A stretch of DNA of 64,000 nucleotides, taken from positions 333,958-397,957 of the forward strand of contig NZ_LMFB01000019.1 in assembly GCF_001426685.1 (NCBI RefSeq). Direction: 5' to 3'. The position numbers and the translations under genes were made by a program. Numbering within the stretch: position 1 is the stretch's first letter; each line of letters starts with the position of its first letter. Below are positions 1 to 64,000 of this stretch, piece by piece. A model generated the notes under the pieces. That model had not been told where the DNA came from and searched no databases. It saw only the letters and a list, made by a program, of their open reading frames with translations. The DNA is from Rhizobium sp. Root483D2 (GTDB taxonomy: Bacteria; Pseudomonadota; Alphaproteobacteria; Rhizobiales; Rhizobiaceae).

Positions 1-439
1 CGGTGATGACGGCTATCTCTGCCTCCATGTCGATCCCATAGGCCTCGTCCGCCATCACGATCGGATCGCGGGGGGAAAGAAACGCGTCGGAGCCGCCCTG
101 ATACATCAAGGGCTCGGTCCAGAAGGAGGCGGGCATTTCGGCGTTGCGGGCCTTGCGCACCAGTTCGACGTGATTGACATAGGCCGAGCCATCCGCCCAC
201 TGATAGGCACGCGGCAGGGGAGAGGCGGCCTCGTGTTCATGGAAGCGCTGCGAAGGCTGTGCGCCGGTTTCCAGACCGTCCGCGACCTCGCCAAGGCGCG
301 GGCCGGCATGGGCCCAGTCGTCCAGCGCCGCCTGCAGCGTGCGGGCGATATGGCCGACTTCGGAACAACGGGTCAAATCCCGGGACACGACGACCAGGCG
401 GCCATCGCGGGTGGAGTCCTTGAGTGTGGCAAGCTTCAT
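1..439 (-). CDS. Fumarylacetoacetate hydrolase family protein (5' part only)
   Basis: The first 146 codons of a gene that runs off the left edge of the window. The N-terminal segment (MKLATLKDS..., then a YVNHVELVRKAR stretch and a YQGGSDAF stretch, ending at GIDMEAEIAVI) matches the FAH family, in which the ExE metal-binding pair lies in the DMEAEIA segment. In the homogentisate pathway this enzyme would split fumarylacetoacetate into fumarate and acetoacetate. It lies downstream of hmgA on the same strand, separated by about 190 bp that hold a palindromic repeat, which fits a shared transcript. The catalytic C-terminal part is not visible, so another FAH-superfamily activity cannot be excluded, but the position beside hmgA favours the catabolic role. 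Confidence 0.85.
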   Translation of the reverse strand, partial: MKLATLKDSTRDGRLVVVSRDLTRCSEVGHIARTLQAALDDWAHAGPRLGEVADGLETGAQPSQRFHEHEAASPLPRAYQWADGSAYVNHVELVRKARNAEMPASFWTEPLMYQGGSDAFLSPRDPIVMADEAYGIDMEAEIAVIT

Positions 440-499
440 GCTGGTTTCCGTTCTTTATCTATGCGCCGCCTTGTCCCTCAATATTAAATTGCGGCCTTG

Positions 500-612
500 C
501 CCCTCACCCTAGCCCTCTCCCCGCAGGCGGGGAGAGGGGACGATGGAGCTTGCCGCTTGTCCCTTCTCCCGGCCTGCGGGGAGAAGGTGCCCGACAGGGC
601 GGAAGAGGGGCC
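500..612. repeat. RIME/REP-like palindromic repeat between hmgA and the FAH gene
   Basis: Two adjacent hairpins. The first is a perfect 12-bp inverted repeat (CCCTCTCCCCGC at 513-524, partner at 527-538). The second is CCTTCTCCC at 562-570 with GGGAGAAGG ending at 587. The tail resembles the usual GTGCCCGACAGGGCGGAAGAGGGG form. This is the typical look of the dispersed intergenic mosaic elements of Rhizobiaceae. A related copy is found inside the pabC-like gene near 6200-6330. Confidence 0.75.
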
Positions 613-626
613 TTTGTCGTTGGGCT

Positions 627-1982
627 TCACCGGATCCCGGGCGTGCCGTCGAATTTCCGCTCCAGGCCGTCCCAGCATTCGAGATAGTCGTCCTGCAGCG
701 TTTCCAGTTCGGCGGCGTAGCGGGTGAGTTGCTGCGGGTAGCGGGTCTCGAACATGAAGGCCATGGTATGGTCGAGCTTCACGGGCTTCAGTTCGCTGTT
801 GGAAGCTTTCTCGAAGCCGGGTGCGTCTGGTCCGTGTGGCAGCATCATATTGTGCAGGCTCATGCCGCCGGGCACGAAGCCCTCTTCCTTGGCGTCATAT
901 TGGCCATGGATCAGGCCCATGAATTCGCTCATGATGTTGCGGTGGTACCAGGGCGGGCGGAACGTATGTTCGGCCACCAGCCAGCGCGGTGGGAAGATGA
1001 CGAAATCGACATTGGCGGTGCCGGCCTCCTCCGTCGGGGCCGTCAGCACCGTGAAGATCGACGGGTCGGGATGATCGAACAGGATGGCGCCGACCGGCGA
1101 AAACGTCCGCAGATCATATTTGAAGGGTGCGTAATTGCCGTGCCAGGCGATGACATCGAGCGGCGAATGGCCGATCTCGGTAACGTAGAACTTCCCGCAC
1201 CATTTCACATGCACCCGGCAGGGCGTTTCCTTGTCCTCGTAGGCGGCCACCGGTGTCTTGAAATCGCGCGGATTGGCAAGGCAGTTGGCGCCGATCGGGC
1301 CGCGATCCGGCAGGGTGAATTTGGCGCCGTAATTCTCGCAGATATATCCCCGCCAGACTGAGCCTTCGCCAAGCCGCGAGACCTTGAACATCATGCCGCG
1401 CGGGACGAGGCAGATCTCCGACGGTTCGACATCCATGATCCCCATTTCGGTGAAGACGCGGATGGCGCCGAGTTGCGGTACGATCAAAAGTTCGCCATCG
1501 GCGTCGAAGAAATAGTCGTCGATCATGTCATCGTTGAAGATATAGGCATGGGCGGCCATGCCGACCTGGGTCATGACGTCGCCGGCGGCAGTCATGGTGC
1601 GGATGCCGGAAAGGAAATTGAGCGTTTCCGCCGGTTCCGGGATCGGGCTCCAGCGCAATTGTCCAAGCGGCAGGGAGTGATCGTCGAGACAGGGCGCCGA
1701 TTTCCAGAAAGGGTAGCTGGCATTGGAGAAACGGCGCGTGTGGCGCACGCTCGGGCGGATGCGGTAGAGCCAGGAGCGTTCATTGGTGCCGCGCGGTGCG
1801 GTGAAGGGGGAACCGGAAAGCTGTTCGGCATACAGGCCGTAATTGCATTTCTGCGGGCTGTTCTGGCCTTGGGGCAGGGCGCCGGGAAGAGATTCCGTTT
1901 CGAAGTCATTGCCGAAGCCGGGCATATATTGCGGGCTGTTGACCTGCGCATCGGCCGCCGCCGTCCGGGTTTTTTCCAGCAT
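627..1982 (-). CDS. hmgA: Homogentisate 1,2-dioxygenase
   Basis: A non-haem iron dioxygenase that opens the aromatic ring of homogentisate to give maleylacetoacetate, the central step of tyrosine and phenylalanine breakdown in the cytoplasm. At 451 aa it has the usual family length. The C-terminal half holds the iron ligands expected for the family: [12 protein letters not shown] supplies the His and Glu, and [12 protein letters not shown] a further His. The start at 1982 is chosen because an AAGGAGG ribosome site lies just upstream and the protein then begins [11 protein letters not shown] before the conserved [12 protein letters not shown] segment; longer versions would run into the regulatory gap. 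It is divergent from a MarR gene, with candidate operators between them. Confidence 0.96.
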
Positions 1983-2007
1983 CGCTTGATCCTCCTTCGT
2001 GGATATG

Positions 2008-2036
2008 GTTACAAACGTAACTGTCAATTTTGTAAC
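2008..2036. promoter_or_regulatory. Candidate MarR operator between hmgA and the MarR gene
   Basis: The 67-bp divergent gap contains GTTACAAA (2008-2015) and its exact reverse complement TTTGTAAC (2029-2036), with a further GTAAC at 2017-2021 that forms a small palindrome with the first GTTAC. Three related half-sites between a catabolic gene and a divergent MarR regulator suggest an operator. This is inferred from position and symmetry only. Confidence 0.5.
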
Positions 2037-2049
2037 TATCAAGGAAGCC

Positions 2050-2535
2050 ATGAAGGAACCGATGAACCCCGAGAATGTCATCGCCGATTTCGATCTCGAG
2101 CAGTTCCTGCCGTTCCGCCTCAATCGTGCGGCGGAGTTCGTCGCTTTGCGCTTTGCTGCGGCTTACAAGGCCGAATACGGGCTGACGCGGCCCGAATGGC
2201 GCACATTGGCAGCGTTGGGGGCGGCACTTGGAAGCTCCGGCCGGATGACGGCGACGGAGGTGGGGGCCCATTCCACCATGCACAAGACGAAGGTCAGCCG
2301 CGCCGTGTTTGCGCTGGAGGATCGCCGCTGGCTGAAGCGGACGCGGGACGAGGACGATCGCCGTGCCGAGCATCTGGAACTGACGCCCGCCGGCATCAGG
2401 GCCTACCGGGACCTGACGCGGCTGGCGCGTGATTATTCGGCCGAACTCTCACACCTGTTGGGCCAGGATGGTTTGCAGGCCCTGTCCTCCGGGGTCACCG
2501 CCGTTGAAAAAGCCATGCCGAAGAGACCGCGTTAG
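2050..2535 (+). CDS. MarR family transcriptional regulator, probable homogentisate regulator
   Basis: A 161-aa winged-helix regulator. The central region (about residues 35-110) carries the MarR pattern: [14 protein letters not shown], then a recognition-helix segment [21 protein letters not shown], and the wing [17 protein letters not shown]. MarR proteins bind palindromic DNA as dimers and are usually released by aromatic ligands. It is divergent from hmgA and probably controls that gene and itself through the GTTAC half-sites in the gap. Two starts, 2050 and 2062, both have an AAGGAA site upstream; the longer is given. Its stop codon overlaps the stop of the convergent Lrp gene. Confidence 0.88.
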
Positions 2536-3011
2536 GATTTTGCGCGCTGGCGCACTGGAAGCCCCTCGAAATCCTTCAACGTTGCCAGCACGATCGACGT
2601 TTTCACATGCTGCACGCTGTCATGCGGCAACAGCACGTCGTTGACGAAATGGGCAAGGCCGGCAAGATCGGGTGTCACGACCTTGAGGTGATAATCCATC
2701 TCGCCGGTCAGCGCGTAACATTCCAGCACCTCCGGCAGATCGGCGATCAGGGCTGCAAAACGCTTGGCATTGTCGCGGTTATGGGTGGCCAGCGTCACGG
2801 CAATGACGATCAGAAGGTCCAGCCCCAGCCGGCCGCGGTCCAGCATGGCCCGGTAGGTCTGGATGAACCCTTCGGTCTCTAGCCGCGCCCGCCGCCGCGA
2901 GCATTGCGAGGGCGATAAGGCAATCCTTTCGGAGAGTTCGTTGTTGGTCAGCCGGCCATCACTCTGCAATTGCGAAAGGATCTTCAGGTCATATCCGTCG
3001 AGCTGTTCCAT
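2532..3011 (-). CDS. Lrp/AsnC family transcriptional regulator
   Basis: A 159-aa regulator with an N-terminal AsnC-type helix-turn-helix (LDGYDLKILSQLQSDGRLTNNELSERIALSPSQ..., residues about 4-60) and a C-terminal RAM ligand-binding domain (about 65-150, including the YALTGEMDYHLKVV segment). Members sense amino acids or related acids and bind DNA as octamers. It is divergent from hppD, so it most likely controls 4-hydroxyphenylpyruvate dioxygenase in response to an aromatic amino acid or its keto acid. The start at 3011 begins MEQLDGYDLK, the normal family start; the upstream extension is not conserved-looking. Confidence 0.9.
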   Translation of the reverse strand: MEQLDGYDLKILSQLQSDGRLTNNELSERIALSPSQCSRRRARLETEGFIQTYRAMLDRGRLGLDLLIVIAVTLATHNRDNAKRFAALIADLPEVLECYALTGEMDYHLKVVTPDLAGLAHFVNDVLLPHDSVQHVKTSIVLATLKDFEGLPVRQRAKS

Positions 3012-3013
3012 CT

Positions 3014-3080
3014 GTGCGCAAATCCTCAATATTTCGCATGAACCATGCATAGATTTCGCCTGACTGCGCAAGAATGCAAG
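3014..3080. promoter_or_regulatory. Candidate Lrp-type sites upstream of hppD
   Basis: The gap between the Lrp gene and hppD contains a direct repeat, ATTTCGCATGA (3031-3041) and ATTTCGCCTGA (3053-3063), spaced 22 bp apart, which is close to two helical turns. Related inverted pieces (TGCGCAAAT near 3015, TGCGCAAGAAT near 3064) flank them. Phased degenerate half-sites of this kind suit the wrapped binding of Lrp-type octamers. The function is inferred. Confidence 0.4.
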
Positions 3081-3139
3081 CACAATGCACGGAATCTCCG
3101 TCATCATGGCCCAAATTCTGACGTTCAGAGGAGAGAACG

Positions 3140-4255
3140 ATGGGCCCCTTCCCGCATGACACGCCGCCGACCGGCATTACTGTTGACAACCCGGCCGGTA
3201 CCGATGGTTTCGAGTTTGTCGAATTCGCCCATCCGGAGCCCGAAAAGCTGCGCGAGCTTTTCACCCGCATGGGCTATTCCTGCGTTGCCAAGCATCGCAG
3301 CAAGGATATCAGCGTGTGGCGCCAGGGCGATATCAACTACATCTTGAATGCCGAGCCCGGCAGCCATGCCATGCGCTTCGTGGAGGATCACGGTCCCTGC
3401 GCGCCATCCATGGCCTGGCGTGTTTCGGATGCGAAACATGCGTTCGATCATGCCGTTTCCAAAGGTGCCATGCCCTATACCGGCAAGGACAAGGCGCTCG
3501 ACGTTCCCGCTATCGTCGGCATTGGCGGTTCGCTGCTCTATTTCATCGACACCTATGGCAGCGAGGGTTCGCCCTATGAGGCGGAATTCGAGTGGCTGGG
3601 CGCGCGCGATCCGAAGCCTGAGGGCGTCGGCTTTTATTATCTCGATCACCTCACCCATAATGTCTATCGCGGCAACATGGATACGTGGTGGGATTTCTAC
3701 CGCGAACTGTTCGGCTTCAAGCAGATCCATTTCTTCAATATCGACGGGCGCATCACGGGCCTCACAAGCCGGGCGATCACGTCCGCCTGCGGCAAGATCC
3801 GCATCCCGCTGAACGAGTCCAAGGACGATACGAGCCAGATCGAGGAATACCTGCGCAAATACAAGGGCGAAGGCATCCAGCATATCGCCGTTGGTACTGA
3901 TGGCATATACGAGGCGACCGACAGGCTGGCTGCCAATGACCTGAAGTTCATGCCTGGACCGCCGGAAACCTATTACGACCTGTCGCATGACCGGGTAAAT
4001 GGGCATGACGAGCCGATCGAGAAGATGAAGAAGCACGGTATCCTGATCGACGGCGAGGGCGTGGTGGATGGCGGCATGACCCGCATCCTGCTGCAAATCT
4101 TCTCAAAGACGGTGATCGGGCCGATCTTCTTCGAATTCATCCAGCGAAAGGGTGACGAAGGTTTTGGCGAAGGCAATTTTCGCGCTCTGTTCGAATCGAT
4201 CGAGGCCGACCAAATCCGCCGCGGCGTTTTGAAACCGGCCGCCGCAGCCGAGTAA
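3140..4255 (+). CDS. hppD: 4-hydroxyphenylpyruvate dioxygenase
   Basis: Converts 4-hydroxyphenylpyruvate to homogentisate with a non-haem iron, feeding HmgA. At 371 aa it is typical of the family, with two vicinal-oxygen-chelate halves. The iron triad of the catalytic C-terminal half is visible: His in DHLTHNVYRG (about residue 170), His in GIQHIAVGT (about 247) and Glu in FFEFIQRKG (about 330). GAGGAG lies just before the ATG. The gene is monocistronic, divergent from an Lrp-type regulator, and followed by a clear hairpin terminator. Together with hmgA and the FAH gene it covers most of the homogentisate route; a maleylacetoacetate isomerase is not in the window. Confidence 0.97.
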   Translation: MGPFPHDTPPTGITVDNPAGTDGFEFVEFAHPEPEKLRELFTRMGYSCVAKHRSKDISVWRQGDINYILNAEPGSHAMRFVEDHGPCAPSMAWRVSDAKHAFDHAVSKGAMPYTGKDKALDVPAIVGIGGSLLYFIDTYGSEGSPYEAEFEWLGARDPKPEGVGFYYLDHLTHNVYRGNMDTWWDFYRELFGFKQIHFFNIDGRITGLTSRAITSACGKIRIPLNESKDDTSQIEEYLRKYKGEGIQHIAVGTDGIYEATDRLAANDLKFMPGPPETYYDLSHDRVNGHDEPIEKMKKHGILIDGEGVVDGGMTRILLQIFSKTVIGPIFFEFIQRKGDEGFGEGNFRALFESIEADQIRRGVLKPAAAAE

Positions 4256-4286
4256 TCCCCGGCGTCAATCGCCATCTCTGTAGAAG

Positions 4287-4316
4287 CCCCGCCAGATGCA
4301 AACCGGCGGGGTTTTT
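4287..4316 (+). terminator. Rho-independent terminator of hppD
   Basis: A 7-bp GC stem (CCCCGCC at 4287-4293, GGCGGGG at 4305-4311) is followed at once by five T residues, 32 bp after the hppD stop codon. Confidence 0.85.
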
Positions 4317-4522
4317 GATGTTTGCGGGCCGGTTTTTCGCGTGGCCTGACACCCCGTCCGCCGTCATATTATTCTGATCTTTATGTTCCATTTTGAGACG
4401 CGGGCATATATTTCATTGAGCATAACAATCTCCGGCTGCGGGGAATTCGCACAATCGGCATTATTCTGGCGTGCTGACCGCTATGGCTGGTATCATGAAT
4501 GCGGTGATACGGAATCAATGCG

Positions 4523-5431
4523 ATGGATGACTTACAGGCGAGACTGGCGTCCTTGCGGGATGAGACTGCGGTTTTCATCGCGCTTTACGATCAGCGGGAT
4601 CGCCTGCGCTACGCCAACCGGGCTTTTCGCGCGGCTTTCGCGCTCGATGAGGCGGAGACGCCGCTCTGGGCGGATTTGATGCGGCGCAATCATGCGCTTG
4701 GCCGGGGCACCGTCATTAGCGTGCCGGATTTCGAAGCCTGGGTCGTCTCGGCGCAGTCGCGGCGCGGCAAGATGCCGTTCCGCGCATTCGAGACCGATCT
4801 GGTCGATGGCCGGTGGCTCTGGATGACCGAAAGCGTCGATCGCAGCGGCTGGATGCTGTGCATCGCCAATGACATCACCCATCTGCGCGCCGACGAAAGG
4901 ACATTACGGCAGGATCGCGATTTTGCTTTGAAGGCATCGCAAACCGACGAACTCACCGGCATCTCCAACCGCCGTTACATGATGGCGCAGCTGGAGGCGA
5001 TGATCCGCAGCCAGCCGGCGGGCGGACCCGTCAGTGGCTGCATTTCCATTCTCGATATCGACTTTTTCAAGGGCATCAACGATCTCTATGGCCACCAGAC
5101 CGGCGACGAGATCCTGCTCGACTTTGCCCGCCGGGTCCATCCGGTCGTGCGGCGCCATGATTGTTTCGGCCGCATCGGCGGCGAGGAGTTCATGCTGATC
5201 TTTCCGCAGACAACGCTTGCCGAGGGGGAGTGGATCATCGACCAGGTGCTGGAGACGGTGCGCACGGCGCGTCCGCTTTTGTCGGCCCCGCTGTTTTCCT
5301 ATACCTGCTCGGCCGGCATTGCCGCCCTGCGGCCGGGCGAGACTGCAAAGGAAATCTATTCGCGCGCCGATGCCGCCCTTTACGATGCCAAGCATTCCGG
5401 CCGCGACCGCATGGCGGTTGGCGCCCGCTGA
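4523..5431 (+). CDS. PAS-GGDEF diguanylate cyclase
   Basis: A 302-aa cytoplasmic signalling enzyme predicted to make cyclic di-GMP from two GTP. Residues 10-125 look like a PAS sensor domain (FIALYDQRDRLRYANRAF start, WLWMTESV near the end). A GGDEF domain follows from about residue 140. The active-site loop is an intact GGEEF, and the RxxD product-inhibition site is present as RRHD five residues before it, so both catalysis and feedback control should work. No membrane segment is seen. It stands alone between the hppD terminator and the convergent yciI gene, so what its PAS domain senses is unknown. Confidence 0.92.
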   Translation: MDDLQARLASLRDETAVFIALYDQRDRLRYANRAFRAAFALDEAETPLWADLMRRNHALGRGTVISVPDFEAWVVSAQSRRGKMPFRAFETDLVDGRWLWMTESVDRSGWMLCIANDITHLRADERTLRQDRDFALKASQTDELTGISNRRYMMAQLEAMIRSQPAGGPVSGCISILDIDFFKGINDLYGHQTGDEILLDFARRVHPVVRRHDCFGRIGGEEFMLIFPQTTLAEGEWIIDQVLETVRTARPLLSAPLFSYTCSAGIAALRPGETAKEIYSRADAALYDAKHSGRDRMAVGAR

Positions 5432-5434
5432 TCT

Positions 5435-5719
5435 CTACTCTGCCAGTCCTTCAAGGCCGTCAGCCGTCCGGGTCACTGTGACCTCGGTGATCTCGGTATC
5501 TGCGACGCCATGGATGGTAAACGGGTCCGCCGCCACGATCGCCTCGATGTCGGCCCGTGTGCCGCGTGCGAAAATCACCCCGCCGGTGCGCGGGTTCTTG
5601 CGTCCGGATGCGAGGAAAATGCCTCTGTCATAGCCGTCTTTCACCCAGTCCATATGGGGTTCGATATGGCGGTCGACTTCGGACAGCCGGGCCGTATAGG
5701 TCAGTGACAGGATGAACAT
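5435..5719 (-). CDS. YciI family protein
   Basis: A 94-aa ferredoxin-like-fold protein starting MFILSLTYTA, with a His in the HIEPHMDWVKD segment and the IFARGTRADIEAIVAADPF region that marks the YciI/YCII family. The biochemical role of most members is not known; some act on small aromatic or chlorinated compounds. It is the last gene of a tight pabB-pabC-yciI unit, separated from the pabC-like gene by 2 bp, so the three are surely cotranscribed. Nothing in the sequence ties it directly to folate synthesis. Confidence 0.85.
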   Translation of the reverse strand: MFILSLTYTARLSEVDRHIEPHMDWVKDGYDRGIFLASGRKNPRTGGVIFARGTRADIEAIVAADPFTIHGVADTEITEVTVTRTADGLEGLAE

Positions 5720-5721
5720 GA

Positions 5722-6507
5722 TCAGTCCTTCATCAGGTGTTTGGCGCGGATCAGACCGCGCAGCGAATTGCCCATATAGAGTGTGCCGGTCTTCAGATCG
5801 GCCAGGGTCAGGCGCTGGACGCGGGCGCGCCGGGCGCAGATCAGCTCTGTGCGCAGCACGCCCGCCAAAAGACCGCAGGCGACCGGCGGCGTTTTGAGCA
5901 TCCCCGAGCCGTCCTCGAGAAAGATCGAGGTGATCGTGCCCTCGCAGGGTTCGCCCTTCTCATTGAGCAACAGCACCTCATCGGCATCGGAGGCCGGATA
6001 TTCGGCGCGCGCCGCCTCGTAAATTTCGCGACTTGTGGTCTTGTGGCGCAAAAGCCTGTTGTTGGAATCGAGCCGGGCTGCGGCGATTGCGACGCGCCAG
6101 ATTGTATCGGGCGGCAGTGGCGCGAACGGCGCGGTGGTGATGGCGATTTCGCCGGCGGGGCTGAGGGTCAGGCGGACGCGAAGGGGCCCCGGCCGCTGCT
6201 CTTCCTCCTCCCCTGTGGGGAGAAGGTGGCCCGAAGGGCCGGATGCGGGGGAGCGGCTGGCGCTGAATGTGCCGGACGGCCCCCTCATCGCCTCGCTTTG
6301 CTCGGCACTTCTCCCCGCTGGGGAGAAGAGGGAGCGCGCGGTAGGCGTCTCCCCCAGCACCTCTGCCAGCTTTTCCGCTGCCCGATCCGCGCCTATAAAC
6401 CCCAGCCGTCCCGCCGAACGTGTCAACCGGGCCAGATGCAGCCGCAGGCGGATGATGCCGGTTTCAGGCTCCCATCGCATCGTTTCGATCAGCGAAAAAT
6501 CGCTCAT
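5722..6507 (-). CDS. Class IV aminotransferase-like protein, probable aminodeoxychorismate lyase, carrying an in-frame repeat
   Basis: A 261-aa protein of the PLP-dependent class IV fold (BCAT/PabC). The lysine that would hold PLP is in LRHKTTSREIY, and the cofactor-phosphate region is NEKGEPCEGTITSIFLE. Its start overlaps the pabB stop as ATGA, so it very probably releases p-aminobenzoate and pyruvate from aminodeoxychorismate for folate synthesis. An unusual feature is a Pro/Ser/Gly-rich stretch of roughly 55 residues from about residue 55 (coded near 6190-6345) that comes from a palindromic repeat and separates the GETP segment from LRVRLTLS. The reading frame stays open through it. Whether the enzyme still works is not certain. 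Confidence 0.85.
   Translation of the reverse strand: MSDFSLIETMRWEPETGIIRLRLHLARLTRSAGRLGFIGADRAAEKLAEVLGETPTARSLFSPAGRSAEQSEAMRGPSGTFSASRSPASGPSGHLLPTGEEEEQRPGPLRVRLTLSPAGEIAITTAPFAPLPPDTIWRVAIAAARLDSNNRLLRHKTTSREIYEAARAEYPASDADEVLLLNEKGEPCEGTITSIFLEDGSGMLKTPPVACGLLAGVLRTELICARRARVQRLTLADLKTGTLYMGNSLRGLIRAKHLMKD
6190..6345. repeat. RIME-like palindromic repeat inside a coding sequence
   Basis: Two facing modules, one with TCCTCCCCTGTGGGGAGAAG near 6206-6225 followed by GGTGGCCCGAAGGGCCGGATG, the other with CTTCTCCCCGCTGGGGAGAAG at 6308-6328 preceded by the inverted CCCCTCATCGCC piece. Together they form a long imperfect inverted repeat of the same class as the copy at 500-612. It lies wholly within the pabC-like reading frame and keeps it open. 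Confidence 0.75.
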
Positions 6508-7661
6508 CGGTCGATCCAGGTATCGCCGACGGCGAAGCGGGCTTTGAGCAGGCATTCCTCATATTCGGCTTCGGCGGTGGAATCAAAGACGATGCCGCCG
6601 CCGACATTGAAAATGGCTTCGCCTTCCGGAAAGAGTGACAGCGTGCGGATGGCGACGTTGAAGCGCATTGTCCCGTCAGGCGCGATGAAGCCGATCGAGC
6701 CGCAATAGGCATCGCGCGGCCCGTCTTCGAGATCATGGAGAATGTCCATCGCCCGCATTTTGGGCGCGCCGGTGACGGAACCGCAGGGGAAAAGCGCCTC
6801 GAAAATCTGGGTGATGCCGATATCGGGCAGCAATTTTGCCCGGACATGGCTGACCATCTGGTGCACGGTCGGATAGGTTTCGATATCGAAGAGTTTGGAC
6901 ACATCGAGCGTGCCAACCTCCGTGATGCGGGAAATGTCGTTGCGCAGGAGATCGACGATCATCCGGTTTTCGGCCTGGGATTTCGGATCCTCCCGCATTT
7001 CGCGGATCAGGTCCTGGTCTTCCGCAGGCGTTGCGCCGCGCCGGGCCGTGCCTTTCATCGGGTGCGTCTCGATCCAGCCGTCCTGATCCACCCGGAAGAA
7101 CAGTTCGGGCGAGCGCGACAGAAGGGTGGGGCCACCCAGCGAAACCAGCGCGCCATATTTGACCGGCTGCCGCTCGATCAACGACCAGAAGGCAGCCAGC
7201 GGATCGCCGTTCCAGCGGGCGTTGACCTGCATGGTCAGGTTCGCCTGGTAACAATCGCCCTGCCGCAGATGCTGGTGCAGCCGGTCGAAACGCTGCTTAT
7301 AGGTCTCAAAATTCCAGCTTGCGCGGGGCTCGGTGATAAAAGGCTCGTTCTCAATGCGGCGCTGGGGCTCTGCCAGTGCATGGCCGTCGGCCGGGCCATC
7401 GAACACGCCGAACGCCATCAGCGGCGTGCGACGGTTTTCCTGCGCGAAGGGGGTAAGCTTTTCTTCAAAGAGGTGACCCGCTTCATAGCTCATGAAACCG
7501 GCCAGCCATTTGCCTTGCCCGTGGGCGGCTTCCATATCCTTCAGGCCGGCCCAGAACTGCGCCTTCGTGTGGGCGGTGATGACGCGCAGCGGCTCGGCAA
7601 AGACGGTCGTCCTGTCTTCGCTGTCGTCCCGGAACAGGACATAGGGGCCGGTGTCGGTCAT
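6504..7661 (-). CDS. pabB: Aminodeoxychorismate synthase component I
   Basis: A 385-aa chorismate-utilising enzyme that aminates chorismate to 4-amino-4-deoxychorismate, the first step to p-aminobenzoate. The conserved C-terminal domain shows the nucleophile region HPMKGTARRG, then SQAENRMIVDLLRNDI, the FPCGSVTGAPKMRAMDIL signature, and the YCGSIGF motif. The start at 7661 (MTDTGPYVLF) is preferred; a longer reading upstream translates a dispersed repeat (VILGLDPRIHA) and is unlikely to be part of the protein. A glutamine amidotransferase partner (PabA/TrpG type) is not in the window. The downstream pabC-like gene overlaps by 4 bp. Confidence 0.93.
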   Translation of the reverse strand: MTDTGPYVLFRDDSEDRTTVFAEPLRVITAHTKAQFWAGLKDMEAAHGQGKWLAGFMSYEAGHLFEEKLTPFAQENRRTPLMAFGVFDGPADGHALAEPQRRIENEPFITEPRASWNFETYKQRFDRLHQHLRQGDCYQANLTMQVNARWNGDPLAAFWSLIERQPVKYGALVSLGGPTLLSRSPELFFRVDQDGWIETHPMKGTARRGATPAEDQDLIREMREDPKSQAENRMIVDLLRNDISRITEVGTLDVSKLFDIETYPTVHQMVSHVRAKLLPDIGITQIFEALFPCGSVTGAPKMRAMDILHDLEDGPRDAYCGSIGFIAPDGTMRFNVAIRTLSLFPEGEAIFNVGGGIVFDSTAEAEYEECLLKARFAVGDTWIDR

Positions 7662-7682
7662 GCGGCTCACGCTTGTGTCCGC

Positions 7683-7835
7683 GTGGATCCTCGGATCGAG
7701 CCCGAGGATGACAGAGAACGGGGGTGACGGCGGACATGGGTTTGCCGGCCGCAGAGTGGAAGTAACTTTGCAGCCAGCCGAGCCCACGGATCGCCAACCC
7801 CGGGCTTGACCCGGGAATCCATACGGGCATCCGCA
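7683..7835. repeat. Two dispersed palindromic repeats between pabB and pepF
   Basis: Two short palindromes of the type often scattered in alphaproteobacterial genomes lie in the 207-bp gap: one centred on CCTCGGATCGAGCCCGAGG near 7688-7706 and followed by ATGACAGAGAACGG, the other CCCGGGCTTGACCCGGG near 7798-7815 followed by AATCC. They are in opposite orientation. No gene is seen in the gap. Confidence 0.7.
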
Positions 7836-7868
7836 AAGCTCGCTGTCATCGTCCGTTCCTGCTCAAGT

Positions 7869-9731
7869 CTATGCCTGTCTATCAAGCACTTCCAACTCGT
7901 CGATCAGCCCTTCCAGCATCGACAGGCCCTGTGCCCAGAACGACGGATCGGTGGCGTCGAGGCCGAAGGGGGCGAGAAGCTCGGAGTGATGCTTGGTGCC
8001 ACCCGCCTTCAGGAGCTCGAAATATTTCTGCTGAAAGCCGGTTTCGGCCTTCTGGTAGACGGCGTAGAGCGAGTTGACCAGGCAATCGCCGAAGGCATAG
8101 GCATAGACGTAGAAGGGCGAATGGATGAAGTGGGGGATATAGGCCCAGTAGGTCTCGTAGCCCTCGGAAATCCGGATGGCCGGACCGAGGCTTTCTTCCT
8201 GAACCGACAGCCATAGCTGGCCGATATCGTCGGCAGTCAGCTCGCCATTCTTGCGGGCGGTGTGCACCTTGCGCTCGAATTCGTAAAAGGCGATCTGGCG
8301 CACGACCGTGTTGATCATGTCCTCGACCTTCTGGGCAAGCATGGCCTTGCGTTCCCGCTTGTCCTTCGTCTTGTCGAGCAGGGCCCGGAAGGTCAGCATT
8401 TCGCCGAAGACGGAGGCGGTTTCAGCCAGGGTCAGCGGCGTCGAGGCCATCAGCGCGCCCTGGCCGCCGGCCAGAACCTGATGCACGCCATGGCCGAGCT
8501 CATGGGCGAGCGTCATCACGTCGCGCGGCTTGCCCATATAATTGACCAGCACATAAGGATGCGCGGACGGCACCGTCGGATGTGCAAAGGCGCCCGGCGC
8601 CTTGCCGGGGCGCACCGGCGCATCGATCCAGCCGCCATCGAAAAAGCGCCGGGCGATATCGGCCATTTCCGGCTGGAAGCCCGCATAGGCGGATAGAACC
8701 GTTTCCTTGGCTTCGCTCCACGGGATCAGCGTCGCCGGCGTTTCCGGCAGCGGCGCGTTGCGGTCCCAGAATTCCATCTGTTCCATGCCAAGCCACTTGG
8801 CCTTCATCGCATAATAGCGGTGCGACAGCCGCGGATAGGCATCCTTGACGGCTGCAGCCAGCGCATCGACCACGTCGCGCTCGACGCGGTTGGCCAGGTG
8901 GCGGCTGTCGGCGATATCGGTAAAGCCGCGCCAGCGATCGGAGATGTCCTTGTCTTTCGCGAGCGTGTTGGTGATCAGCGTGAAGGTGCGGATATTGTCC
9001 TTGAAGGTCTTGGCCAGGGCAGCTGCCGCCTTCTTGCGGATTTCCGGATCGGCTTCCTGCAGCATGCTCAGCGTCACTTCGAGCGGCAGCGTCTCGCCAT
9101 CGACCTTAAAGGTCAGCGCCGCCATGGTTTCATCGAACAGCCGGTTGAAGGCGCTGGCGCCGGTCATCGATTTTTCGAGGAAGAGCTGCTCGATCTTGTC
9201 ATCCAGCTGGTAGGGCTTGTCCATACGCAGATCGACGAGCCACGGCTTGTAATGGGCTGCAAGCATGTCGGTTTCGAGCGCCCTGTCGATGACGGTGTCG
9301 TCGATGCGGTTGAGTTCCAGCGCAAAGAATAGGAGATGGCTCGCCATATCCGTGAGCTTGGCCTGGGCATCGCCATAGAGCTTGCCGTTGGCCGGATTGG
9401 ACGTGTCGGAAAAATAGGTGAGGCCGGCGAAGGAGCCGATCTTGCCCATCAGATCTTCGAGCACTTCATATTCGCGCACGGCCGCGCCGATGCCCGCGTC
9501 TCCTTTAAGCGCTGCTGCATCCGACAGCTTGCCCTTCCATTTGGCCTCGAAGGCCTTGGCGAGCGTGTCCGCCTTTTCCAGGTCGCCGAGATATTCCGCA
9601 GAGCTTGCCGAGGGGTAGAGATCCTCCAGTTTCCAGGTGGGCAGATCGCCCAATTCCACCGCATTCGCGCCACCGGACGAGGCGGAAAGGGCGATGCGTG
9701 ACGATGTCTGGAAGGCAGAGAAATGAGGCAT
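7869..9731 (-). CDS. pepF: M3 family oligoendopeptidase F
   Basis: A 620-aa zinc metallopeptidase that cuts short peptides in the cytoplasm. The zinc site HELGH is present in TLAHELGHGVHQ (about residue 410), and the downstream Glu in PLTLAETASVFGEM is the third ligand. The length and the layout, with a long helical N-terminal half and a C-terminal catalytic bowl, fit the PepF/M3B group. The ribosome site is weak (AGAGTG upstream), but the start gives the expected N-terminus before the LPTWKLEDLYP segment typical of the family. It stands alone between repeats on one side and a divergent sigma-54 activator on the other. Confidence 0.95.
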   Translation of the reverse strand: MPHFSAFQTSSRIALSASSGGANAVELGDLPTWKLEDLYPSASSAEYLGDLEKADTLAKAFEAKWKGKLSDAAALKGDAGIGAAVREYEVLEDLMGKIGSFAGLTYFSDTSNPANGKLYGDAQAKLTDMASHLLFFALELNRIDDTVIDRALETDMLAAHYKPWLVDLRMDKPYQLDDKIEQLFLEKSMTGASAFNRLFDETMAALTFKVDGETLPLEVTLSMLQEADPEIRKKAAAALAKTFKDNIRTFTLITNTLAKDKDISDRWRGFTDIADSRHLANRVERDVVDALAAAVKDAYPRLSHRYYAMKAKWLGMEQMEFWDRNAPLPETPATLIPWSEAKETVLSAYAGFQPEMADIARRFFDGGWIDAPVRPGKAPGAFAHPTVPSAHPYVLVNYMGKPRDVMTLAHELGHGVHQVLAGGQGALMASTPLTLAETASVFGEMLTFRALLDKTKDKRERKAMLAQKVEDMINTVVRQIAFYEFERKVHTARKNGELTADDIGQLWLSVQEESLGPAIRISEGYETYWAYIPHFIHSPFYVYAYAFGDCLVNSLYAVYQKAETGFQQKYFELLKAGGTKHHSELLAPFGLDATDPSFWAQGLSMLEGLIDELEVLDRQA

Positions 9732-9935
9732 GGGCGGTCACTCTTTTTGTCGATGCCGGCCCGGTTTCGGGCGGCGAAGCAGAGGTCGGATATGGGTCCA
9801 TGACCTAACGTCGGCAATGGATAAAATGCAAGCATTTCTCAAAAGAGGATTTTCAGGCCTTTCTGACAGGAATGTTTCTCACGATACGGCACATGACGTG
9901 GCGATCGCGTTCTACGCGGAAAGCAGGAGGCCTTC

Positions 9936-11486
9936 ATGACATCCCAAATTCTCGTCATCGATGACGATCCGGTCCAGCGCCGGCTGCTGACGAACATGAT
10001 CGAGCGGCTCGGTCACATCGCCCATCTCGCCGATAATGGACGCAGCGGTCTGGAACTGCTGGAGCGCAAGCGCGGGCTGATCAGCGTTATCCTTCTCGAT
10101 CTGATGATGCCGGAAATGAACGGCCATGGTTTTCTCGAGGCCATCGCCGAGCGCGGCATCGATACGCCCGTAATCGTGCAGACGGGGCAGGGCGGCATTG
10201 AGACGGTGGTTCTCGCCATGCAGGCCGGCGCCTTCGATTTCGTGGTCAAGCCGGTCTCGCCCGAGCGGCTCTCCGTTGCCATTACCAATGCCTTGAAGAT
10301 GGATCACCGCGAGGGCAAGAGTGGGCGCGCGCCAAAACGGTCGCGCAGCGGCACCGTCGGGTTCGACGATATCGTCTCGGCAAGTCCTGCAATGATCCGG
10401 GTGCTCGACCTGGCGCGCCGCGCGGCGCAGTCCAATATCCCGATCGTTCTCGAAGGCGAATCCGGCGTCGGCAAGGAAATGGTCGCCCGGGCCATCCAGC
10501 ATGCCAGCGAGCGCGCCAGCAAACCGTTTATCACAGTCAATTGTGGTGCCATCCCGCACAATCTGGTGGAGAGCATTCTCTTCGGCCATGAAAAGGGTGC
10601 GTTTACCGGCGCCACTGAAAAACATTCCGGCAAGTTTGCCGATGCCGATGGCGGCACGCTGTTCCTGGATGAGATCGGCGACCTGCCGCTTGAAGTTCAG
10701 GTGAAGCTGCTGCGCGCCGTGCAGCAGGGCGAGATCGAAACGATCGGCGCCCGCCACCCGCAAAAGGTCAATGTCCGGCTGATCTCGGCCACCAACAAGG
10801 ACCTTATCAACGAAGTCCGCGAGGGCCGCTTCCGCGAGGATCTCTATTACCGGCTGAACGTGTTTCCGATCGCCATGCCGGCGCTGCGCAAGCGCAAGGA
10901 GGATATTCCGGTTCTCGTGCGCACCTTCGTCGAGCGTTTCGCGCTGGAGCAGCGGCTGGCATCGCCGCTTTCGGTTTCCAGCGGCGCAATGGCGCTTCTG
11001 ACGGCCTATGACTGGCCGGGCAATATCCGCCAGCTGGAAAATGCCATCTTCCGGGCGGTCGTTCTGGCAGAGGGGAGCGAACTGACGGTCAAGGACTTCC
11101 CGCAGATCGCCACACAGATCCCCGGCTATGTCGTTGCCGAAAAGTCGGGCTTCACCTGGGAGGAGACGGGGCCTGCCAAGGGCACGGTTGCGGACGCCAA
11201 TTATCTGCCGCCGGTCTATCCGCATTTCAGCGCTGCCGAGAAGGCCGATCCGCGCAGTGCTGCGCCGGATCAGCACTCTGAAAACGCGATTGCCAGCGTC
11301 GATGACGGCGGAAATGTGCGAAAGCTTGCCGATGTGGAAGAGGAACTGATTCGGTTTGCGCTGAAATTCTACCGGGGTCAGATGAGCCAGGTGGCGCGCA
11401 AGCTTGGCATCGGGCGCTCGACATTGTATCGTAAACTAAAGGATTACGGCATCAACCCGGACGATCCGTTCAGCGAGGCCGCGTAA
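9936..11486 (+). CDS. Sigma-54-dependent response regulator (NtrC-like)
   Basis: A 516-aa regulator with three domains: receiver (1-120, phospho-acceptor Asp in ILLDLMMPE, Lys in VVKPVSP), AAA+ activator (about 145-385, Walker A GESGVGKE, intact GAFTGA loop that contacts sigma-54, Walker B LFLDEIGD), and a Fis-type helix-turn-helix at the end (QVARKLGIGRSTLYRKLKDYGI). A linker of about 90 residues before the HTH is longer than usual. It should activate sigma-54 promoters after phosphorylation. No partner kinase lies beside it, so it is an orphan here. AGGAGG precedes the ATG. Confidence 0.93.
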   Translation: MTSQILVIDDDPVQRRLLTNMIERLGHIAHLADNGRSGLELLERKRGLISVILLDLMMPEMNGHGFLEAIAERGIDTPVIVQTGQGGIETVVLAMQAGAFDFVVKPVSPERLSVAITNALKMDHREGKSGRAPKRSRSGTVGFDDIVSASPAMIRVLDLARRAAQSNIPIVLEGESGVGKEMVARAIQHASERASKPFITVNCGAIPHNLVESILFGHEKGAFTGATEKHSGKFADADGGTLFLDEIGDLPLEVQVKLLRAVQQGEIETIGARHPQKVNVRLISATNKDLINEVREGRFREDLYYRLNVFPIAMPALRKRKEDIPVLVRTFVERFALEQRLASPLSVSSGAMALLTAYDWPGNIRQLENAIFRAVVLAEGSELTVKDFPQIATQIPGYVVAEKSGFTWEETGPAKGTVADANYLPPVYPHFSAAEKADPRSAAPDQHSENAIASVDDGGNVRKLADVEEELIRFALKFYRGQMSQVARKLGIGRSTLYRKLKDYGINPDDPFSEAA

Positions 11487-11548
11487 AACGAGGGATAACA
11501 ATCCCTAACGTTCCGTCGCATTTGGATGTTGTCGTTTAGACCTTGTTA

Positions 11549-11626
11549 GTGAACCATTCACTATATTATAAGGATAAGCGATGACTGTGGCATATTTGCC
11601 ATGCTGTCACCGCAATTGACAGTCAT
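11549..11626. promoter_or_regulatory. Cluster of inverted repeats upstream of the DUF882 gene
   Basis: The 184-bp gap holds GTGAA-CCA-TTCAC (11549-11561), then ATGACTGT (11581-11588) with exact partner ACAGTCAT (11619-11626). Next to the first arm, overlapping it by one base, is TGGCA-TATT-TGCCA (11588-11601). AT-rich sequence (CTATATTATAAGG) separates the first palindrome from the rest. This could be an operator plus a folded leader of the downstream gene. The function is not known. Confidence 0.4.
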
Positions 11627-11670
11627 CTGATCAGCCACGGGACGTATTGTCCTTCGGACGGGGATTGAGT

Positions 11671-13581
11671 TTGCAAAATTTGTTCGGATTCAAGAAGCCT
11701 AACGGCTCCGTGATAGCCCGCTTTTGCGCCGCGGTTGCCCGTAAGGTGCCGCGTGTTCTCGCATCGCTTCTGATCACAGCGTCCATGGTCACGCCTGGCT
11801 TTGCGCCGCCCGTTGAGGCAGCAGGCCAGACGCGCACGCTCAAGCTCTATTTCATCCACACCCAGGAAAAAGCGTCGATCACCTTCAAGCGCAATGGCCG
11901 CTACGATGCCAAGGGCCTGCAGGAGATCAACCGCTTCCTGCGCGACTGGCGCCGCAATGAGCCGACGAAGATGGATCCCCATCTTCTCGACCTCGTCTGG
12001 GAAGTCTACCAGAAGAGCGGATCGCGCGATTATATCCACGTCGTCTCCGCCTACCGTTCGCCGGCCACCAACGGCATGCTGCGGTCGCGCTCCAAGGGCG
12101 TTGCCAAGAAAAGCCAGCATATGCTCGGCAAGGCGATGGATTTCTACCTGCCCGACGTCAAGCTGAAGACCCTTCGCGAAATCGGCATGAAGTTCCAGGT
12201 CGGCGGCGTCGGCTTTTATCCGACATCCGGCTCGCCGTTCGTGCACATGGATGTCGGCGGCGTTCGCGCCTGGCCGCGCATGACCCGCAACGAACTGGTC
12301 CGGCTGTTCCCGGACGGCAAGACCCTGCACGTGCCGGCCGACGGCAAGCCGTTGCCGGGCTATGAACTGGCCGTTGCGGACTACAAGCGCCGTGTGGGTG
12401 CCAGCGCGTTCGAAGTGGCCGGTGGCGGCACCAAGGGTGCGGGCGACAAGGACACCACCAAGCGCAAAGGCACTCTGTTTGCCATGCTCTTCGGTGCTGG
12501 CGGCGACGAGGATGAAGAACCCAATGCAATCGCCAGCGCTGCTGACGCGGAAGGCTCTGACGAGCAGCCGGCTGCCAAGGCGAAGGTCACGCAGGTTGCT
12601 GCCGCAGAACAGCCCCTGCCTGGCGTCGATAATTCCGTTGCTGCGGCCGCCGAGCAGCAGCAGAAGATTGCAGCTCCCGTTCCCGGCGTAAGGCCAGCCT
12701 TTAGGGATGCCGATGCCGGCATTCAGACGGCGCTGGTTGCGCCCGCCAAGGAAACAGCGCAGGAGGCCTGGGCTGCCGCCCTGCCGGCGCCGGCCGAGAC
12801 GCCACAAAGCGAATATGCCGACCTGACCACCTACAAGATTCCGGTGCCGCAGATGCTGGGCAAACGTGGATCAAACGGCGACGCCGGAACCGACACGCTG
12901 ATGGCTTCGACCGATCCGAATGCGGCGGTTCTGCCTGAAGATGTTGCAGCGCTCGGTTTTGTCCCGGTTCCCGGTTCGCGTCCTGCCGGCGAAGAAGCGC
13001 TGATGGCCGTGGCTGACGCCAATGTCGCCGTTCCCTCCTTTGCCGAGCGGGTACAGCCGCAGGCCGTTGCTTTGGCGCAAAAGCCCGTGGAAGCCGTAGC
13101 CGAGGCGCAGACGCGGGTTGCCCAGACACCGGTTGCCCAAACACCGGTTGTTCAGACACGGGTTGCCTTGGCGACGCCGACGCAGAAGGAACAGCCGGTC
13201 GAGATGGCCGCGTTTGTGCCGCAACCGTCTGCTGCCGCGCGCGGCGCCGTGTTTGACAATGCATTCGACCCCAATGCCGAAGCGCCAGCCAAGGGCAAGC
13301 GCCCGAAGAAGCAGGAAGCCGACGCTGCGACCCGCTCTTCCGTGCGCACCGAGCCGAAGCTGACCCAGCAGATCATTTCCTCCTGGGCGCTGAGCAATGG
13401 CCGCATGGCAACGCTTTCCAAGCCGGTCAAGGCACCGCGCTTTGTCAGCAAGTCGTTGCGCGCATCCCCGACGACGGTCTATTCGGCCGGCTTCTCGAAC
13501 GAAGCCGTGACGGCTGACACGGCCCGTTTTAGCGGCTCGGCCGTCAACTTCCTGGAAGTGAAGAAGTTCAGCACCAACTGA
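11671..13581 (+). CDS. Secreted DUF882 (YcbK-type, peptidase M15 fold) protein with long Ala/Pro-rich tail
   Basis: About 636 aa. The N-terminus has a basic stretch and a hydrophobic segment (VLASLLITASMVTPGFAPPVEA) that look like an export signal. Residues about 60-215 form a DUF882 domain related to zinc D,D-/L,D-carboxypeptidases: SAYRSPATN, the SQHMLGKAMDFYL metal motif and FVHMDVGGVRAW. It probably trims peptidoglycan or binds it. The remaining 400 residues are low-complexity, rich in Ala, Pro, Val and Gln, with 15-bp tandem repeats near 13095-13165. No ATG fits; TTG at 11671 has GGGGA six bases upstream and is preferred over TTG 11647. A terminator follows. Confidence 0.8.
   Translation: MQNLFGFKKPNGSVIARFCAAVARKVPRVLASLLITASMVTPGFAPPVEAAGQTRTLKLYFIHTQEKASITFKRNGRYDAKGLQEINRFLRDWRRNEPTKMDPHLLDLVWEVYQKSGSRDYIHVVSAYRSPATNGMLRSRSKGVAKKSQHMLGKAMDFYLPDVKLKTLREIGMKFQVGGVGFYPTSGSPFVHMDVGGVRAWPRMTRNELVRLFPDGKTLHVPADGKPLPGYELAVADYKRRVGASAFEVAGGGTKGAGDKDTTKRKGTLFAMLFGAGGDEDEEPNAIASAADAEGSDEQPAAKAKVTQVAAAEQPLPGVDNSVAAAAEQQQKIAAPVPGVRPAFRDADAGIQTALVAPAKETAQEAWAAALPAPAETPQSEYADLTTYKIPVPQMLGKRGSNGDAGTDTLMASTDPNAAVLPEDVAALGFVPVPGSRPAGEEALMAVADANVAVPSFAERVQPQAVALAQKPVEAVAEAQTRVAQTPVAQTPVVQTRVALATPTQKEQPVEMAAFVPQPSAAARGAVFDNAFDPNAEAPAKGKRPKKQEADAATRSSVRTEPKLTQQIISSWALSNGRMATLSKPVKAPRFVSKSLRASPTTVYSAGFSNEAVTADTARFSGSAVNFLEVKKFSTN
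13095..13165 (+). repeat. 15-bp tandem repeat in the DUF882 gene
   Basis: About four imperfect copies of GTTGCCCAGACACCG code for repeated VAQTP units. Copy number in this stretch may vary between strains. Confidence 0.65.
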
Positions 13582-13603
13582 GATGGTGGTTGAAAACAGA
13601 GCG

Positions 13604-13630
13604 AGCCCGCTGGCGATGGCGGGCTTTTTT
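13604..13630 (+). terminator. Rho-independent terminator of the DUF882 gene
   Basis: Stem AGCCCGC (13604-13610) with GCGGGCT (13619-13625), followed by a run of six T residues, 22 bp after the stop codon. The remaining gap to msrB (to 13873) shows no convincing gene. Confidence 0.85.
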
Positions 13631-13873
13631 GTATTCTGATACGCACCGTATCGACATGCCGCATCACGCAAATGTGCGACTGCGGCGCGGATTGCCGGCT
13701 GTTTCCCTGACCTTGAGGCGTGGCAAAAGCGCTTTCGCCTCCCTATATTCCCGTCATCTCTTTCGTTTGCCCGCGCGTTTATTGATCGCTGTTGTTTTCT
13801 GCGTTGCGTGCTGCGCATGCGTTGTACGGCTGGAAAGAGATGATCCCGTTTGAAGCGGATAAGGAGTATGCGA

Positions 13874-14323
13874 ATGCCGAACTACAGCAAGACCCCGGAA
13901 GCGATTGCGAAATTGACTGCGGAACAGTACCGCGTCACGCAGGAAAACGGCACGGAACGGCCAGGTACGGGGCAATATAACGACAATAAAAAGCCGGGCG
14001 TCTATGTCGATATCGTTTCGGGAGAGCCGCTGTTTGCGTCCTCCGACAAGTACGAATCCGGCTGCGGCTGGCCGAGCTTTACCAAGCCGATCGAGCCGGC
14101 CCATGTTGCCGAGTTACACGATGCATCGCATGGCATGACCAGGATCGAGGTTCGATCGGCCCATGGCGACAGTCATCTCGGGCACGTCTTCAATGATGGC
14201 CCGCGCGATCGCGGTGGTTTGCGCTATTGCATCAATTCGGCTTCGCTGCGTTTTGTCCCGCGCGACAAGATGGAAGCGGAAGGTTATGGTGATTATCTCG
14301 CACAGGTGGAGGATATCCGATGA
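13874..14323 (+). CDS. msrB: Peptide-methionine (R)-S-oxide reductase
   Basis: A 149-aa enzyme that reduces the R form of methionine sulfoxide in proteins and so repairs oxidative damage. Family motifs are clear: [22 protein letters not shown] and the catalytic Cys in [12 protein letters not shown]. The zinc-binding CxxC pairs of some MsrB proteins are absent, which is a known variant. The start at 13874 is chosen because AAGGAG lies seven bases upstream; the ATG at 13868 is too close to that site. It overlaps msrA by 4 bp (ATGA), so both stereoisomer-specific repair enzymes are made together. Confidence 0.95.
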
Positions 14324-14841
14324 CGACCGAACACGCAGTATTGGCTGGTGGCTGCTTCTGGGGCATGCAGGACCTCATCCGCCGTTATGACGGCGTCCTG
14401 TCGACGCGGGTCGGTTATACCGGCGGCGACGTCGAAAATGCGACCTATCGCAACCATGGCAACCATGCCGAGGCGATCGAAATTGCCTTCGATCCCGCAA
14501 AGATCAGCTATCGCGAGCTCCTGGAATTCTTCTTCCAGATCCATGATCCGTCGACAGCCAACCGCCAAGGCAATGACAGAGGCCCAAGCTACCGCTCAGC
14601 CATCTACCATACCAGCGACGCGCAAAAGCAGGTTGCGCTGGAAACCATCGCCGATGTCGATGCCTCCGGTCTCTGGCCGGGAAAGGTGGTGACGGAAGTC
14701 GAACCTGCGGGCGCTTTCTGGGAAGCCGAGCCTGAGCATCAGGATTATCTGGAGCGGATTCCCAACGGCTATACCTGCCATTTCATTCGTCCAGGCTGGA
14801 AGCTGCCGCGCCGCGGCAAGGGCAGCGAAGCGGCTGCCTGA
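14320..14841 (+). CDS. msrA: Peptide-methionine (S)-S-oxide reductase
   Basis: A 173-aa enzyme that reduces the S form of methionine sulfoxide. The active-site GCFWG motif is at residues 11-15, followed by the conserved GYTGG and NYR-type [13 protein letters not shown] regions, and [17 protein letters not shown] near the C-terminus. It follows msrB with an ATGA overlap, so the pair forms one translationally coupled repair operon that ends at the hairpin just downstream. Confidence 0.96.
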
Positions 14842-14864
14842 GGCAGGTCGCATGTCTTGAATTG

Positions 14865-14895
14865 AAAAAGGCCGGTCTTGTGACCGGCCTTTTTT
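14865..14895. terminator. Bidirectional terminator between msrA and gapR
   Basis: AAAAAGGCCGGTC (14865-14877) pairs with GACCGGCCTTTTT (14882 onward) around a short loop. A runs on one side and T runs on the other let it serve both msrA and the convergent DUF2312 gene. Confidence 0.88.
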
Positions 14896-14951
14896 GATGG
14901 CGAACAGATACCGGCCAATTGCTCGCCCGGCCTCATCCGTCATGCAGGGCG

Positions 14952-15215
14952 TTATTCTGCGTCCGGGGCTTCGATCATGCCGAGGGCTGCGAGATAGGTG
15001 TCGAGGATGGCTTCCTGTTCCATGCGCTCGTCCTTGTCCTGCTTGCGGATCGCGATGACCTTTTTCAGAATCTTCGTGTCGAAGCCGGTGCCCTTTGCTT
15101 CGCCATACACATCCTTGATGTCGTCGGCGATGGTCTTCTTTTCTTCTTCCAGCCGCTCGATGCGCTCGATGAACGAACGAAGCTGGTCGCGTGCGACGCC
15201 GTGGGCATCCGACAT
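14952..15215 (-). CDS. gapR: GapR (DUF2312) nucleoid-associated protein
   Basis: An 87-aa, strongly charged helical protein with the DUF2312 pattern: [18 protein letters not shown], then [22 protein letters not shown] and RKQDKDER. The Caulobacter member, GapR, binds AT-rich and overtwisted DNA and helps chromosome replication. The start at 15215 follows a clean AAGGAG site and gives [12 protein letters not shown]. The gene is monocistronic and convergent with msrA. The family assignment is firm; the GapR role is transferred from the family. Confidence 0.92.
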
Positions 15216-15353
15216 GGTGTTCTCCTTGTTGGGGGATATCAATGAGGGTGGGACTGAATTTGTGAGGGTGTGACCTGCCGCGAAGTGCGGTCGAGGTCAA
15301 GTGACATTGCGCAACATCGCGCTGATTTTCGGACGGGCCACGCGTACCAGGCG

Positions 15354-15659
15354 TTACTCCTTGGGCTTGCTGGCCTCAAAGGCGGCCGTCTGTTCGCCGG
15401 TCGCTTCCTTCTGGTTCAGCGCCCGCCACGCCTCGTAAGGCATGCCATAGACGATCTCGCGGGAGGCTTCCTTGTCCATCTCGACGCCTGCGGCATTGGC
15501 GGCGTCGCGGTACCAGTTGGACAGGCAGTTGCGGCAAAAGCCGGCGAGGTTCATCAGGTCGATATTCTGCACGTCGCCGCGTTCGCGCAGGTGTGACACC
15601 AGGCGGCGGAAAGCGGCGGCTTCGAATTCAAGCTGTTGTTGCGGTGTCAGGTCGCTCAT
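15354..15659 (-). CDS. DUF1244 family protein
   Basis: A 101-aa protein with the DUF1244 core: AAAFRRLVSHLRERGDVQNIDLMNLAGFCRNCLSNWYRDAA and the EIVYGMPYEAW segment. Two Cys residues (CRNC) are conserved in the family. The function is unknown; members are common in proteobacteria and usually single-copy. It lies 19 bp after the amidohydrolase gene on the same strand, so it is probably cotranscribed with it. The start at 15659 (MSDLTPQQQ) is the normal family start. Confidence 0.9.
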   Translation of the reverse strand: MSDLTPQQQLEFEAAAFRRLVSHLRERGDVQNIDLMNLAGFCRNCLSNWYRDAANAAGVEMDKEASREIVYGMPYEAWRALNQKEATGEQTAAFEASKPKE

Positions 15660-15678
15660 GGTCGGTCTCTTTCCACTG

Positions 15679-16473
15679 TCAGAACGCATAGGGTCCGGTC
15701 CGCGACGGATAGCGCCTGATTTCGTGCAATTCGGGGCGGGCATTCAAATTTGCAAGGATTGGTCCGAGCCGGGCATCCCATTCGGCAACGCCGCTATCGT
15801 CACCGATCAGGTCCTGGCGCACTTCGATCAGGGCGTGGGCAAGGCCGGTTTCCATGCAATGGCGAAACATCGTATCGCCGCGCAGCGCGCCGTCATAGGG
15901 CTCGTTGTCGCCGACAAGGATATCGCCGGAAACCTCCAGCGCCTCGATCAGCGGCGTGACCGCGCGCGGGTCGCTGTCCCAGAGAACGGCTGTATGCCAA
16001 GGGCGGGGCACGCCCTTCCAGGCCGGTGTATAGGAATGAAGCGAGATCACCAGCGGCGCCTTGCCGCTGGCTGCGCCGACATCGGCGATGGTTTGCGAGA
16101 CGGCGCGATGATAGGGGCGGTGGAACCGGTTGAGGCGGGTTTCCCATTCCTGCGCTGTGATCGGGTGGTTTCCGGGAATGATGGCGCCATCGGAAATCTT
16201 CATAATCAGCGTCGGATCGTCTTCGCCCCGGTTCGGATCAATCAGCAGCCTTGAAAAACAGCTGAGCACGGCGGGAACGCCAAGCCGCATGGCGAGCCTG
16301 CGCACCAGCGGCTCGACGCCGATATCATAGGCGATGTGACGGGCAAAGGCATTTTCAGGAAGTCCGAGCCCGCCATATTCTGCGGGCAGGCGGTTGGTCG
16401 CATGATCGGCGAGCAGAACCAGCCCGGCTTGATTGTTTCCTGGAATGACCTCGAAAGACGATGTTTCCGGCAT
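15679..16473 (-). CDS. N-formylglutamate amidohydrolase family protein
   Basis: A 264-aa zinc hydrolase of the HutG/FGase family. The typical features are VLLADHATNRLP near the N-terminus, the HIAYDIG segment, LLIDPNRG, and the ISLHSYTP motif near the middle. HutG members release glutamate from N-formylglutamate in histidine breakdown. No other hut gene is present here and this branch (about 260 aa, with DUF1244 behind it) is widespread in Rhizobiales, so the substrate is open. It is the first gene of a two-gene unit with DUF1244. Confidence 0.88.
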   Translation of the reverse strand: MPETSSFEVIPGNNQAGLVLLADHATNRLPAEYGGLGLPENAFARHIAYDIGVEPLVRRLAMRLGVPAVLSCFSRLLIDPNRGEDDPTLIMKISDGAIIPGNHPITAQEWETRLNRFHRPYHRAVSQTIADVGAASGKAPLVISLHSYTPAWKGVPRPWHTAVLWDSDPRAVTPLIEALEVSGDILVGDNEPYDGALRGDTMFRHCMETGLAHALIEVRQDLIGDDSGVAEWDARLGPILANLNARPELHEIRRYPSRTGPYAF

Positions 16474-16577
16474 ACAGTATCAACTCATTTCACTCTTGAC
16501 GGAATTTGATGGCATGCTGTGGCAGCAATCGCAAGGTAATGGCTATTTTACGATCTTTCCGACAATAAAAACCCGAA

Positions 16578-16592
16578 TGTAATCGATTAGAC
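16578..16592. promoter_or_regulatory. TAATCGATTA palindrome upstream of DUF1036-pyk
   Basis: A perfect 10-bp palindrome (TAATCGATTA, 16580-16589) within TGTAATCGATTAGAC, about 65 bp before the first gene of the pyk operon. The core TAATCGATT recurs upstream of tkt, and a TTTAATCGTTT form occurs twice upstream of fba. A palindrome centred on CG suits LacI-family regulators. The regulatory role is inferred. Confidence 0.5.
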
Positions 16593-16656
16593 CCGCGTTG
16601 ACATTCGGGCCCCACCGTCGCAAGAAAGTCCCTCGACAAATCGCAACGGAGACCCA

Positions 16657-17142
16657 TTGGAAACCGTGTCCAGATATCCTTTCTCCAGGCTGAATCTGCG
16701 GAGCTGGTCTTTAAGCGCTGTTCTCCTCTTCGTTCTGACCGCGTTTTCGCCGGCCCTGATCGCAAGTGAAGCGCACGCCGAATTCCGTGTCTGCAATGGT
16801 ACCCAGAATCTGGTCGGCGTGGCCATCGGCTATCGCGCCAAGGAGGGCTGGATCACCGAAGGGTGGTGGCAGGTTCCGGCGACGACATGCGCGACCCTGA
16901 TCGAGGGCGAACTCCAATCACGATATTATTACCTCTATGCTGAAGATGCGGCGCGCGGTGGACGCTGGACCGGTGACGTCAACATGTGCGTCGCCGAAAA
17001 CGAGTTCAAGGTGACCGGCGTGCAGGACTGTTTCGCACGCGGTTTTCAGCGGATGGGCTTCAAGGAATACGACACGGGGCGTCAGGGAAGCTGGATGGTT
17101 CAGTTGTCCGATACCCCAGGGACTCAAGAAAGCCACAACTGA
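16657..17142 (+). CDS. DUF1036 secreted protein
   Basis: A 161-aa protein with a signal peptide (hydrophobic SLSAVLLFVLTAFSPALIA, likely cut after SEAHA) and a DUF1036 domain (FRVCNGTQNLVGVAIGY, EGWWQVPATTCATLI, YYYLYAED, C-terminal CVAENEF...VQDCFARGF). Several Cys residues may form disulfides in the periplasm. The start is TTG, supported by AACGGAG just upstream. Its stop overlaps the pyk start by one base (TGATG), a coupling that is common in rhizobia although no functional link with pyruvate kinase is known. Confidence 0.87.
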   Translation: METVSRYPFSRLNLRSWSLSAVLLFVLTAFSPALIASEAHAEFRVCNGTQNLVGVAIGYRAKEGWITEGWWQVPATTCATLIEGELQSRYYYLYAEDAARGGRWTGDVNMCVAENEFKVTGVQDCFARGFQRMGFKEYDTGRQGSWMVQLSDTPGTQESHN

Positions 17143-18581
17143 TGAAGCGGAATAGAAAAGTCAAAATCCTCGCAACGCTCGGACCGGCATCGGGCGAAGA
17201 AGAGATGATCCAGAAGCTGCACGAGGCGGGGGCTGATCTTTTCCGGATCAACATGAGCCATGCCAGCCACGACATGATGCGCACGCTGATCAAGCGCATC
17301 CGCAATGTCGAGGCGCGCTGCGGCCGCCCGATCGGCATTCTCGCCGACCTTCAGGGCCCGAAGCTGCGCGTCGGCAAATTCGCCGCCGGCAAGGTCGATC
17401 TGGTTCCCGGCCAGACCTTCACCCTCGACAACAAGGACGAGCCCGGCGATGCGACGCGCGTCTTCCTGCCGCACCCGGAAATCCTTGAATCGGTCAAGGC
17501 CGGTCACCGCCTGCTGATTGACGACGGCAAGCTGCATCTGCGCGCCGATGCGTCCGATGGCAAGAGCATCGTCTGCACGGTGATCGCCGGCACCAAGATT
17601 TCCGACCGCAAGGGCGTAAGCCTTCCCGATACGCTGCTGAGCGTCGGTGCGTTGACCGAAAAGGACCGTGCCGATCTTGATGCGGTTCTCGAAACGGAAG
17701 ATGTCGATTGGGTCGCGCTGTCGTTCATTCAGCGTCCGGAAGACCTGTCCGAAGTGCGCAAGATCTCGCGCGGCCGTGTCGGCCTGATGTCGAAGATCGA
17801 AAAGCCGCAGGCGATCGAGCGTATCGACGAGATCATCGAGCTTTCCGATGCGCTGATGGTTGCCCGTGGCGACCTGGGCGTGGAAATGCCGCTCGAGGCC
17901 GTTCCTGGCTTGCAGAAGCAGTTGATCCGCGCCTCCCGCCGCGCCGGCAAGCCGGTCGTGGTCGCCACGCAGATGCTGGAATCGATGATTTCGGCGCCGG
18001 TGCCGACCCGCGCCGAAGTGTCCGACGTTGCGACCGCCGTGTTCGAAGGCGCTGACGCGATCATGCTGTCAGCCGAATCCGCTTCGGGTGACTATCCGGT
18101 GGAAGCGGTTGCGACGATGGCGTCGATTGCCAGCAAGATCGAAACCGATCCGCATTATCCCGGCATCATCTACGCGCAGCGCACGCCGCCTGAGGCTACC
18201 GGTGCCGACGCGATTTCGCTGGCTGCCCACCAGATCGCCGAGACGCTCAAGCTTTCGGCCATCGTCTGTTACACGTCGTCGGGCACCACGGGCCTGCGCA
18301 CCGCGCGTGAGCGTCCGCAGGTTCCGATCCTGGCGCTTTCCCCGGTCATCCAGACGGCCCGCCGTCTCTCCGTCGTCTGGGGCCTGCATTGCGTGGTCAC
18401 CTCCGATGCGACCGATCTCGACGACATGGTCAACCGCGCGTGCCGAATCGTTGCTTCCGAAGGCTTCGGCAAACCCGGCGACCGGGTCATCATCTCGGCC
18501 GGCGTGCCGCTGGGAACACCGGGCGCCACCAACATGCTGCGGATCGCCTATATCGGCTCGGATGGCCTGAGCGGCGTCTGA
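17142..18581 (+). CDS. pyk: Pyruvate kinase
   Basis: Makes pyruvate and ATP from phosphoenolpyruvate and ADP, the last step of lower glycolysis and the Entner-Doudoroff route. At 479 aa it is full length. Signature pieces are all present: KILATLGPAS at the start, ADLQGPKLRVG, the MSKIEKPQAIERIDEII catalytic Lys/Glu motif, MVARGDLGVEMP, VATQMLESM, and AVFEGADAIMLSAESASGDYP. The C-terminal allosteric domain is complete. The start at 17142 gives the correct N-terminus and overlaps the DUF1036 stop. A strong hairpin terminator follows. Confidence 0.97.
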   Translation: MKRNRKVKILATLGPASGEEEMIQKLHEAGADLFRINMSHASHDMMRTLIKRIRNVEARCGRPIGILADLQGPKLRVGKFAAGKVDLVPGQTFTLDNKDEPGDATRVFLPHPEILESVKAGHRLLIDDGKLHLRADASDGKSIVCTVIAGTKISDRKGVSLPDTLLSVGALTEKDRADLDAVLETEDVDWVALSFIQRPEDLSEVRKISRGRVGLMSKIEKPQAIERIDEIIELSDALMVARGDLGVEMPLEAVPGLQKQLIRASRRAGKPVVVATQMLESMISAPVPTRAEVSDVATAVFEGADAIMLSAESASGDYPVEAVATMASIASKIETDPHYPGIIYAQRTPPEATGADAISLAAHQIAETLKLSAIVCYTSSGTTGLRTARERPQVPILALSPVIQTARRLSVVWGLHCVVTSDATDLDDMVNRACRIVASEGFGKPGDRVIISAGVPLGTPGATNMLRIAYIGSDGLSGV

Positions 18582-18600
18582 CGTTTGTCCCGTATTCATG

Positions 18601-18633
18601 AAAAAAACCGCCGGAGCGATCCGGCGGTTTTTT
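18601..18633. terminator. Terminator after pyk
   Basis: ACCGCCGG and CCGGCGGT form the stem, with an A run before and TTTTTT after it, 20 bp past the pyk stop codon. It can act in both directions and so may also serve the convergent gene ending at 18652. Confidence 0.88.
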
Positions 18634-18651
18634 GTTTCGCGGCCTATCCGG

Positions 18652-19371
18652 TCAGATGGTGATGCTGATGGGGATCGCGGCCGTGACCCCGGCGGGAGAG
18701 CCGCTGCCGAGCGCGCTCTTCACGCCCTGGATTGCCTGGGTCAGGCTTTCGCCGGATGTCTGTGCGTCTGTAATGGTATTCTGGTCGGCATTCTTTTGCG
18801 CGCGCAGACGGCGCAGCGCCTCTTCGAGCAGCGCCTTGATCTCCTGCGCCACGGCCTTGAATTCCTCAAGCGTCCTGCGGTCATCGGCGGAGAGGGTCTT
18901 TTGATCGGTGCCGTCCGCCATCATGTCCTGATAGGCCTTCTGGGCAAAAGACGTTTCATCTTCGCCGCTGCCGGCCGTATCGGCTATTTGCGCATCGGTT
19001 TGCCCGGCAAGCGTTGTTTGCGCCTCTGTGGGGCCGGACGCTGCTGCACCGGTGTTTGATCCGGCGTGCACTGCCGCAGCAAAATCCTTGGCTGCCGCGC
19101 CCACTTCGCGGGCCAGGTGGCCAGCCTGCCGGGCCAGCACTTCCGGATCGAAATTCCAGCGGCGCAGATAGTCCAGCCGGGTCTTGGCGTCCTCAAGTCT
19201 TTGCTTGGCGCGTGCCTTGATGCTGTCTGCATCCGCTTCGGCGGTGGTTTTCAAGAAGTCGAGTGCGCGGTCCCGCAGGCTTTGTGGATCGCTAGCCACT
19301 CCACCCGGCGCAGTTCCCGCCGCTGTCGTGGTGCGGAAGGGATAGGTGGTGGCAATGCTGCCAACTTGCAT
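18652..19371 (-). CDS. Hypothetical protein with helical, coiled-coil-like segments
   Basis: A 239-aa protein I do not recognise. It begins MQVGSIATTYPF with GGAGG at a good distance upstream. From about residue 35 it is rich in charged residues with heptad-like spacing (DSIKARAKQRLEDAKTRL, then LARQAGHLAREVGAAAKDF), followed by a Ser/Thr/Gly/Ala-rich linker and a second charged helix (FKAVAQEIKALLEEALRRL). There is no signal peptide or membrane segment and no catalytic motif. The C-terminus is Gly/Ala/Ile-rich. The mix of low-complexity ends and helices could suit an exported or structural protein, but no function can be assigned. Confidence 0.75.
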   Translation of the reverse strand: MQVGSIATTYPFRTTTAAGTAPGGVASDPQSLRDRALDFLKTTAEADADSIKARAKQRLEDAKTRLDYLRRWNFDPEVLARQAGHLAREVGAAAKDFAAAVHAGSNTGAAASGPTEAQTTLAGQTDAQIADTAGSGEDETSFAQKAYQDMMADGTDQKTLSADDRRTLEEFKAVAQEIKALLEEALRRLRAQKNADQNTITDAQTSGESLTQAIQGVKSALGSGSPAGVTAAIPISITI

Positions 19372-19446
19372 GAATGGCCTCCGGATTGAGGCCGCAACGT
19401 GCAATCGCCAGCTTGCATGGGGCTGGCGGCAAGGTGTTCCATTGCG

Positions 19447-20469
19447 CTAGTCGACGACGGTGATACGGGCCTGCGCCTTGGCCGCCAGCGCATTGAGGTC
19501 ACGCTTCTTGCCCGCCAGCGATTCGATGGCTGAAATTGCCAGGTCGGTGACGATGTAATCCGGCTTGTGGCCGAGATTGTGAATACGCAGCAAGGTCGAT
19601 CCCGTGATGGCCTCGTGCAGTTGGCGCGAGTGGATCTCCGGCAGGACGACGCGGTCGGCATCGCCGGTGATGATCACGGTCGGGGCCTTGATTTCCTTGT
19701 AACGCGGCGCGACCCGCTTCACGTATTCCAGCAGATTGGCGATATCGATGGCGTTGTTGCGAAAGGCGGCCGGTCTGATCGCCAGATAGGCGGCGGTGTT
19801 TTCGATATAGCTGTCGGGGCGCGGATTGGGCGCAAAGACGTATTTGGTTGCCTTGTCGATCGAGACAAGGCCGATCGGCGGCGCCACCAGAGTGGCAAAC
19901 AGCCAGCCGAGCACCGGCGTTTTGGTGATGCCGTAATACCATTCGATGCCGCCCGGCCAGGGATGCGTGGCGGGGGATAAAAACAGGAGGCCTGCCACCA
20001 TGTCCTTGTGGTTCAATGCGAAGGTAGCCGCGATGGCGCCGCCGAAGGAATGGCTGATGATGATGGCTTTCTTGATGCCGCGTTTTTTCATCAGGGCGGC
20101 GATCGCATCGGCCTGACCGTCGGGATAGGCATTTTGCGGGCCGCCGCGATCGGAAAAGCCCAATCCGGGACGGTCGAGAAAGAGCATATCGGCGCGGCCT
20201 TCGAGCTTGCTCCTGAAGGCGACCATCGGGTCGCGCAGGTTGGCGCTTGCGCCATGGATGAAGACCAGGGTGGGAAGATCGGCGTTCTTCGGGCGGGGCA
20301 CGTAGACGCTGTTCATCTTGTAGCCGCCGACATCGATCCGCTCGCCGCTATTGGGATTGTCGCGCTCGAAGGCGGATGCCTGGTAGGCGCTGAAACCAAA
20401 CCCTGTGACGAGGACGGCGAGAAACAGGGATGCAAAGACCAGCATGACTTTCCTGAAAACAAACTTCAT
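19447..20469 (-). CDS. Alpha/beta hydrolase with N-terminal membrane anchor
   Basis: A 340-aa hydrolase. Residues about 8-30 are hydrophobic (VMLVFASLFLAVLVTGFGF) and act as a membrane anchor or uncleaved signal. The fold motifs follow in order: FIHGASANLRDP (oxyanion region), SHSFGG nucleophile elbow with Ser about residue 142, ITGDADRVV (acid) and NLGHKPDY (catalytic His). It probably hydrolyses an ester or amide near the membrane; the substrate is unknown. The ATG at 20469 is preferred over an adjoining TTG. It is on the same strand as the TPR gene that ends about 95 bp away on the 5' side. Confidence 0.88.
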   Translation of the reverse strand: MKFVFRKVMLVFASLFLAVLVTGFGFSAYQASAFERDNPNSGERIDVGGYKMNSVYVPRPKNADLPTLVFIHGASANLRDPMVAFRSKLEGRADMLFLDRPGLGFSDRGGPQNAYPDGQADAIAALMKKRGIKKAIIISHSFGGAIAATFALNHKDMVAGLLFLSPATHPWPGGIEWYYGITKTPVLGWLFATLVAPPIGLVSIDKATKYVFAPNPRPDSYIENTAAYLAIRPAAFRNNAIDIANLLEYVKRVAPRYKEIKAPTVIITGDADRVVLPEIHSRQLHEAITGSTLLRIHNLGHKPDYIVTDLAISAIESLAGKKRDLNALAAKAQARITVVD

Positions 20470-20564
20470 CAATCACTCTTCTTCGCGCAGGCCGATCGGC
20501 CGGATGGCTCGGTTATCGTCCGATACGAAGATGAGGGCGCTGCGGTTTCGCGTGGAAGGCGGAA

Positions 20565-21170
20565 TTATGTGCGGTTGCCGGCAAGTTTTTCTTCAAGCGT
20601 GCCAAGCTGTTCCTGCGCCTTGCGGTCGGCGGGATAGATATCGAGGAACTGTTCCCAGGCGCGCAGCGCCAGTTCATCCTGTCCGGATGATGTGAGGATG
20701 GCGGCCATGCCGGCAAGCGCGCCGAAATGGCGAGGCTCGATCGCCAGCACGCGGTTGATGTCGGACATGGACTTGCGGTAGTTGCCCATCTGGTAATGCA
20801 GCGTTGCCCGCTGGTTCCAGCCTTCGACATAGCTTGGCGACAGGGCGATGACCTGGTCGAGAATATCGAGCGCTGCGGCCTGCTTGTTTGTTTCGACAGC
20901 CTTGGCAGCCCATTGCATCAGGAGATTGGTGGTGGCGCTGCCGGATTCCTGCCACTCCACACGGATCCGGTTGGAAATCTCGCGTGCCTTGTCCTGATCG
21001 CGTTCCCGCTTCAGTTCGGTAAAGAGTGTGTCGATCCGCTGCTTGGGCGTCGTCAATTCAGACGTGACCGAGGCCTGAGCCGCGTCAGCGGCGAGGGCGG
21101 GCAGGGTGCCGGCGGCAGATGCGGCCAGCAAGCCAGCGAGAATCAAAGATGAAGACATGAGTTTAACCAT
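20565..21170 (-). CDS. Exported tetratricopeptide-repeat protein
   Basis: A 201-aa protein with a signal peptide (SSSLILAGLLAASAAGTLPALA, cut near ADA) and three or more TPR-like helix pairs between about residues 85 and 190 (AALDILDQVIALSPSYVEGW, NYRKSMSDINRVLAIEPRHF, ELALRAWEQFLDIYPADRKA). It should act as a periplasmic protein-binding scaffold. The start at 21170 lacks a clear ribosome site; an in-frame ATG at 21158 is possible. It is upstream of the hydrolase gene and may be cotranscribed with it. Confidence 0.85.
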   Translation of the reverse strand: MVKLMSSSLILAGLLAASAAGTLPALAADAAQASVTSELTTPKQRIDTLFTELKRERDQDKAREISNRIRVEWQESGSATTNLLMQWAAKAVETNKQAAALDILDQVIALSPSYVEGWNQRATLHYQMGNYRKSMSDINRVLAIEPRHFGALAGMAAILTSSGQDELALRAWEQFLDIYPADRKAQEQLGTLEEKLAGNRT

Positions 21171-21333
21171 GGCAGATAAGGTAGCCTGCCATGGCCGAAG
21201 ATCAAATCAAATTTGAGACATCAAACCGATGAACCGTTTGGGAAGCCTGCTGTGTTGCAAGCAAGCGTCCGCGAGCGCACTCGATCCATGCGTTGCCGTT
21301 CCGAAAGCACAGACTTCCGGCGCGCACGATGGA

Positions 21334-21459
21334 TCAGCCCTGACGGGCCTTGAAGCGCGGGTTCAGCTTGTTGATGATGTAGACGCGACCCTTGCGGCGA
21401 ACCAGACGGTTTTCGCGGTGACGGGCCTTCAGCGACTTAAGCGAATTTTTGATCTTCAT
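21334..21459 (-). CDS. rpmJ: 50S ribosomal protein L36
   Basis: A 41-aa basic protein beginning [14 protein letters not shown] and ending NPRFKARQG. It is the longer, Cys-free form of L36 (YkgO-like), lacking the zinc-binding Cys/His set of the short type. It is a structural part of the large ribosomal subunit. The gene is single, on the minus strand, with AT-rich sequence upstream. Confidence 0.93.
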
Positions 21460-21642
21460 TTTTCTGATCCGCAGTTTCGGCGAATTGAATTCGCCGGTCT
21501 TTAACAATCAAAAGCGCGCTTGCAGACCGTTAAGGCCGAGCGCGCTCTTAGGGTGGCAGGCAAATAACCCGGCATCGTAAACGTGTCAACCGCAGAGAGC
21601 CTGTTTTCGCAGCGTTTGGCGGCTTTTCTGTGGGTTAAACCC

Positions 21643-22692
21643 TCAGGCAAGCCAGGTGACATGCCCCATTTTGCGCCCCGGCCGCGCTTCCGTCTTGCCA
21701 TAGAGGTGAACCAGCGTGTTGGGCTTTGCAAGCCATGCCGGCAGGTCGCCGATATCGTCGCCGATCAGGTTCTGCATCACGCAATCGGAATGGCGGGCAC
21801 CGTCCGACAGGGCCAGTCCAGTGACGGCGCGGATATGCTGCTCGAACTGCGAGACCACGCAGGCCGCCTCCGTCCAGTGGCCGGAATTGTGGACGCGCGG
21901 AGCGATCTCGTTGGCGATCAGCGTGCCGTCCGCAAGCACGAAAAACTCGACGCCGATGACGCCGACATAACCAAGCGCCGTCAGCACTGCCGTGGCGGCC
22001 AGACGGGCAGCCTCGGCCGTTGCGTCATTGATCCCGGCCGGAACGGTCGAGGTGTGGAGAATGCCCTGGCGATGGATGTTTTCGGCCGGATCGTAGCAGG
22101 CGATGGTGCCGTCGGTGCCGCGCGCGGCGATGATGGAGATTTCGCGTTCGAACGGCACGAAGCTTTCGAGAATGGCGGGAACGCCGCCAAGGGCAAGGAA
22201 TGCACCGGCGGGGTCGTCGGCTGCGCTGCGAAACACGCGCTGGCCCTTGCCGTCATAGCCGAGGCGGCGGGTTTTCAGAACACCCTGGCCCGAGAAGTCG
22301 GCGAGTGCCCGTTCCAGATCGTCCTGGCTGCCGATCGGGTGGAAGCGTGCGGTCTCAATGCCGCAGCCGTTGAGAAACTGCTTTTCGCTCACCCGGTCCT
22401 GCGACACCTCAAGCGCCCGTGGCGGCGGATAGACGGGGAGGGTTAGCGACAAACGCTCGGCGGCATCGACGGGAACGTTTTCGAACTCGTAGGTGACGAC
22501 GTCACATTCGCCGGCAAGCCGTTCCAGAGCGGCTGCGTCATCATAGGCGGCGACGATCTGGCTATTGGCGACCTGTGCTGCCGGACAGTCGATCTGCGGC
22601 TCCAGAATGACGGTGCGGAAATTCAGCCGGGCTGCCGCCATGGCCAGCATGCGGCCGAGCTGGCCGCCGCCGATGATGCCGATCGTTCTCAT
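21643..22692 (-). CDS. purK: N5-carboxyaminoimidazole ribonucleotide synthase
   Basis: An ATP-grasp enzyme of purine synthesis that carboxylates AIR with bicarbonate to give N5-CAIR, the substrate of PurE. At 349 aa it is normal length. It starts [17 protein letters not shown], shows the ATP-grasp pieces [15 protein letters not shown] and [15 protein letters not shown], and the catalytic metal region [29 protein letters not shown]. Its ATG overlaps the purE stop (ATGA), so the two enzymes of the step are coupled. Confidence 0.97.
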
Positions 22693-23189
22693 GCCTGGTC
22701 CACGGGATATTCGGCGACCGCCGCACTTTGCTGTTCGCGCCAGTCGTCCAGCCGGTCGGCAAGGTCGGGGTCACTCAGCGCCAGAACGGCGGCAGCAAGA
22801 AGGGCGGCATTGATGGCGCCAGCGCGGCCGATTGCCAATGTGCCGACGGGAATGCCGGCCGGCATCTGGACGATGGAGAGAAGGCTGTCCTGACCGGAAA
22901 GGGCCTTGGATTGGACAGGAACGCCGAATACCGGAAGGGCCGTCATCGCAGCCGTCATGCCGGGCAGATGGGCCGCACCGCCTGCACCAGCAATGATCAC
23001 CTTGAAACCCTCGTCGCGCGCGCCCCTGGCAAAATTGATCAGCCTATCGACCGTGCGATGTGCCGAAACGATACGGGCGTCATAGGCGATATCGAGGGCG
23101 TCGAGCGTGTCGGCGGCATTCTTCATGGTTTCCCAGTCGGACTGGCTGCCCATGATGATGGCGACGGGCGGGGTTGCTGCTTTCGTCAC
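22689..23189 (-). CDS. purE: N5-carboxyaminoimidazole ribonucleotide mutase
   Basis: A 166-aa class I PurE that moves the carboxyl group of N5-CAIR to give CAIR. The motifs are [12 protein letters not shown] at the N-terminus, [10 protein letters not shown] with the active-site His, and the [11 protein letters not shown] loop. It is the first gene of purE-purK, which together replace the direct CO2-using enzyme. Confidence 0.97.
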
Positions 23190-23268
23190 GTTGTTCGTTC
23201 CGCTTGGTTCAAGGCCGAAGGTCCGGCCGGAGCGTTCTCAGCATGTCCTTATCCGGACACGCACGGGT

Positions 23269-23472
23269 TCAGGCGATGATATCGGGAATGATCATGTCTT
23301 CGATCTTGGTGATCTTGTCCTTGATGACCAGTTTCTTCTTCTTCATCCGCTGGATGCGCAGGGCATCGCAGCCCGTCTGGATCATAGCGTTGATCGCAAC
23401 ATCATAGTCTTCATGTTCCTGCCTCAGCCGCGCTACGCTCAGTCTGAGTTCGGCCTGATCCTGATCTGGCAT
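23269..23472 (-). CDS. DUF465 (YdcH-like) small protein
   Basis: A 67-aa protein with the DUF465 pattern: a charged helix (ELRLSVARLRQEHEDYDVAINAM), a turn and a Lys-rich second helix (RIQRMKKKKLVIKDKITKIEDMI). It probably forms a helical hairpin. The function is unknown. The start at 23472 has GGGGAA upstream. It lies upstream of purE on the same strand and is divergent from a second DUF465 gene. Confidence 0.85.
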   Translation of the reverse strand: MPDQDQAELRLSVARLRQEHEDYDVAINAMIQTGCDALRIQRMKKKKLVIKDKITKIEDMIIPDIIA

Positions 23473-23649
23473 GCAATGTTCCCCATAAATCGAGCGTCGC
23501 TCTAGCACAGAATTGTTGGTAACGGGAAGTTATCCTTCGCCATGAATTCGCCTTCGACAAATGAAAAATAGCATGGCACACTATCTCGGTTAATACGTGG
23601 AAACCCGGCATTTACCGATCGGGTGCAAGCAAAAGGAAGGGACTGCCAC

Positions 23650-23823
23650 ATGACAATTGAGGCTCATCTTGCAACGCTTGAGAAAAAACATGGTGTTTTG
23701 GAGCAGGAGCTCCACTCGGCCCTGACCCAGCCGTCTGTCCAGGATCAGCACATTGCTGACATTAAGCGCCGCAAGCTGCGCTTGAAGGACGAAATCGAGA
23801 AGATTCGCTCTTCAACTCACTGA
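23650..23823 (+). CDS. DUF465 (YdcH-like) small protein
   Basis: A 57-aa protein, MTIEAHLATLEKKHGVLEQ then IADIKRRKLRLKDEIEKI, the typical short form of DUF465. AAGGAAGGG lies upstream of the ATG at a slightly long distance. It is divergent from a paralogue at 23269-23472, with a 177-bp gap between them. The function of the family is not known. Confidence 0.88.
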   Translation: MTIEAHLATLEKKHGVLEQELHSALTQPSVQDQHIADIKRRKLRLKDEIEKIRSSTH

Positions 23824-24027
23824 TAAGCTAAGACAATCTCATTCATCGGGAGACTTTTGTTCCAGCGCATCTATTGACCACCGGATAGCCAAAGCGAATT
23901 TTGAAGGCCGGGTTCAAGGCGTTGTCGATAAGCGGAGTTGGCTGGCGCGGACATGACGTTCGCCAAAACTCCGCAGGTTTTAGTCTCCCGATGTCTGGCC
24001 CTCTGAACGTCCTGGGCCTCAAATCCT
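23824..24027. other. Gene-free gap before the ArsR gene
   Basis: About 200 bp downstream of the short DUF465 gene. Short open frames exist on the minus strand but they have no family resemblance or ribosome site. No convincing hairpin or promoter was seen. Confidence 0.5.
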
Positions 24028-24288
24028 TCATGACCAAAACTGATCCAGCCAGAGATTGACCCGGTCAAAGCCCGGTTTGTTGATCGCATAAATCCGTTTC
24101 GTGCCGCTGGCGGAGACGGAGACCAGATTTGAATCCAGCAAGGCCTTCAGATGCTGCGATACGGCAGGACGGCTGATTGGCAATCCCTCGGCAAGTTCAT
24201 TGACCGTGCGCGGCGCGCGCCGCAATTCCTCCAGCAGATACCGCCGGTTCGGGTCAGAGATCGCATCGAAAGGATCAGCGTTGGACAT
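24028..24288 (-). CDS. ArsR-type helix-turn-helix regulator
   Basis: An 86-aa winged-helix protein: DPFDAISDPNRRYLLEELRRAPRTVNELAEGLPISRPAVSQHLKALLDSN covers the DNA-binding part, followed by the wing LVSVSASGTKRIYAI. No Cys is present, so it does not sense metals through the usual ArsR cysteines. Small members of this kind often sit with an SRPBCC-domain gene; none is intact here. Its target is unknown. Confidence 0.87.
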   Translation of the reverse strand: MSNADPFDAISDPNRRYLLEELRRAPRTVNELAEGLPISRPAVSQHLKALLDSNLVSVSASGTKRIYAINKPGFDRVNLWLDQFWS

Positions 24289-24418
24289 GGGCGAAAGCTA
24301 GGAGAATTCGCAGCGTCCGGCAAGCGGAATTGTGCAGTGCAGTATGGAATTTTACATCATTTGTGCAATTTTAGCGCGCATTTTTGATCATTTTGAGGAG
24401 CGATCCGGCGCCGGATAA

Positions 24419-25198
24419 TCATGATCCTGCAGCCAGCGCGATAATTCCGTCATAGACAAGCTTCGACCCGGCCAGGAACGCCATCGTATACATGAACGGA
24501 TAAAACACCTGCGGCTGCATGCGCCGGACCACCCAGGCCCCGGCCAGGGTTGCCAGCATTGCAAGCGGAAACAGCGTCAGGGATGTGGTCAGATTGCTGA
24601 GATCGAGCTGTCCGAGCGCGAAATAGGGAATGAGCTTGACGGCGTTGAGGATGGCGAAGAACCGCACGATCGTGCCGGTATATTCGCGCGGCGGCAGTTT
24701 TAGCGGCAATGTGTAGATCTGGAAGGGCGGGCCGCCGGCATGGGCGACGAAGCTGCCGTAGCCGGCAAGGCCGCCGAAGAATGTTGCCTGAACCGGCCGC
24801 TGCGGCTTGGCGGGTGTGACGACGCCCTGGCGCGCACGCCAGAGATTATAGACGTAGCGCAGCACGAAGAGAACGGTGATCGCGCCGATGATCAATCTCA
24901 GCGCATCGCGCGGGACGTAAGCCGCCGTGGCCCAGCCGATGGCAATGCCGATGAGGGCGCCGGGCAACAGGATCTTCAGCGTCGTCATGTCGCCATGCTT
25001 TCGCCATGTCCAGAGCGCCACCAGATCCATGGCGATCAGGATTGGCAAAAGCAGGGCTGCCGCCTGCACCGGCGAGACCGCGAGCGATAGAAGCGGCACG
25101 CCCATCAGAGAAAGCGCTTCGCCCATGCCGCCTTTGGCAAAGCCGACGAGCAGGACCGCCGGAATGGCGATGGCATAGAATTCAAAATCGGGAAGCAT
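24419..25198 (-). CDS. TauE/SafE family membrane permease
   Basis: A 259-aa protein with about eight hydrophobic segments and the family starting pattern AIPAVLLVGFAKGGMGEALSLMGVPLLSL (two-repeat DUF81 fold). Loop GGLAGYGSFVAHAGGPPFQIY marks the second repeat. Members export or import sulfonates and other small anions. There is no linked substrate gene, so the cargo is not known. Confidence 0.9.
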   Translation of the reverse strand: MLPDFEFYAIAIPAVLLVGFAKGGMGEALSLMGVPLLSLAVSPVQAAALLLPILIAMDLVALWTWRKHGDMTTLKILLPGALIGIAIGWATAAYVPRDALRLIIGAITVLFVLRYVYNLWRARQGVVTPAKPQRPVQATFFGGLAGYGSFVAHAGGPPFQIYTLPLKLPPREYTGTIVRFFAILNAVKLIPYFALGQLDLSNLTTSLTLFPLAMLATLAGAWVVRRMQPQVFYPFMYTMAFLAGSKLVYDGIIALAAGS

Positions 25199-25301
25199 GG
25201 GTATCGGTTGATCCTTTTGCCGCTAGGGTCTATCGCTTTTGCAGATCGAAATCGAGTAGGTGTGATGCGCGGCCGCGCATTTCACCGGAACAAGAGACAT
25301 T

Positions 25302-25955
25302 ATGAGCAATACAGACAATCGCTGCCGCCTGGTCCTGATCGTGCCGGATATCGCCGATGTGGACAGCCGCGCGAAAATTCTAAGCGGTGCGCTGCGCGGC
25401 GGCGATGTGGCCTCGGTGATCGTGCCGCAATACGGGCTGGACGATCAGACCTTCCAGAAACATGCCGAAATCCTGGTGCCGCTGATCCAGGGCGCGGGGG
25501 CTGCGGCCCTGGTTGCGGGCGATACGCGGGTTGCGGGCCGGGCCAAGGCCGATGGCCTGCATGTAACCGGCAACGCGGCCGACCTTTCGGAGGCGATGGA
25601 AAAATTTTCCCCCAAGCTGATCGTCGGCGGCGGCAATGCCACCGATCGTCATCATGCGCTGGAGATGGGTGAAATCCGCCCGGATTATGTGTTTTTTGGC
25701 AAGGTCGATGGCGATATCAAGCCGGAAGCGCATCCGAAGAACGTGGCGCTGGCCGAGTGGTGGGCCTCGATGATCGAAATTCCCTGCATCGTCATGGGTG
25801 GTACCGATCCGGAATCGGTGCTGACCGTTGCCGAGAGCGGAGCCGAGTTCGTCGCCCTGCGTCTCGCGGTGTTTGCGGAGCCGGAACAGGCGCCTGCGAT
25901 CGTTGCGAGCGTCAATGCGCTTCTGGACGAAAAAGCGCCACGGTTTGAAGCTTAA
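25302..25955 (+). CDS. Thiamine-phosphate synthase-like protein
   Basis: A 217-aa TIM-barrel protein of the ThiE/TenI superfamily. The barrel phosphate-binding region is GNATDRHHALEMGEIRPDYVFFGKVDGD and later IPCIVMGGTDPESV. Classical ThiE has a firm set of pyrophosphate-binding residues, and the LHVTGNAADL piece here is weaker than usual, so this may be a paralogue with another role. No other thi gene and no TPP riboswitch is nearby. It is followed by the Sel1-repeat gene after 9 bp, so the two are likely cotranscribed. Confidence 0.8.
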   Translation: MSNTDNRCRLVLIVPDIADVDSRAKILSGALRGGDVASVIVPQYGLDDQTFQKHAEILVPLIQGAGAAALVAGDTRVAGRAKADGLHVTGNAADLSEAMEKFSPKLIVGGGNATDRHHALEMGEIRPDYVFFGKVDGDIKPEAHPKNVALAEWWASMIEIPCIVMGGTDPESVLTVAESGAEFVALRLAVFAEPEQAPAIVASVNALLDEKAPRFEA

Positions 25956-25964
25956 GACATTTAC

Positions 25965-27182
25965 ATGTTGATCCGTCCTTTCCCATCGCTGCGCCGCATT
26001 CATCTCCTTTTGCTAGGGGCGGCGTTTCTGGTTGTGCCATCCGGCCTTCATGCCGACGATGCGCTGCCGGGCGTCAGCGATGCCGCACCGGGTGTCAACG
26101 GTGGCGCACCGGCTGTCGTCCAGGACGATGAAGGCGTGGTTGAGAAGCGCGGCCGCATCACGCCGTTCAACGGTGCGGCACTTCCGGAGGGCGAAATTCC
26201 GGCCTTCCAATCTCCCGAAGCGGCAAAGAAGGCTGATGACGAGGCGAAAAAGGCCGATGCCAAGAAGCTGGAGCCCTCGACTGGCGTCAATGTTCTGGAG
26301 CGGATGGGTGCCGAACTGCCGGCCTTGCCGCAGGAAAAGCCGTTTGCAGGCAAGGCCGACGATGCCTATGGAGCGTTTCAGCGCGGCTATTATCTGACGG
26401 CGATGGAACTGGCCTTGCCGCGTGCCCAACTTGGGGATGCGGCAGCGCAGACGCTGGTTGCGGAAATCTTCTCGCAGGGGCTCGGGGTCGCCCGCAACAG
26501 AAAAGATGCGGCGTTCTGGTATGGCCAGGCCGCCAATTCCGGTGATCCGGCGGCAATGTTCAAATATGCGCTGCTCCTGATGGAAGGCCGCGATGTCGCG
26601 CGTGACAAGAAAAGGTCGGAAGAGCTGATGAAGAAGGCTGCCGATCTCGGCAATTCTTCGGCGCAGTTCAACTACGGTCAATTGCTGGTCGCCGACATGC
26701 CGGGCGAAAAGGGCCTGAAGGCTGCACTTCCCTATTATGAAAAGTCGGCAGAGCAGGGGATTGCGGATGCGCAATACGCCCTGTCGCAGATCTATCTGAA
26801 TGTCGATGGCATCGATGACAGCAAGCGGGCGAAGGCGCGCGACTGGCTGCTGAGAGCCGCAACAGCAGGTTATGATACCGCGCAGCTCGATCTTGCTATC
26901 TGGATGGTCGATGGCATTGGCGGCGAGCGCAATCTGGAAGAAGGCTTCAAGTGGATGTCGCGGGCTGCCGCCGGCGGCAATGTCGTGGCGCAGAACAAGC
27001 TGTCGCATCTCTATATCAATGCGATCGGCACGCGGCCCGATCCGATCGAGGCTGCGAAATGGTATATCCTGTCGCGCCGGGCCGGGCTGAAGGACCCGTC
27101 GCTTGAGGATTTCTATCTGGGTATTACGGATGAAGAGCAGAAAGCGGCGATCAGCGCTGCCAACAAATACCGCTCTTCGTAA
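25965..27182 (+). CDS. Exported Sel1-like repeat protein
   Basis: A 405-aa protein with an N-terminal signal peptide (IHLLLLGAAFLVVPSGLHA). Residues about 30-125 form an Asp/Ala/Lys-rich linker, then six or so Sel1-type helical repeats follow (DAAAQTLVAEIFSQGLGVARN, DPAAMFKYALLLMEGRDVARD, NSSAQFNYGQLLVADM and so on), ending near residue 390. Such proteins are scaffolds in the periplasm or at the cell surface. It starts 9 bp after the ThiE-like gene. The partner is unknown. Confidence 0.9.
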   Translation: MLIRPFPSLRRIHLLLLGAAFLVVPSGLHADDALPGVSDAAPGVNGGAPAVVQDDEGVVEKRGRITPFNGAALPEGEIPAFQSPEAAKKADDEAKKADAKKLEPSTGVNVLERMGAELPALPQEKPFAGKADDAYGAFQRGYYLTAMELALPRAQLGDAAAQTLVAEIFSQGLGVARNRKDAAFWYGQAANSGDPAAMFKYALLLMEGRDVARDKKRSEELMKKAADLGNSSAQFNYGQLLVADMPGEKGLKAALPYYEKSAEQGIADAQYALSQIYLNVDGIDDSKRAKARDWLLRAATAGYDTAQLDLAIWMVDGIGGERNLEEGFKWMSRAAAGGNVVAQNKLSHLYINAIGTRPDPIEAAKWYILSRRAGLKDPSLEDFYLGITDEEQKAAISAANKYRSS

Positions 27183-27288
27183 GCAGAGTTTCTGCGGCAA
27201 GACTTGAACTTTCGGGGGTTTTGTGGTCTTGAAGCGCCGGATTGGCTGGCCGTAGGGGCGGCTCTCGGTTCTTTAGGGAATGCTCCCC

Positions 27289-27852
27289 ATGAAAATCAAC
27301 GGCAACGAAATTCGCCCCGGCAGCGTGGTCGAGCACAATGGCGGTCTATGGGCTGCTGTGAAGTGCAACACCGTCAAGCCCGGCAAGGGTGGGGCTTTCA
27401 ATCAGGTTGAACTGAAGAACCTGATCGATGGCACCAAGCTCAACGAGCGTTTTCGCTCGTCGGAAACCGTTGAACTGGTCAGCCTGGAACTGAAAGACTT
27501 CCAGTTTCTCTATGAACAGGGCGACGCGCTGGTGTTCATGGACAATGAGAGCTATGAACAGCTGGAATTGCAGAAGGATTTCGTCGGCGATCGCGCCACC
27601 TTCCTGCAGGACGGCATGATGGTGACGGTCAAGCTCTACGACGAGAAGCCGATCGGGATCTCGCTGCCCGACCAGGTGGTTCTGACGATCGCGGAAGCGG
27701 ATCCGGTGGTGAAGGGGCAGACGGCTGCGTCCTCCTACAAGCCGGCGATCATGGAAAATGGCGTTCGCGTCATGGTTCCGCCGTTCGTCGAGACTGGAGA
27801 GCGCATTCTGGTCGATACCAATGAAATTACCTATCTCCGCCGCGCGGACTGA
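27289..27852 (+). CDS. efp: Elongation factor P
   Basis: A 187-aa three-domain factor that helps the ribosome form peptide bonds at polyproline stretches. The loop that is modified in many bacteria is visible as VKPGKGGAF (Lys at the tip), followed by [11 protein letters not shown] and the C-terminal [14 protein letters not shown] signature. The start at 27289 ([11 protein letters not shown]) is preferred; AGGGA lies upstream at a workable distance. No EpmA/EpmB gene is in the window. Confidence 0.97.
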
Positions 27853-27877
27853 TCCGCAGCGGCATATCTGAATTTCT

Positions 27878-27906
27878 CCGGCCGTTCCTGCGGCCGGTTT
27901 TCTGTT
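27878..27906 (+). terminator. Terminator between efp and suhB
   Basis: CCGGCCG (27878-27884) and CGGCCGG (27891-27897) form a perfect 7-bp stem followed by TTTTCTGTTT, 25 bp after efp. The suhB ribosome site begins just after it. Confidence 0.75.
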
Positions 27907-27922
27907 TCGAAGGAAAGCCAAA

Positions 27923-28723
27923 ATGGCACGCTCAGCTCTTCTCAATGTCATGGTTCAGGCCGCATTCAAGGCCGGCAAGTCCCTGGCGCGCGATTTCGGC
28001 GAAGTGCAGAACCTGCAGGTTTCGCTGAAGGGACCGGGCGACTATGTTTCGCAGGCCGACCGCAAGGCGGAAAAGGTGCTGCGCGAGGAGCTTTTGAAGG
28101 CCCGCCCGACCTATGGCTTCCTTGGCGAGGAAAGCGAAGAGATCGCCGGCACCGATGGTGCGCATCGCTGGATCGTCGATCCCCTCGATGGTACGACCAA
28201 TTTCCTGCACGGCATTCCGCATTTTGCGATTTCGGTGGCGCTTGAGCGTCAGGGTGAAGTCGTTGCTGCCGTCATTCTCAATCCGGCGACCGATGAGCTC
28301 TATACGGCCGAGCGTGGCGGTGGAGCCTTCCTCAACGACCGCCGTCTGCGCGTTGCTGCCCGCAAGAACCTGTCCGATGCCGTCATCGGCACCGGAACAC
28401 CGCATCTGGGCGTTGCCAATCATGGCACCTACCTGGTCGAACTGCGCCATGTGATGGGCGAAGTCGCCGGTGTCCGGCGCATGGGCGCGGCGTCGCTTGA
28501 TCTCGCCTATGTGGCTGCCGGCCGGTTTGATGGCTTCTGGGAACGCGGCCTGATGCCGTGGGATCTGGCAGCCGGAATTCTTCTCATTCGTGAAGCCGGC
28601 GGCTGGGTCGCCGATATTGACGGCGGCAACAAGCCGATGGACGATGGTTCCATCGTTGCGGGCAACGAATATATCCGCAAGGCGCTGCATGATGTGCTGC
28701 ATCGCCCCATTCCGGGCAAGTAA
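27923..28723 (+). CDS. suhB: Inositol monophosphatase family protein
   Basis: A 266-aa Mg-dependent phosphatase. The metal-binding motifs are complete: GEESEEI, WIVDPLDGTTNF and, near the C-terminus, GLMPWDLAAGILLIREAGG. It would remove phosphate from inositol 1-phosphate or related sugars; in other bacteria SuhB also takes part in rRNA antitermination. AAGGAAA precedes the ATG. Confidence 0.94.
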   Translation: MARSALLNVMVQAAFKAGKSLARDFGEVQNLQVSLKGPGDYVSQADRKAEKVLREELLKARPTYGFLGEESEEIAGTDGAHRWIVDPLDGTTNFLHGIPHFAISVALERQGEVVAAVILNPATDELYTAERGGGAFLNDRRLRVAARKNLSDAVIGTGTPHLGVANHGTYLVELRHVMGEVAGVRRMGAASLDLAYVAAGRFDGFWERGLMPWDLAAGILLIREAGGWVADIDGGNKPMDDGSIVAGNEYIRKALHDVLHRPIPGK

Positions 28724-28881
28724 GCCCGCGGCGGTGTGAACGGGCGGCTGTTTCATCCTGTTGAAGTTGCCCGTTGTTTCCCCTTCAATTTGGCGCAAAG
28801 TTCCTCTAGTCTCCGCCCAGCGTCGCCCTACCTGTTTGGCAGGCACGGCCGCAGCACTGGCAAACCGGAGAGTAGAACCCC

Positions 28882-29982
28882 ATGGCGAAATTGGAACTGT
28901 CGGGATGGGATGCCGGCGGAGGTTTGAACGAGGGGTATAATCCCAACAAGCTGTCGAGCCCGATGGTCTTTTTCTGGACCATGGTGATCTTCCTGATCAT
29001 CGTCGGCTTTGTGGCTGCCATCCTGTTTCGCCAGGCACAGGCGGCATTTCTAAGCAATCCGGGCCTGAACGGGCTGATTTTCGGCGTTCTGCTGATTGGC
29101 GTCCTCCTGGTTTTCAACCATGTGTTCAGCCTGCGGCCGGAAGTCCGCTGGTTCAATTCCTTCCGCGCTGCCGGCAGCGCCGAGAAGGTCGGGCGCGATC
29201 CGGTGCTGCTGGCGCCGATGCGGGCGCTGATCGGCCAGCGTCATTCCATGTCGATCTCGACGACGGCGCTGCGGTCCATTCTTGATTCGATTGCCACCCG
29301 TCTCGACGAATCACGCGACACCTCGCGATACCTGATCGGCCTTCTGGTCTTTCTTGGCCTGCTTGGCACGTTCTGGGGCCTTCTCGGCACGATCGGCTCG
29401 ATCAATACCGTCATCCAGTCGCTGGATGCCGGAACGGGAAGCACAGAGGATGTCCTTGCCGCTTTGAAGACCGGCCTGTCCGCACCGCTGACGGGCATGG
29501 GTACGGCGTTTTCCACATCGCTGTTCGGTCTCTCGGGTTCGCTGATCCTCGGCTTCCTCGACCTGCAGGCCGGCCGCGCGCAGAACCGTTTCTACACCGA
29601 ACTTGAAAACTGGCTGTCATCGGTGACCGATGTTAGTTCCGATCAGATTGCCGTCACCGGCAAGCCCGGTGCGGCCGCGCCCGAGGAATTGCGTCAGCTG
29701 ACGGAACAGCTGGCCCGGCTCAACCAGGACGGCGGCATGAACCAGCGCACGACGGCTGCGATGGCAAGCCTCGCGGAAGGCATTCAGGGCCTGGTGAAAA
29801 ACATGCGCGGCGAGCAGCAGATGCTGCGCGACTGGATCGAGGCCCAGCAGGAAGAGGCAAAGTCGATGCGCAAGACGCTCGACAAGCTTTCGGCACGGAT
29901 CGGCCAGGACAAGGTCCCGGCACATCCGGACAAAACGCCAGCAAGGCTTGCCCGCGTCGAAGACACCGGAGGGAATGACTGA
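28882..29982 (+). CDS. MotA/TolQ/ExbB-like membrane protein
   Basis: A 366-aa inner-membrane protein. Hydrophobic segments lie at about residues 28-50, 62-82, 150-175 and 205-228, and the GLLGTFWGLLGTIGSI and SAPLTGMGTAFSTSLFGL motifs match the proton-channel faces of the MotA/TolQ/ExbB family. The C-terminal 120 residues are charged and helical and would project into the cytoplasm. It overlaps the next gene, a MotB-like protein, by one base (TGATG). The pair therefore resembles a stator unit, but no flagellar, Tol or TonB genes are nearby. Confidence 0.88.
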   Translation: MAKLELSGWDAGGGLNEGYNPNKLSSPMVFFWTMVIFLIIVGFVAAILFRQAQAAFLSNPGLNGLIFGVLLIGVLLVFNHVFSLRPEVRWFNSFRAAGSAEKVGRDPVLLAPMRALIGQRHSMSISTTALRSILDSIATRLDESRDTSRYLIGLLVFLGLLGTFWGLLGTIGSINTVIQSLDAGTGSTEDVLAALKTGLSAPLTGMGTAFSTSLFGLSGSLILGFLDLQAGRAQNRFYTELENWLSSVTDVSSDQIAVTGKPGAAAPEELRQLTEQLARLNQDGGMNQRTTAAMASLAEGIQGLVKNMRGEQQMLRDWIEAQQEEAKSMRKTLDKLSARIGQDKVPAHPDKTPARLARVEDTGGND

Positions 29983-31013
29983 TGGCGCTGGCGCGCAAGG
30001 GCCGCAGCCAGAGGACGGTCGATTACTGGCCGGGCTTTGTCGATGCCCTGTCGACATTGTTGCTCTCGATCATGTTCCTGCTCTGCGTCTTCGTGCTCGG
30101 GCAGTTTCTGCTCAGCCGCGAAATCAGCGGCAAGGATGATGTGCTCAACCGGCTGAACAGCCAGATCAACGAACTGACCCAGCTTCTGGCGCTGGAAACA
30201 GGCGGCAAGCAGGATCTTGAGGATTCGCTGGCCAATCTGCAGGCTTCGCTTGCGACCTCCGAGGGAGAGCGCTCGCGGCTGCAGGCCCTGCTTGAGCAGG
30301 GGGCGGGTAGCTCCGACAGCGCCAACCAGCAGATCGGCGACCTCACGGGCAAGCTTGATGCGGAAAGGCAGGTCAGCACGCGGGCCATGAGCCAGATCGA
30401 TCTGCTCAACCAGCAGATCGCCGCATTGCGCAGCCAGATCGCCGCCATCGAGGGCGCGCTTCAGGCGTCCGAGGCCAAGGACAACGCGTCGCAGACGAAG
30501 ATTGCCGATCTCGGCCGCCGCCTGAACGTGGCCCTGGCGCAGCGCGTGCAGGAACTCAACCGCTATCGCTCCGACTTTTTCGGCCGTCTGCGTGAAATCC
30601 TCTCCGACCGCGAGAATATCCGCATTGTCGGCGACCGTTTCGTGTTCCAGTCGGAAGTGCTGTTTCCGTCCGGTGGCAATGAGCTGAACCCGGCGGGGCA
30701 GGAGGAGATGGACAAGCTCGCCTCGGCGGTGCTTGATCTGGCCAAGGAAATTCCCTCCGAGATCAACTGGGTGCTGCGCGTCGATGGCCATACCGACAAT
30801 GTGCCGCTCTCGGGCACGGGCCGCTATGTCGATAACTGGGAGCTTTCGTCGGCCCGCGCCACGTCGGTGGTGAAATTCCTGATTTCCAGGGGCGTTCCGG
30901 CCAACCGTCTGGTTGCCGCCGGCTTTGGCGAGTTTCAGCCGATTGCCGAGGGCGATACGCCGGAGGCGCGCTCGCAGAACCGCCGCATCGAGCTGAAGCT
31001 CACCGAGAAATAA
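29982..31013 (+). CDS. MotB/OmpA-like peptidoglycan-binding protein
   Basis: A 343-aa protein built like MotB: a single membrane helix near residues 22-43 (STLLLSIMFLLCVFVLGQFLL) preceded by an Asp in GFVDALS that could be the ion-binding residue, a long coiled coil from about 50 to 200, and a C-terminal OmpA domain (RVDGHTDNVPLSG, LSSARATSVVKFL, RSQNRRIELKL) that binds peptidoglycan. The coiled coil is much longer than in flagellar MotB. It is translationally coupled to the MotA-like gene and is the second half of the same proposed motor. Confidence 0.9.
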   Translation: MALARKGRSQRTVDYWPGFVDALSTLLLSIMFLLCVFVLGQFLLSREISGKDDVLNRLNSQINELTQLLALETGGKQDLEDSLANLQASLATSEGERSRLQALLEQGAGSSDSANQQIGDLTGKLDAERQVSTRAMSQIDLLNQQIAALRSQIAAIEGALQASEAKDNASQTKIADLGRRLNVALAQRVQELNRYRSDFFGRLREILSDRENIRIVGDRFVFQSEVLFPSGGNELNPAGQEEMDKLASAVLDLAKEIPSEINWVLRVDGHTDNVPLSGTGRYVDNWELSSARATSVVKFLISRGVPANRLVAAGFGEFQPIAEGDTPEARSQNRRIELKLTEK

Positions 31014-31133
31014 CGGGCGCCGCCGCCGTTTGGTGCGGCGGCCGCCGCCCTTGCGATTTTCCAGTCCTGCCGCCGTTGCTCTGACGTTTACGTGTGCGTA
31101 ATATCTGCGCAGGTGGAATTGCGGAGGATGCCG

Positions 31134-32777
31134 ATGGATTGTGATGTTCTGGTGATCGGCGCGGGGCTTGCGGGTCTGGTAACAGCCGTCGAAGCGGCCG
31201 ATCGCGGCCTGCGGGTCATCGTGCTTGACCAGGAAGGCGAGCAAAATCTTGGGGGCCAGGCCTTCTGGTCGCTTGGCGGTCTTCTGTTCATCGACAGCCC
31301 CGAGCAGCGGCGCATGCGGATCCGCGACACGCTTGATCTTGCCCGCCAGGACTGGATGGGTTCTGCGCAGTTCGATCGCCCCGAGGATTTCTGGCCGCGC
31401 CGCTGGGCGGAAGCCTATCTCGATTTTGCCGCAGGCGAAAAACGCGCCTGGCTGCACAGCCAGGGCATGCGCTGGTTTCCGGTGGTTGGCTGGGCGGAAC
31501 GTGGCGGCGGCCTGGCCGACGGTCATGGAAATTCCGTGCCGCGCTTTCATGTAACCTGGGGGACAGGGCCGGGTGTGCTGGCGCCGTTTATCGCCCGGGC
31601 GCGGGCGCTGGAGGCCAGGGGCCGCATCCGCTTCCGGTTCCGCCATCAGGTCGATGAATTGATCATGACCAATGGCGCGGTAACCGGTGCACGCGGCTCG
31701 GTTCTTAAAAATGACGGCGTGCCGCGCGGTCAGCGCAGTTCGCGCGAGGTGGTCGATGAGTTCTGGTTTGAGGCCGGCGCGGTTGTCGTTTCCTCCGGCG
31801 GTATCGGCGGCAATCACGATATGGTGCGCCGCCAATGGCCGGCCGATCGTCTGGGACCACCGCCGAAGTTCATGGTCAGCGGCGTGCCTGATTATGTCGA
31901 TGGGCGGATGATCGAGATCGCAGAGCATGCGCGCGGCTCGGTGATCAACAAGGACCGCATGTGGCACTATACCGAGGGGTTGAGGAATTTCGATCCGGTC
32001 TGGACCAACCATGGTATCCGCATCCTGCCGGGGCCATCCTCGTTCTGGTGCGATGCCGACGGCAACCGCTTTGCGGCACCGGCCATGCCAGGCTTTGATA
32101 CGCTTGGCACGTTGACGGCGATCCGCAAAAGCGGGGCAGACTATAGCTGGTTCATCCTCACCAAGGCGATCATCAAGAAGGAATTCGCGCTATCCGGCTC
32201 CGAACAGAACCCGGATCTGACCAACAAGGATATTCCGCTGCTGCTGAAGCGCCTGGGTAAAAATCCGCCCGGTCCCGTGCAGGCGTTCATGGACAAGGGC
32301 GAGGATTTCATCGTGCGCGACCGGCTGGACGATCTGGTCGAGGCGATGAATGCCTTGAGCGGTGAGGGACGCCTGTCGCTGGACCATCTGCGCGGGCAGA
32401 TCGAGGCGCGCGACCGGGAGATCGGCAATGCCTTTTCCAAGGACGCGCAGGTGACCGCCATCCGGGGTGCGCGCAATTATCTTGGCGACCGGCTGATGCG
32501 GACGGCCAAGCCGCACCGGCTGCTCGATCCGAAGGCCGGGCCGCTGATTGCGGTCAGGTTGAATATCCTGACGCGCAAGACGCTGGGCGGCTTGCAGACC
32601 GATTTGAACGGCCGGGTGCTGGAATTGTCGGGAGCGCCGGTGCCGGGGCTTTATGCGGCCGGCGAAGTCGCCGGTTTCGGCGGCGGCGGCATGCATGGTT
32701 ACAATGCGCTGGAAGGCACGTTTCTGGGGGGATGCCTGTTTTCAGGACGGGTTGCCGGGCGCAGCGCCGGAGCGTGA
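31134..32777 (+). CDS. FAD-binding dehydrogenase (ketosteroid dehydrogenase-like)
   Basis: A 547-aa flavoprotein. The N-terminal Rossmann motif is VLVIGAGLAGLVTAVEA, followed by the QNLGGQAFWSLGGLLFI region and a C-terminal FAD motif GLYAAGEVAGFGGGGMHGYNALEGTFLGG. The family includes fumarate reductase and 3-ketosteroid dehydrogenase type enzymes; the substrate here is unknown. The start at 31134 has GGAGG six bases upstream, while the ATG at 31128 is too close to it. A hairpin lies after the stop codon. Confidence 0.9.
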   Translation: MDCDVLVIGAGLAGLVTAVEAADRGLRVIVLDQEGEQNLGGQAFWSLGGLLFIDSPEQRRMRIRDTLDLARQDWMGSAQFDRPEDFWPRRWAEAYLDFAAGEKRAWLHSQGMRWFPVVGWAERGGGLADGHGNSVPRFHVTWGTGPGVLAPFIARARALEARGRIRFRFRHQVDELIMTNGAVTGARGSVLKNDGVPRGQRSSREVVDEFWFEAGAVVVSSGGIGGNHDMVRRQWPADRLGPPPKFMVSGVPDYVDGRMIEIAEHARGSVINKDRMWHYTEGLRNFDPVWTNHGIRILPGPSSFWCDADGNRFAAPAMPGFDTLGTLTAIRKSGADYSWFILTKAIIKKEFALSGSEQNPDLTNKDIPLLLKRLGKNPPGPVQAFMDKGEDFIVRDRLDDLVEAMNALSGEGRLSLDHLRGQIEARDREIGNAFSKDAQVTAIRGARNYLGDRLMRTAKPHRLLDPKAGPLIAVRLNILTRKTLGGLQTDLNGRVLELSGAPVPGLYAAGEVAGFGGGGMHGYNALEGTFLGGCLFSGRVAGRSAGA

Positions 32778-32790
32778 ACACAGAGAAAAT

Positions 32791-32813
32791 GCTCCCCGGA
32801 TTGACCGGGGAGC
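32791..32813. terminator. Hairpin between the FAD dehydrogenase and the Bug-type gene
   Basis: A 9-bp perfect stem (GCTCCCCGG at 32791-32799, CCGGGGAGC at 32805-32813) between two convergent genes. The T tract is weak, so it may be a terminator or an mRNA-end hairpin. Confidence 0.55.
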
Positions 32814-32822
32814 TGCTTATGA

Positions 32823-33812
32823 TCAATCGAGCTGGACGTTGGCGTCCTTGACGATCGGGCCCCATTTGGCCAGTTCCGCCGTCACATGGGTGCCGAGTTC
32901 CTCCGGCGTCGAGGCGACGATGGTGGCGCTGAATTCTTTCATTCGCTCGGCGACAGCCGGGTCGGCAAGCGCCTTCTTGGCTGCAGCATTGAGACGGTCG
33001 ACAACCTCTTTCGGCGTGCCTGCCGGGGCAAAGAGCGCATTCCAGGTATAGGTCTCATAGCCAGGAATGGTTTCCGCGATGGTCGGCACATCCGGGAAGG
33101 ATGCCGCGCGCTCCTTGGTGGTCACGCCCAGCGCCCGCAAGGTTCCGGACTTGATATGGCCGGAAGACGAGGGAAGGTTGTCGAACATGATCGGCACCTG
33201 ATTGCCGATGACATCGTTCAGCGCCGGGCCGGATCCCTTGTAGGGCACGTGCTGCATGCTGACGCCGGCCAGTTTCTTGAAGAGTTCGCCGGAAAGATGC
33301 AGCGGCGTGCCGTTGCCGGAAGATGCGTAGGAATATTGATCCGGCGCCGCCTTCAGCAGGGCCACCAGTTCCGCGACATTCTTTGCCGGTAGTTCCGGGT
33401 TGACGACGAGCACGTTGGGGACCAGCACCAGCAGCGAAACCGGGGAGAAATCCTTTTCCGGATCATAGGGCTTGGTCTTCAGGATCAAAGGGTTGAGTGC
33501 GTGCGTCGCAACTGTTCCCATCAGGATGGTGTAGCCATCCGGATCTGCCCGTGCGACACGGTCGGCGCCGAGATTGCCACCGGCACCGGCGATGTTTTCC
33601 ACGACGATCTGCTGGCCGAGATCCTCCGACATCTTCTGGCCGATGATACGGGAGACGACGTCGGTCGAGCCACCGGCCGCAAACGGTACCACGAGGGTGA
33701 TCGTGCGGTCGGGAAATTCCTGCGCCTGGGCTGCCGTGCCCAGCGCAAGCGCCGATGCCGCCACCATCGCAAGAGCCAGGGCAGTGCGCCGTTTCAACAG
33801 TGATAATGCCAT
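32823..33812 (-). CDS. Tripartite tricarboxylate transporter substrate-binding protein (TctC/Bug family)
   Basis: A 329-aa periplasmic binding protein. It has a signal peptide (LALAMVAASALALGTAAQAQ) and the Bug fold motifs: FPDRTITLVVPFAAGGSTDVVSR, then GAGGNLGADRVARADPDGYT and the VPYKGSGPALNDVIG segment. It would bind a small carboxylic acid for a TctAB permease. Neither TctA nor TctB is beside it, so it is an orphan, as many Bug proteins are. It could also act in sensing. Confidence 0.92.
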   Translation of the reverse strand: MALSLLKRRTALALAMVAASALALGTAAQAQEFPDRTITLVVPFAAGGSTDVVSRIIGQKMSEDLGQQIVVENIAGAGGNLGADRVARADPDGYTILMGTVATHALNPLILKTKPYDPEKDFSPVSLLVLVPNVLVVNPELPAKNVAELVALLKAAPDQYSYASSGNGTPLHLSGELFKKLAGVSMQHVPYKGSGPALNDVIGNQVPIMFDNLPSSSGHIKSGTLRALGVTTKERAASFPDVPTIAETIPGYETYTWNALFAPAGTPKEVVDRLNAAAKKALADPAVAERMKEFSATIVASTPEELGTHVTAELAKWGPIVKDANVQLD

Positions 33813-33930
33813 TCAAATCTCCTCCCAGGGGGCGTTGGTTGTCCAAAACGGCTCACGCCGTTTCTGCCTCCAACCATAACGCGATGCACCAGAAGAGCAA
33901 CCCTGAGTAAAAGATTAACCGTTAAGCGCG

Positions 33931-35736
33931 TTAGCCGAGCGTCACGATCTTGCCTGCCTCTGGAGCGTCATAGTCGAACTGCAGCCGGGCGAGTTTGGCA
34001 TAAAGTCCGCCCTGACGCACGAGGGAAGCGTGCGTGCCTTCCTCGACGATCCGGCCCTGATCCATGACCAGGATGCGGTCGGCCTTAAGCACGGTCGCGA
34101 GACGGTGCGCGATGACCAGCGTGGTGCGCTCGCGCATCAGGCCATCCAGCGCCTTCTGCACCAGCGTTTCGCTCTCTGCGTCGAGCGCGGAGGTGGCTTC
34201 ATCGAGGAGCAGGACAGGTGCGTCCTTGAGGATGGCGCGGGCAATGGCGATGCGTTGCCGCTGGCCGCCGGACAGGGTGATGCCGCGTTCGCCGACCTCT
34301 GTATCATAGCCATGATCGAGCCTGGCGATGAATTCATCGGCCTGGGCGGCAATGGCGGCTGCCTTGACCATTTCGCGGGACGCCGATGGCAGGCCGAAGG
34401 CGATATTGTCATGGATGGAGGCGGCAAAGATCGTCACGTCCTGCGGGACGATGGCGATGCGGCGGCGCAGCATGTCCGGATCGACAGCGCGGATATCGGC
34501 GCCATCGACGCTGATTGCGCCCTTGACCGGATCATAAAAGCGCAAAAGCAGCGAAAAGACCGTGCTCTTGCCGGCACCCGAGGGGCCGACGATCGCAACC
34601 GTTTCGCCCGGCTTGACGGCAAAGCTCAGGCCCTTGACGCTCTTGTAGCCCGGCCGTGACGGATAGGCGAAATGCACGTCCTCGAAGGCCACAGCCCCTT
34701 CCGCCGGTTCCGGCATTGGAAGCGGATGGGCAGGCGCGGTGATCTCGGGCTGTTCTGCCAGGAGTTCGCTCAGGCGCTCGGCGGCACCTGCGGCCTGGGA
34801 CAGTTCGCCCCAGACTTCCGAGAGCGCACCGAGGCTGCCTGCGGCAAAGACCGAATAGAGCAGGAACTGGCCGAGCGTGCCGGCCGAAAGCGTGCCCGAC
34901 AGGACGTCCTGTGCGCCGAACCACAGGACGGCAACGACGCTGCCGAAAATCATGGTGATGGCAAAGGCTGTGAGGATCGAGCGGGCCTTGATGGCGGCGC
35001 GGGCGGCTTCATAGGCGCTTTCGACAGCGCGGCCATACCGCGCTTGCGCGGCGGCTTCGCCATTGAAGGCCTGGACCGTGCGGGCGGACGAAATCGCCTC
35101 GCCGGCATAGGCCGAGGCGGCGGCCAGCGTATCCTGCGCCTCGCGCGACCGGCGGCGCACCGAGCGGCCGAACCCGACCAGCGGGAAGACGATGACCGGG
35201 ATGGCCGCGATCACAAGGCTCGACAGTTTGGGGCTGGTATAGACCATCATGCCGATGGCCCCGAGACACAGGATGATGTTGCGCAACGCCACGGACGCCG
35301 TTGCACCGACGGCGGACTTGATCTGCGTCGTATCGGCCGTCAGCCGCGAGACGATCTCGCCGGACTGGTTGACGTCGAAGAAGGAGGGGGAAAGCCGGGT
35401 AATATGGTCGAACACATCGCGGCGCAAATCCGAGACGATCCGCTCGCCGAGCGTGATGACGAAATAGTAGCGGGCCGCACTGGCCAGCGCCAGAATGACC
35501 GCCAGGATCATCAGCATCGAGAAGTAGGTATTGATGAAGCCGGAATCGGAATTGGAGAAGCCGTGGTCGATCATCCGGCGCACCGCCATCGGCAGCGTCA
35601 GCGTGGTTACGGCGGCGGCGACCAGCGAAATGCCGGCGCCTATGACGAGATTGCGATAGCGCTGGATATAGGGCAGCAGCTTGACCAGCGGGCGGACGGA
35701 CTTTCGTCCCGCCGGTTGAACGACCTCATTCGACAC
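33931..35736 (-). CDS. ABC exporter, half-transporter with fused membrane and ATPase domains
   Basis: A 601-aa ABCB/MsbA-type protein that probably works as a homodimer. Residues about 20-320 hold six membrane helices; the ATPase domain follows with Walker A GPSGAGKST, the signature LSGGQRQR, Walker B VLLLDEATSALD and the switch His in IAHRLAT. Such proteins move lipids, drugs or peptides outward. No substrate-linked gene is next to it, so the cargo is unknown. It is divergent from rpmE across a 217-bp gap. Confidence 0.94.
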   Translation of the reverse strand: MSNEVVQPAGRKSVRPLVKLLPYIQRYRNLVIGAGISLVAAAVTTLTLPMAVRRMIDHGFSNSDSGFINTYFSMLMILAVILALASAARYYFVITLGERIVSDLRRDVFDHITRLSPSFFDVNQSGEIVSRLTADTTQIKSAVGATASVALRNIILCLGAIGMMVYTSPKLSSLVIAAIPVIVFPLVGFGRSVRRRSREAQDTLAAASAYAGEAISSARTVQAFNGEAAAQARYGRAVESAYEAARAAIKARSILTAFAITMIFGSVVAVLWFGAQDVLSGTLSAGTLGQFLLYSVFAAGSLGALSEVWGELSQAAGAAERLSELLAEQPEITAPAHPLPMPEPAEGAVAFEDVHFAYPSRPGYKSVKGLSFAVKPGETVAIVGPSGAGKSTVFSLLLRFYDPVKGAISVDGADIRAVDPDMLRRRIAIVPQDVTIFAASIHDNIAFGLPSASREMVKAAAIAAQADEFIARLDHGYDTEVGERGITLSGGQRQRIAIARAILKDAPVLLLDEATSALDAESETLVQKALDGLMRERTTLVIAHRLATVLKADRILVMDQGRIVEEGTHASLVRQGGLYAKLARLQFDYDAPEAGKIVTLG

Positions 35737-35953
35737 ATGACCTCCAATACCGGAAGAAGCTGCAAAACTCGCACGAGTCTGCTCCGGCGGTACTTGTTAT
35801 CCTCATGACCATCATGTATAGGCACGGCATCAAATTGGGAAGCCGTGGTTCCTCTCGTGGTCTGCGGCTTCATTTACGTGTTCGGTCCCCATGCCGCAAT
35901 GGCCCGCAAAGGGCTTGCGACAATTGGACCCTGGAACTTGCAGGAAGATTGTT

Positions 35954-36175
35954 ATGAAGGCTGATATCCATCCCGCTTACCACATGATCAAAGTCGTCAT
36001 GACAGACGGCACGTCCTACGAAACCCGCTCGACCTGGGGTTCGGAAGGCCAGACCATGAACCTCGAAATCGACCCGAAGTCGCATCCGGCATGGACCGGC
36101 GGCAACCAGCAGATGCTGGACCGCGGCGGCCGCGTTTCCAAGTTCAAGAAGCGCTTCGAAGGCCTCGGCCTCTAA
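35954..36175 (+). CDS. rpmE: 50S ribosomal protein L31
   Basis: A 73-aa ribosomal protein starting [14 protein letters not shown] with the later [11 protein letters not shown] and RVSKFKKRF motifs. It is the Cys-free type, without the zinc-binding Cys set. It is a structural part of the large subunit. CAGGAAG lies upstream of the ATG and a terminator lies 30 bp after the stop. Confidence 0.95.
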
Positions 36176-36205
36176 GACTTTCCTGCTGGAAGACGATCTC
36201 GAGAG

Positions 36206-36229
36206 AGCCCGGTTTGTCCGGGCTTTTTT
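36206..36229 (+). terminator. Rho-independent terminator of rpmE
   Basis: AGCCCGG (36206-36212) and CCGGGCT (36218-36224) form the stem, followed by TTTTT. Confidence 0.87.
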
Positions 36230-36257
36230 GCGTTGTGGATTTCGAGGTCTTTCGCGC

Positions 36258-37244
36258 TTACTGCGCCTTGCCGAACGTCTCCTTGTAAGCGGCGGGTGTC
36301 GTGGACAGGTGCTTGCGGAAGTGATGGCGCAATGTTGCAGTCGTTCCAAAGCCGGCAATCTCGGCCACTTTCTCGATAGATGCTTGCGAAGTCTCCAGCA
36401 GGTCACGGGCGCGCGACAGGCGCTCGGCGAGCAGCCACCGCGCCGGCGTCAGGCCTGTGGCGGCTTCAAAGCGCCGCAGAAAGGTGCGCGTGCTCATGCC
36501 GGCCCGCATGGCCAGGGCTTCGAGCGAGTGGTCGCCGCCCAGATGCGCACGCATATGATCCAGCAGCGGTCCGAGCCGGCTGCTCTCATGGGGCTTTGGA
36601 ACTGCCTGCGCAATGAACTGGGCCTGTCCGCCGTCGCGGTGGGGCGGCACGCCGAGCCGGCGCGCGACTGTGTTGGCGGCTGCCGTGCCGAAGTCGCGGC
36701 GTATCAGATGCAGGCAGAGATCCAGACCAGCGGCACTGCCTGCTGATGTCAGGACGTTGCCTTCATCGACATACAGCACATCGGGTGTGACCAGAATTTC
36801 CGGATATCGCTGCTTCAAGATTTCCGTGTAGCGCCAATGCGTCGTTGCCCGTTTTCCGGAGAGAAGCCCCGCAGCGGCGAGAACGAAGACGCCCGAGCAT
36901 ATTGAAAGAATCCGGGCGCCGCGATCGTGTGCTTTATTCAGCGCGTCGCACAGAGCAGCGGGCACCGCCGTTTCGACGCCCCGCCAACCCGGCACGATGA
37001 TCGTATCGGCTTTTGATAGAAGCTCCAGCCCGCCATCGACCATAAACCGGACGCCGCCTGTCGCGCGCATTTCGCCGTCGTCGATCCCGGCAACGGCAAA
37101 GCGGTACCAGTCTGGGCCCATCTCCGGCCGCGAAAGGCCGAAAACCTCGACTGCAACGCCGAACTCGAACGTGCACAGGCCATCATAGGCGATGGCGACA
37201 ACGAGGGGATTGCAGGTGGGGGAGGCCTGAAGCGTATTTGGCAT
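36258..37244 (-). CDS. GlxA family transcriptional regulator (DJ-1/PfpI + AraC)
   Basis: A 328-aa regulator. The first half (about 10-185) has the DJ-1/PfpI class I amidotransferase-like fold, with the IVPGWRG and ILSICSGVFVLAAAGLL (nucleophile-elbow Cys) segments. The second half is an AraC DNA-binding domain (LEALAMRAGMSTRTFLRRFEAATG, then KVAEIAGFGTTATLRHHFRKH). It is divergent from the rhodanese gene and probably controls it. Starts at 37244, 37256 and 37274 are all possible; the first is given because it fits the family length, but no clear ribosome site supports any of them. Confidence 0.88.
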   Translation of the reverse strand: MPNTLQASPTCNPLVVAIAYDGLCTFEFGVAVEVFGLSRPEMGPDWYRFAVAGIDDGEMRATGGVRFMVDGGLELLSKADTIIVPGWRGVETAVPAALCDALNKAHDRGARILSICSGVFVLAAAGLLSGKRATTHWRYTEILKQRYPEILVTPDVLYVDEGNVLTSAGSAAGLDLCLHLIRRDFGTAAANTVARRLGVPPHRDGGQAQFIAQAVPKPHESSRLGPLLDHMRAHLGGDHSLEALAMRAGMSTRTFLRRFEAATGLTPARWLLAERLSRARDLLETSQASIEKVAEIAGFGTTATLRHHFRKHLSTTPAAYKETFGKAQ

Positions 37245-37331
37245 GATATTGATCATATATGGCGATAATGCCATCTGCAACTGTGTGCGGATGTGGTCTA
37301 GGAATTCCACGTCATCACAACGGAGGCCGAA

Positions 37332-37757
37332 ATGAGTTATGTCACTGACTATCCCGCCGCATCGTCCGATGCCGTTATTGATCATTTCTTGAAGCGTCTT
37401 TCGGTGGAGACCGATTGCGCCGATGTCGCATCTGCTCTGGCCTCTGGCGATGAGGACTTTGTTCTTCTGCACGTCGTCGGTTCGCCTGATGCTTACGCAC
37501 GCCGCCATGTTCCGGGCGCGCTTCACCTGCCACACCGCGAAATGACGCGTGAGCGCATGTCGGAATGGCCGGAAGATACGCTGTTCGTTGCCTATTGTGC
37601 CGGCCCGCATTGCAACGGGGCGGACCAGGCTGCGCTAAAGCTCGCGCGGCTTGGACGGCCGGTGAAGATCATGATCGGCGGCATCACCGGATGGGCTGAT
37701 GAAGGGTTACCCTTTGCTGCTGGTTCCGAGCCGGGCGTCTTTCGCAAGGCGGCGTGA
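37332..37757 (+). CDS. Rhodanese-domain sulfurtransferase
   Basis: A 141-aa single rhodanese domain. The line FVLLHVVGSPDAYARRHVPGALHLPH leads to an active-site loop in VAYCAGPHCNGADQAA, which has two Cys residues; the second heads the loop CNGADQ. IGGITGWADEGLPF ends the domain. It would move sulfane sulfur or act in a redox task. It is divergent from the GlxA-type regulator, an arrangement often seen with this regulator class, and overlaps no other intact gene. Confidence 0.88.
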   Translation: MSYVTDYPAASSDAVIDHFLKRLSVETDCADVASALASGDEDFVLLHVVGSPDAYARRHVPGALHLPHREMTRERMSEWPEDTLFVAYCAGPHCNGADQAALKLARLGRPVKIMIGGITGWADEGLPFAAGSEPGVFRKAA

Positions 37758-37758
37758 G

Positions 37759-38004
37759 CGCCAGCTGGTCAGGGAGGTTACAGGTGACAGAGGCGGCATC
37801 AAGCGGCATGCCTTTTGCCTCAGCTGCGGCGCGCCGGTTTATCTGACCTTTGCGGCCATGCCTGATCTTTTCACCATTCATGCCGCCAGCCTCGACGATC
37901 CCAGCCGGTATGAATCGCAAGCGGTGACTTACCATAAGAGCGGTTATGCCTGGGATCATCTTGATCCGGATCTGCCGAAATTCGACAGACTGCCGCCAGC
38001 ATAG
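37759..38004 (+). pseudogene. C-terminal fragment of a GFA/CENP-V family protein
   Basis: About 80 codons match only the end of the GFA (glutathione-dependent formaldehyde-activating) family: RHAFCLSCGAPVYLTF carries the second CxxC zinc pair, followed by DLFTIHAASLDDPSRYESQA and the LPKFDRLPP tail. The first half, with the CxCxxC motif, is missing, and there is no good start codon or ribosome site in frame; the frame runs back into the rhodanese gene. This looks like the remnant of a deleted gene. Confidence 0.65.
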
Positions 38005-38101
38005 GATAACGCGCCAGAAGCTTTCATGGCGGCTTCCCTCGCGCTTCAGCCGCCGCTAAGGTTCCAACCGGCGTCACAGAGTTGACGGGGGTGGGATAAG
38101 C

Positions 38102-38746
38102 ATGAAGATCATGATTGCGGAGTTCGCTGCGGCGGCCTTCGTTCTGTTTGCCCGCGCGATCACTGCGGTCCGGGCCATCTGGCCGGAGCATGGATTGCCG
38201 TCGCGGCCTAGCGTCTATTTTGCCAATCACTCCAGCCATGGCGATTTTGTGCTGGTCTGGGCGGTCTTGCCGCCGCGCTTGCGAAAACAGGCGAGACCCG
38301 TGGCTGGCGCTGAGTATTGGCTGAAATCGAAGGTCAGCACCTTCATCGGCCGCGATGTCTTCAACGCCGTGCTGATCGAGCGCGAGCAGGAGAAGCGGAC
38401 GCAGGACCCGATTGCCCTGATGACCACGGCGATCGATGACGGTTCGTCGCTCATCCTCTTTCCGGAGGGCACGCGCAACCAGACAGATGCGCGGCTCCTG
38501 CCATTCAAGAGCGGCCTTTTTCATCTGGTTTCAGCACGCCCGGATGTCGATCTGGTGCCGGTCTGGATCAACAATCTCAACCGGGTCATGCCGAAGGGCG
38601 AGATCGTGCCGATACCGCTGATTTGCACCGTCACGTTCGGCGACGCGCTGCGCATCGCGCCCAATGAGGGCAAGGATGCCTTTCTCGAGCGCATGCAGGC
38701 GGCCCTTCTGGCCCTGGCTCCAAAACCATTGGGAAGCGGCGAATGA
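38102..38746 (+). CDS. Lysophospholipid acyltransferase family protein (PlsC-like)
   Basis: A 214-aa membrane-associated acyltransferase. The catalytic HX4D motif is present as ANHSSHGDF, and the substrate-binding FPEGTR motif follows in LILFPEGTRNQ. It would place an acyl group on a lysophospholipid, probably making phosphatidic acid or a related lipid. Its stop overlaps the start of the CdsA-like gene (ATGA), and it is the first gene of a four-gene phospholipid unit. Confidence 0.9.
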   Translation: MKIMIAEFAAAAFVLFARAITAVRAIWPEHGLPSRPSVYFANHSSHGDFVLVWAVLPPRLRKQARPVAGAEYWLKSKVSTFIGRDVFNAVLIEREQEKRTQDPIALMTTAIDDGSSLILFPEGTRNQTDARLLPFKSGLFHLVSARPDVDLVPVWINNLNRVMPKGEIVPIPLICTVTFGDALRIAPNEGKDAFLERMQAALLALAPKPLGSGE

Positions 38747-39696
38747 ATACGGCGGCAAGCTCCGACCTTCTCACCCTGGTTTTCGGTATTTTCGGCGTGC
38801 TGATCTTTGCGTCCGTAATCGGCTATGTCCTGCAGCGGCGCTTTGCCGCCAACGGGCCGAATGCTGCGGTCGAAAACCTCAACGCCCGCATCAAGGCTTG
38901 GTGGGTGATGGTCATCCTGATCGGCATTGCCTTCATCGCAGGCCGGGCCGGCGTCCTTATTCTCTTTGCCTTCTGCTCTTTTGCTGCCTTGCGGGAATTC
39001 GTCACGCTGATCAATACAAGGCGCGCTGATCACTGGGCGCTCGCTTCGGCTTTCTTCATCGTGCTGCCGATCCAGTATTACCTGCTCTGGGCGGAGGAAT
39101 ACGGCATCTTCGCCATCTTCATTCCGGTCTATGCCTTCCTGCTGATGCCGATCATTTCGGTGCTGCGGGGCGATACCGAGCGGTTCCTGATCCGCATCGC
39201 CGAAGTCCAATGGGCGTTGATGATCTGCGTTTTCTGCGCCTCGCATGTGCCGGCGCTGCTGACCTTGACCATCCCCGGTTATGAGGGGCGCAATGTGCTT
39301 CTGATCGCCTTTCTGGTAATCGTCGTGCAGTTGAGCGATGTGCTGCAATATGTCTGGGGAAAGCTGTTCGGCCGCACCAAGATCGCCCCGAACCTGTCGC
39401 CGTCAAAGACCGTCGAGGGGTTTGTGGGCGGCGTCATCAGCGCCACGCTGATCGGCGCCTCGCTCTGGTGGATCACACCGTTTACGCCATTCCAGGCAGG
39501 GGTGCTTGCCTTCATCATCACCATCATGGGCTTTTTCGGCGGGCTGGTCCTGTCGGCGGTCAAGCGCGATCGCGGCGTGAAAGACTGGGGCAATCTGATC
39601 GAGGGCCATGGCGGGCTGATCGACCGGCTGGACTCCGTCGTCTTTTCCGCGCCGATCTTCTTTCACATCGTGCGCTACTGGTGGTCGCTGTCGTGA
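38743..39696 (+). CDS. Phosphatidate cytidylyltransferase (CdsA-like)
   Basis: A 317-aa polytopic membrane enzyme that would make a CDP-activated lipid from phosphatidic acid and CTP. About eight hydrophobic segments are seen, and the signature is clear: SPSKTVEGFVGG, then VLSAVKRDRGVKDWGNLIEGHGGLIDRLDS. It is likely a second copy in the genome, specialised to this operon, because the housekeeping cdsA usually lies beside uppS/frr. It overlaps both neighbours (ATGA upstream, GTGA downstream). Confidence 0.92.
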   Translation: MNTAASSDLLTLVFGIFGVLIFASVIGYVLQRRFAANGPNAAVENLNARIKAWWVMVILIGIAFIAGRAGVLILFAFCSFAALREFVTLINTRRADHWALASAFFIVLPIQYYLLWAEEYGIFAIFIPVYAFLLMPIISVLRGDTERFLIRIAEVQWALMICVFCASHVPALLTLTIPGYEGRNVLLIAFLVIVVQLSDVLQYVWGKLFGRTKIAPNLSPSKTVEGFVGGVISATLIGASLWWITPFTPFQAGVLAFIITIMGFFGGLVLSAVKRDRGVKDWGNLIEGHGGLIDRLDSVVFSAPIFFHIVRYWWSLS

Positions 39697-40094
39697 GGGC
39701 AACGCTCAAGCGATGGGCAGGCAGCGGCTTGGTGCATATGCTGTTCGCCTTCCTGGCGATGGGCGGCTGGGCGATGTTTGCCAATCGCGACCATGCCATG
39801 CCGCAGCCGCTCTATTCGGGGCTTCTGCAGGGCGCGCTGTCGGCTTGCCTGACGCTGTTCTTGAAATCCGTGATCGACGCGCTGTCCAGACGGTTTACCG
39901 GCGCGGCGGGATTGTGGGCGCCGCCGGTGATCGCATGCCTTGGGTCTGCAAGCCTGCTGACGGCGCTGCATGCGCTGATCGGCACGCCTGAAATCGCCAG
40001 CACCATCGCCGTGCCGCTTCTGGTCTCCACCAGCTACGCATCGATCTACAATTATTCACTGTCGAGACGAAAAGGGAGCGATCATGACGGATAA
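39693..40094 (+). CDS. Small polytopic membrane protein of the phospholipid operon
   Basis: About 133 aa with three or four hydrophobic segments (GLVHMLFAFLAMGGWAMFA, LLQGALSACLTLFL, APPVIACLGSASLLTALHAL, VPLLVSTSYASIYNY). I do not recognise a family. The GTG start at 39693 is chosen because it overlaps the CdsA-like stop (GTGA), matching the tight packing of the unit; ATG 39738 is an alternative. It ends 11 bp inside the next gene. Its place between two lipid enzymes suggests a role in the same membrane pathway. Confidence 0.7.
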   Translation: MRATLKRWAGSGLVHMLFAFLAMGGWAMFANRDHAMPQPLYSGLLQGALSACLTLFLKSVIDALSRRFTGAAGLWAPPVIACLGSASLLTALHALIGTPEIASTIAVPLLVSTSYASIYNYSLSRRKGSDHDG

Positions 40095-40728
40095 AGGCGA
40101 CCGGCGGCCGCTGGCAAGCCGCAATACCCGATGGGCCGGCGCCATCGCGCGGTGGCTGGCGGCACGCGCGATCACGCCCAACCAGATTTCGCAGGCAAGC
40201 ATGGCGGCGGCGGCGCTTGCCGGAGGCGCGTTCGTGCTGGCGGGTCAAGGTACGGGCGGGTCCCGTATCGTCTTCCTCATCGTGGCGATCCTGTGTTGCC
40301 AGCTCCGGCTGCTGTGCAACCTGTTTGACGGCATGGTCGCGGTGGAAGGCGGCAAGGGTGCGCCGGATGGGCCGTTCTGGAACGAGTTCCCGGACCGCGT
40401 TGCCGATCTCCTGATCTTTGCCGGCGCCGGCTATGGCATCGGCATGCCGGGTCTTGGCTGGGCCGCAGGGGGCTTTGCAGTTCTTACAGCCTATGTGCGC
40501 GAACTTGGCCGTGCCACGGGACAGCCAAGTGATTTCTCAGGCCCGATGGCCAAGCAGCATCGCATGGCCACCATCACGGCGGCTGCGGCCATCTCAATTC
40601 TAGAGCCGCTCTGGGATGGGCACAATGCGATGCTGATAGTGGCGCTCTGGATCGTGGCGATCGGCGCAGCACTCACGGCCCTCCGCCGTAGCCGCACATT
40701 GATCCGCCGTTTGAAAGGGACTGTCTAA
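40084..40728 (+). CDS. CDP-alcohol phosphatidyltransferase-like protein with a changed signature
   Basis: A 214-aa membrane protein of the CDP-alcohol phosphatidyltransferase fold. The classical signature DxxDGxxAR...GxxxDxxxD appears here as NLFDGMVAV...GPFWNEFPD, so the first Asp and the third Asp are Asn, and the Arg is Val. The spacing is kept. This points to a distinct subfamily rather than random decay, like that of E. coli YnbA, whose operon also has CdsA- and PlsC-like proteins. The product is probably an unusual phospholipid; the head-group donor is not known. Confidence 0.8.
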   Translation: MTDKGDRRPLASRNTRWAGAIARWLAARAITPNQISQASMAAAALAGGAFVLAGQGTGGSRIVFLIVAILCCQLRLLCNLFDGMVAVEGGKGAPDGPFWNEFPDRVADLLIFAGAGYGIGMPGLGWAAGGFAVLTAYVRELGRATGQPSDFSGPMAKQHRMATITAAAAISILEPLWDGHNAMLIVALWIVAIGAALTALRRSRTLIRRLKGTV

Positions 40729-40756
40729 CTCAATATCGATCGCAACGATCGGCAGA

Positions 40757-40786
40757 CACAAAAAACCCGGCGCAGGGGCCGGGTTT
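40757..40786 (-). terminator. Terminator of rcdA
   Basis: AAACCCGGC (40763-40771) and GCCGGGTTT (40778-40786) form a 9-bp stem. Read on the minus strand it ends in a run of T, so it mainly terminates rcdA, and may also stop transcription from the phospholipid operon. Confidence 0.85.
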
Positions 40787-40815
40787 GACGTTCTGGATGC
40801 GTTGGCACTCTTGGA

Positions 40816-41334
40816 TCAGTTGGTGCCGAAAGCCGTCTGCAGCAGATTGAGCTGGGCCTTGACGCCGTTCTGGTTGTCGGGAAGGAAATTCTGGGCTTCC
40901 GCCGGGCGATAGATTTCGCGGTCGAGCAGGGCAACGCGGTTCTGCAGGCGCAGCGAGCGGTCGATCAGATCGCGGAAACCCTCCGGCAGGTCATTCCAGC
41001 CCGGCGCGGTGCGATCGACGTTGAAGCTATCGAGGCGAACCTTGTTCTTTTCCGAAAGAACCTGTTCGCGGTTCATCTCGCCATTGTTGACTGCGCGCTG
41101 CAGCAACAGCCAGGATGCCATCTGCATCAGGCGGGTAGTGAGGCGCATCGATTCTGCCGCATACAGGACCGATGCCATGCGTGGCAGAACCTTTGATGCG
41201 CTACGGCCGGGGCCGTCGAGATAGCTTGCCGTTTCTTCAACCAGGCCCATGCCTTCTGCGTAGAGCACCTTGAACTGCGCCGACGACGCAGCGTGCCCCG
41301 CGAAGCTCACAGTATTCAATCCCCGTTCGGACAT
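40816..41334 (-). CDS. rcdA: DUF1465 protein, RcdA homologue
   Basis: A 172-aa helical protein of the DUF1465 family. The segments VLYAEGMGLVEETASYLDGPGR, YAAESMRLTTRLMQMASWLLLQRAVNNGEM and PEGFRDLIDRSLRLQNRVALLDREIY match the family. In Caulobacter RcdA is an adaptor that helps ClpXP degrade CtrA and other cell-cycle proteins. The family is limited to alphaproteobacteria. The role is carried over from that work. It is monocistronic with its own terminator. Confidence 0.88.
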   Translation of the reverse strand: MSERGLNTVSFAGHAASSAQFKVLYAEGMGLVEETASYLDGPGRSASKVLPRMASVLYAAESMRLTTRLMQMASWLLLQRAVNNGEMNREQVLSEKNKVRLDSFNVDRTAPGWNDLPEGFRDLIDRSLRLQNRVALLDREIYRPAEAQNFLPDNQNGVKAQLNLLQTAFGTN

Positions 41335-41714
41335 GGTTTGATTCCCTGGTTAAACGCATCGACTTGTTCAGGTAACGGACGGGTTAACAAAAAGTTTCCT
41401 GCCATCCATTTGATAGTTTGAACATGATCCCATAGCGCATTCCGCGCAAGCCTATTCTTAAGAAAGGGTTAATCTCCACAATTCTCTGCCAATTGTGGAA
41501 AAAAAGACAAAAAAAGAGCCGCAAAAGCGGCTCTCAAGGTAAAACAGGGAGAAAAATCAGACCATTCGCCGAGGGTGAAATGTCTGAGTCCAGAGCGATC
41601 CGGATATCCCAGTAATACCTCATAATGCTTAATGAAGTCTTTCAACGGACGGAATCAGGGCAAAATACGGCCGCGTTCTGAGGCCCGTCCGTTCTTTCCC
41701 AAAATGGAAAACTA
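41335..41714. other. 380-bp gap between rcdA and DUF1192
   Basis: There is no protein gene. The right-hand two thirds hold three hairpins that can be read as a minus-strand RNA (see the candidate small RNA). The left part is AT-rich and should hold the rcdA promoter. Confidence 0.6.
41505..41700 (-). ncRNA. Candidate small RNA or structured 3' UTR
   Basis: Reading the minus strand: a stem made by exact 9-bp arms at 41685-41693 and 41644-41652 (CCGTCCGTT/AACGGACGG), a second hairpin at 41559-41587 (CAGAC arms plus a GC inner stem around GAG), and an ideal terminator at 41516-41535 (AGAGCCGC/GCGGCTCT around AAAA) followed by seven T. It is about 180 bp after the DUF1192 stop, so it could be the end of that mRNA or a separate RNA. 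No promoter could be shown. Confidence 0.4.
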
Positions 41715-41903
41715 TTAACGGAAAAAGCTTTCGGCCGCCGATTTGCTGGCAGACTTTCTGTCCCGCTCGGCTTCCAGCCGCGCGATCTCCTGTTGCAGCA
41801 GGCCGATGCGTTGCGAAAGCTCGTCGGCTGAAATCAATGTCAGGTCCGCGCCGATTTCGTGGGCCGGCTGTTTCTTCGGGCGGTCGTCATCAAACAGGCT
41901 CAT
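41715..41903 (-). CDS. DUF1192 family protein
   Basis: A 62-aa protein: MSLFDDDRPKKQPAHEIGADLTLIS then a helix (ELSQRIGLLQQEIARLEAE) typical of DUF1192. It probably forms a short coiled coil. The function is unknown. Its start overlaps the MFS transporter stop by 4 bp (ATGA), so the two are cotranslated. Confidence 0.88.
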   Translation of the reverse strand: MSLFDDDRPKKQPAHEIGADLTLISADELSQRIGLLQQEIARLEAERDRKSASKSAAESFFR

Positions 41904-43180
41904 TGGGTCTTCCTTTCCGGCTCCTGGCCATCCAGTTCTTCCTCGAAGGGGGCGGCCCGCGGCGAAAGCTGCAGGCTCTCCGGCGTTGTCAACGTGCCGG
42001 GATTGATCGTCGAATAGGCATCACGTTCGGACGCCGGCACGGCAGCGCGCATGCGGCTGCGGAAGATCGCGTAAGCGGTGATCAGCACATGGGCGCAAGC
42101 CGTGATCATGAACAGGCCGTAGGGGCCGGTCACGGTCATGATCGGGCCGCCGATGGTCGGGCCGATGATCGTGCCGATGCCGTAGAGCAAAAGCAGTCCG
42201 CCGGAAATCTTGACGAAATCCTCCGGCGTCGCAAAGTCGTTGGCATGCGAAACGGCGATCGGATAGAGCGCATTGGCGGTTGCGCCGTAGATGCCGACAA
42301 GGGTGATCAGCATGATCACATGGGTCGGCTCGATCAGGAAGATCAGCATGCCGGCGACGGCGGCGACGGCAGCGAGCGCCGCCAGAACATAGCGGCGGTC
42401 GATCATGTCTGAAAGCCGGCCGGCCGGGAACTGCATGACCGCGCCGGCAAAGATCGTCGTACTCATCATCAGCGCGACATTGCTGTCGGTCAGTCCCACC
42501 TGGCGGCCGAAGACGGCGCCGAGCGTGCCATAGGCACCATTGGCGATGCCCACAAGCAGGATGCCGAGGAAGGAGATCGGCGAATTGCGGTAGAGGCCGC
42601 GCAGGTCCAGGCTCACCTGTTTCAACGGCTGCGGTGAGGCTGCGGTCGAAAGCAGCGTCGGCAGCATGGCCAGGCAATAGACGATGCCGCAGATCATGAA
42701 GAATGTCGTCGTGCCGGTATCGCCGAACGGGATCATCAGCTGGCCACCGACGACGCCCATCAGCGTGATGGCGATATAGAGCGAGAAGATCGCGCCACGG
42801 CTTTCATTGGTGGCGCGCTCGTTCAGCCAGCTTTCGATGATCATCGATGTGCCCGCCGTGGAAAAGCCGGTGAAGGCGCGCAGCACCACCCACCAGATCG
42901 GATCCACTAGCAGCCCGGTCAGAAGAGCGATGATGGCGAGAAGGGCTGCAAAGCCGCTGAAGGCGCGCACATGGCCGGCGCGCTTGACGATCGTCGGGGC
43001 AAGCAGGCAGCCGAGAACGAAGCCGCTGGCCCAGGAGGTGCCGAGCAGGCCGAGCAGCGTCGTCGAATAGCCTTCGGTCGTGCCGCGCACCGGCAAAAGC
43101 AGACTGTGCAGGCCGTTTCCAAGGAAGAGAAACAGCGTTCCAAGCAGGAGTGCGGCGACAGGAAGAAGGTTTTTTCGCAT
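41900..43180 (-). CDS. Major facilitator superfamily transporter
   Basis: A 426-aa protein with about twelve hydrophobic segments. It has the MFS features of a YcaD/sugar-type permease: LGTSWASGFVLGCLLAPTIVKRAGH and the second-half FPAGRLSDMIDRRYVLA loop. The direction and substrate are unknown. The last 40 residues are hydrophilic. It is the first gene of a unit with DUF1192. Confidence 0.9.
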   Translation of the reverse strand: MRKNLLPVAALLLGTLFLFLGNGLHSLLLPVRGTTEGYSTTLLGLLGTSWASGFVLGCLLAPTIVKRAGHVRAFSGFAALLAIIALLTGLLVDPIWWVVLRAFTGFSTAGTSMIIESWLNERATNESRGAIFSLYIAITLMGVVGGQLMIPFGDTGTTTFFMICGIVYCLAMLPTLLSTAASPQPLKQVSLDLRGLYRNSPISFLGILLVGIANGAYGTLGAVFGRQVGLTDSNVALMMSTTIFAGAVMQFPAGRLSDMIDRRYVLAALAAVAAVAGMLIFLIEPTHVIMLITLVGIYGATANALYPIAVSHANDFATPEDFVKISGGLLLLYGIGTIIGPTIGGPIMTVTGPYGLFMITACAHVLITAYAIFRSRMRAAVPASERDAYSTINPGTLTTPESLQLSPRAAPFEEELDGQEPERKTQ

Positions 43181-43359
43181 GTGAAATCCGCTGGTTCCGG
43201 GCTGCGGCTAAGGGTAGGGCGATGCCGCCACAATTGCCAGCCGGAATTTTTCATTGAGTGAGACCGCAAAAGACGCTCTAACCCAGATCGCGCGCAAAAG
43301 TGACGCGGGTGTGACGGGCCGTAAACGTGCCTAAGCTCTTTTCAACAAATGAGAAAACA

Positions 43360-43515
43360 ATGTCGAAAGCGTTAACGGTTCTTCTGCTTTTGGCGATGCT
43401 CATCCAGGTGTTGAAGCCACTCAACCTGCCTGGCCTGCGCCAGCGCCGTGATTTCTGGAAGATCGCCGTGTTTGCAATCGCGGTGATGATGATCACGGTG
43501 CTGATCCGGCCCTGA
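43360..43515 (+). CDS. Small membrane protein
   Basis: A 51-aa protein with two hydrophobic segments (ALTVLLLLAMLIQVLKPL and FWKIAVFAIAVMMITVLI) separated by a basic loop (GLRQRRD), as in a small membrane hairpin. The ribosome site is weak. I do not recognise the family. The strong amphipathic pattern favours a real gene. Confidence 0.55.
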   Translation: MSKALTVLLLLAMLIQVLKPLNLPGLRQRRDFWKIAVFAIAVMMITVLIRP

Positions 43516-43640
43516 AAAACTTTGCGCCAAACCCGCCGCCATCAGCCTTGCCGTTTTAAAATAGTGCATTAAATCCCGTTCCTTGTGGAAACAATTGATA
43601 ATTTGAACTGCGTTGCAGTTGCCGTGAAAGGGCTTGGGCC

Positions 43641-45155
43641 ATGAGCCTCGGACTGAATGAAACTCGAAATGATAAAGACGAATTCGAGTTTCTGGGAGAT
43701 GGGGGCGAGATGGGTGGCCTCATCCGCGCGCTGGACTGGGGTGCAACGCCGCTTGGTCCGGCTGCAGAATGGCCCGGCTGTCTGAAGACGGCAACGTCGC
43801 TCCTGTTGCAGTCGCCTGTACCGATCGTCATGCTCTGGGGACAGGAAGGCGTGATGATCTATAATGACGCCTATTCCATCTTTGCCGGCGGCCGCCATCC
43901 GCAACTGCTCGGTTCGAATGTCCGCGAGGGCTGGGCGGAGGTCGCCGATTTCAACGATAATGTCATGAAGGTCGGCCTGGCCGGTGGCACGCTTGCCTAT
44001 CGCGATCAGGAACTGACGCTGCATCGCAAGGGCGTTCCGGAGCAGGTCTGGATGGACCTGGATTATTCGCCGGTTCTCGACGAACACGGCCGCCCGGCGG
44101 GTGTCATCGCCATTGTGGTCGAGACCACCGAACGCGTGCTGGCCGACCGGCGAAATGCCGCCGAACATGAGCGGCTGCAGCAATTGTTCGAGCAGGCGCC
44201 CTCCTTCATGGCAATGCTGCAAGGGTCCGAACACCGGTTCGAACTGGTCAATCCCGAATACCGGCGGCTGATCGGCAATCGTGAAGTGCTTGGAAAGGCA
44301 GTCGATGACGCCCTGCCGGAAATCATGGGCCAGGGTTTTATAGAATTGCTGGACACGGTGTTTGAGACAGGTCAGGCGATAAGCCGATTTTCCGAAAGGG
44401 TCTTTCTGCAAAGGTCAGGCGAAGCGGTCGAGGAGCGCTATCTCGACTTCGTCTATCAGCCGATCAAGGATGATGATGGCAAGGTGACAAACATCTTCGT
44501 CCAGGGATCGGATGTGACGCAGCGGGTGCGGGCGGAAAACCATCAGAAATTGCTGGTCAACGAGCTCAATCACCGGGTGAAGAACACGCTGGCATCCGTG
44601 CAGTCGATCGTCATGCAGACCCTGCGCGGAACGCATACGATGGAAGAGGCCAGCAGTGCGATCAGTGCCCGCATCCTGGCATTGTCCGCCGCGCATAATA
44701 TTCTCACGGACGAGAACTGGGACGGTGCGGACCTTTTGGTGATGGTGACCTCATCGATCGAAGCGTTTGAAGGGCCGGCACGGGATCGCTTCCGGATCAA
44801 CGGCCCGCATGTCCGGCTTGGACCGAGAGCAGCGCTGTCGATCGCGCTTGCGCTGCACGAACTGGCGACGAACGCCTTCAAATATGGCTCGCTTTCGACC
44901 GACACAGGAATTGTCGCGATCGACTGGTCGGTGAGCAGAGGGCACGGCGACGGTGCGTTCACGCTCACCTGGCGCGAGATCGGCGGACCGTCTGCGCCGG
45001 TATCGGACCGCAAGGGGTTCGGCTCGCGCCTGATCCTGCGGGTGCTGCCGATGGAGCTTGGGGGCGCGGCGCGTATCGATTACGGCGCCGAGGGTTTGAT
45101 CTTCACGCTGGACACCACGCTGAAATCTATCGAGGAGAATGCTGCGGGTGGCTAG
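43641..45155 (+). CDS. PAS-containing HWE-family histidine kinase
   Basis: A 504-aa cytoplasmic kinase. Two PAS-type sensor regions lie at about residues 50-165 and 180-300. The kinase part has the HWE features: the phospho-acceptor His in NELNHRVKNTLASVQSI (about 315), the N-box HELATNAFKYGSLS, and the WRE motif in LTWREIGG. There is no membrane segment. HWE kinases are abundant in Rhizobiales. It overlaps a single-domain response regulator by 17 bp, its probable partner. PAS domains of this type often sense light or redox state, but no chromophore Cys pattern was recognised. Confidence 0.92.
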   Translation: MSLGLNETRNDKDEFEFLGDGGEMGGLIRALDWGATPLGPAAEWPGCLKTATSLLLQSPVPIVMLWGQEGVMIYNDAYSIFAGGRHPQLLGSNVREGWAEVADFNDNVMKVGLAGGTLAYRDQELTLHRKGVPEQVWMDLDYSPVLDEHGRPAGVIAIVVETTERVLADRRNAAEHERLQQLFEQAPSFMAMLQGSEHRFELVNPEYRRLIGNREVLGKAVDDALPEIMGQGFIELLDTVFETGQAISRFSERVFLQRSGEAVEERYLDFVYQPIKDDDGKVTNIFVQGSDVTQRVRAENHQKLLVNELNHRVKNTLASVQSIVMQTLRGTHTMEEASSAISARILALSAAHNILTDENWDGADLLVMVTSSIEAFEGPARDRFRINGPHVRLGPRAALSIALALHELATNAFKYGSLSTDTGIVAIDWSVSRGHGDGAFTLTWREIGGPSAPVSDRKGFGSRLILRVLPMELGGAARIDYGAEGLIFTLDTTLKSIEENAAGG

Positions 45156-45516
45156 CCAGGCGAAAAAACGCGTTCTCCTGGTCGAGGATGAAGCCCTCGT
45201 CGCCATGCTTGTGGAAGATTATCTGACGGAACTCGGGTTTGATGTGGTCGGCCCCGCCATGCGGCTGGAGCCGGGGCTGCAGATGGCGCAGACGGCGGAT
45301 ATCGATTTTGCGGTTCTTGATATTAATCTCGCCGGAAAGCACTCCTTCCCGATCGCCGAAATCCTGCGTCAGCGCGGAATAGGCTTCCTCTTTGCCAGCG
45401 GCTATGGCGCGGCAGGGCTTGCGGAAGGGTTCGAAAAGGTCCGGGTGCTGCAAAAGCCCTTCGATCGCAGCGATCTCGAAAAGGCGATGCAGCAAGCCGC
45501 ACCGCAGGCGCTCTGA
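45139..45516 (+). CDS. Single-domain response regulator
   Basis: A 125-aa receiver domain without an output domain. The phospho-acceptor Asp is in FAVLDINLAG, acidic residues are in LVEDEAL, and the conserved Lys is in VLQKPFDRSD. It overlaps the HWE kinase and so probably receives its phosphate and passes it on or acts as a phosphate sink. The ATG at 45139 is used; GTG 45148 is an alternative. Confidence 0.9.
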   Translation: MLRVASQAKKRVLLVEDEALVAMLVEDYLTELGFDVVGPAMRLEPGLQMAQTADIDFAVLDINLAGKHSFPIAEILRQRGIGFLFASGYGAAGLAEGFEKVRVLQKPFDRSDLEKAMQQAAPQAL

Positions 45517-45542
45517 CACCGCTTGTAATTTTGCGCGATGCT

Positions 45543-46463
45543 CTAAAGCAGGATGGTTCCTGTCATGACGGCGGCACATTGTCCGGCAATCCGTATGCTT
45601 CGCACCTGACCCTCCGATTTTTCCGTCGTCACGCCGATTACGCTGCGGCGTCCCATCTCGACGCCCTGCTCGATGGTGATTTCGAGATGGGCGCCGCTCT
45701 CCGGCAACAGCGAAGTCAATAATGCACCGAGCGCACCAGACGCGCTACCGGTTGCCGGGTCTTCGATGACATTGTCGAGCGGCGCGAACATCCGGGCACG
45801 CAGAGCCCATGGATTATCCGGCTGGCGCACATAGACGAACAGGGCAAACTGATCATCGTCCGGCGCGTACCGCCTTCCAGCCTCGGCAAACGCCGCCGTG
45901 TTCGGGCAGGCCTTGCCGAGCGTGCCGAGATCGGCCAGTTCGGCAATGGCGAAAGGCAGGCCAACGGAGGCGATCATGGGGGCGTGGGTGGTCAGCACTA
46001 TCTGCTTAGCCTCGATCGAGGCACAGCGCGCAATGGTTTCCACATCGATCTGCGGTCCGAGCGACAGTGGCTCCGGAGCAGAGATGGCCGCGCCAATCAC
46101 CTGACCATGTGTGTCCTGTTTCAATTCAGCCTCGACGATGCCCGCTTTTTCCTCGAACCGAAGCACGTCGCCTGCAGCCTTGCCAAATATTTCGCGCTGG
46201 CGGCCGAGGACAAACGCCGTGCCGACATTGGGATGACCGGCAAACGGGATCTCCATCGTCGGCGTGAAGATGCGCACCTGCGCCGTGTTCACGGGATCTT
46301 GCGGCGGCAGAACGAAGGTCACTTCGGAATAGCGGAATTCTGCGGCGATATCCTGCATCTGCGCGCTTGTCAGCCCGCGTGCATCGGGGATGACGGCCAG
46401 CTGATTGCCGGAAAACCGTTGCCTGGTGAAGACATCGACGGTGACATAGGCAACGCTGTTCAT
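45543..46463 (-). CDS. PhzF family isomerase-like protein
   Basis: A 306-aa protein with the two-half diaminopimelate-epimerase-like fold. The N-terminal pattern VDVFTRQRFSGNQLAVI and the catalytic Glu in EFRYSEVTFVLPP are clear, as is the C-terminal DPATGSASGALGALL. PhzF isomerises an intermediate in phenazine synthesis, but most family members have unknown roles, and no phz gene is here. Confidence 0.92.
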   Translation of the reverse strand: MNSVAYVTVDVFTRQRFSGNQLAVIPDARGLTSAQMQDIAAEFRYSEVTFVLPPQDPVNTAQVRIFTPTMEIPFAGHPNVGTAFVLGRQREIFGKAAGDVLRFEEKAGIVEAELKQDTHGQVIGAAISAPEPLSLGPQIDVETIARCASIEAKQIVLTTHAPMIASVGLPFAIAELADLGTLGKACPNTAAFAEAGRRYAPDDDQFALFVYVRQPDNPWALRARMFAPLDNVIEDPATGSASGALGALLTSLLPESGAHLEITIEQGVEMGRRSVIGVTTEKSEGQVRSIRIAGQCAAVMTGTILL

Positions 46464-46578
46464 GATGAACTCCCTTCGAAAGGCTGATCCGTCTGTCAGA
46501 AATAGCGCCTGGTTCTGGCCAAGCGAACAGAGTTCTTGTCACCCTGACAATCGAAAACCGGTGAGGCTTCGGCGCAAT

Positions 46579-46613
46579 GAAAAAAGCCCGGCCTGCTTGC
46601 GCGGGCCGGGCTT
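46579..46613 (-). terminator. Terminator of fba
   Basis: AAGCCCGGCC (46584-46593) and GGCCGGGCTT (46604-46613), a 10-bp stem, with a run of T on the minus strand, 24 bp after the aldolase stop codon. Confidence 0.88.
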
Positions 46614-46637
46614 GTTCCCCTCCGTAACGTTCTGAGG

Positions 46638-47663
46638 TTACGCGGCTTTTTCGAGTTCTTTCTTCCAGCCACCCTTGGCGGCAAGGCTGCACATTTCGGC
46701 GCGGTGGCCAAAGGCGCGCTGGCCGGCGGCGACATTTTCCGGCTTGCCGCCCCAGGCATTGAGCGCCTCGGTCTGCAGCGCACGGCCATAGGAGAAGGTC
46801 AGGCCCCAGGGCAGGTCGTATCCGGCATTCATGGCGGAGAGATGCGCCGTTGCCTCTTCGGTGGACTGGCCGCCGGAAAGGAAGGCGATGCCCGGAACGG
46901 CCGACGGCACGGTGCGCTTCAGGACCCGGACCGTGCGCTCGGCAACTTCGGCGACGGAAGCATTGCGCGCCTTCTTGCCGTCGATGACCATGCTCGGCTT
47001 CAGGATCATGCCTTCAAGGCTGACGCGGGCGTCGTTCAGTTCCTCGAACACGATGCGCAGCGTCTCTTCCATGACCTCCTGCGAGCGTTCGATCGAGTGG
47101 GTGCCCGGTGCGCCATCCATCAGCACTTCCGGCTCGACGATCGGCACGATGCCGGCTTCCTGGCAAAGGGCGGCGTAGCGGGCGAGCGCCTGGGCATTGG
47201 CCTTGATGGCGCCAAAGCTTGGCAGCACGTCGGAGACCGAGATCACGCCGCGCCACTTGGCAAAGCGGGCACCGGCGTCATAATAGGTCTTCAGGCGGGC
47301 AGCGAGGCCATCAAGGCCTTCGGTGATCGTCTCGCCCGGAAATTTTGCCATCGGCTTGGCACCGGTATCGACCTTGATGCCGGGTACGGCACCGGCTGCG
47401 CGGATGATATCGACGAGCGGCGTGCCGTCGGCTGCCTTTTGAAACAGGGTTTCCTCATAGAGGATGACGCCGGAAATATAGGCCTTCATCGCGTCGTCGG
47501 CGCGAAACAGCATCTCGCGGTAGTCGCGGCGCGACGTTTCGGTCGAGGTCAGGCCGATCGTCTCGAAGCGCTTGCCGATCGTTGCCGTGGATTCGTCGGC
47601 TGCCAGCAGACCCTTGCCGGTGGCGACCATGGCTGCTGCAATATCTTCCAGTCTTTCGCTCAT
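46638..47663 (-). CDS. fba: Class I fructose-bisphosphate aldolase
   Basis: A 341-aa Schiff-base aldolase that splits or makes fructose 1,6-bisphosphate. It begins with GKGLLAADESTATIGKRF, carries the KWRGVI segment, the Schiff-base Lys in LEGMILKPSMV, and ends with the GIAFLSGGQSTEEATAHL and WGLTFSYGRALQ motifs. This is the eukaryote-like class I form, not the metal class II type. It is a separate unit downstream of pgk, with its own candidate operator (47737-47771) and terminator. Confidence 0.95.
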   Translation of the reverse strand: MSERLEDIAAAMVATGKGLLAADESTATIGKRFETIGLTSTETSRRDYREMLFRADDAMKAYISGVILYEETLFQKAADGTPLVDIIRAAGAVPGIKVDTGAKPMAKFPGETITEGLDGLAARLKTYYDAGARFAKWRGVISVSDVLPSFGAIKANAQALARYAALCQEAGIVPIVEPEVLMDGAPGTHSIERSQEVMEETLRIVFEELNDARVSLEGMILKPSMVIDGKKARNASVAEVAERTVRVLKRTVPSAVPGIAFLSGGQSTEEATAHLSAMNAGYDLPWGLTFSYGRALQTEALNAWGGKPENVAAGQRAFGHRAEMCSLAAKGGWKKELEKAA

Positions 47664-47736
47664 ATGCGTTCTCCTGATTATCCTGATGGATCGCGGATAG
47701 CAGAAGAATACTGCAAGGAAAACGGAAGTTAAATTG

Positions 47737-47771
47737 TTTAAAACGATTAAAATAAATTTAATCGTTTGAAA
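47737..47771. promoter_or_regulatory. Double palindromic operator upstream of fba
   Basis: A perfect 11-bp inverted repeat, AAACGATTAAA (47741-47751) and TTTAATCGTTT (47757-47767), 5 bp apart. Each arm is also part of a 15-bp near-palindrome (TTTAATCGTTTTAAA on the minus strand, TTTAATCGTTTGAAA at 47757-47771) with a CG at its centre, like LacI-family sites. Related motifs lie upstream of tkt (52994-53008) and of DUF1036-pyk (16578-16592). Confidence 0.55.
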
Positions 47772-47816
47772 GATTGGGATTATTTTTGCAGTGCATCCAA
47801 ATTCGCGTGCGTTGCA

Positions 47817-47848
47817 ACGAAAAAACCCCCAGCGTGCAGCCGGGGGCT
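47817..47848 (-). terminator. Terminator of pgk
   Basis: CCCCC and GGGGG arms around AGCGTGCAGCC, with a T run on the minus strand, about 35 bp after the pgk stop codon. Confidence 0.85.
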
Positions 47849-47882
47849 TGATCTACATTTGGCGTGCGGTGAGCGCTTGCGC

Positions 47883-49082
47883 CTACTTCTGCTGGTGCAG
47901 GATATCGACGCCCGGAAGGGGCTTGCCTTCCATCCATTCGAGGAACGCGCCGCCGGCGGTCGAGACATAGGTCAGGTCATCGGCCACACCGGCATGGTTC
48001 ATCGCCGAAACCGTATCGCCGCCACCGGCAACGGAAACGAGCGCGCCGCTCTTGGTGCGGGACGCCGCGTGTTTGGCAACGGCAACGGTGGCCTTGTCGA
48101 AGGGGGCGATCTCAAACGCGCCGAGCGGGCCGTTCCAGACCAGCGTTTCGGCCTTGCTCACCCATTCGTTGACGGCGGCGATCGATTTCGGGCCGACATC
48201 GAGCACCATGGCATCGGCCGGGATTGCTTCGATATCAACCACTTCGTTGTCGGCGCCCGCCTTGAATTCGCGGGCAACGACGCCGTCCACCGGCAGAACG
48301 ATGGCGCAACCGGCCGTCGCCGCTTCGATCATGATCTGCTTGGCGGTATCGGCGAGATCGTGCTCGCACAGCGACTTGCCGACATTGGTGCCGCGGGCGG
48401 CGATGAACGTATTGGCCATGCCACCGCCAATGACGAGGGCATCGACTTTTTTCACCAGGTTCATCAGCAGGTCGATCTTGGTGGAGACCTTGGCACCGCC
48501 TACGATGGCAACGACCGGGCGCTTCGGATTGCCGAGGCCCTTTTCCAGCGCTTCCAGTTCGGCCTGCATGGTGCGGCCGGCATAGGCGGGCAGCAGCCGG
48601 GCCAGACCCTCGGTCGAGGAATGGGCACGATGGGCGGCGGAAAAGGCATCATTGACATAGATGTCGCCATTGGCGGCCAGCGCCTTGGTGAACTCGGTGT
48701 CGTTCTTTTCCTCGCCCTTGTGGAAGCGGGTGTTTTCAAGAAGCAGGACGTCGCCGTCGTTCATGCCGGCAATGGCCGATGAGGCCTTCTCGCCGATGCT
48801 ATCGGCAGCGAAATGGACGCGCTGGTCGAGGATGTCTTCGACGGCAGGCGCGATCAGCGACAGCGACATGTCGGAGACCGGCTCGCCCTTTGGGCGGCCG
48901 AAATGGGCGAGAAGAATGACCTTGGCGCCTTTTTCGGAGAGTTCGCGGATGGTCGGGATGATGCGTTCGATGCGGGTCGCATCGGTGACCTGGCCGTCCT
49001 TGACCGGAACATTGAGATCGACGCGCACAAGCACGCGCTTTCCGGCGATATCGGTGAGGTCGTCGAGGGTCTTGAAAGTCAT
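47883..49082 (-). CDS. pgk: Phosphoglycerate kinase
   Basis: A 399-aa two-domain enzyme that transfers a phosphate between 1,3-bisphosphoglycerate and ADP. The motifs are [41 protein letters not shown], and the nucleotide-binding [15 protein letters not shown] loop at the end. It is the last gene of the tkt-gap-(glycolipid-binding-like)-pgk block, with its own terminator. Confidence 0.97.
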
Positions 49083-49095
49083 GGAGGGTCTCCGG

Positions 49096-49659
49096 TCAAA
49101 GTCTTTTGAAAAGGGTGGGATAATCCATCACCAGCCCGTCTTCGTCCACCGGCAGTTCGGCGGTGAAGGAACGGTCCTCGGCCTCGTATCGATACAGGCG
49201 GCCGTCTTCGAGGCATGTATAGTTCTGGCCATCGGGAAAGGGCTCGAACGTATCGAAGGGCACAAAGAGCATGGTGAGTTTAGCGGTGCCGTCCTCAGGC
49301 TTCAGGCCAAGGCGGCGGATCGGCAAAGTATTGGTAAAGGGCGTTCCGGCCAGATCGATATCGATACATCCGTCAAAGGCTGGGAGAGGGGTGCCCCCAG
49401 CATCACGCCAGTGTCCCTTGCCGTCGGATGTCATGGCGAGCTGCCGGCCATCGGTCGTCTCGATGCTGAAGGACATCACGGTCCAGGCCGCATCGCAGTC
49501 GATAGTGTAGCGGACGCCATAGGGGCGGCCGCCACGTTCGCCGATCAGGACGCTGGAGGCGCGGATACCCGCATGAAGAGGCCCGATCGTCAGATGTTCG
49601 AGCCCTTCCCCTTCGAGCGGACGCCAGCGTACCGTCTTGAGGGAAGGGTGCCGAAACAT
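49096..49659 (-). CDS. Putative glycolipid-binding family protein (DUF1089)
   Basis: A 187-aa soluble protein of the family named putative glycolipid-binding (PF06475). It has the [17 protein letters not shown] start, the [13 protein letters not shown] and [22 protein letters not shown] segments, and the [10 protein letters not shown] motif. The family's true ligand is poorly studied. It starts 83 bp after gap and ends 13 bp before pgk, so it lies inside the glycolytic unit, which is unusual. ATG 49659 has GGAG six bases upstream and is preferred over 49671. Confidence 0.82.
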
Positions 49660-49742
49660 GGAAGTCTCCATCTCTGCGCGGCAGTTTTACCCGGCCTTTG
49701 CCAAGCATGGCTGGCCATGCAGGCACGGCCGGGTACGCCGCT

Positions 49743-50753
49743 TTAGATCAGCTTTGCCATTGCAACGGCCGTGTCGGCCATGCGGTTGGAGAAGCCCCAT
49801 TCATTGTCGTACCAGGACAGGATGCGGACGAACTTGCCTTCCAGAACCTTGGTCTGGTCGTTGGCGAAGATCGAGGAATGGCTGTCATGGTTGAAGTCGC
49901 GCGAGACCAGCGGCTCGTCGGTATAGCCGAGGATGCCCTTCAGCGCGCCGTCGGAGGCTGCCTTGATCGCACCGTTGATTTCGGCAACTGTCGTGTCGCG
50001 CTTGGCGACGAATTTGAAGTCGACGACGGAAACGTTCGGGGTCGGAACGCGGATCGAGGTGCCGTCAAGCTTGCCCTTGAGGTGCGGCAGCACGAGGCCG
50101 ACGGCCTTGGCAGCGCCGGTCGAGGTCGGGATCATCGACAAAGCGGCAGCGCGGGCGCGGTACAGGTCCTTGTGCATCGTGTCGAGCGTCGGCTGGTCGC
50201 CGGTGTAGGAATGGATCGTGGTCATGAAGCCATGATCGATGCCGACGACGTCGTCCAGGGTCTTGACGACCGGAACCAGGCAGTTGGTCGTGCAGGATGC
50301 GTTGGAGATGACTAGGTGTTCCTTGGTCAGCTCGGTGTGGTTGACGCCGAAGACGACGGTGAGATCGGCACCGTCAGCAGGCGCCGAAACGATGACGCGC
50401 TTGGCACCGGCCTGCAGGTGCAGGGCAGCCTTGTCGCGCGACGTGAAGATGCCGGTGCATTCCAGAGCGATATCAACGCCCATGGCGGCATGCGGCAGGG
50501 TTGCCGGATCCTTGATCGCGGTCACCTTGATCGGCTTGCCGCCGGCGACGATGATCGTGTCGCCTTCGACCTGAACCGTGGCCGGGAACTTGCCGTGGAT
50601 CGAATCGTAGCGCAGCAGATGGGCATTGGTCTCGACAGGGCCGAGATCGTTGATGGCAACGACTTCAATGTCGGTGCGGCCGGATTCGACGATGGCGCGA
50701 AGGACGTTGCGGCCGATGCGGCCAAAGCCGTTGATGGCAACTTTTACAGTCAT
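49743..50753 (-). CDS. gap: Glyceraldehyde-3-phosphate dehydrogenase, type I
   Basis: A 336-aa enzyme that oxidises glyceraldehyde 3-phosphate with NAD and phosphate to 1,3-bisphosphoglycerate. The Rossmann start [18 protein letters not shown] and the catalytic Cys in [12 protein letters not shown] are intact, as are [12 protein letters not shown] and [12 protein letters not shown]. It is on the same strand as tkt, with a hairpin terminator in the gap between them. Confidence 0.97.
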
Positions 50754-50787
50754 TTCAGGTCTCTCCCTGTCTTAAGGTGTCGATGTG

Positions 50788-50818
50788 GAAAAACGGAGCG
50801 CGTTGGGAACGCGCTCCG
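50788..50818 (-). terminator. Hairpin with T tract between tkt and gap
   Basis: A perfect 11-bp stem (CGGAGCGCGTT at 50794-50804, AACGCGCTCCG at 50808-50818) with TTTTT after it on the minus strand. It would stop or reduce transcription from tkt into gap. Confidence 0.85.
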
Positions 50819-50828
50819 AAGGGGAAAA

Positions 50829-52811
50829 TCAGGCCAGCTTCTTTTCGGCCGCCGCAACGATGGCGTCCGATGTGATGCCGAAATGCTTGAACAGGTCCTT
50901 GGCCGGGCCGGAAGCGCCGAACGAGTGCATGCCGACGAAATCGCCATCATTGCCGATGAAGTAATCCCAGCCCTGGCGGACTGCGGCTTCTGCGGCGATC
51001 TTGACCGGCGCATCGCCGATGACGGCCTTGCGGTAATCGTCCGGCTGTTCCTGGAACAGTTCGAAGCAGGGAACCGAAACGACGCGGGTCGCAATGCCCT
51101 TGCCGTTGAGTTCGCCAGCCGCCTTGACGGCCAGTTCGACTTCCGAGCCGGATGCAAAGATCGAGACCTTGGCATTGTCAGCGGCGATCAGCTCATAGGC
51201 ACCCTTGGCCGAGAGGTTTTCGGCCGAGTATGTGAGGCGCGACGGCGCGAGATTCTGGCGGGTCAGCGCCAGCCCGGACGGACGGTGCTGTTCCTTCAGC
51301 GCCTGCTGCCAGCATTCGGCTGTTTCGACAGCGTCTGCCGGGCGGAACATCAGGAGATTGGGGATAGCACGCAAGGCTGCCATGTGCTCGACCGGCTCAT
51401 GCGTCGGGCCATCTTCGCCGACGCCGATGGAATCATGCGTCAGAACGTGGATGACGCGGATGCCCATAAGAGCAGCCAGACGGATCGACGGACGGCAATA
51501 GTCCGAGAAGATCATGAAGCCGCCGGAATAGGGGATCAGGCCGCCGTGCAGCGAAATCCCGTTCATGGCGGCGGCCATGCCGTGTTCGCGGATGCCCCAG
51601 TGCATGTAACGGCCGGAGAAATCGGTCGGGGTGATCGACTTCATCTGGCTGGTCTTGGTGTTGTTGGACGGCGTCAGGTCGGCCGAGCCGCCGAGCATTT
51701 CCGGCACGATGCCGTTGATGACTTCGAGCGCGTCTTCGGACGCCTTGCGGGTGGCAACCGTCGGCGGAGTATCGGCCAGCTTCTTCTTGTAGCTGTCGAT
51801 GGCGGCATCGAGATCGCCCGGAAGGGTTCCGGCAAAGCGGCGGGTGAACTCGGACTTCTTCGTCGCTTCAGTCGCAGCCAGGCGGCCGTCCCAGGCCTTG
51901 TGTGCGTCAGCCGAGCGGCCACCGGCGGTGCGCCAGGCGTCGAGAACGTCTGCCGGGACGGTGAAGGCTTCTGATTCCCAGTTCAGGGCCTTGCGGGTGG
52001 CTGCAATTTCCTCAGCGCCCAGCGGCGAGCCATGGACCTTGTGGGTGCCTTGCTTGTTGGGAGCGCCGAAACCGATCACCGTCTTGCAGGCGATGAAGGT
52101 CGGGCGGTCGGACTTGTGGGCTTCCTCGATCGCGGCGGCGATCTGGTCAGGGTCATGGCCATCAACGCGGATCGTGTTCCAGTGCACGGCCTGGAAGCGG
52201 GCGATCTGGTCGGTCGAGTCCGACAGGGAGACGGCACCGTCGATGGTGATGTTGTTATCGTCCCAGAACAGTACCAGCTTGCTCAGCTTGAGATGGCCGG
52301 CGAGCGCGATGGCTTCGTGGCTGATGCCCTCCATCAGGCAGCCGTCGCCGCACAATACATAGGTGTGGTGGTTCTGCAGGTCGCTGCCGAACTCCTCTTC
52401 CAGCTTGCGCTCGGCGATCGCCATGCCGACGGCATTGGCAATGCCCTGGCCGAGCGGGCCGGTGGTGGTTTCGATGCCCGAGGCATGACCGAATTCCGGA
52501 TGGCCGGCGGTCTTGGAGCCGAGCTGGCGGAACTGCTTGATGTCCTCGATGGTCATGTCCTCGTAGCCCGTCAGATAGAGCAGCGAGTAGAGCAGCATCG
52601 AGCCATGGCCGGCCGACAGGACGAAACGATCGCGGTCTGCCCAGAGCGGCGCCTTCGGATCGAATTTCAGGTAACGGGAGAATAGCACCGTTGCCACGTC
52701 GGCAGCGCCCATGGGCAGGCCGGGATGGCCGGAATTGGCCTTTTCGACGGCATCCATGGAGAGGAATCGGATTGCATTTGCCATCCGGTCGTGATTTTCG
52801 CGAGAGATCAT
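50829..52811 (-). CDS. tkt: Transketolase
   Basis: A 660-aa thiamine-diphosphate enzyme that moves two-carbon units between sugar phosphates in the pentose phosphate pathway. Motifs: [30 protein letters not shown], the TPP-binding CGDGCLMEG...NNIT pattern and the catalytic Glu in [13 protein letters not shown]. It opens the tkt-gap-pgk block, with a 339-bp upstream region holding a TAATCGATT motif. Confidence 0.97.
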
Positions 52812-53150
52812 TGTCTGTTCCGCTTGAGTTCGGTGGACAGGGGACGGTCTCTATCCTCCAAAGACCGTATGAGAAGCGGGTGACACATAGCACCTGCTTC
52901 GACGGAGTCAACAAATACGGGCTTTTTGGCCGGGCTTGAAGGCACTTTTTGCGCGTGTTTCCCGTTCGCTCCGCGCAAACGGGGTTCACTGATACTAATC
53001 GATTTAAAATTCGTGATCCACAGGTTACGCAGTCCTTGCAAGCCGTTGGCGTTGTGGAGACTTGCCGAATGGGTTTATTAGTGTGATTGGCTTGAAATAC
53101 AGGCTCCGGGCGGCGATTCGACGCGGCCTGGTGCGTATCAGGAAAGCGTG
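52812..53150. promoter_or_regulatory. Divergent regulatory gap between tkt and DUF4164, with a TAATCGATT motif
   Basis: This 339-bp stretch has no gene. It holds ACTAATCGATTTAAA at 52994-53008, with the perfect 8-bp centre AATCGATT, about 185 bp upstream of tkt. This matches the motif upstream of fba and pyk. Promoters for tkt and for the DUF4164-zapA unit must lie here, but no clear -35/-10 pair was seen. Confidence 0.5.
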
Positions 53151-53423
53151 ATGGCGGCAGGAAAGACAGTCAAGGCGGCGATCGACGAGCTGCGCAGCGC
53201 AGTGAGCAGCCTCGAGAATGCCATTGATGGACGGTTCGACCGGGAGCGCGACCTTGGCGAGATTGAAGGCGAGGTGCGGCGTGTCAACACCGACCGCTCA
53301 CGGCTCGCCCAGGAACTCGACCAGTCGCAATTCCGGGCCAACCGGCTTGAGGAAGTCAACCGCGAAGTCTCGCGCCGTCTGGTGACGGCCATGGAAACGA
53401 TAAGGGCAGTGCTGGACCGCTAA
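53151..53423 (+). CDS. DUF4164 family protein
   Basis: A 90-aa helical coiled-coil protein (VKAAIDELRSAVSSLENAID then RSRLAQELDQSQFRANRLEEVNREVSRRL) typical of DUF4164, found just upstream of zapA in many Rhizobiales. It probably works with ZapA or at the division site, but this is only context. ATG 53151 has AGGA upstream. Confidence 0.88.
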   Translation: MAAGKTVKAAIDELRSAVSSLENAIDGRFDRERDLGEIEGEVRRVNTDRSRLAQELDQSQFRANRLEEVNREVSRRLVTAMETIRAVLDR

Positions 53424-53453
53424 GGCGTGGTCCGCCTGCGGGTCAGGTGACGT

Positions 53454-53831
53454 ATGGCGCAAGTAACGGTGATGATCGACGGCAAGGCCTATCGCATGGC
53501 ATGCGAGGAGGGCCAGGAAGATCATCTGACCGAACTGGCCACCCGCTTCGATCAATATGTCAGCCACCTGAAGACCCAGTTCGGCGAGATCGGCGATCTG
53601 CGCCTGACTGTGATGGCCGGCATCATGGTGATGGATGAACTCAGCGAAGTGAACCGCAAGCTGAAAAATATCCAAGCGGAGACCGACGCGCTGAAACAGG
53701 GCCGCGTCGCCACGCTCTCGGACCAGCAGAAGAACGAGGATGTGCTCGCCACGGCGCTTGCGGAAGTGACAACCCAGATCCACGAGATCGCCGCCAAGCT
53801 CAGCGGCAAGGCCACGCCTGCGCCGCACTGA
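53454..53831 (+). CDS. zapA: Cell division protein ZapA
   Basis: A 125-aa protein that binds FtsZ and bundles filaments. The N-terminal domain is clear (VTVMIDGKAYRMACEEGQEDHLTELATRFD) and is followed by a long helix (IMVMDELSEVNRKLKNI) that forms the tetramer coiled coil. It is coupled to DUF4164 by a 30-bp gap and precedes the 6S RNA gene, the conserved alphaproteobacterial order. Confidence 0.94.
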   Translation: MAQVTVMIDGKAYRMACEEGQEDHLTELATRFDQYVSHLKTQFGEIGDLRLTVMAGIMVMDELSEVNRKLKNIQAETDALKQGRVATLSDQQKNEDVLATALAEVTTQIHEIAAKLSGKATPAPH

Positions 53832-53891
53832 ATTTCAACAAGTTCAGCGCGTGCCACTGGCGCAAGCCTCGAATGCACTCTATATTGACGT

Positions 53892-54050
53892 TGCGGTCTG
53901 CGCCTCCCGACAGGACACCACAATCCCTGGGGCCATACTCGATCCAAAGGGAGCTGTCCCTGACCTGGCCCGTGGGCTAGGTCACATGGCGCCCACCTAC
54001 GTTTGTAGGCACCCAGGATCGTAAAAAGTCCATCGGTCGTGTGGATCGCA
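53892..54050 (+). ncRNA. ssrS: 6S RNA
   Basis: The sequence between zapA and the next gene has the 6S layout: a closing stem, a large central bubble and an end loop. It holds TCCCGACAGGACACC near the 5' part and CCTGGCCCGTGGGCTAGG in the end hairpin, and lies directly after zapA where alphaproteobacteria keep it. A TATATT -10 box lies at 53881-53886. 6S RNA binds the housekeeping RNA polymerase and slows it in stationary phase. The ends are approximate. Confidence 0.85.
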
Positions 54051-54071
54051 CCTTTTTTCTTCTCAGAAATT

Positions 54072-54959
54072 TTATCCCTGCGCTGCCGGCCGGAAGGCCT
54101 CGCGGATGGCGTGGGACATGCTTTCGACGATCCGTTTGTTGCCGCGCGGTCTGGTCTTCATCACGACGTTTGAAAAGTCGATGACATCGTAGCCATCGGC
54201 GGCCGTCAGTTCGCGGCAGCCGGCGGGGATGCTGGAGCGGGTGAGGGGGGCGATGGAAAGGCCCGAGGTGACGGCGGCGATCAGGCCGCTGCTGGTGCGG
54301 CTGATATAGGCGACGCGGCTTTCGATGCCGCGTTTTGTCAGGCTGCGAAGCGCCAGTTCGTCGCACCATCCGTTTTTCAGATAGGTATAGGTGGCGATCG
54401 GCAGAGGTTGGCGCATATGCGCGCCATGGTGGTCTGAGGTCACCCAGACGGTCGGATCGACCATCAGCACCTCATTGCGCGTCGGGCCGCCCGGCTCGAA
54501 GACCACAGCGATATCGATTTCACCGGCATCAAGCGCTGCAAGATTGGACATCGAGACGCCCTGCTGCACGGTCACCTCGACGCCCGGATGAACGGCGGCG
54601 AAGGCGCCCAGCGCTTTCGGCAAGGTCGAGTTGATATATTCCTCCGAAATGCCGATCCTGACGGAGCCATCGAGTGCCGGAAGCCGGATCGAAGCGGCCG
54701 TGTCGTCCAGCATCGTGACGATGCGCCGGGCATTGTCCAGCAGCCTGATGCCGTGGCCTGTCATGTTCACGCCGCGCGACCCGCGCTCGAACAGGCTCTC
54801 GCCCAGAATATCCTCAAGCTTCTTGATCTGCATGCTGACAGCCGATTGCGTCCGGCCGACCGTCTCCCCCGCTTTGGTGAAATTGCCGCTTTCGGCCACG
54901 GCAACGAAGGTGCGCAGGAGATCGCTTTCGAGAGGAGGAAACATCGCACCCGCCATCAT
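54072..54959 (-). CDS. LysR family transcriptional regulator
   Basis: A 295-aa regulator. The N-terminal helix-turn-helix is LESDLLRTFVAVAESGNFTKAGETVGRTQSAVSMQIKKLEDILG; the rest is a periplasmic-binding-protein-like ligand domain (GSVRIGISEEYINSTL onward). Start choices are 54959 and 54944; neither has a clear ribosome site. It is divergent from the DUF1127 gene, which may be its target. It interrupts the usual 6S-ygfA neighbourhood. Confidence 0.9.
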   Translation of the reverse strand: MMAGAMFPPLESDLLRTFVAVAESGNFTKAGETVGRTQSAVSMQIKKLEDILGESLFERGSRGVNMTGHGIRLLDNARRIVTMLDDTAASIRLPALDGSVRIGISEEYINSTLPKALGAFAAVHPGVEVTVQQGVSMSNLAALDAGEIDIAVVFEPGGPTRNEVLMVDPTVWVTSDHHGAHMRQPLPIATYTYLKNGWCDELALRSLTKRGIESRVAYISRTSSGLIAAVTSGLSIAPLTRSSIPAGCRELTAADGYDVIDFSNVVMKTRPRGNKRIVESMSHAIREAFRPAAQG

Positions 54960-55048
54960 ATTTTCTAATGGCAGGCATGTTCGCAATTCGTTGGATTGAT
55001 GTCAATCGACGTCCGATACTCCATGGGAGCACGCGGGAGCGTCTGGTC

Positions 55049-55270
55049 ATGAAGCACGATTACAGAAGACGGCGGTGGTCCGCCAGATTGAGCAGAGGGA
55101 TTTGGAACATGCTTGCACGATGGCGGCAAAGGCGCTTGGCTCGGCAGGCCTTCATCGAGATATCGGCACGCAAAAACGCGCATCTGTTCGATGATATCGG
55201 CTTGGATGGAGCGGATGCGGGCCGTGATGCGGCTGATGGTGCCGGGCGGCACCGCTTCTGGATGTTATGA
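55049..55270 (+). CDS. DUF1127-like small basic protein
   Basis: A 73-aa Arg-rich protein. The core ARWRQRRLARQAFIEISARKNAHLFDDIGL with the later DGADAG matches the DUF1127 pattern. In other Rhizobiales such proteins affect RNA turnover and metabolism, but their mechanism is not fixed. GGGAG lies upstream of ATG 55049. It is divergent from the LysR gene and overlaps the convergent LuxR-type gene by 6 bp. Confidence 0.72.
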   Translation: MKHDYRRRRWSARLSRGIWNMLARWRQRRLARQAFIEISARKNAHLFDDIGLDGADAGRDAADGAGRHRFWML

Positions 55271-55483
55271 GATCAGATCCATCCGGGCTGCGCGGAAAAT
55301 CGCCTCTGCGACATTGCCTGCCTGCAGTTTCTCCATCGCAGACGCGAAGGCCTGTTCGATTTTCTTGCGGCAGATATCGGTTTCCCGGCTGATATCGTCC
55401 CGGGTGCGCCCGCGCGCGGCCAGAGACAGGCAGCGCAATTCCAAGGGATCGAGTTCCTGCAGCATCTTGTCCTTCATGGACAT
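55265..55483 (-). CDS. LuxR-type helix-turn-helix protein without sensor domain
   Basis: A 72-aa protein made only of a GerE/LuxR DNA-binding domain: LDPLELRCLSLAARGRTRDDISRETDICRKKIEQAFASAMEKLQ. It has no receiver or ligand domain, so it probably acts by its own level or with a partner. GGAG lies seven bases before the ATG. It is convergent with the DUF1127 gene. Confidence 0.83.
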   Translation of the reverse strand: MSMKDKMLQELDPLELRCLSLAARGRTRDDISRETDICRKKIEQAFASAMEKLQAGNVAEAIFRAARMDLIS

Positions 55484-55759
55484 ATCCGGCTCCGTCTAAA
55501 AGCTGAACAGTTCCCCGCATCGCCGGAAGCGGGCACCGAACTGTCTGTCTGATGTTGATTGCCGCCCTCTCTTGCACGTCGAAAACGGGAGGCGAAAGTG
55601 GAACCGGCTTGCATGATGAACAGACCTCTAACATCGTGCCAGTTTGGGAAAACTGCGCGGTTGTGGGGCAAAATGCGGCAGTAAATGCCGGTTGCGCAGT
55701 TTCCCTGGCACCTGTTGATGGACTAGATAGGAACATTGGCAGACCGGGAGAGCACGGCG

Positions 55760-56371
55760 ATGACACCGAGGGAACTGAAAGCTGCGCTGCGTCTGGAACG
55801 CCTGGCGGTGCGCGATTCGATGGCGCCTAAGGCGCGCATCGCGGCAAGCCTGAAAATGCTCGACCATGCCGGTGATGCGATCGAATTTTTGCCGGGTCAG
55901 GTGATTTCCGGCTTCTGGCCGATCCGCTCCGAGGTTGATATCCGGCCGCTGATGGCGCGGCTGGAAGAACGCGGCGCCCGGCTTTGCCTTCCTGCCATCA
56001 TCGACAGGCAGACGATCGTCTTTCGCGAACTGGTGCCGGACGCGCCTATCGTCGAGACGGGGTTCGGCACCACCGGGCCGGCTGAGGATGCGCCGGTTCT
56101 CGATCCGGATATCATGCTGGTACCCCTGTCTGCCTTCGACAGGACGGGCCACAGGATCGGCTATGGAGCGGGATATTACGACCGCGCCATCGAGCGTTTG
56201 CGCCTGAAAGGCCGTACGCCAAGGTTGATCGGGATTGCATTTGACTGCCAGGAAGTGGCATCAGTGCCGGCAGAGCCGCATGATGTGGCGCTGGATGCCC
56301 TGCTGACCGAAAGCGGGCTCCGGAACTTCGGGCTAGGAATAAGCGAATATGAGACTTCTGTTTCTGGGTGA
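55760..56371 (+). CDS. ygfA: 5-formyltetrahydrofolate cyclo-ligase
   Basis: A 203-aa enzyme that makes 5,10-methenyl-THF from 5-formyl-THF with ATP. The nucleotide-binding GYGAGYYDR motif is intact and ISGFWPIRSEVDIRPL marks the folate pocket. ATG 55760 gives the normal length; TTG 55736 is longer. It is normally next to the 6S RNA gene; here three regulator genes lie between. It overlaps the next gene by 23 bp. Confidence 0.92.
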   Translation: MTPRELKAALRLERLAVRDSMAPKARIAASLKMLDHAGDAIEFLPGQVISGFWPIRSEVDIRPLMARLEERGARLCLPAIIDRQTIVFRELVPDAPIVETGFGTTGPAEDAPVLDPDIMLVPLSAFDRTGHRIGYGAGYYDRAIERLRLKGRTPRLIGIAFDCQEVASVPAEPHDVALDALLTESGLRNFGLGISEYETSVSG

Positions 56372-57173
56372 CATGGTTGGCAAGACTGGCCGGACGGCGG
56401 TCTGGGAGAAACTTCCCGGCCTGATCAGCGACCTGAAACTCGATTTCGTCGTTGTCAACGGCGAGAATGCCGCCGGCGGTTTCGGCATCACCGAAGATAT
56501 ATTTCTGGAGACCATCAATGCCGGTGCCGATGTGGTGACCACCGGCAACCATGTCTGGGACCAGAAAGAAGCCGTGTCCTTTTGCCAGCGGCACGACCAG
56601 TTTCTGCGGCCCGCCAATTATCCGGCCGGCACGCCGGGGCGCGGCTCCAATCTCTTTTTCGCCCGCAACGGCGCCCGCGTGCTTGTCGCCAATGTCATGG
56701 GCCGCGTCTTCATGCATCCGGAACTCGACGACCCCTTCAAGGCGGCGGAAAGCATTCTGGCCGCCTGCCCGCTGAAGGAACAGGCTGACGCGATCATCTT
56801 CGACTTCCATGCGGAAGCGACGAGCGAAAAACAGTGTTTCGGCCATTTCGTCGATGGCCGCGCCAGCTTCGTCGTCGGAACGCACACGCATGTACCGACC
56901 GCCGACGCGCAGATCCTCAATGGCGGCACGGCCTATATGTCGGACGCCGGCATGTGCGGCGATTACGATTCGTCGCTCGGCATGGAAAAGGAAGAGCCGC
57001 TGAACCGCTTCATCTCCAAGATGCCGAAGGGCCGTTTCGAGGCCGCCTCCGGTCCGGCCACCCTTTGCGGCGTCGGCGTCGAAATTTCCGACCGCACCGG
57101 TCTGGCCGAGAATATCGCGCCGCTGAGAATTGGACCCCGGCTTGCCGAAACGATCCCGGCATTCTGGGGGTAG
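56349..57173 (+). CDS. YmdB-like metallophosphoesterase
   Basis: A 274-aa calcineurin-like phosphoesterase of the TIGR00282 family. The metal ligands appear in order: LLFLGDMVGKTGR, VVVNGENAAGGFG, VVTTGNHVWDQ and VVGTHTHVPTADA. The Bacillus member YmdB acts on cyclic nucleotides. It is cotranslated with ygfA, a pairing common in alphaproteobacteria. Confidence 0.93.
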   Translation: MRLLFLGDMVGKTGRTAVWEKLPGLISDLKLDFVVVNGENAAGGFGITEDIFLETINAGADVVTTGNHVWDQKEAVSFCQRHDQFLRPANYPAGTPGRGSNLFFARNGARVLVANVMGRVFMHPELDDPFKAAESILAACPLKEQADAIIFDFHAEATSEKQCFGHFVDGRASFVVGTHTHVPTADAQILNGGTAYMSDAGMCGDYDSSLGMEKEEPLNRFISKMPKGRFEAASGPATLCGVGVEISDRTGLAENIAPLRIGPRLAETIPAFWG

Positions 57174-57227
57174 CGTTTTCCAAGCCGCTTTCATAATGTC
57201 ACGGTCAATAAATGTGATACAAAAATT

Positions 57228-57509
57228 ATGAAAATCGTCTATGATGAGAATAAGAGAAGACTGAATTTAGAGAAGCATGGGTTTGATTTTGTAGACCTGA
57301 CGCCAGATTTTTTTGCAAGTGCCACGATCGTTCCGGTCAAGAAGGGGAGATTGATGGCCATCGGCGTCATGCGGTCCGGCGTTATCGCCGTTGTTTTTAT
57401 AACACTTGGTACGCAGGGCATTTCGATCATCTCGCATCGGCTGGCAAGCCGAAAGGAAAGGTTGGCTCATGAACGTTCACAAGCCGCACATCCCGCCGCT
57501 GACGGATGA
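57228..57509 (+). CDS. brnT: BrnT family toxin
   Basis: A 93-aa ribonuclease toxin of the RelE-like BrnT family: MKIVYDENKRRLNLEKHGFDFVDL, then RLMAIGVMRSGVIAVVFITLGTQGISIISHRLASRKER. It cuts RNA when free and is held by BrnA. It overlaps brnA by 41 bp. Confidence 0.93.
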   Translation: MKIVYDENKRRLNLEKHGFDFVDLTPDFFASATIVPVKKGRLMAIGVMRSGVIAVVFITLGTQGISIISHRLASRKERLAHERSQAAHPAADG

Positions 57510-57777
57510 AGAAGAGGCAGAAATTCAAAGACAGATCGCCAGCGATCCGGATAATCCGGAAGCGACCGAGGAAGAACTGTTGCGTGCGCGCCCTTTCGCA
57601 GAGGTTTTCCCCGAATTTGCCGAAAGCATCCGCCGTTCGCGCGGCCGCCCTGTCGTTGAAGCGCGCAAGCAGCAGGTGTCGCTGCGGCTCGATCCGGATG
57701 TCATTGCCAAGTTCAAGGCGACGGGCAAGGGCTGGCAGGCGCGCGTCAATGAGATCTTGAAACAGGCAAAAATCTGA
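57469..57777 (+). CDS. brnA: BrnA family antitoxin
   Basis: A 102-aa antitoxin. Its C-terminal ribbon-helix-helix region (VSLRLDPDVIAKFKATGKGWQARVNEILKQAKI) binds DNA and the toxin. AAGGAAAGG lies before ATG 57469. BrnA normally represses the brnTA promoter; no clear operator was picked out here. Confidence 0.93.
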   Translation: MNVHKPHIPPLTDEEEAEIQRQIASDPDNPEATEEELLRARPFAEVFPEFAESIRRSRGRPVVEARKQQVSLRLDPDVIAKFKATGKGWQARVNEILKQAKI

Positions 57778-57897
57778 TCAAAACTTTCGGCTGCGATGAC
57801 GCAATCGTGAGTGGCGGTCCGGCGATCCGGGCTGGACGTTGCGTCTTGCCTGTTTATCCTCTCAAGCCATGCCAACCTTGGCTTGAAGAGGTGCATG

Positions 57898-58734
57898 ATG
57901 CCGCGACTGATCCTGCTTGCCTTTGCAGCCATCGTTCTTCTGCACGCCCTATGGCCGATGCCTGCGCATGCGCAGAGCGCCCGCCCGCCGGTCAGCCAAT
58001 GCCAGGCGATCGCCCAGTCTCTTCCCGATGTCACTTTTGCCAGTTTTAAGCCGCCAGCCGCTTTTGGCGTCCAGGCGGCCGCCAATGAACAGGTGACGAT
58101 TACCTATGTCGGGCATTCGACGTTTCTCATCGATACGCCAGGGGGAGTGTCGATCGCCACCGATTATAGCGGCTGGTTGGCAACGCCGAAGCTGCCCGAT
58201 GTCGTCACCATGAACAAGGCTAATCCCAACCACTATACGCTGACGCCGGATCCGGCGATCAAGCAGGTGTTGCATGGCTGGGGCGATAACGGGCAACCGG
58301 CAGATCACGACGCCATTGCCGGTGATGCCTATATCCGCAATGTGACGACGGATATCCGCTCGGGCGGCACGGTGATGGAGCCGGACGGCAATTCGATCTT
58401 CATCTTCGAGGTCGCAGGTCTGTGCATCGGTCATCTCGGCCATCTGCATCATGAACTTGACGACACGGATTATGCCGAGATCGGCCGTCTCGATGTGCTG
58501 ATGGTGCCGGTGGATGGCGGGCTGACGATGGGTGCCGACAGCATGAGCCGGGTCGTGTCGCGGCTGCGGTCCTCGCTGATCCTGCCCATGCACCAGCGTG
58601 GGCCTCCGGTCACCCGTTTCCTGCAGATGTTCGGCGATGGTTTCGACAAAAGCTTTGCCACGCAGGCGAGCGTCACCGTGTCGATGCGTTCCTTGCCAAA
58701 GAAGCCGCTGATTTATATCCTGCAAGGCTTATAG
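57898..58734 (+). CDS. Secreted metallo-beta-lactamase-fold protein with a changed metal site
   Basis: A 278-aa protein with a signal peptide (LILLAFAAIVLLHALWPMPAHAQ). The MBL-fold landmarks GHSTFLIDTPGGVSIATDYSG and IGHLGHLHHEL are present, as are MVPVDGG and PMHQR. However, the usual HxHxDH motif is replaced by MNKANPNH, so the standard two-metal site cannot form. It may bind one metal or have lost its catalysis. ATG 57898 has GAAGAGG at a good distance. Confidence 0.78.
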   Translation: MPRLILLAFAAIVLLHALWPMPAHAQSARPPVSQCQAIAQSLPDVTFASFKPPAAFGVQAAANEQVTITYVGHSTFLIDTPGGVSIATDYSGWLATPKLPDVVTMNKANPNHYTLTPDPAIKQVLHGWGDNGQPADHDAIAGDAYIRNVTTDIRSGGTVMEPDGNSIFIFEVAGLCIGHLGHLHHELDDTDYAEIGRLDVLMVPVDGGLTMGADSMSRVVSRLRSSLILPMHQRGPPVTRFLQMFGDGFDKSFATQASVTVSMRSLPKKPLIYILQGL

Positions 58735-58751
58735 TCTTTGGGATTCCTGGA

Positions 58752-59231
58752 ATGAAATGTCTCGTTGCCTGCCTTCTTGCCGTTTTCTCGATGATATCTA
58801 CGGTTCTGGCACAAGGTGCTCCGCCGCCGCGGCTTCCTGCTGCAGAAGGCGGCAAGACGCCGGTCACCGTACCAGAGACGAAAACAGTCGGCCGCCAGGA
58901 AGAATTCGTGCTGCCGTCCGGCAATATTGGCTGCATCTATACGCCCGAAGGCGGCACTGATGTCTATCAGCCTGCGGATGGCGGGCCGGAGCTTGCCTGC
59001 GACCGCGTCGAGCCGCGTTATGTCCGTGCCAGTTTATCCCGCAAGGGCGCTGCCCGTCTTGCCCATGATGTCGGGGACCCGAGCTGCTGTTCAGCGGGCC
59101 AGGTGCTCGACTATGGTCAGACCTGGTCCGCCGGACCTTTTTCGTGTCTTTCGACGCGGACCGGCCTGTCCTGCGAACGAAACGATGGCCATTCGTTCTT
59201 TCTCAGCCGCAAGCGGCTGGCCGCCAACTGA
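58752..59231 (+). CDS. Secreted Cys-rich DUF6636-like protein
   Basis: A 159-aa protein with a signal peptide (LVACLLAVFSMISTVLAQG). The mature part has the pattern PSGNIGCIYT, LACDRVEPRY, GDPSCCSAGQVLDYGQTW, GPFSCLS and GLSCERNDGHSFFLSR, with six or seven Cys that suggest disulfides. The function is unknown. It follows the MBL-fold gene by 17 bp. Confidence 0.82.
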   Translation: MKCLVACLLAVFSMISTVLAQGAPPPRLPAAEGGKTPVTVPETKTVGRQEEFVLPSGNIGCIYTPEGGTDVYQPADGGPELACDRVEPRYVRASLSRKGAARLAHDVGDPSCCSAGQVLDYGQTWSAGPFSCLSTRTGLSCERNDGHSFFLSRKRLAAN

Positions 59232-59318
59232 AAAAAAGCCGGCCCTTCTGGACGCAAAGCGCCAATGAAACTATAAGGCGCCCAATTCCAAACATGACTA
59301 GCATGAGAAGAGGGCGCC

Positions 59319-60065
59319 ATGGCCGGCCATTCACAGTTTAAAAACATCATGCACCGCAAGGGCCGTCAGGATGCCGTGCGGTCGAAAATGTTCTCCAAGC
59401 TTGCACGTGAAATCACCGTTGCGGTCAAGGGCGGCCTGCCCGACCCGACCATGAACGCGCGCCTGCGCCTGGCGATCCAGAACGCCAAGGCACAGTCGAT
59501 GCCGAAGGACAATATCGAGCGCGCCATCAAGAAGGGCTCTGGTGCCGACGGCGAGAACTATGAAGAAGTCCGCTATGAAGGGTATGGCCCGGGCGGCGTC
59601 GCCGTCATTGTCGAGGCCCTGACCGACAACCGCAACCGCACGGCGTCGAATGTCCGCTCGACCTTTACCAAGGCCGGCGGCGCGCTGGGTGAAACCGGCT
59701 CTGTCTCTTTCTCGTTCGATCGCGTCGGCGAAATTTCCTACAAGCTGTCGGCCGGCGATGCCGACACGGTGATGGAAGCGGCAATCGAAGCCGGTGCCGA
59801 GGACGTGACGACTGACGAGGATGGTCACTTCATCATCTGCGGCTTTGAGGATATCGGCGATGTCTCCAAGGCGCTGGAAGCAACGCTTGGCGAAGCCGAT
59901 ACCGTCAAGGCGATCTGGAAGGCCCAGAATACTGTGCCTGTCGATGAAGAGCGCGCCCAGTCGCTGATGAAACTGATCGACACGCTTGAAGATGATGACG
60001 ACGTGCAGAACGTCTACACCAACTTCGAAGTGTCCGACGAAGTGATGGCCAAGCTTTCGGCTTAA
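59319..60065 (+). CDS. yebC: YebC/PmpR family transcriptional regulator
   Basis: A 248-aa protein: [31 protein letters not shown], then [35 protein letters not shown]. Members bind DNA or take part in translation of difficult sequences. It usually precedes ruvC; here a cupin and an oxidoreductase gene lie between. Confidence 0.96.
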
Positions 60066-60157
60066 ATTGCCCCGGTCAGCGTCATCGCCTGTCGGAATTG
60101 GCCAGCCAGTTCCGGCAGAAGCGCTCTAAGCTCGCCTCTTTTCGAGAGGATGTTGAT

Positions 60158-60514
60158 ATGCAGACAGTGACGAAACTTGCGGCACCCGCGCCCGCCGACG
60201 GCGATCCGGCAACATTGGATGGCTGGGTTGTCGTGTCCGGCACGCCGTCGATGAAGACCTGGGCGCTGCACACGTCTTCGGATGGCTCGATGGTCTCAGG
60301 TTATTGGGAAGCAACGCCCGGCACCTATCACGCCACCTACACGGCCTATGAATTCGTGCACATGATCGCCGGCAAGATCATCATCACGCCGGATGGCGGC
60401 ACGCCCGTTACGGTTTCTGCGGGCGATGCCTTTGTCGTCGAGGCGGATTTCAAGGGCACCTGGGAAATCCTTGAAACGGTGCGCAAGCATTTCGATTTCA
60501 AGGTTTCGGCCTGA
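60158..60514 (+). CDS. Cupin-domain protein (ureidoglycine aminohydrolase-like)
   Basis: A 118-aa small cupin of the cupin_3 (DUF861) type: SGYWEATPGTYHATYTAYEFVHMIAGKIIITPDGG, then VSAGDAFVVEADFKGTWEI. The metal-ligand positions differ from the classic set, so the activity is unknown. GAGAGGA lies upstream and a terminator follows. Confidence 0.87.
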   Translation: MQTVTKLAAPAPADGDPATLDGWVVVSGTPSMKTWALHTSSDGSMVSGYWEATPGTYHATYTAYEFVHMIAGKIIITPDGGTPVTVSAGDAFVVEADFKGTWEILETVRKHFDFKVSA

Positions 60515-60535
60515 TCTCAGACTAAGGTGATAGCG

Positions 60536-60566
60536 ACCCCGGAATGTCTTCCGGGGTTATTTTTTA
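60536..60566 (+). terminator. Terminator of the cupin gene
   Basis: ACCCCGGAA (60536-60544) and TTCCGGGGT (60549-60557) form the stem, followed by ATTTTTTAT. The 3' end of the convergent oxidoreductase gene reaches into it. Confidence 0.87.
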
Positions 60567-61565
60567 TGCCGCATTGGCCAGCCGTTGCTGGGCATCCGCA
60601 AACAAACGCACTGATTTCAGCCGGGCATCCATGTCGAAAATAGGCATGGAAACGATCACCTCGTCGGCATCCGTCTGGTCGATAAACCGGTCGAGCTTCG
60701 TCTTGATGGTCTCCGGCCCGCCGACGACCGCATAGGTCATGGCGTGATCCACGAAGATCTGTTCGTTGTCACTCCACAGGCCATCCATCGTTTCCACCGG
60801 CGGCGGAAACTGGCCGCGGGCATTGCGCCGTAGAGCGACGAAGGATTGCTGCATCGAGGTGAAGAGGTGACTGGCCTCTTTATCCGTATCGGCAGCGACG
60901 CCCATGATGCCGACCATGGCATAGGGTTGATCGAGATATTGCGACGGCTCGAAACGCTCGCGGTAGATTTCCAGTGCCGACAACAGCATGTCCGGGGCGA
61001 AATGCGAGGCAAAGGCGAAGGGCAGTCCGAGCATGCCGGCGAGATGGGCGCTGAAATGGCTGGAGCCGAGCAGCCAGATCGGCACATTGCTGTCGGCGCC
61101 GGGCACTGCAATCAGGTCCTGTCCGTCCTTGATGGGGCCGAGCAAGGCCTGCAACTCAACGACATCATTGGGGAAATTGTTGGCGCTCGCCTCCATGTTG
61201 CGGCGAAGTGCAGATGCTGTGCGCATATCGGTTCCCGGCGCGCGGCCAAGGCCGAGATCGACGCGGCCGGGATAGAGCGCTGCAAGCGTTCCGAACTGTT
61301 CGGCGATCACCAGCGGCGAATGGTTGGGCAGCATGATGCCGCCGGAGCCGACACGAATTGTCTTGGTGCCGGCCGCCACATGCGAAATGACGATCGCGGT
61401 CGCAGCGCTGGCGATCCCCTTCATGCCGTGATGCTCAGCCAGCCAGAAACGCTTGTAGCCGCAGGCTTCGGCTTCCTGCGCCAGGCGGCGGGAATTCTGC
61501 AGGGCTTGGGAGGTGGTCGACCCTTGCGTGATTGGGGAAAGGTCGAGGATCGAAAAGGGCACCAT
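60564..61565 (-). CDS. LLM class flavin-dependent oxidoreductase
   Basis: A 333-aa luciferase-like monooxygenase with a TIM barrel. The start [15 protein letters not shown], the [10 protein letters not shown] motif and the [42 protein letters not shown] region are typical of the YhbW-type group. It would use reduced FMN; the substrate is unknown. It is convergent with the cupin gene. Confidence 0.92.
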
Positions 61566-61738
61566 GGGAAAAGCCTTCGATGAATGGAACTGATAGAAGC
61601 CTATGTAAGATCGAATTCCGTAAATCCAAGCCTGGCAATGAAACGTGATTGAACCGGCGACGTCAAATCATAACGGATGTTTTTGGTTTGTTCACATTTT
61701 GCTGGCAGCGTCCCCGCATGAGTATTAAGCTTCCGACC

Positions 61739-62251
61739 ATGCACAACACGATTCGTATCATCGGCATCGATCCAGGCCTGCGCCGCACCGGCTGGGGCAT
61801 CATCGATACGCTCGGCAACTCCCTGCGCTTCGTCGCGTCCGGCACCGTCACTTCGGATGGCGATATGGACCTGGCCTCGCGGCTTTGTCAGTTGCACGAC
61901 GGTCTGGTCGATGTCATCCACACGCACAAGCCTGACGAGGCCGCCGTCGAGCAGACCTTTGTCAACAAGGACGCGGTGGCAACGCTAAAGCTCGGTCAGG
62001 CACGCGGCATCGCCATGCTGGTTCCCTCCCGAGCCGGTCTGCAAGTGGCCGAATATGCACCGAATGCGGTGAAAAAAGCGGTGATCGGCGTTGGCCATGG
62101 CGAAAAGCAGCAGATTCATATGATGCTGAAGATCCTGATGCCAAAGGCCGAATTCAAAGGCAATGACGCCGCCGACGCCTTGGCGATCGCGATCTGCCAC
62201 GCGCATAATCGCGGCGGTGCCCGGATGCGCATGGCGGCACTGGCGGGGTAG
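61739..62251 (+). CDS. ruvC: Crossover junction endodeoxyribonuclease RuvC
   Basis: A 170-aa Holliday junction resolvase. Catalytic acidic residues are in [27 protein letters not shown] and [18 protein letters not shown] 61739 gives the usual N-terminus; 61718 is possible. Normally ruvA follows at once; here a vapBC module lies between. Confidence 0.97.
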
Positions 62252-62258
62252 TTTGTTC

Positions 62259-62291
62259 TTGACTTGTTCTTTTGGTAAGGATATTTCTTAC
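62259..62291 (+). promoter_or_regulatory. Promoter and operator of the vapBC-like module
   Basis: TTGACT (62259-62264) and TATTTC (62282-62287) are spaced 17 bp apart. GTAAG (62275-62279) and CTTAC (62287-62291) form an inverted repeat over the -10 box, as expected for antitoxin autorepression. AAAGGAG follows before the vapB ATG. This is inferred from sequence only. Confidence 0.5.
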
Positions 62292-62308
62292 TTAAAGGAG
62301 ATTGGACA

Positions 62309-62560
62309 ATGCGTGTCACATCAAAAGGGCAGGTAACCATACCGCGTGATTTGAGGGAACTGGCTGGTATCGCGCCCAACAGCGAGGTCATTTTCGCAAT
62401 GGAGGGCGGCAAGCTTACAATCGTTCCGAAAGACGGAAAGCAGGAGCTTGAAGAACGGTTACGCTTGGAGCGGTTCCTAAAGTCCTTGCAAGTTCTCGAG
62501 GGGACGGGAGATCAGGAAATCGATGCGGCCGAGCTCATGAAAATGACGCGGGACCGGTAA
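62309..62560 (+). CDS. AbrB/MazE-type antitoxin (VapB)
   Basis: An 83-aa protein with an AbrB swapped-hairpin domain (MRVTSKGQVTIPRDLRELAGIAPNSEVIFAMEGGKLTIV) and a charged helical tail that would hold the toxin. It is 4 bp upstream of a PIN-domain toxin gene. It probably also represses its own promoter. Confidence 0.93.
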   Translation: MRVTSKGQVTIPRDLRELAGIAPNSEVIFAMEGGKLTIVPKDGKQELEERLRLERFLKSLQVLEGTGDQEIDAAELMKMTRDR

Positions 62561-62564
62561 TCTG

Positions 62565-62978
62565 ATGGCGACCATTGTCGATACGAATGTCCTGGTTGAC
62601 ATTGCTGTTCGGGATCCGAACTGGCACATCTGGTCTAAGACGCAGGTTTTTGCAGCTGCAAAACGGGGATCCGTCGTGATCAACCCGGTGATTTATTCGG
62701 AATTCTCCGTCCGCTACGAGCGCATGGAGGATGTAGATTATCTCTTGCCCGAGGCGGATTATATTCGCGAAAACCTGCCGTGGAGTGCCGCTTTTGCAGC
62801 AGGCGTAGCGTTTCGCCGTTACAGGTCAGCCGGCGGCGGGCGTGAGCGTGTGCTGCCGGATTTTCTCATCGGCGCGCATGCGGCTATTCGCGGGCATAGC
62901 ATTTTGACACGGGATCCAAAAGGCTATCGGGCTTATTTCCCCTCCGTCGAACTGATCACGCCGGAAACTCACCCATGA
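62565..62978 (+). CDS. PIN-domain toxin (VapC)
   Basis: A 137-aa ribonuclease. The four acidic active-site residues of PIN domains are visible: [27 protein letters not shown] and LTRDPKGY. VapC toxins usually cut tRNA or rRNA. Its stop overlaps a 16-codon ORF (ATGA). The module separates ruvC from ruvA. Confidence 0.93.
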
Positions 62979-63025
62979 CGGCCAGACCTATGAAGGCCAG
63001 ACCTATGAAAGATTTCGCGCCATGA
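62975..63025 (+). CDS. 16-codon linker ORF between vapC and ruvA
   Basis: ATG at 62975 overlaps the vapC stop as ATGA, and its TGA at 63023-63025 overlaps the ruvA start as ATGA. It reads [16 protein letters not shown]. The frame holds a perfect tandem 15-bp repeat (GGCCAGACCTATGAA at 62980-62994 and 62995-63009). It could let ribosomes pass from vapC to ruvA by stop-start coupling. Whether it is translated is not known. Confidence 0.45.
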
Positions 63026-63639
63026 TCGGCAAGCTCAAGGGAACGATCGACGAGATCGGTGACGACCATGTCGTGGTGGATGTGCACGGGGTCGGCTATG
63101 TCGCCCATTGCTCGTCAAGGACACTGTCGAAGATCGGGTCGTCCGGTGAGGCCGTCGTGCTGTTCATCGAAACCTATGTCCGCGAAGACCAGTTGCGGCT
63201 GTTCGGCTTTCTGTCGGCGCTGGAGCGGGAATGGTTCCGGTTGCTGCAGAGCGTGCAGGGTGTTGGCTCCAAGGTGGCGCTTGCCGTTCTCTCCGTGTTG
63301 ACGCCGGGCGAACTGGCCAATGCCATCGCATTGCAGGACAAGACAGCCGTCTCGCGCGCACCGGGAGTTGGCCCCAAGGTTGCCGTGCGCATCGTCACCG
63401 AACTCAAAAACAAGGCACCGGCCTTTGCAGGTGAGGCGGGCGCCAATATCGGATTGAAACAGGAATTGGGTGAAGGCGTCGCCTCTGCGCCGGTGTCGGA
63501 TGCGGTGTCGGCGCTCAGCAATCTCGGCTACTCGCGCGACCAGGCTGCCAATGCGGTCGTGGCGGCGTTGAAGAATGGCGGCGAGGGGCTGGATAGTGCG
63601 AAGCTGATACGCTTGGGGTTGAAGGAACTGGCGCGGTAA
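63022..63639 (+). CDS. ruvA: Holliday junction branch migration protein RuvA
   Basis: A 205-aa DNA-binding subunit of the RuvAB motor: [29 protein letters not shown], then [20 protein letters not shown] and [17 protein letters not shown] (helix-hairpin-helix motifs), and a C-terminal domain that contacts RuvB. It has a weak ribosome site, which fits coupling to the ORF before it. Confidence 0.97.
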
Positions 63640-63646
63640 CGCGGAG

Positions 63647-63682
63647 GAATTTTGAAAATTCCGACAAATCTGTTAGTGTCGG
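63647..63682. promoter_or_regulatory. Two palindromes upstream of the second AbrB antitoxin
   Basis: GAATTTT-G-AAAATTC (63647-63661) adjoins CCGACA...TGTCGG (63661-63682). Both lie in the 74-bp gap between ruvA and the AbrB gene and are good candidates for an autoregulatory operator. Confidence 0.45.
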
Positions 63683-63713
63683 CTAAATTCCAGTTCTTCC
63701 GAAGGATGTGTCG

Positions 63714-63998
63714 ATGCAGTGGGAATTGATTATTTCTGCCAAGGGCCAAGTGACTATCCCAAAGGAAATGCGGGAGGTCCTGGATCTGCGGCCTGGGGAT
63801 CAGTTGATTTACAGCTTGATCGATGGGCAGATTGTCGTCACGCCGAAGAATGTCAATTTCAATGATTTGGCAGGGCTTCTGGGCAAGGCGCCAAACGGGC
63901 ACGCCACGCTGGACGAAATCGACCAGGCAGTCCTTAAGGCTGCGGGCGCAAGTGTAACGGACTTGAAGGGTGACGCGGCGCCGGATGTTGCAGCATGA
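63714..63998 (+). CDS. SpoVT/AbrB-domain antitoxin
   Basis: A 94-aa protein with an AbrB domain (LIISAKGQVTIPKEMREVLDLRPGDQLIYSLIDGQIVVTP) and a hydrophilic tail that should bind a toxin. GAAGGA lies seven bases before ATG 63714. Its stop overlaps another ATG at 63995 (ATGA), so a partner toxin gene probably starts there and runs off the window. Confidence 0.9.
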   Translation: MQWELIISAKGQVTIPKEMREVLDLRPGDQLIYSLIDGQIVVTPKNVNFNDLAGLLGKAPNGHATLDEIDQAVLKAAGASVTDLKGDAAPDVAA

Positions 63999-64000
63999 AG
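63995..64000 (+). CDS. Probable start of a partner toxin gene (2 codons only)
   Basis: ATGAAG at the right edge overlaps the AbrB stop as ATGA. The arrangement suggests a toxin, probably a PIN-domain VapC, but only two codons are visible. Confidence 0.3.

Follow-up and report, generated by a model that had tools for sequence, protein, structure and literature searches.

The window analysed here is a stretch of 64,000 nucleotides from Rhizobium sp. Root483D2 (contig NZ_LMFB01000019.1, positions 333,958 to 397,957), within which a PlsC-like gene, a YnbB/CdsA-like gene, a gene for a small membrane protein and a gene resembling CDP-alcohol phosphotransferases (CDP-APs) all lie on the + strand with overlaps of 4, 4 and 11 bp, as described in a first-pass annotation of this DNA (4 to 11 bp). 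The genes, and the P0003 residues named after the CDP-AP signature D1xxD2G1xxAR...G2xxxD3xxxD4, are located as follows.

38102..38746, + strand: PlsC-like 1-acylglycerol-phosphate acyltransferase P0001, 214 aa (PF01553, motifs)
38743..39696, + strand: YnbB/CdsA-like CDP-DAG synthase P0002, 317 aa (PF01148, 39% identity to E. coli YnbB)
39693..40094, + strand: small membrane protein P0004, 133 aa, GTG start (open reading frame; relatives in loci)
40084..40728, + strand: CDP-alcohol-phosphotransferase-fold protein P0003, 214 aa, Asn at D1 and D3 (AF2 fold)
40306..40308, + strand: Arg75, four residues before D1 (146/146 Asn/Asn versus 0/36 Asp/Asp relatives)
40318..40320, + strand: Asn79, the D1 position (signature alignment)
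40327..40329, + strand: Asp82, D2, kept (relatives' alignment)
40381..40383, + strand: Asn100, the D3 position (signature alignment)
40393..40395, + strand: Asp104, D4, kept (relatives' alignment)

In a scan of genome contigs, from which the best 80 of 496 loci were kept (identity 63–89%), relatives of all four genes (E ≤ 1e-10) occurred together at 74 of the 80, and dN/dS against eight relatives was 0.02–0.20 across the four genes (0.08–0.12 for the P0003 gene). This co-occurrence and the low dN/dS show that the four genes are coupled and under selection, and that the unit is not due to chance, although keeping the best 80 of 496 loci biases the counts from this set toward close relatives. 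PlsC and CDP-DAG synthase were each found at 77 of these best 80 loci. The largest cluster of flanking ORFs reached 15 loci only (best 80 of 496), so the module looks self-contained and its context does not reveal the acceptor; assignment of function through neighbours outside the module was rejected on this ground. Elsewhere the genome encodes four further proteins with PF01066 and one further protein with PF01148.

The identities first proposed for the PlsC-like, CdsA-like and CDP-AP genes were borne out by family matches and by structure prediction. P0001 matched PF01553 at 66.1 bits (cut-off 23) and carries the HX4D and EGTR motifs of PlsC intact (H43-x4-D48 and FPEGTR), with the catalytic H, D, E, G and R kept in 77/77 copies from the best 80 of 496 loci. 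P0002 matched PF01148 at 220.7 bits (cut-off 24) and falls within the CDP-DAG synthase family. Like the CdsA/YnbB enzymes, it keeps D249 and the CDP-DAG synthase (CDS) signature positions tested other than the P of PGHGG; unlike them, it lacks the prokaryotic metal ligand D219 (TmCdsA numbering), where it has Gly267, and the P of PGHGG in KDX5PGHGGX2DRXD is replaced by Glu. Among the 77 copies from the best 80 of 496 loci, Gly at the D219 position, the second metal Asp (D297 in P0002) and the remaining signature positions tested were invariant, whilst the P position was occupied by Glu (n = 58), Ala (n = 14), Asp (n = 3) or Gly (n = 2). Eukaryotic CDS also have Gly at the D219 position (PMC7018664), whereas E. 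coli YnbB retains Asp.

P0004 has five predicted helices, four of them of 19–31 residues, and a relative at 75 of the best 80 of 496 loci (E ≤ 1e-4). It had no Pfam match at E ≤ 1, and 46 members of its family gave scattered weak Pfam matches only (best E 0.0023). Its AF2 model, of middling confidence (mean pLDDT 71.7), matched nothing in Foldseek at E ≤ 0.001, and its highest VIA-align Z, 8.3, was against a designed helical protein; as chance matches between helical bundles reach such scores, a fold identity was rejected. YnbA-type clusters also encode a small protein, between ynbD and plsC, but no homology of P0004 to it was seen (hhalign probability 0.3%) and a relationship was likewise rejected.

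The AF2 model of P0003 (mean pLDDT 85.9) has the six-helix CDP-AP fold by Foldseek (E down to 2.3e-05) and VIA-align, and the predicted fold is clearly that of a CDP-alcohol phosphotransferase. The best fold match was AF2299, the Archaeoglobus CDP-AP (Z 19.3, rmsd 2.2 over 184 residues), with phosphatidylinositol-phosphate (PIP) synthases also among the top folds (Z 17.6–18.8). Unlike P0003, AF2299 shows Asp at each of D1 to D4 in the alignment, and it carries an extra soluble domain. Neither P0003 nor P0004 matched any Pfam family above its cut-off; P0003 had no PF01066 match at E ≤ 1, and 4 of the 57 sequences in its close-relative alignment matched PF01066 weakly (best E 0.0033), whilst E. 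coli YnbA passes that family (39.2 bits, cut-off 22). The best NCBIfam matches of P0003 were archaetidylinositol-phosphate (AIP) synthase (52.5 bits, cut-off 180) and PIP synthase (30.2 bits, cut-off 170), both scores far below the cut-offs, and both models were matched weakly by 57/57 close relatives.

The P0003 signature reads NLFDGMVAVEGGKGAPDGPFWNEFPD. D1 and D3 are Asn and the R of 'AR' is Val, whilst D2 and D4 are kept, as the first-pass annotation had seen in part; because of these departures from the canonical signature, we place P0003 in a variant clade of the fold rather than among its canonical members. Among 186 unique relatives, D1/D3 were Asn/Asn in 146, Asp/Asp in 36 and Ala/Asn in one, with three rows incomplete at D1 or D3 and counted as neither type, and no mixed pair of one Asp and one Asn occurred among the 186. 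The Asp/Asp set consists of rows retrieved with Asn/Asn queries, together with four proteins of the Root483D2 genome and E. coli PgsA. Close relatives carrying the standard Asp residues, which the annotation had named as a refuting case, were not seen among the relatives read. Judged from this alignment, the Asn signature characterises the family and is not peculiar to the Root483D2 operon, and the Asn/Asn family appears widespread, E. coli YnbA included.

An Arg one helical turn before D1 was present in 146/146 Asn/Asn rows and in 0/36 Asp/Asp rows. D2 and D4, the latter the proposed catalytic base in known CDP-APs (PMC6506517), were kept in 146/146 Asn/Asn rows, and Arg160 and Arg202 in all 144 Asn/Asn rows reaching so far, with Lys157 in 143. 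A tree from which five long-branch Asp/Asp rows and 19 rows taken as near copies were omitted placed the Asn/Asn rows on one side with support of 93/82, which is not decisive. In a quick tree of 106 rows, which took in 13 of the 80 loci and whose rows were found by a pattern requiring Asp at D2 and D4, the Asn/Asn rows stood apart from E. coli PgsA and from its neighbour L001, which the Root483D2 genome encodes.

The likeness to E. coli ynbAB noted at first pass extends from P0002 to the changed residues themselves. YnbA has Asn at D1 and D3 and Arg four residues before D1, and its gene adjoins that of a CDP-DAG synthase in the ynbABCD operon; with both Asn, Arg75 and a nearby YnbB-like CDP-DAG synthase and PlsC, P0003 falls within the YnbA-like Asn/Asn clade. 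The two proteins nevertheless share just 24–26% identity, YnbA keeps the R of 'AR' where P0003 has Val, and the YnbA clade has Glu/Gly where P0003 has Ala136/Arg139. The E. coli operon contains ynbC and ynbD in place of the small membrane protein, with no plsC annotated in that stretch. In the part of the open-licence literature surveyed, we found nothing on the enzymology of YnbA or on an Asn signature in CDP-APs, and no product or phenotype in print for P0003 or YnbA.

The Asn-bearing signature also recurs beside CdsA- and PlsC-type genes in other genomes. PlsC and CDP-DAG synthase were encoded near P0003-type (rhizobial) genes in 14/14 windows and near YnbA-type genes in 31/37 (6/37 were without one or both), compared with 0/8 windows around Asp/Asp matches. 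Three windows do not enter the two Asn/Asn counts: L227, which is Ala/Asn and has neither PlsC nor CDS, and L164 and L229, which are Asp/Asp. Across 24 genomes of the genus besides our own, 16 had the P0003 type and 7 the YnbA type, with one of these having both and two neither (Fisher p 0.0013, kinship ignored), and a family sample of 199 genomes, including our own, gave 39 strong matches, 25 weak YnbA-like matches and one genome with both (p 0.033, kinship ignored). That the two types exclude each other is a hint only, as relatedness is uncorrected and the weak matches in the family sample were counted by score rather than by residues.

The conserved residues also bear on the acceptor. Arg155 and Arg195 of PIP synthase (PgsA1/PIPS), which bind inositol phosphate (PMC4634129), align with Arg160 and Arg202 of P0003, which further shares with that enzyme the fold and the CDP-cleft Gly/Ala/Gly positions; Lys135 is Arg139, and the differences are the Asn at D1 and D3 and Ala136 for Ser132. 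In P0003 the kept Arg160, Arg202, Arg139 and Lys157 line up with the pocket for inositol phosphate, which makes an anionic or phosphorylated alcohol the probable acceptor. According to PMC6506517, one sulfate site of this pocket is common to all previous structures of CDP-APs, so it argues only weakly that the acceptor is phosphorylated. De novo inositol phosphate is probably not the acceptor; inositol-phosphate synthase (PF07994) was not found in the genome or in the E. coli control, with the control search positive in 5/14 genomes.

We infer, at roughly even odds, that the four genes form a self-contained module making a special phospholipid with an active, remodelled CDP-AP. PlsC (P0001) would make phosphatidic acid, the YnbB-type enzyme (P0002) would turn it into CDP-diacylglycerol, and P0003 would move the phosphatidyl group to the acceptor with release of CMP, with P0004 as a possible, optional helper. 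The earlier claim that the operon makes a lipid from start to finish was too strong, because the four genes do not include the first (glycerol-3-phosphate) acyltransferase; a new chemical product, as it also suggested, is possible. In MjPSS, D1 and D3 ligate both metals (PMC8633023). With Asn at both positions and an invariant Arg one turn before D1, P0003 probably binds a single metal, or else two with low affinity, and Arg75, placed by sequence and helix register only, would make up the charge. Counted against this explanation are the Ala in place of Ser132 of the inositol-phosphate pocket and the normal growth of an E. coli ynbB knockout (PMC6362211). A broader proposal, which we regard as tentative and doubtful, is that the Asn/Asn and Arg clade is a separate enzyme class whose two-metal centre gave way to one metal plus Arg in a single ancient step, and which, with its own PlsC and CDP-DAG synthase, makes an undescribed head group in rhizobia and E. 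coli.

In MjPSS, every substitution tested at the four signature Asp, whether Ser or Asn, left activity much reduced or absent (PMC8633023), so Asn at two of these positions could mean that P0003 is dead. A protein that transfers nothing, and instead binds CDP-DAG or partners and steers PlsC and the CDP-DAG synthase, would also agree with MtPIPS D93N (D4), which still binds inositol phosphate and in which its authors consider catalysis, not binding, to be lost (PMC4634129). We nonetheless consider such a pseudoenzyme unlikely: D2, D4, Arg160, Arg202 and the new Arg are invariant in the Asn/Asn rows that cover them and Lys157 nearly so, this precise two-residue state across a large clade looks like constraint and not decay, and a YnbC homologue lies nearby in 24/37 YnbA-type windows. 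Given the other PF01066 and PF01148 proteins of the genome, and a PlsC that travels with it, the module could instead be a second set. It would then duplicate an ordinary pathway, such as that to PG phosphate or PS, as an alternative or for use under stress, and its dedicated PlsC would give the lipid a different acyl pattern. Mere duplication would not call for a coupled active-site change, however, and the separation from PgsA and L001 in the quick tree also makes this distinctly unlikely.

The loss of two acids and gain of an Arg would suit a phosphate nucleophile, in which a sugar-1-phosphate acceptor yields a diacylglycerol-pyrophosphate-sugar like GlcNAc-PP-DAG, the E. coli MPIase precursor. 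The gene ynbA adjoins ynbB, YnbB overproduction raises MPIase (PMC6362211), and ynbB is among five genes in which insertions are depleted when phosphoglyceride-linked ECA is the only form that the strain makes (PMC8609368). Yet the MPIase authors attribute the precursor reaction to CdsA/YnbB and find MPIase unchanged in the ynbB knockout (PMC6362211), and the ECA authors regard ynbB as dispensable for phosphoglyceride-linked ECA (PMC8609368), whilst 146/146 rows keep D4, which is the base when the nucleophile is a hydroxyl. We judge this chemistry, in which neutral Asn would admit a dianionic phosphate, very unlikely. The least probable account is an ordinary PIP or AIP synthase with harmless substitutions, which the best NCBIfam matches, shared weakly by all 57 relatives, and the PIP synthases among the top folds would favour, but from which the scores far under 180 and 170 bits, the altered D1 and D3, the Ala in place of the pocket Ser and the lack of PF07994 in the genome and the E. 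coli control all detract.

YnbA remains uncharacterised in the best-studied of all bacteria, and at least 80% of the K-12 ynbA–ynbD stretch is matched in 4242 of 5426 complete E. coli genomes. The two-residue switch and the marker Arg allow family members to be recognised simply from sequence, and the question is directly testable in E. coli K-12. Ultimately, if the family is truly one-metal, it would break with the mechanism that textbooks give for a central fold of lipid enzymes, and a class of lipid may have been missed.

All four open reading frames placed here by the first-pass annotation were recovered as an operon in which successive genes overlap by 4, 4 and 11 bp:

38102-38746, + strand, PlsC-like protein P0001 (PF01553, 66.1 bits)
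38743-39696, + strand, CDP-DAG-synthase-like protein P0002 (PF01148, 220.7 bits)
39541-39543, + strand, Gly267 of P0002, at the D219 position of the synthase
39693-40094, + strand, small membrane protein P0004
40084-40728, + strand, CDP-alcohol phosphotransferase (CDP-AP)-like protein P0003

Purifying selection acts on each of the four genes (dN/dS 0.02-0.20 against eight relatives), and the Pfam search assigned no family over cut-off to P0003 or P0004. Between the operon end and a convergent ORF (40816-41334), which we take to resemble RcdA/DUF1465, lies a terminator-like hairpin of 9 pairs (40763-40786, scored on the minus strand), one of 5 terminator-like sites in the region, where chance alone would give 3.6.

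The claim that the last enzyme bears a changed CDP-AP signature (D1xxD2G1xxAR...G2xxxD3xxxD4) was borne out, as the P0003 motif NLFDGMVAV...NEFPD carries Asn at D1 (Asn79) and D3 (Asn100) and Val in place of the Arg of 'AR', with Asp kept at D2 (Asp82) and D4 (Asp104). Escherichia coli YnbA has the same Asn pair. An HMM served both to find CDP-AP homologues (E <= 1e-5) in the fetched loci and to read their signature positions, giving 186 unique sequences (146 Asn/Asn, 36 Asp/Asp, one Ala/Asn and three unreadable), none of which combined one Asp with one Asn at D1/D3. An Arg four residues before D1 was present in 146/146 Asn/Asn rows versus 0/36 Asp/Asp rows, whilst 145 of the 146 Asn/Asn rows had Glu or Asp at position 101, after D3, and the same number had Asp at position 108, one turn after D4. 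Judged from these sequences, the Asn pair is a trait of the family and not a peculiarity of this operon.

Several atypical loci were also encountered. The Ala/Asn sequence belongs to a YnbA-like gene (locus L227) that is perhaps decaying, and 16 kb of sequence there matched neither PlsC nor CDP-DAG synthase. The proposed base, D4, is replaced in five CDP-AP relatives whose D1-D3 are standard (by Gly in L048, L053, L057 and L060, by Val in L164); L057 and L060 also contain a standard CDP-AP copy. In the three E. coli records listed (H31-H33), an IS element lies inside the ynbA-ynbD match and the CDP-alcohol transferase is annotated as two features.

Trees computed after removal of the D1 and D3 columns placed the Asp/Asp rows on one side of a branch, both in a quick tree (106 rows, SH-aLRT 90) and in a careful tree (82 rows), where the support of 93/82 is not decisive. 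The Asn side of the quick tree split into two clades, one of P0003 and one of YnbA, and the long row L042 lay next to the YnbA clade. Plain BLAST related P0003 to YnbA at E 4e-6, and the P0003 alignment matched the YnbA-led alignment along its length at E 5.4e-86, a value inflated because 4 of the 12 rows in the YnbA-led alignment are P0003-type.

An AlphaFold2 model of P0003, built from 57 sequences (mean pLDDT 85.9), matched only CDP-alcohol phosphotransferases in Foldseek (18/18 at E<=0.001). VIA-align gave Z 19.3 for AF2299 (rmsd 2.2 over 184 residues) and 17.6-18.8 for PIP synthases. NCBIfam profiles agree with this fold: the AIP synthase model scored 52.5 bits and the PIP synthase model 30.2 bits, each well short of its cut-off. 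On the model, P0003 has a CDP-alcohol phosphotransferase fold; by predicted fold and gene context it probably works like such an enzyme, yet it departs from the family-defining signature.

In MjPSS, D1 and D3 touch both metals, D2 and D4 each serve one, and activity falls or disappears when these positions are changed (PMC8633023). The carboxylates lost with the Asn pair are thus precisely the two that bridge the metals. From this pair, the retained D2 and D4, and the position of Arg75, a helical turn ahead of D1, we infer a site with one metal, or two weakly held; Arg75 may pair with Asp108 instead. The CDP-cleft positions of PgsA1 (Gly83, Ala86 and Gly96 in P0003) are invariant, and Asn33 and Ser36 share their state with many Asp/Asp rows, so that a CDP-lipid probably remains the donor.

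As to the acceptor, PIP synthase is described as binding inositol phosphate through R155 and R195, helped by S132 and K135 (PMC4634129), which align with R160, R202, A136 and R139 of P0003. The YnbA clade keeps both Arg and has Glu (39/40) and Gly (40/40) at the S132 and K135 positions, so the P0003-type and YnbA-type may use different acceptors. No inositol-phosphate synthase of PF07994 was found in this genome, which argues against PIP being made de novo.

Among the contig loci of close relatives (best 80 of 496), PlsC and the synthase each occurred in 77, and 75 had the small membrane protein. PlsC was missing from L134 and L136, both at a contig end, and from L144, which is not cut and has neither PlsC nor CDP-DAG synthase within 14.8 kb. 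The PlsC motif His, Asp and EG-R were kept in 77/77 copies, as were D249 and the other tested synthase positions. The bacterial metal-binding D219 position was Gly in 77/77 synthase copies, and the P of PGHGG was replaced. Gly at D219 need not mean loss, because eukaryotic CDS is reported to have Gly there too (PMC7018664). From their motifs, the PlsC and CDP-DAG synthase of the module look active. Elsewhere the genome encodes a further PF01148 protein and four of PF01066; in the motif stretches read, these four have Asp at D1 and D2.

The 5.9-17 kb windows surrounding Asn/Asn genes contained both PlsC and CDP-DAG synthase in 14/14 P0003-type and 31/37 YnbA-type cases, compared with 0/8 windows of Asp/Asp hits, one of which had a weak CDP-DAG synthase match. 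By gene neighbourhood, the Asn/Asn clade is tied to CDP-DAG supply. In three close relatives (L125, L132 and L145) the gene set is complete but for the small membrane protein, which tblastn matched in only 5/14 wider P0003-type windows and blastp in a sixth (L156); on this distribution it is dispensable. No other neighbour was common to more than 15 of the best 80 of 496 loci. YnbA-type windows contained ynbC (24/37) and ynbD (21/37), and the only YnbC match in a P0003-type window was in L223 (hydrolase part only, 30%).

A further ORF of 146-235 codons (first start taken) occupied the ynbD-plsC gap in 12 of 13 YnbA-type clusters examined (L149:9348-9788, L199:11688-12134 and similar), and was absent from the ORF list of L213. 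Eight of the 12 align, at 24-94% identity to the first, and no relationship of these eight to the window's small membrane protein was detectable. One genus member (G013, 78% complete) has both module types (L023, L035 and L155), in each of which some genes appear split into frames, possibly through sequencing error.

Our search of open-licence papers found none on YnbA enzymology. A former cholinephosphotransferase annotation of YnbA was withdrawn from EcoCyc (PMC3781023), and its expression is stated to be activated by BglJ-RcsB (PMC12871917, citing another source). According to PMC6362211, YnbB overproduction raises MPIase in E. coli and YnbB does not replace CdsA, and a ynbB knockout grows like its parent with MPIase unchanged.

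Overall, the first-pass reading of the operon as a ynbAB(C)-like lipid-making unit was right in outline, and P0003 itself is more aptly seen as part of a broad and uncharacterised clade whose active-site residues have changed in a coupled way.
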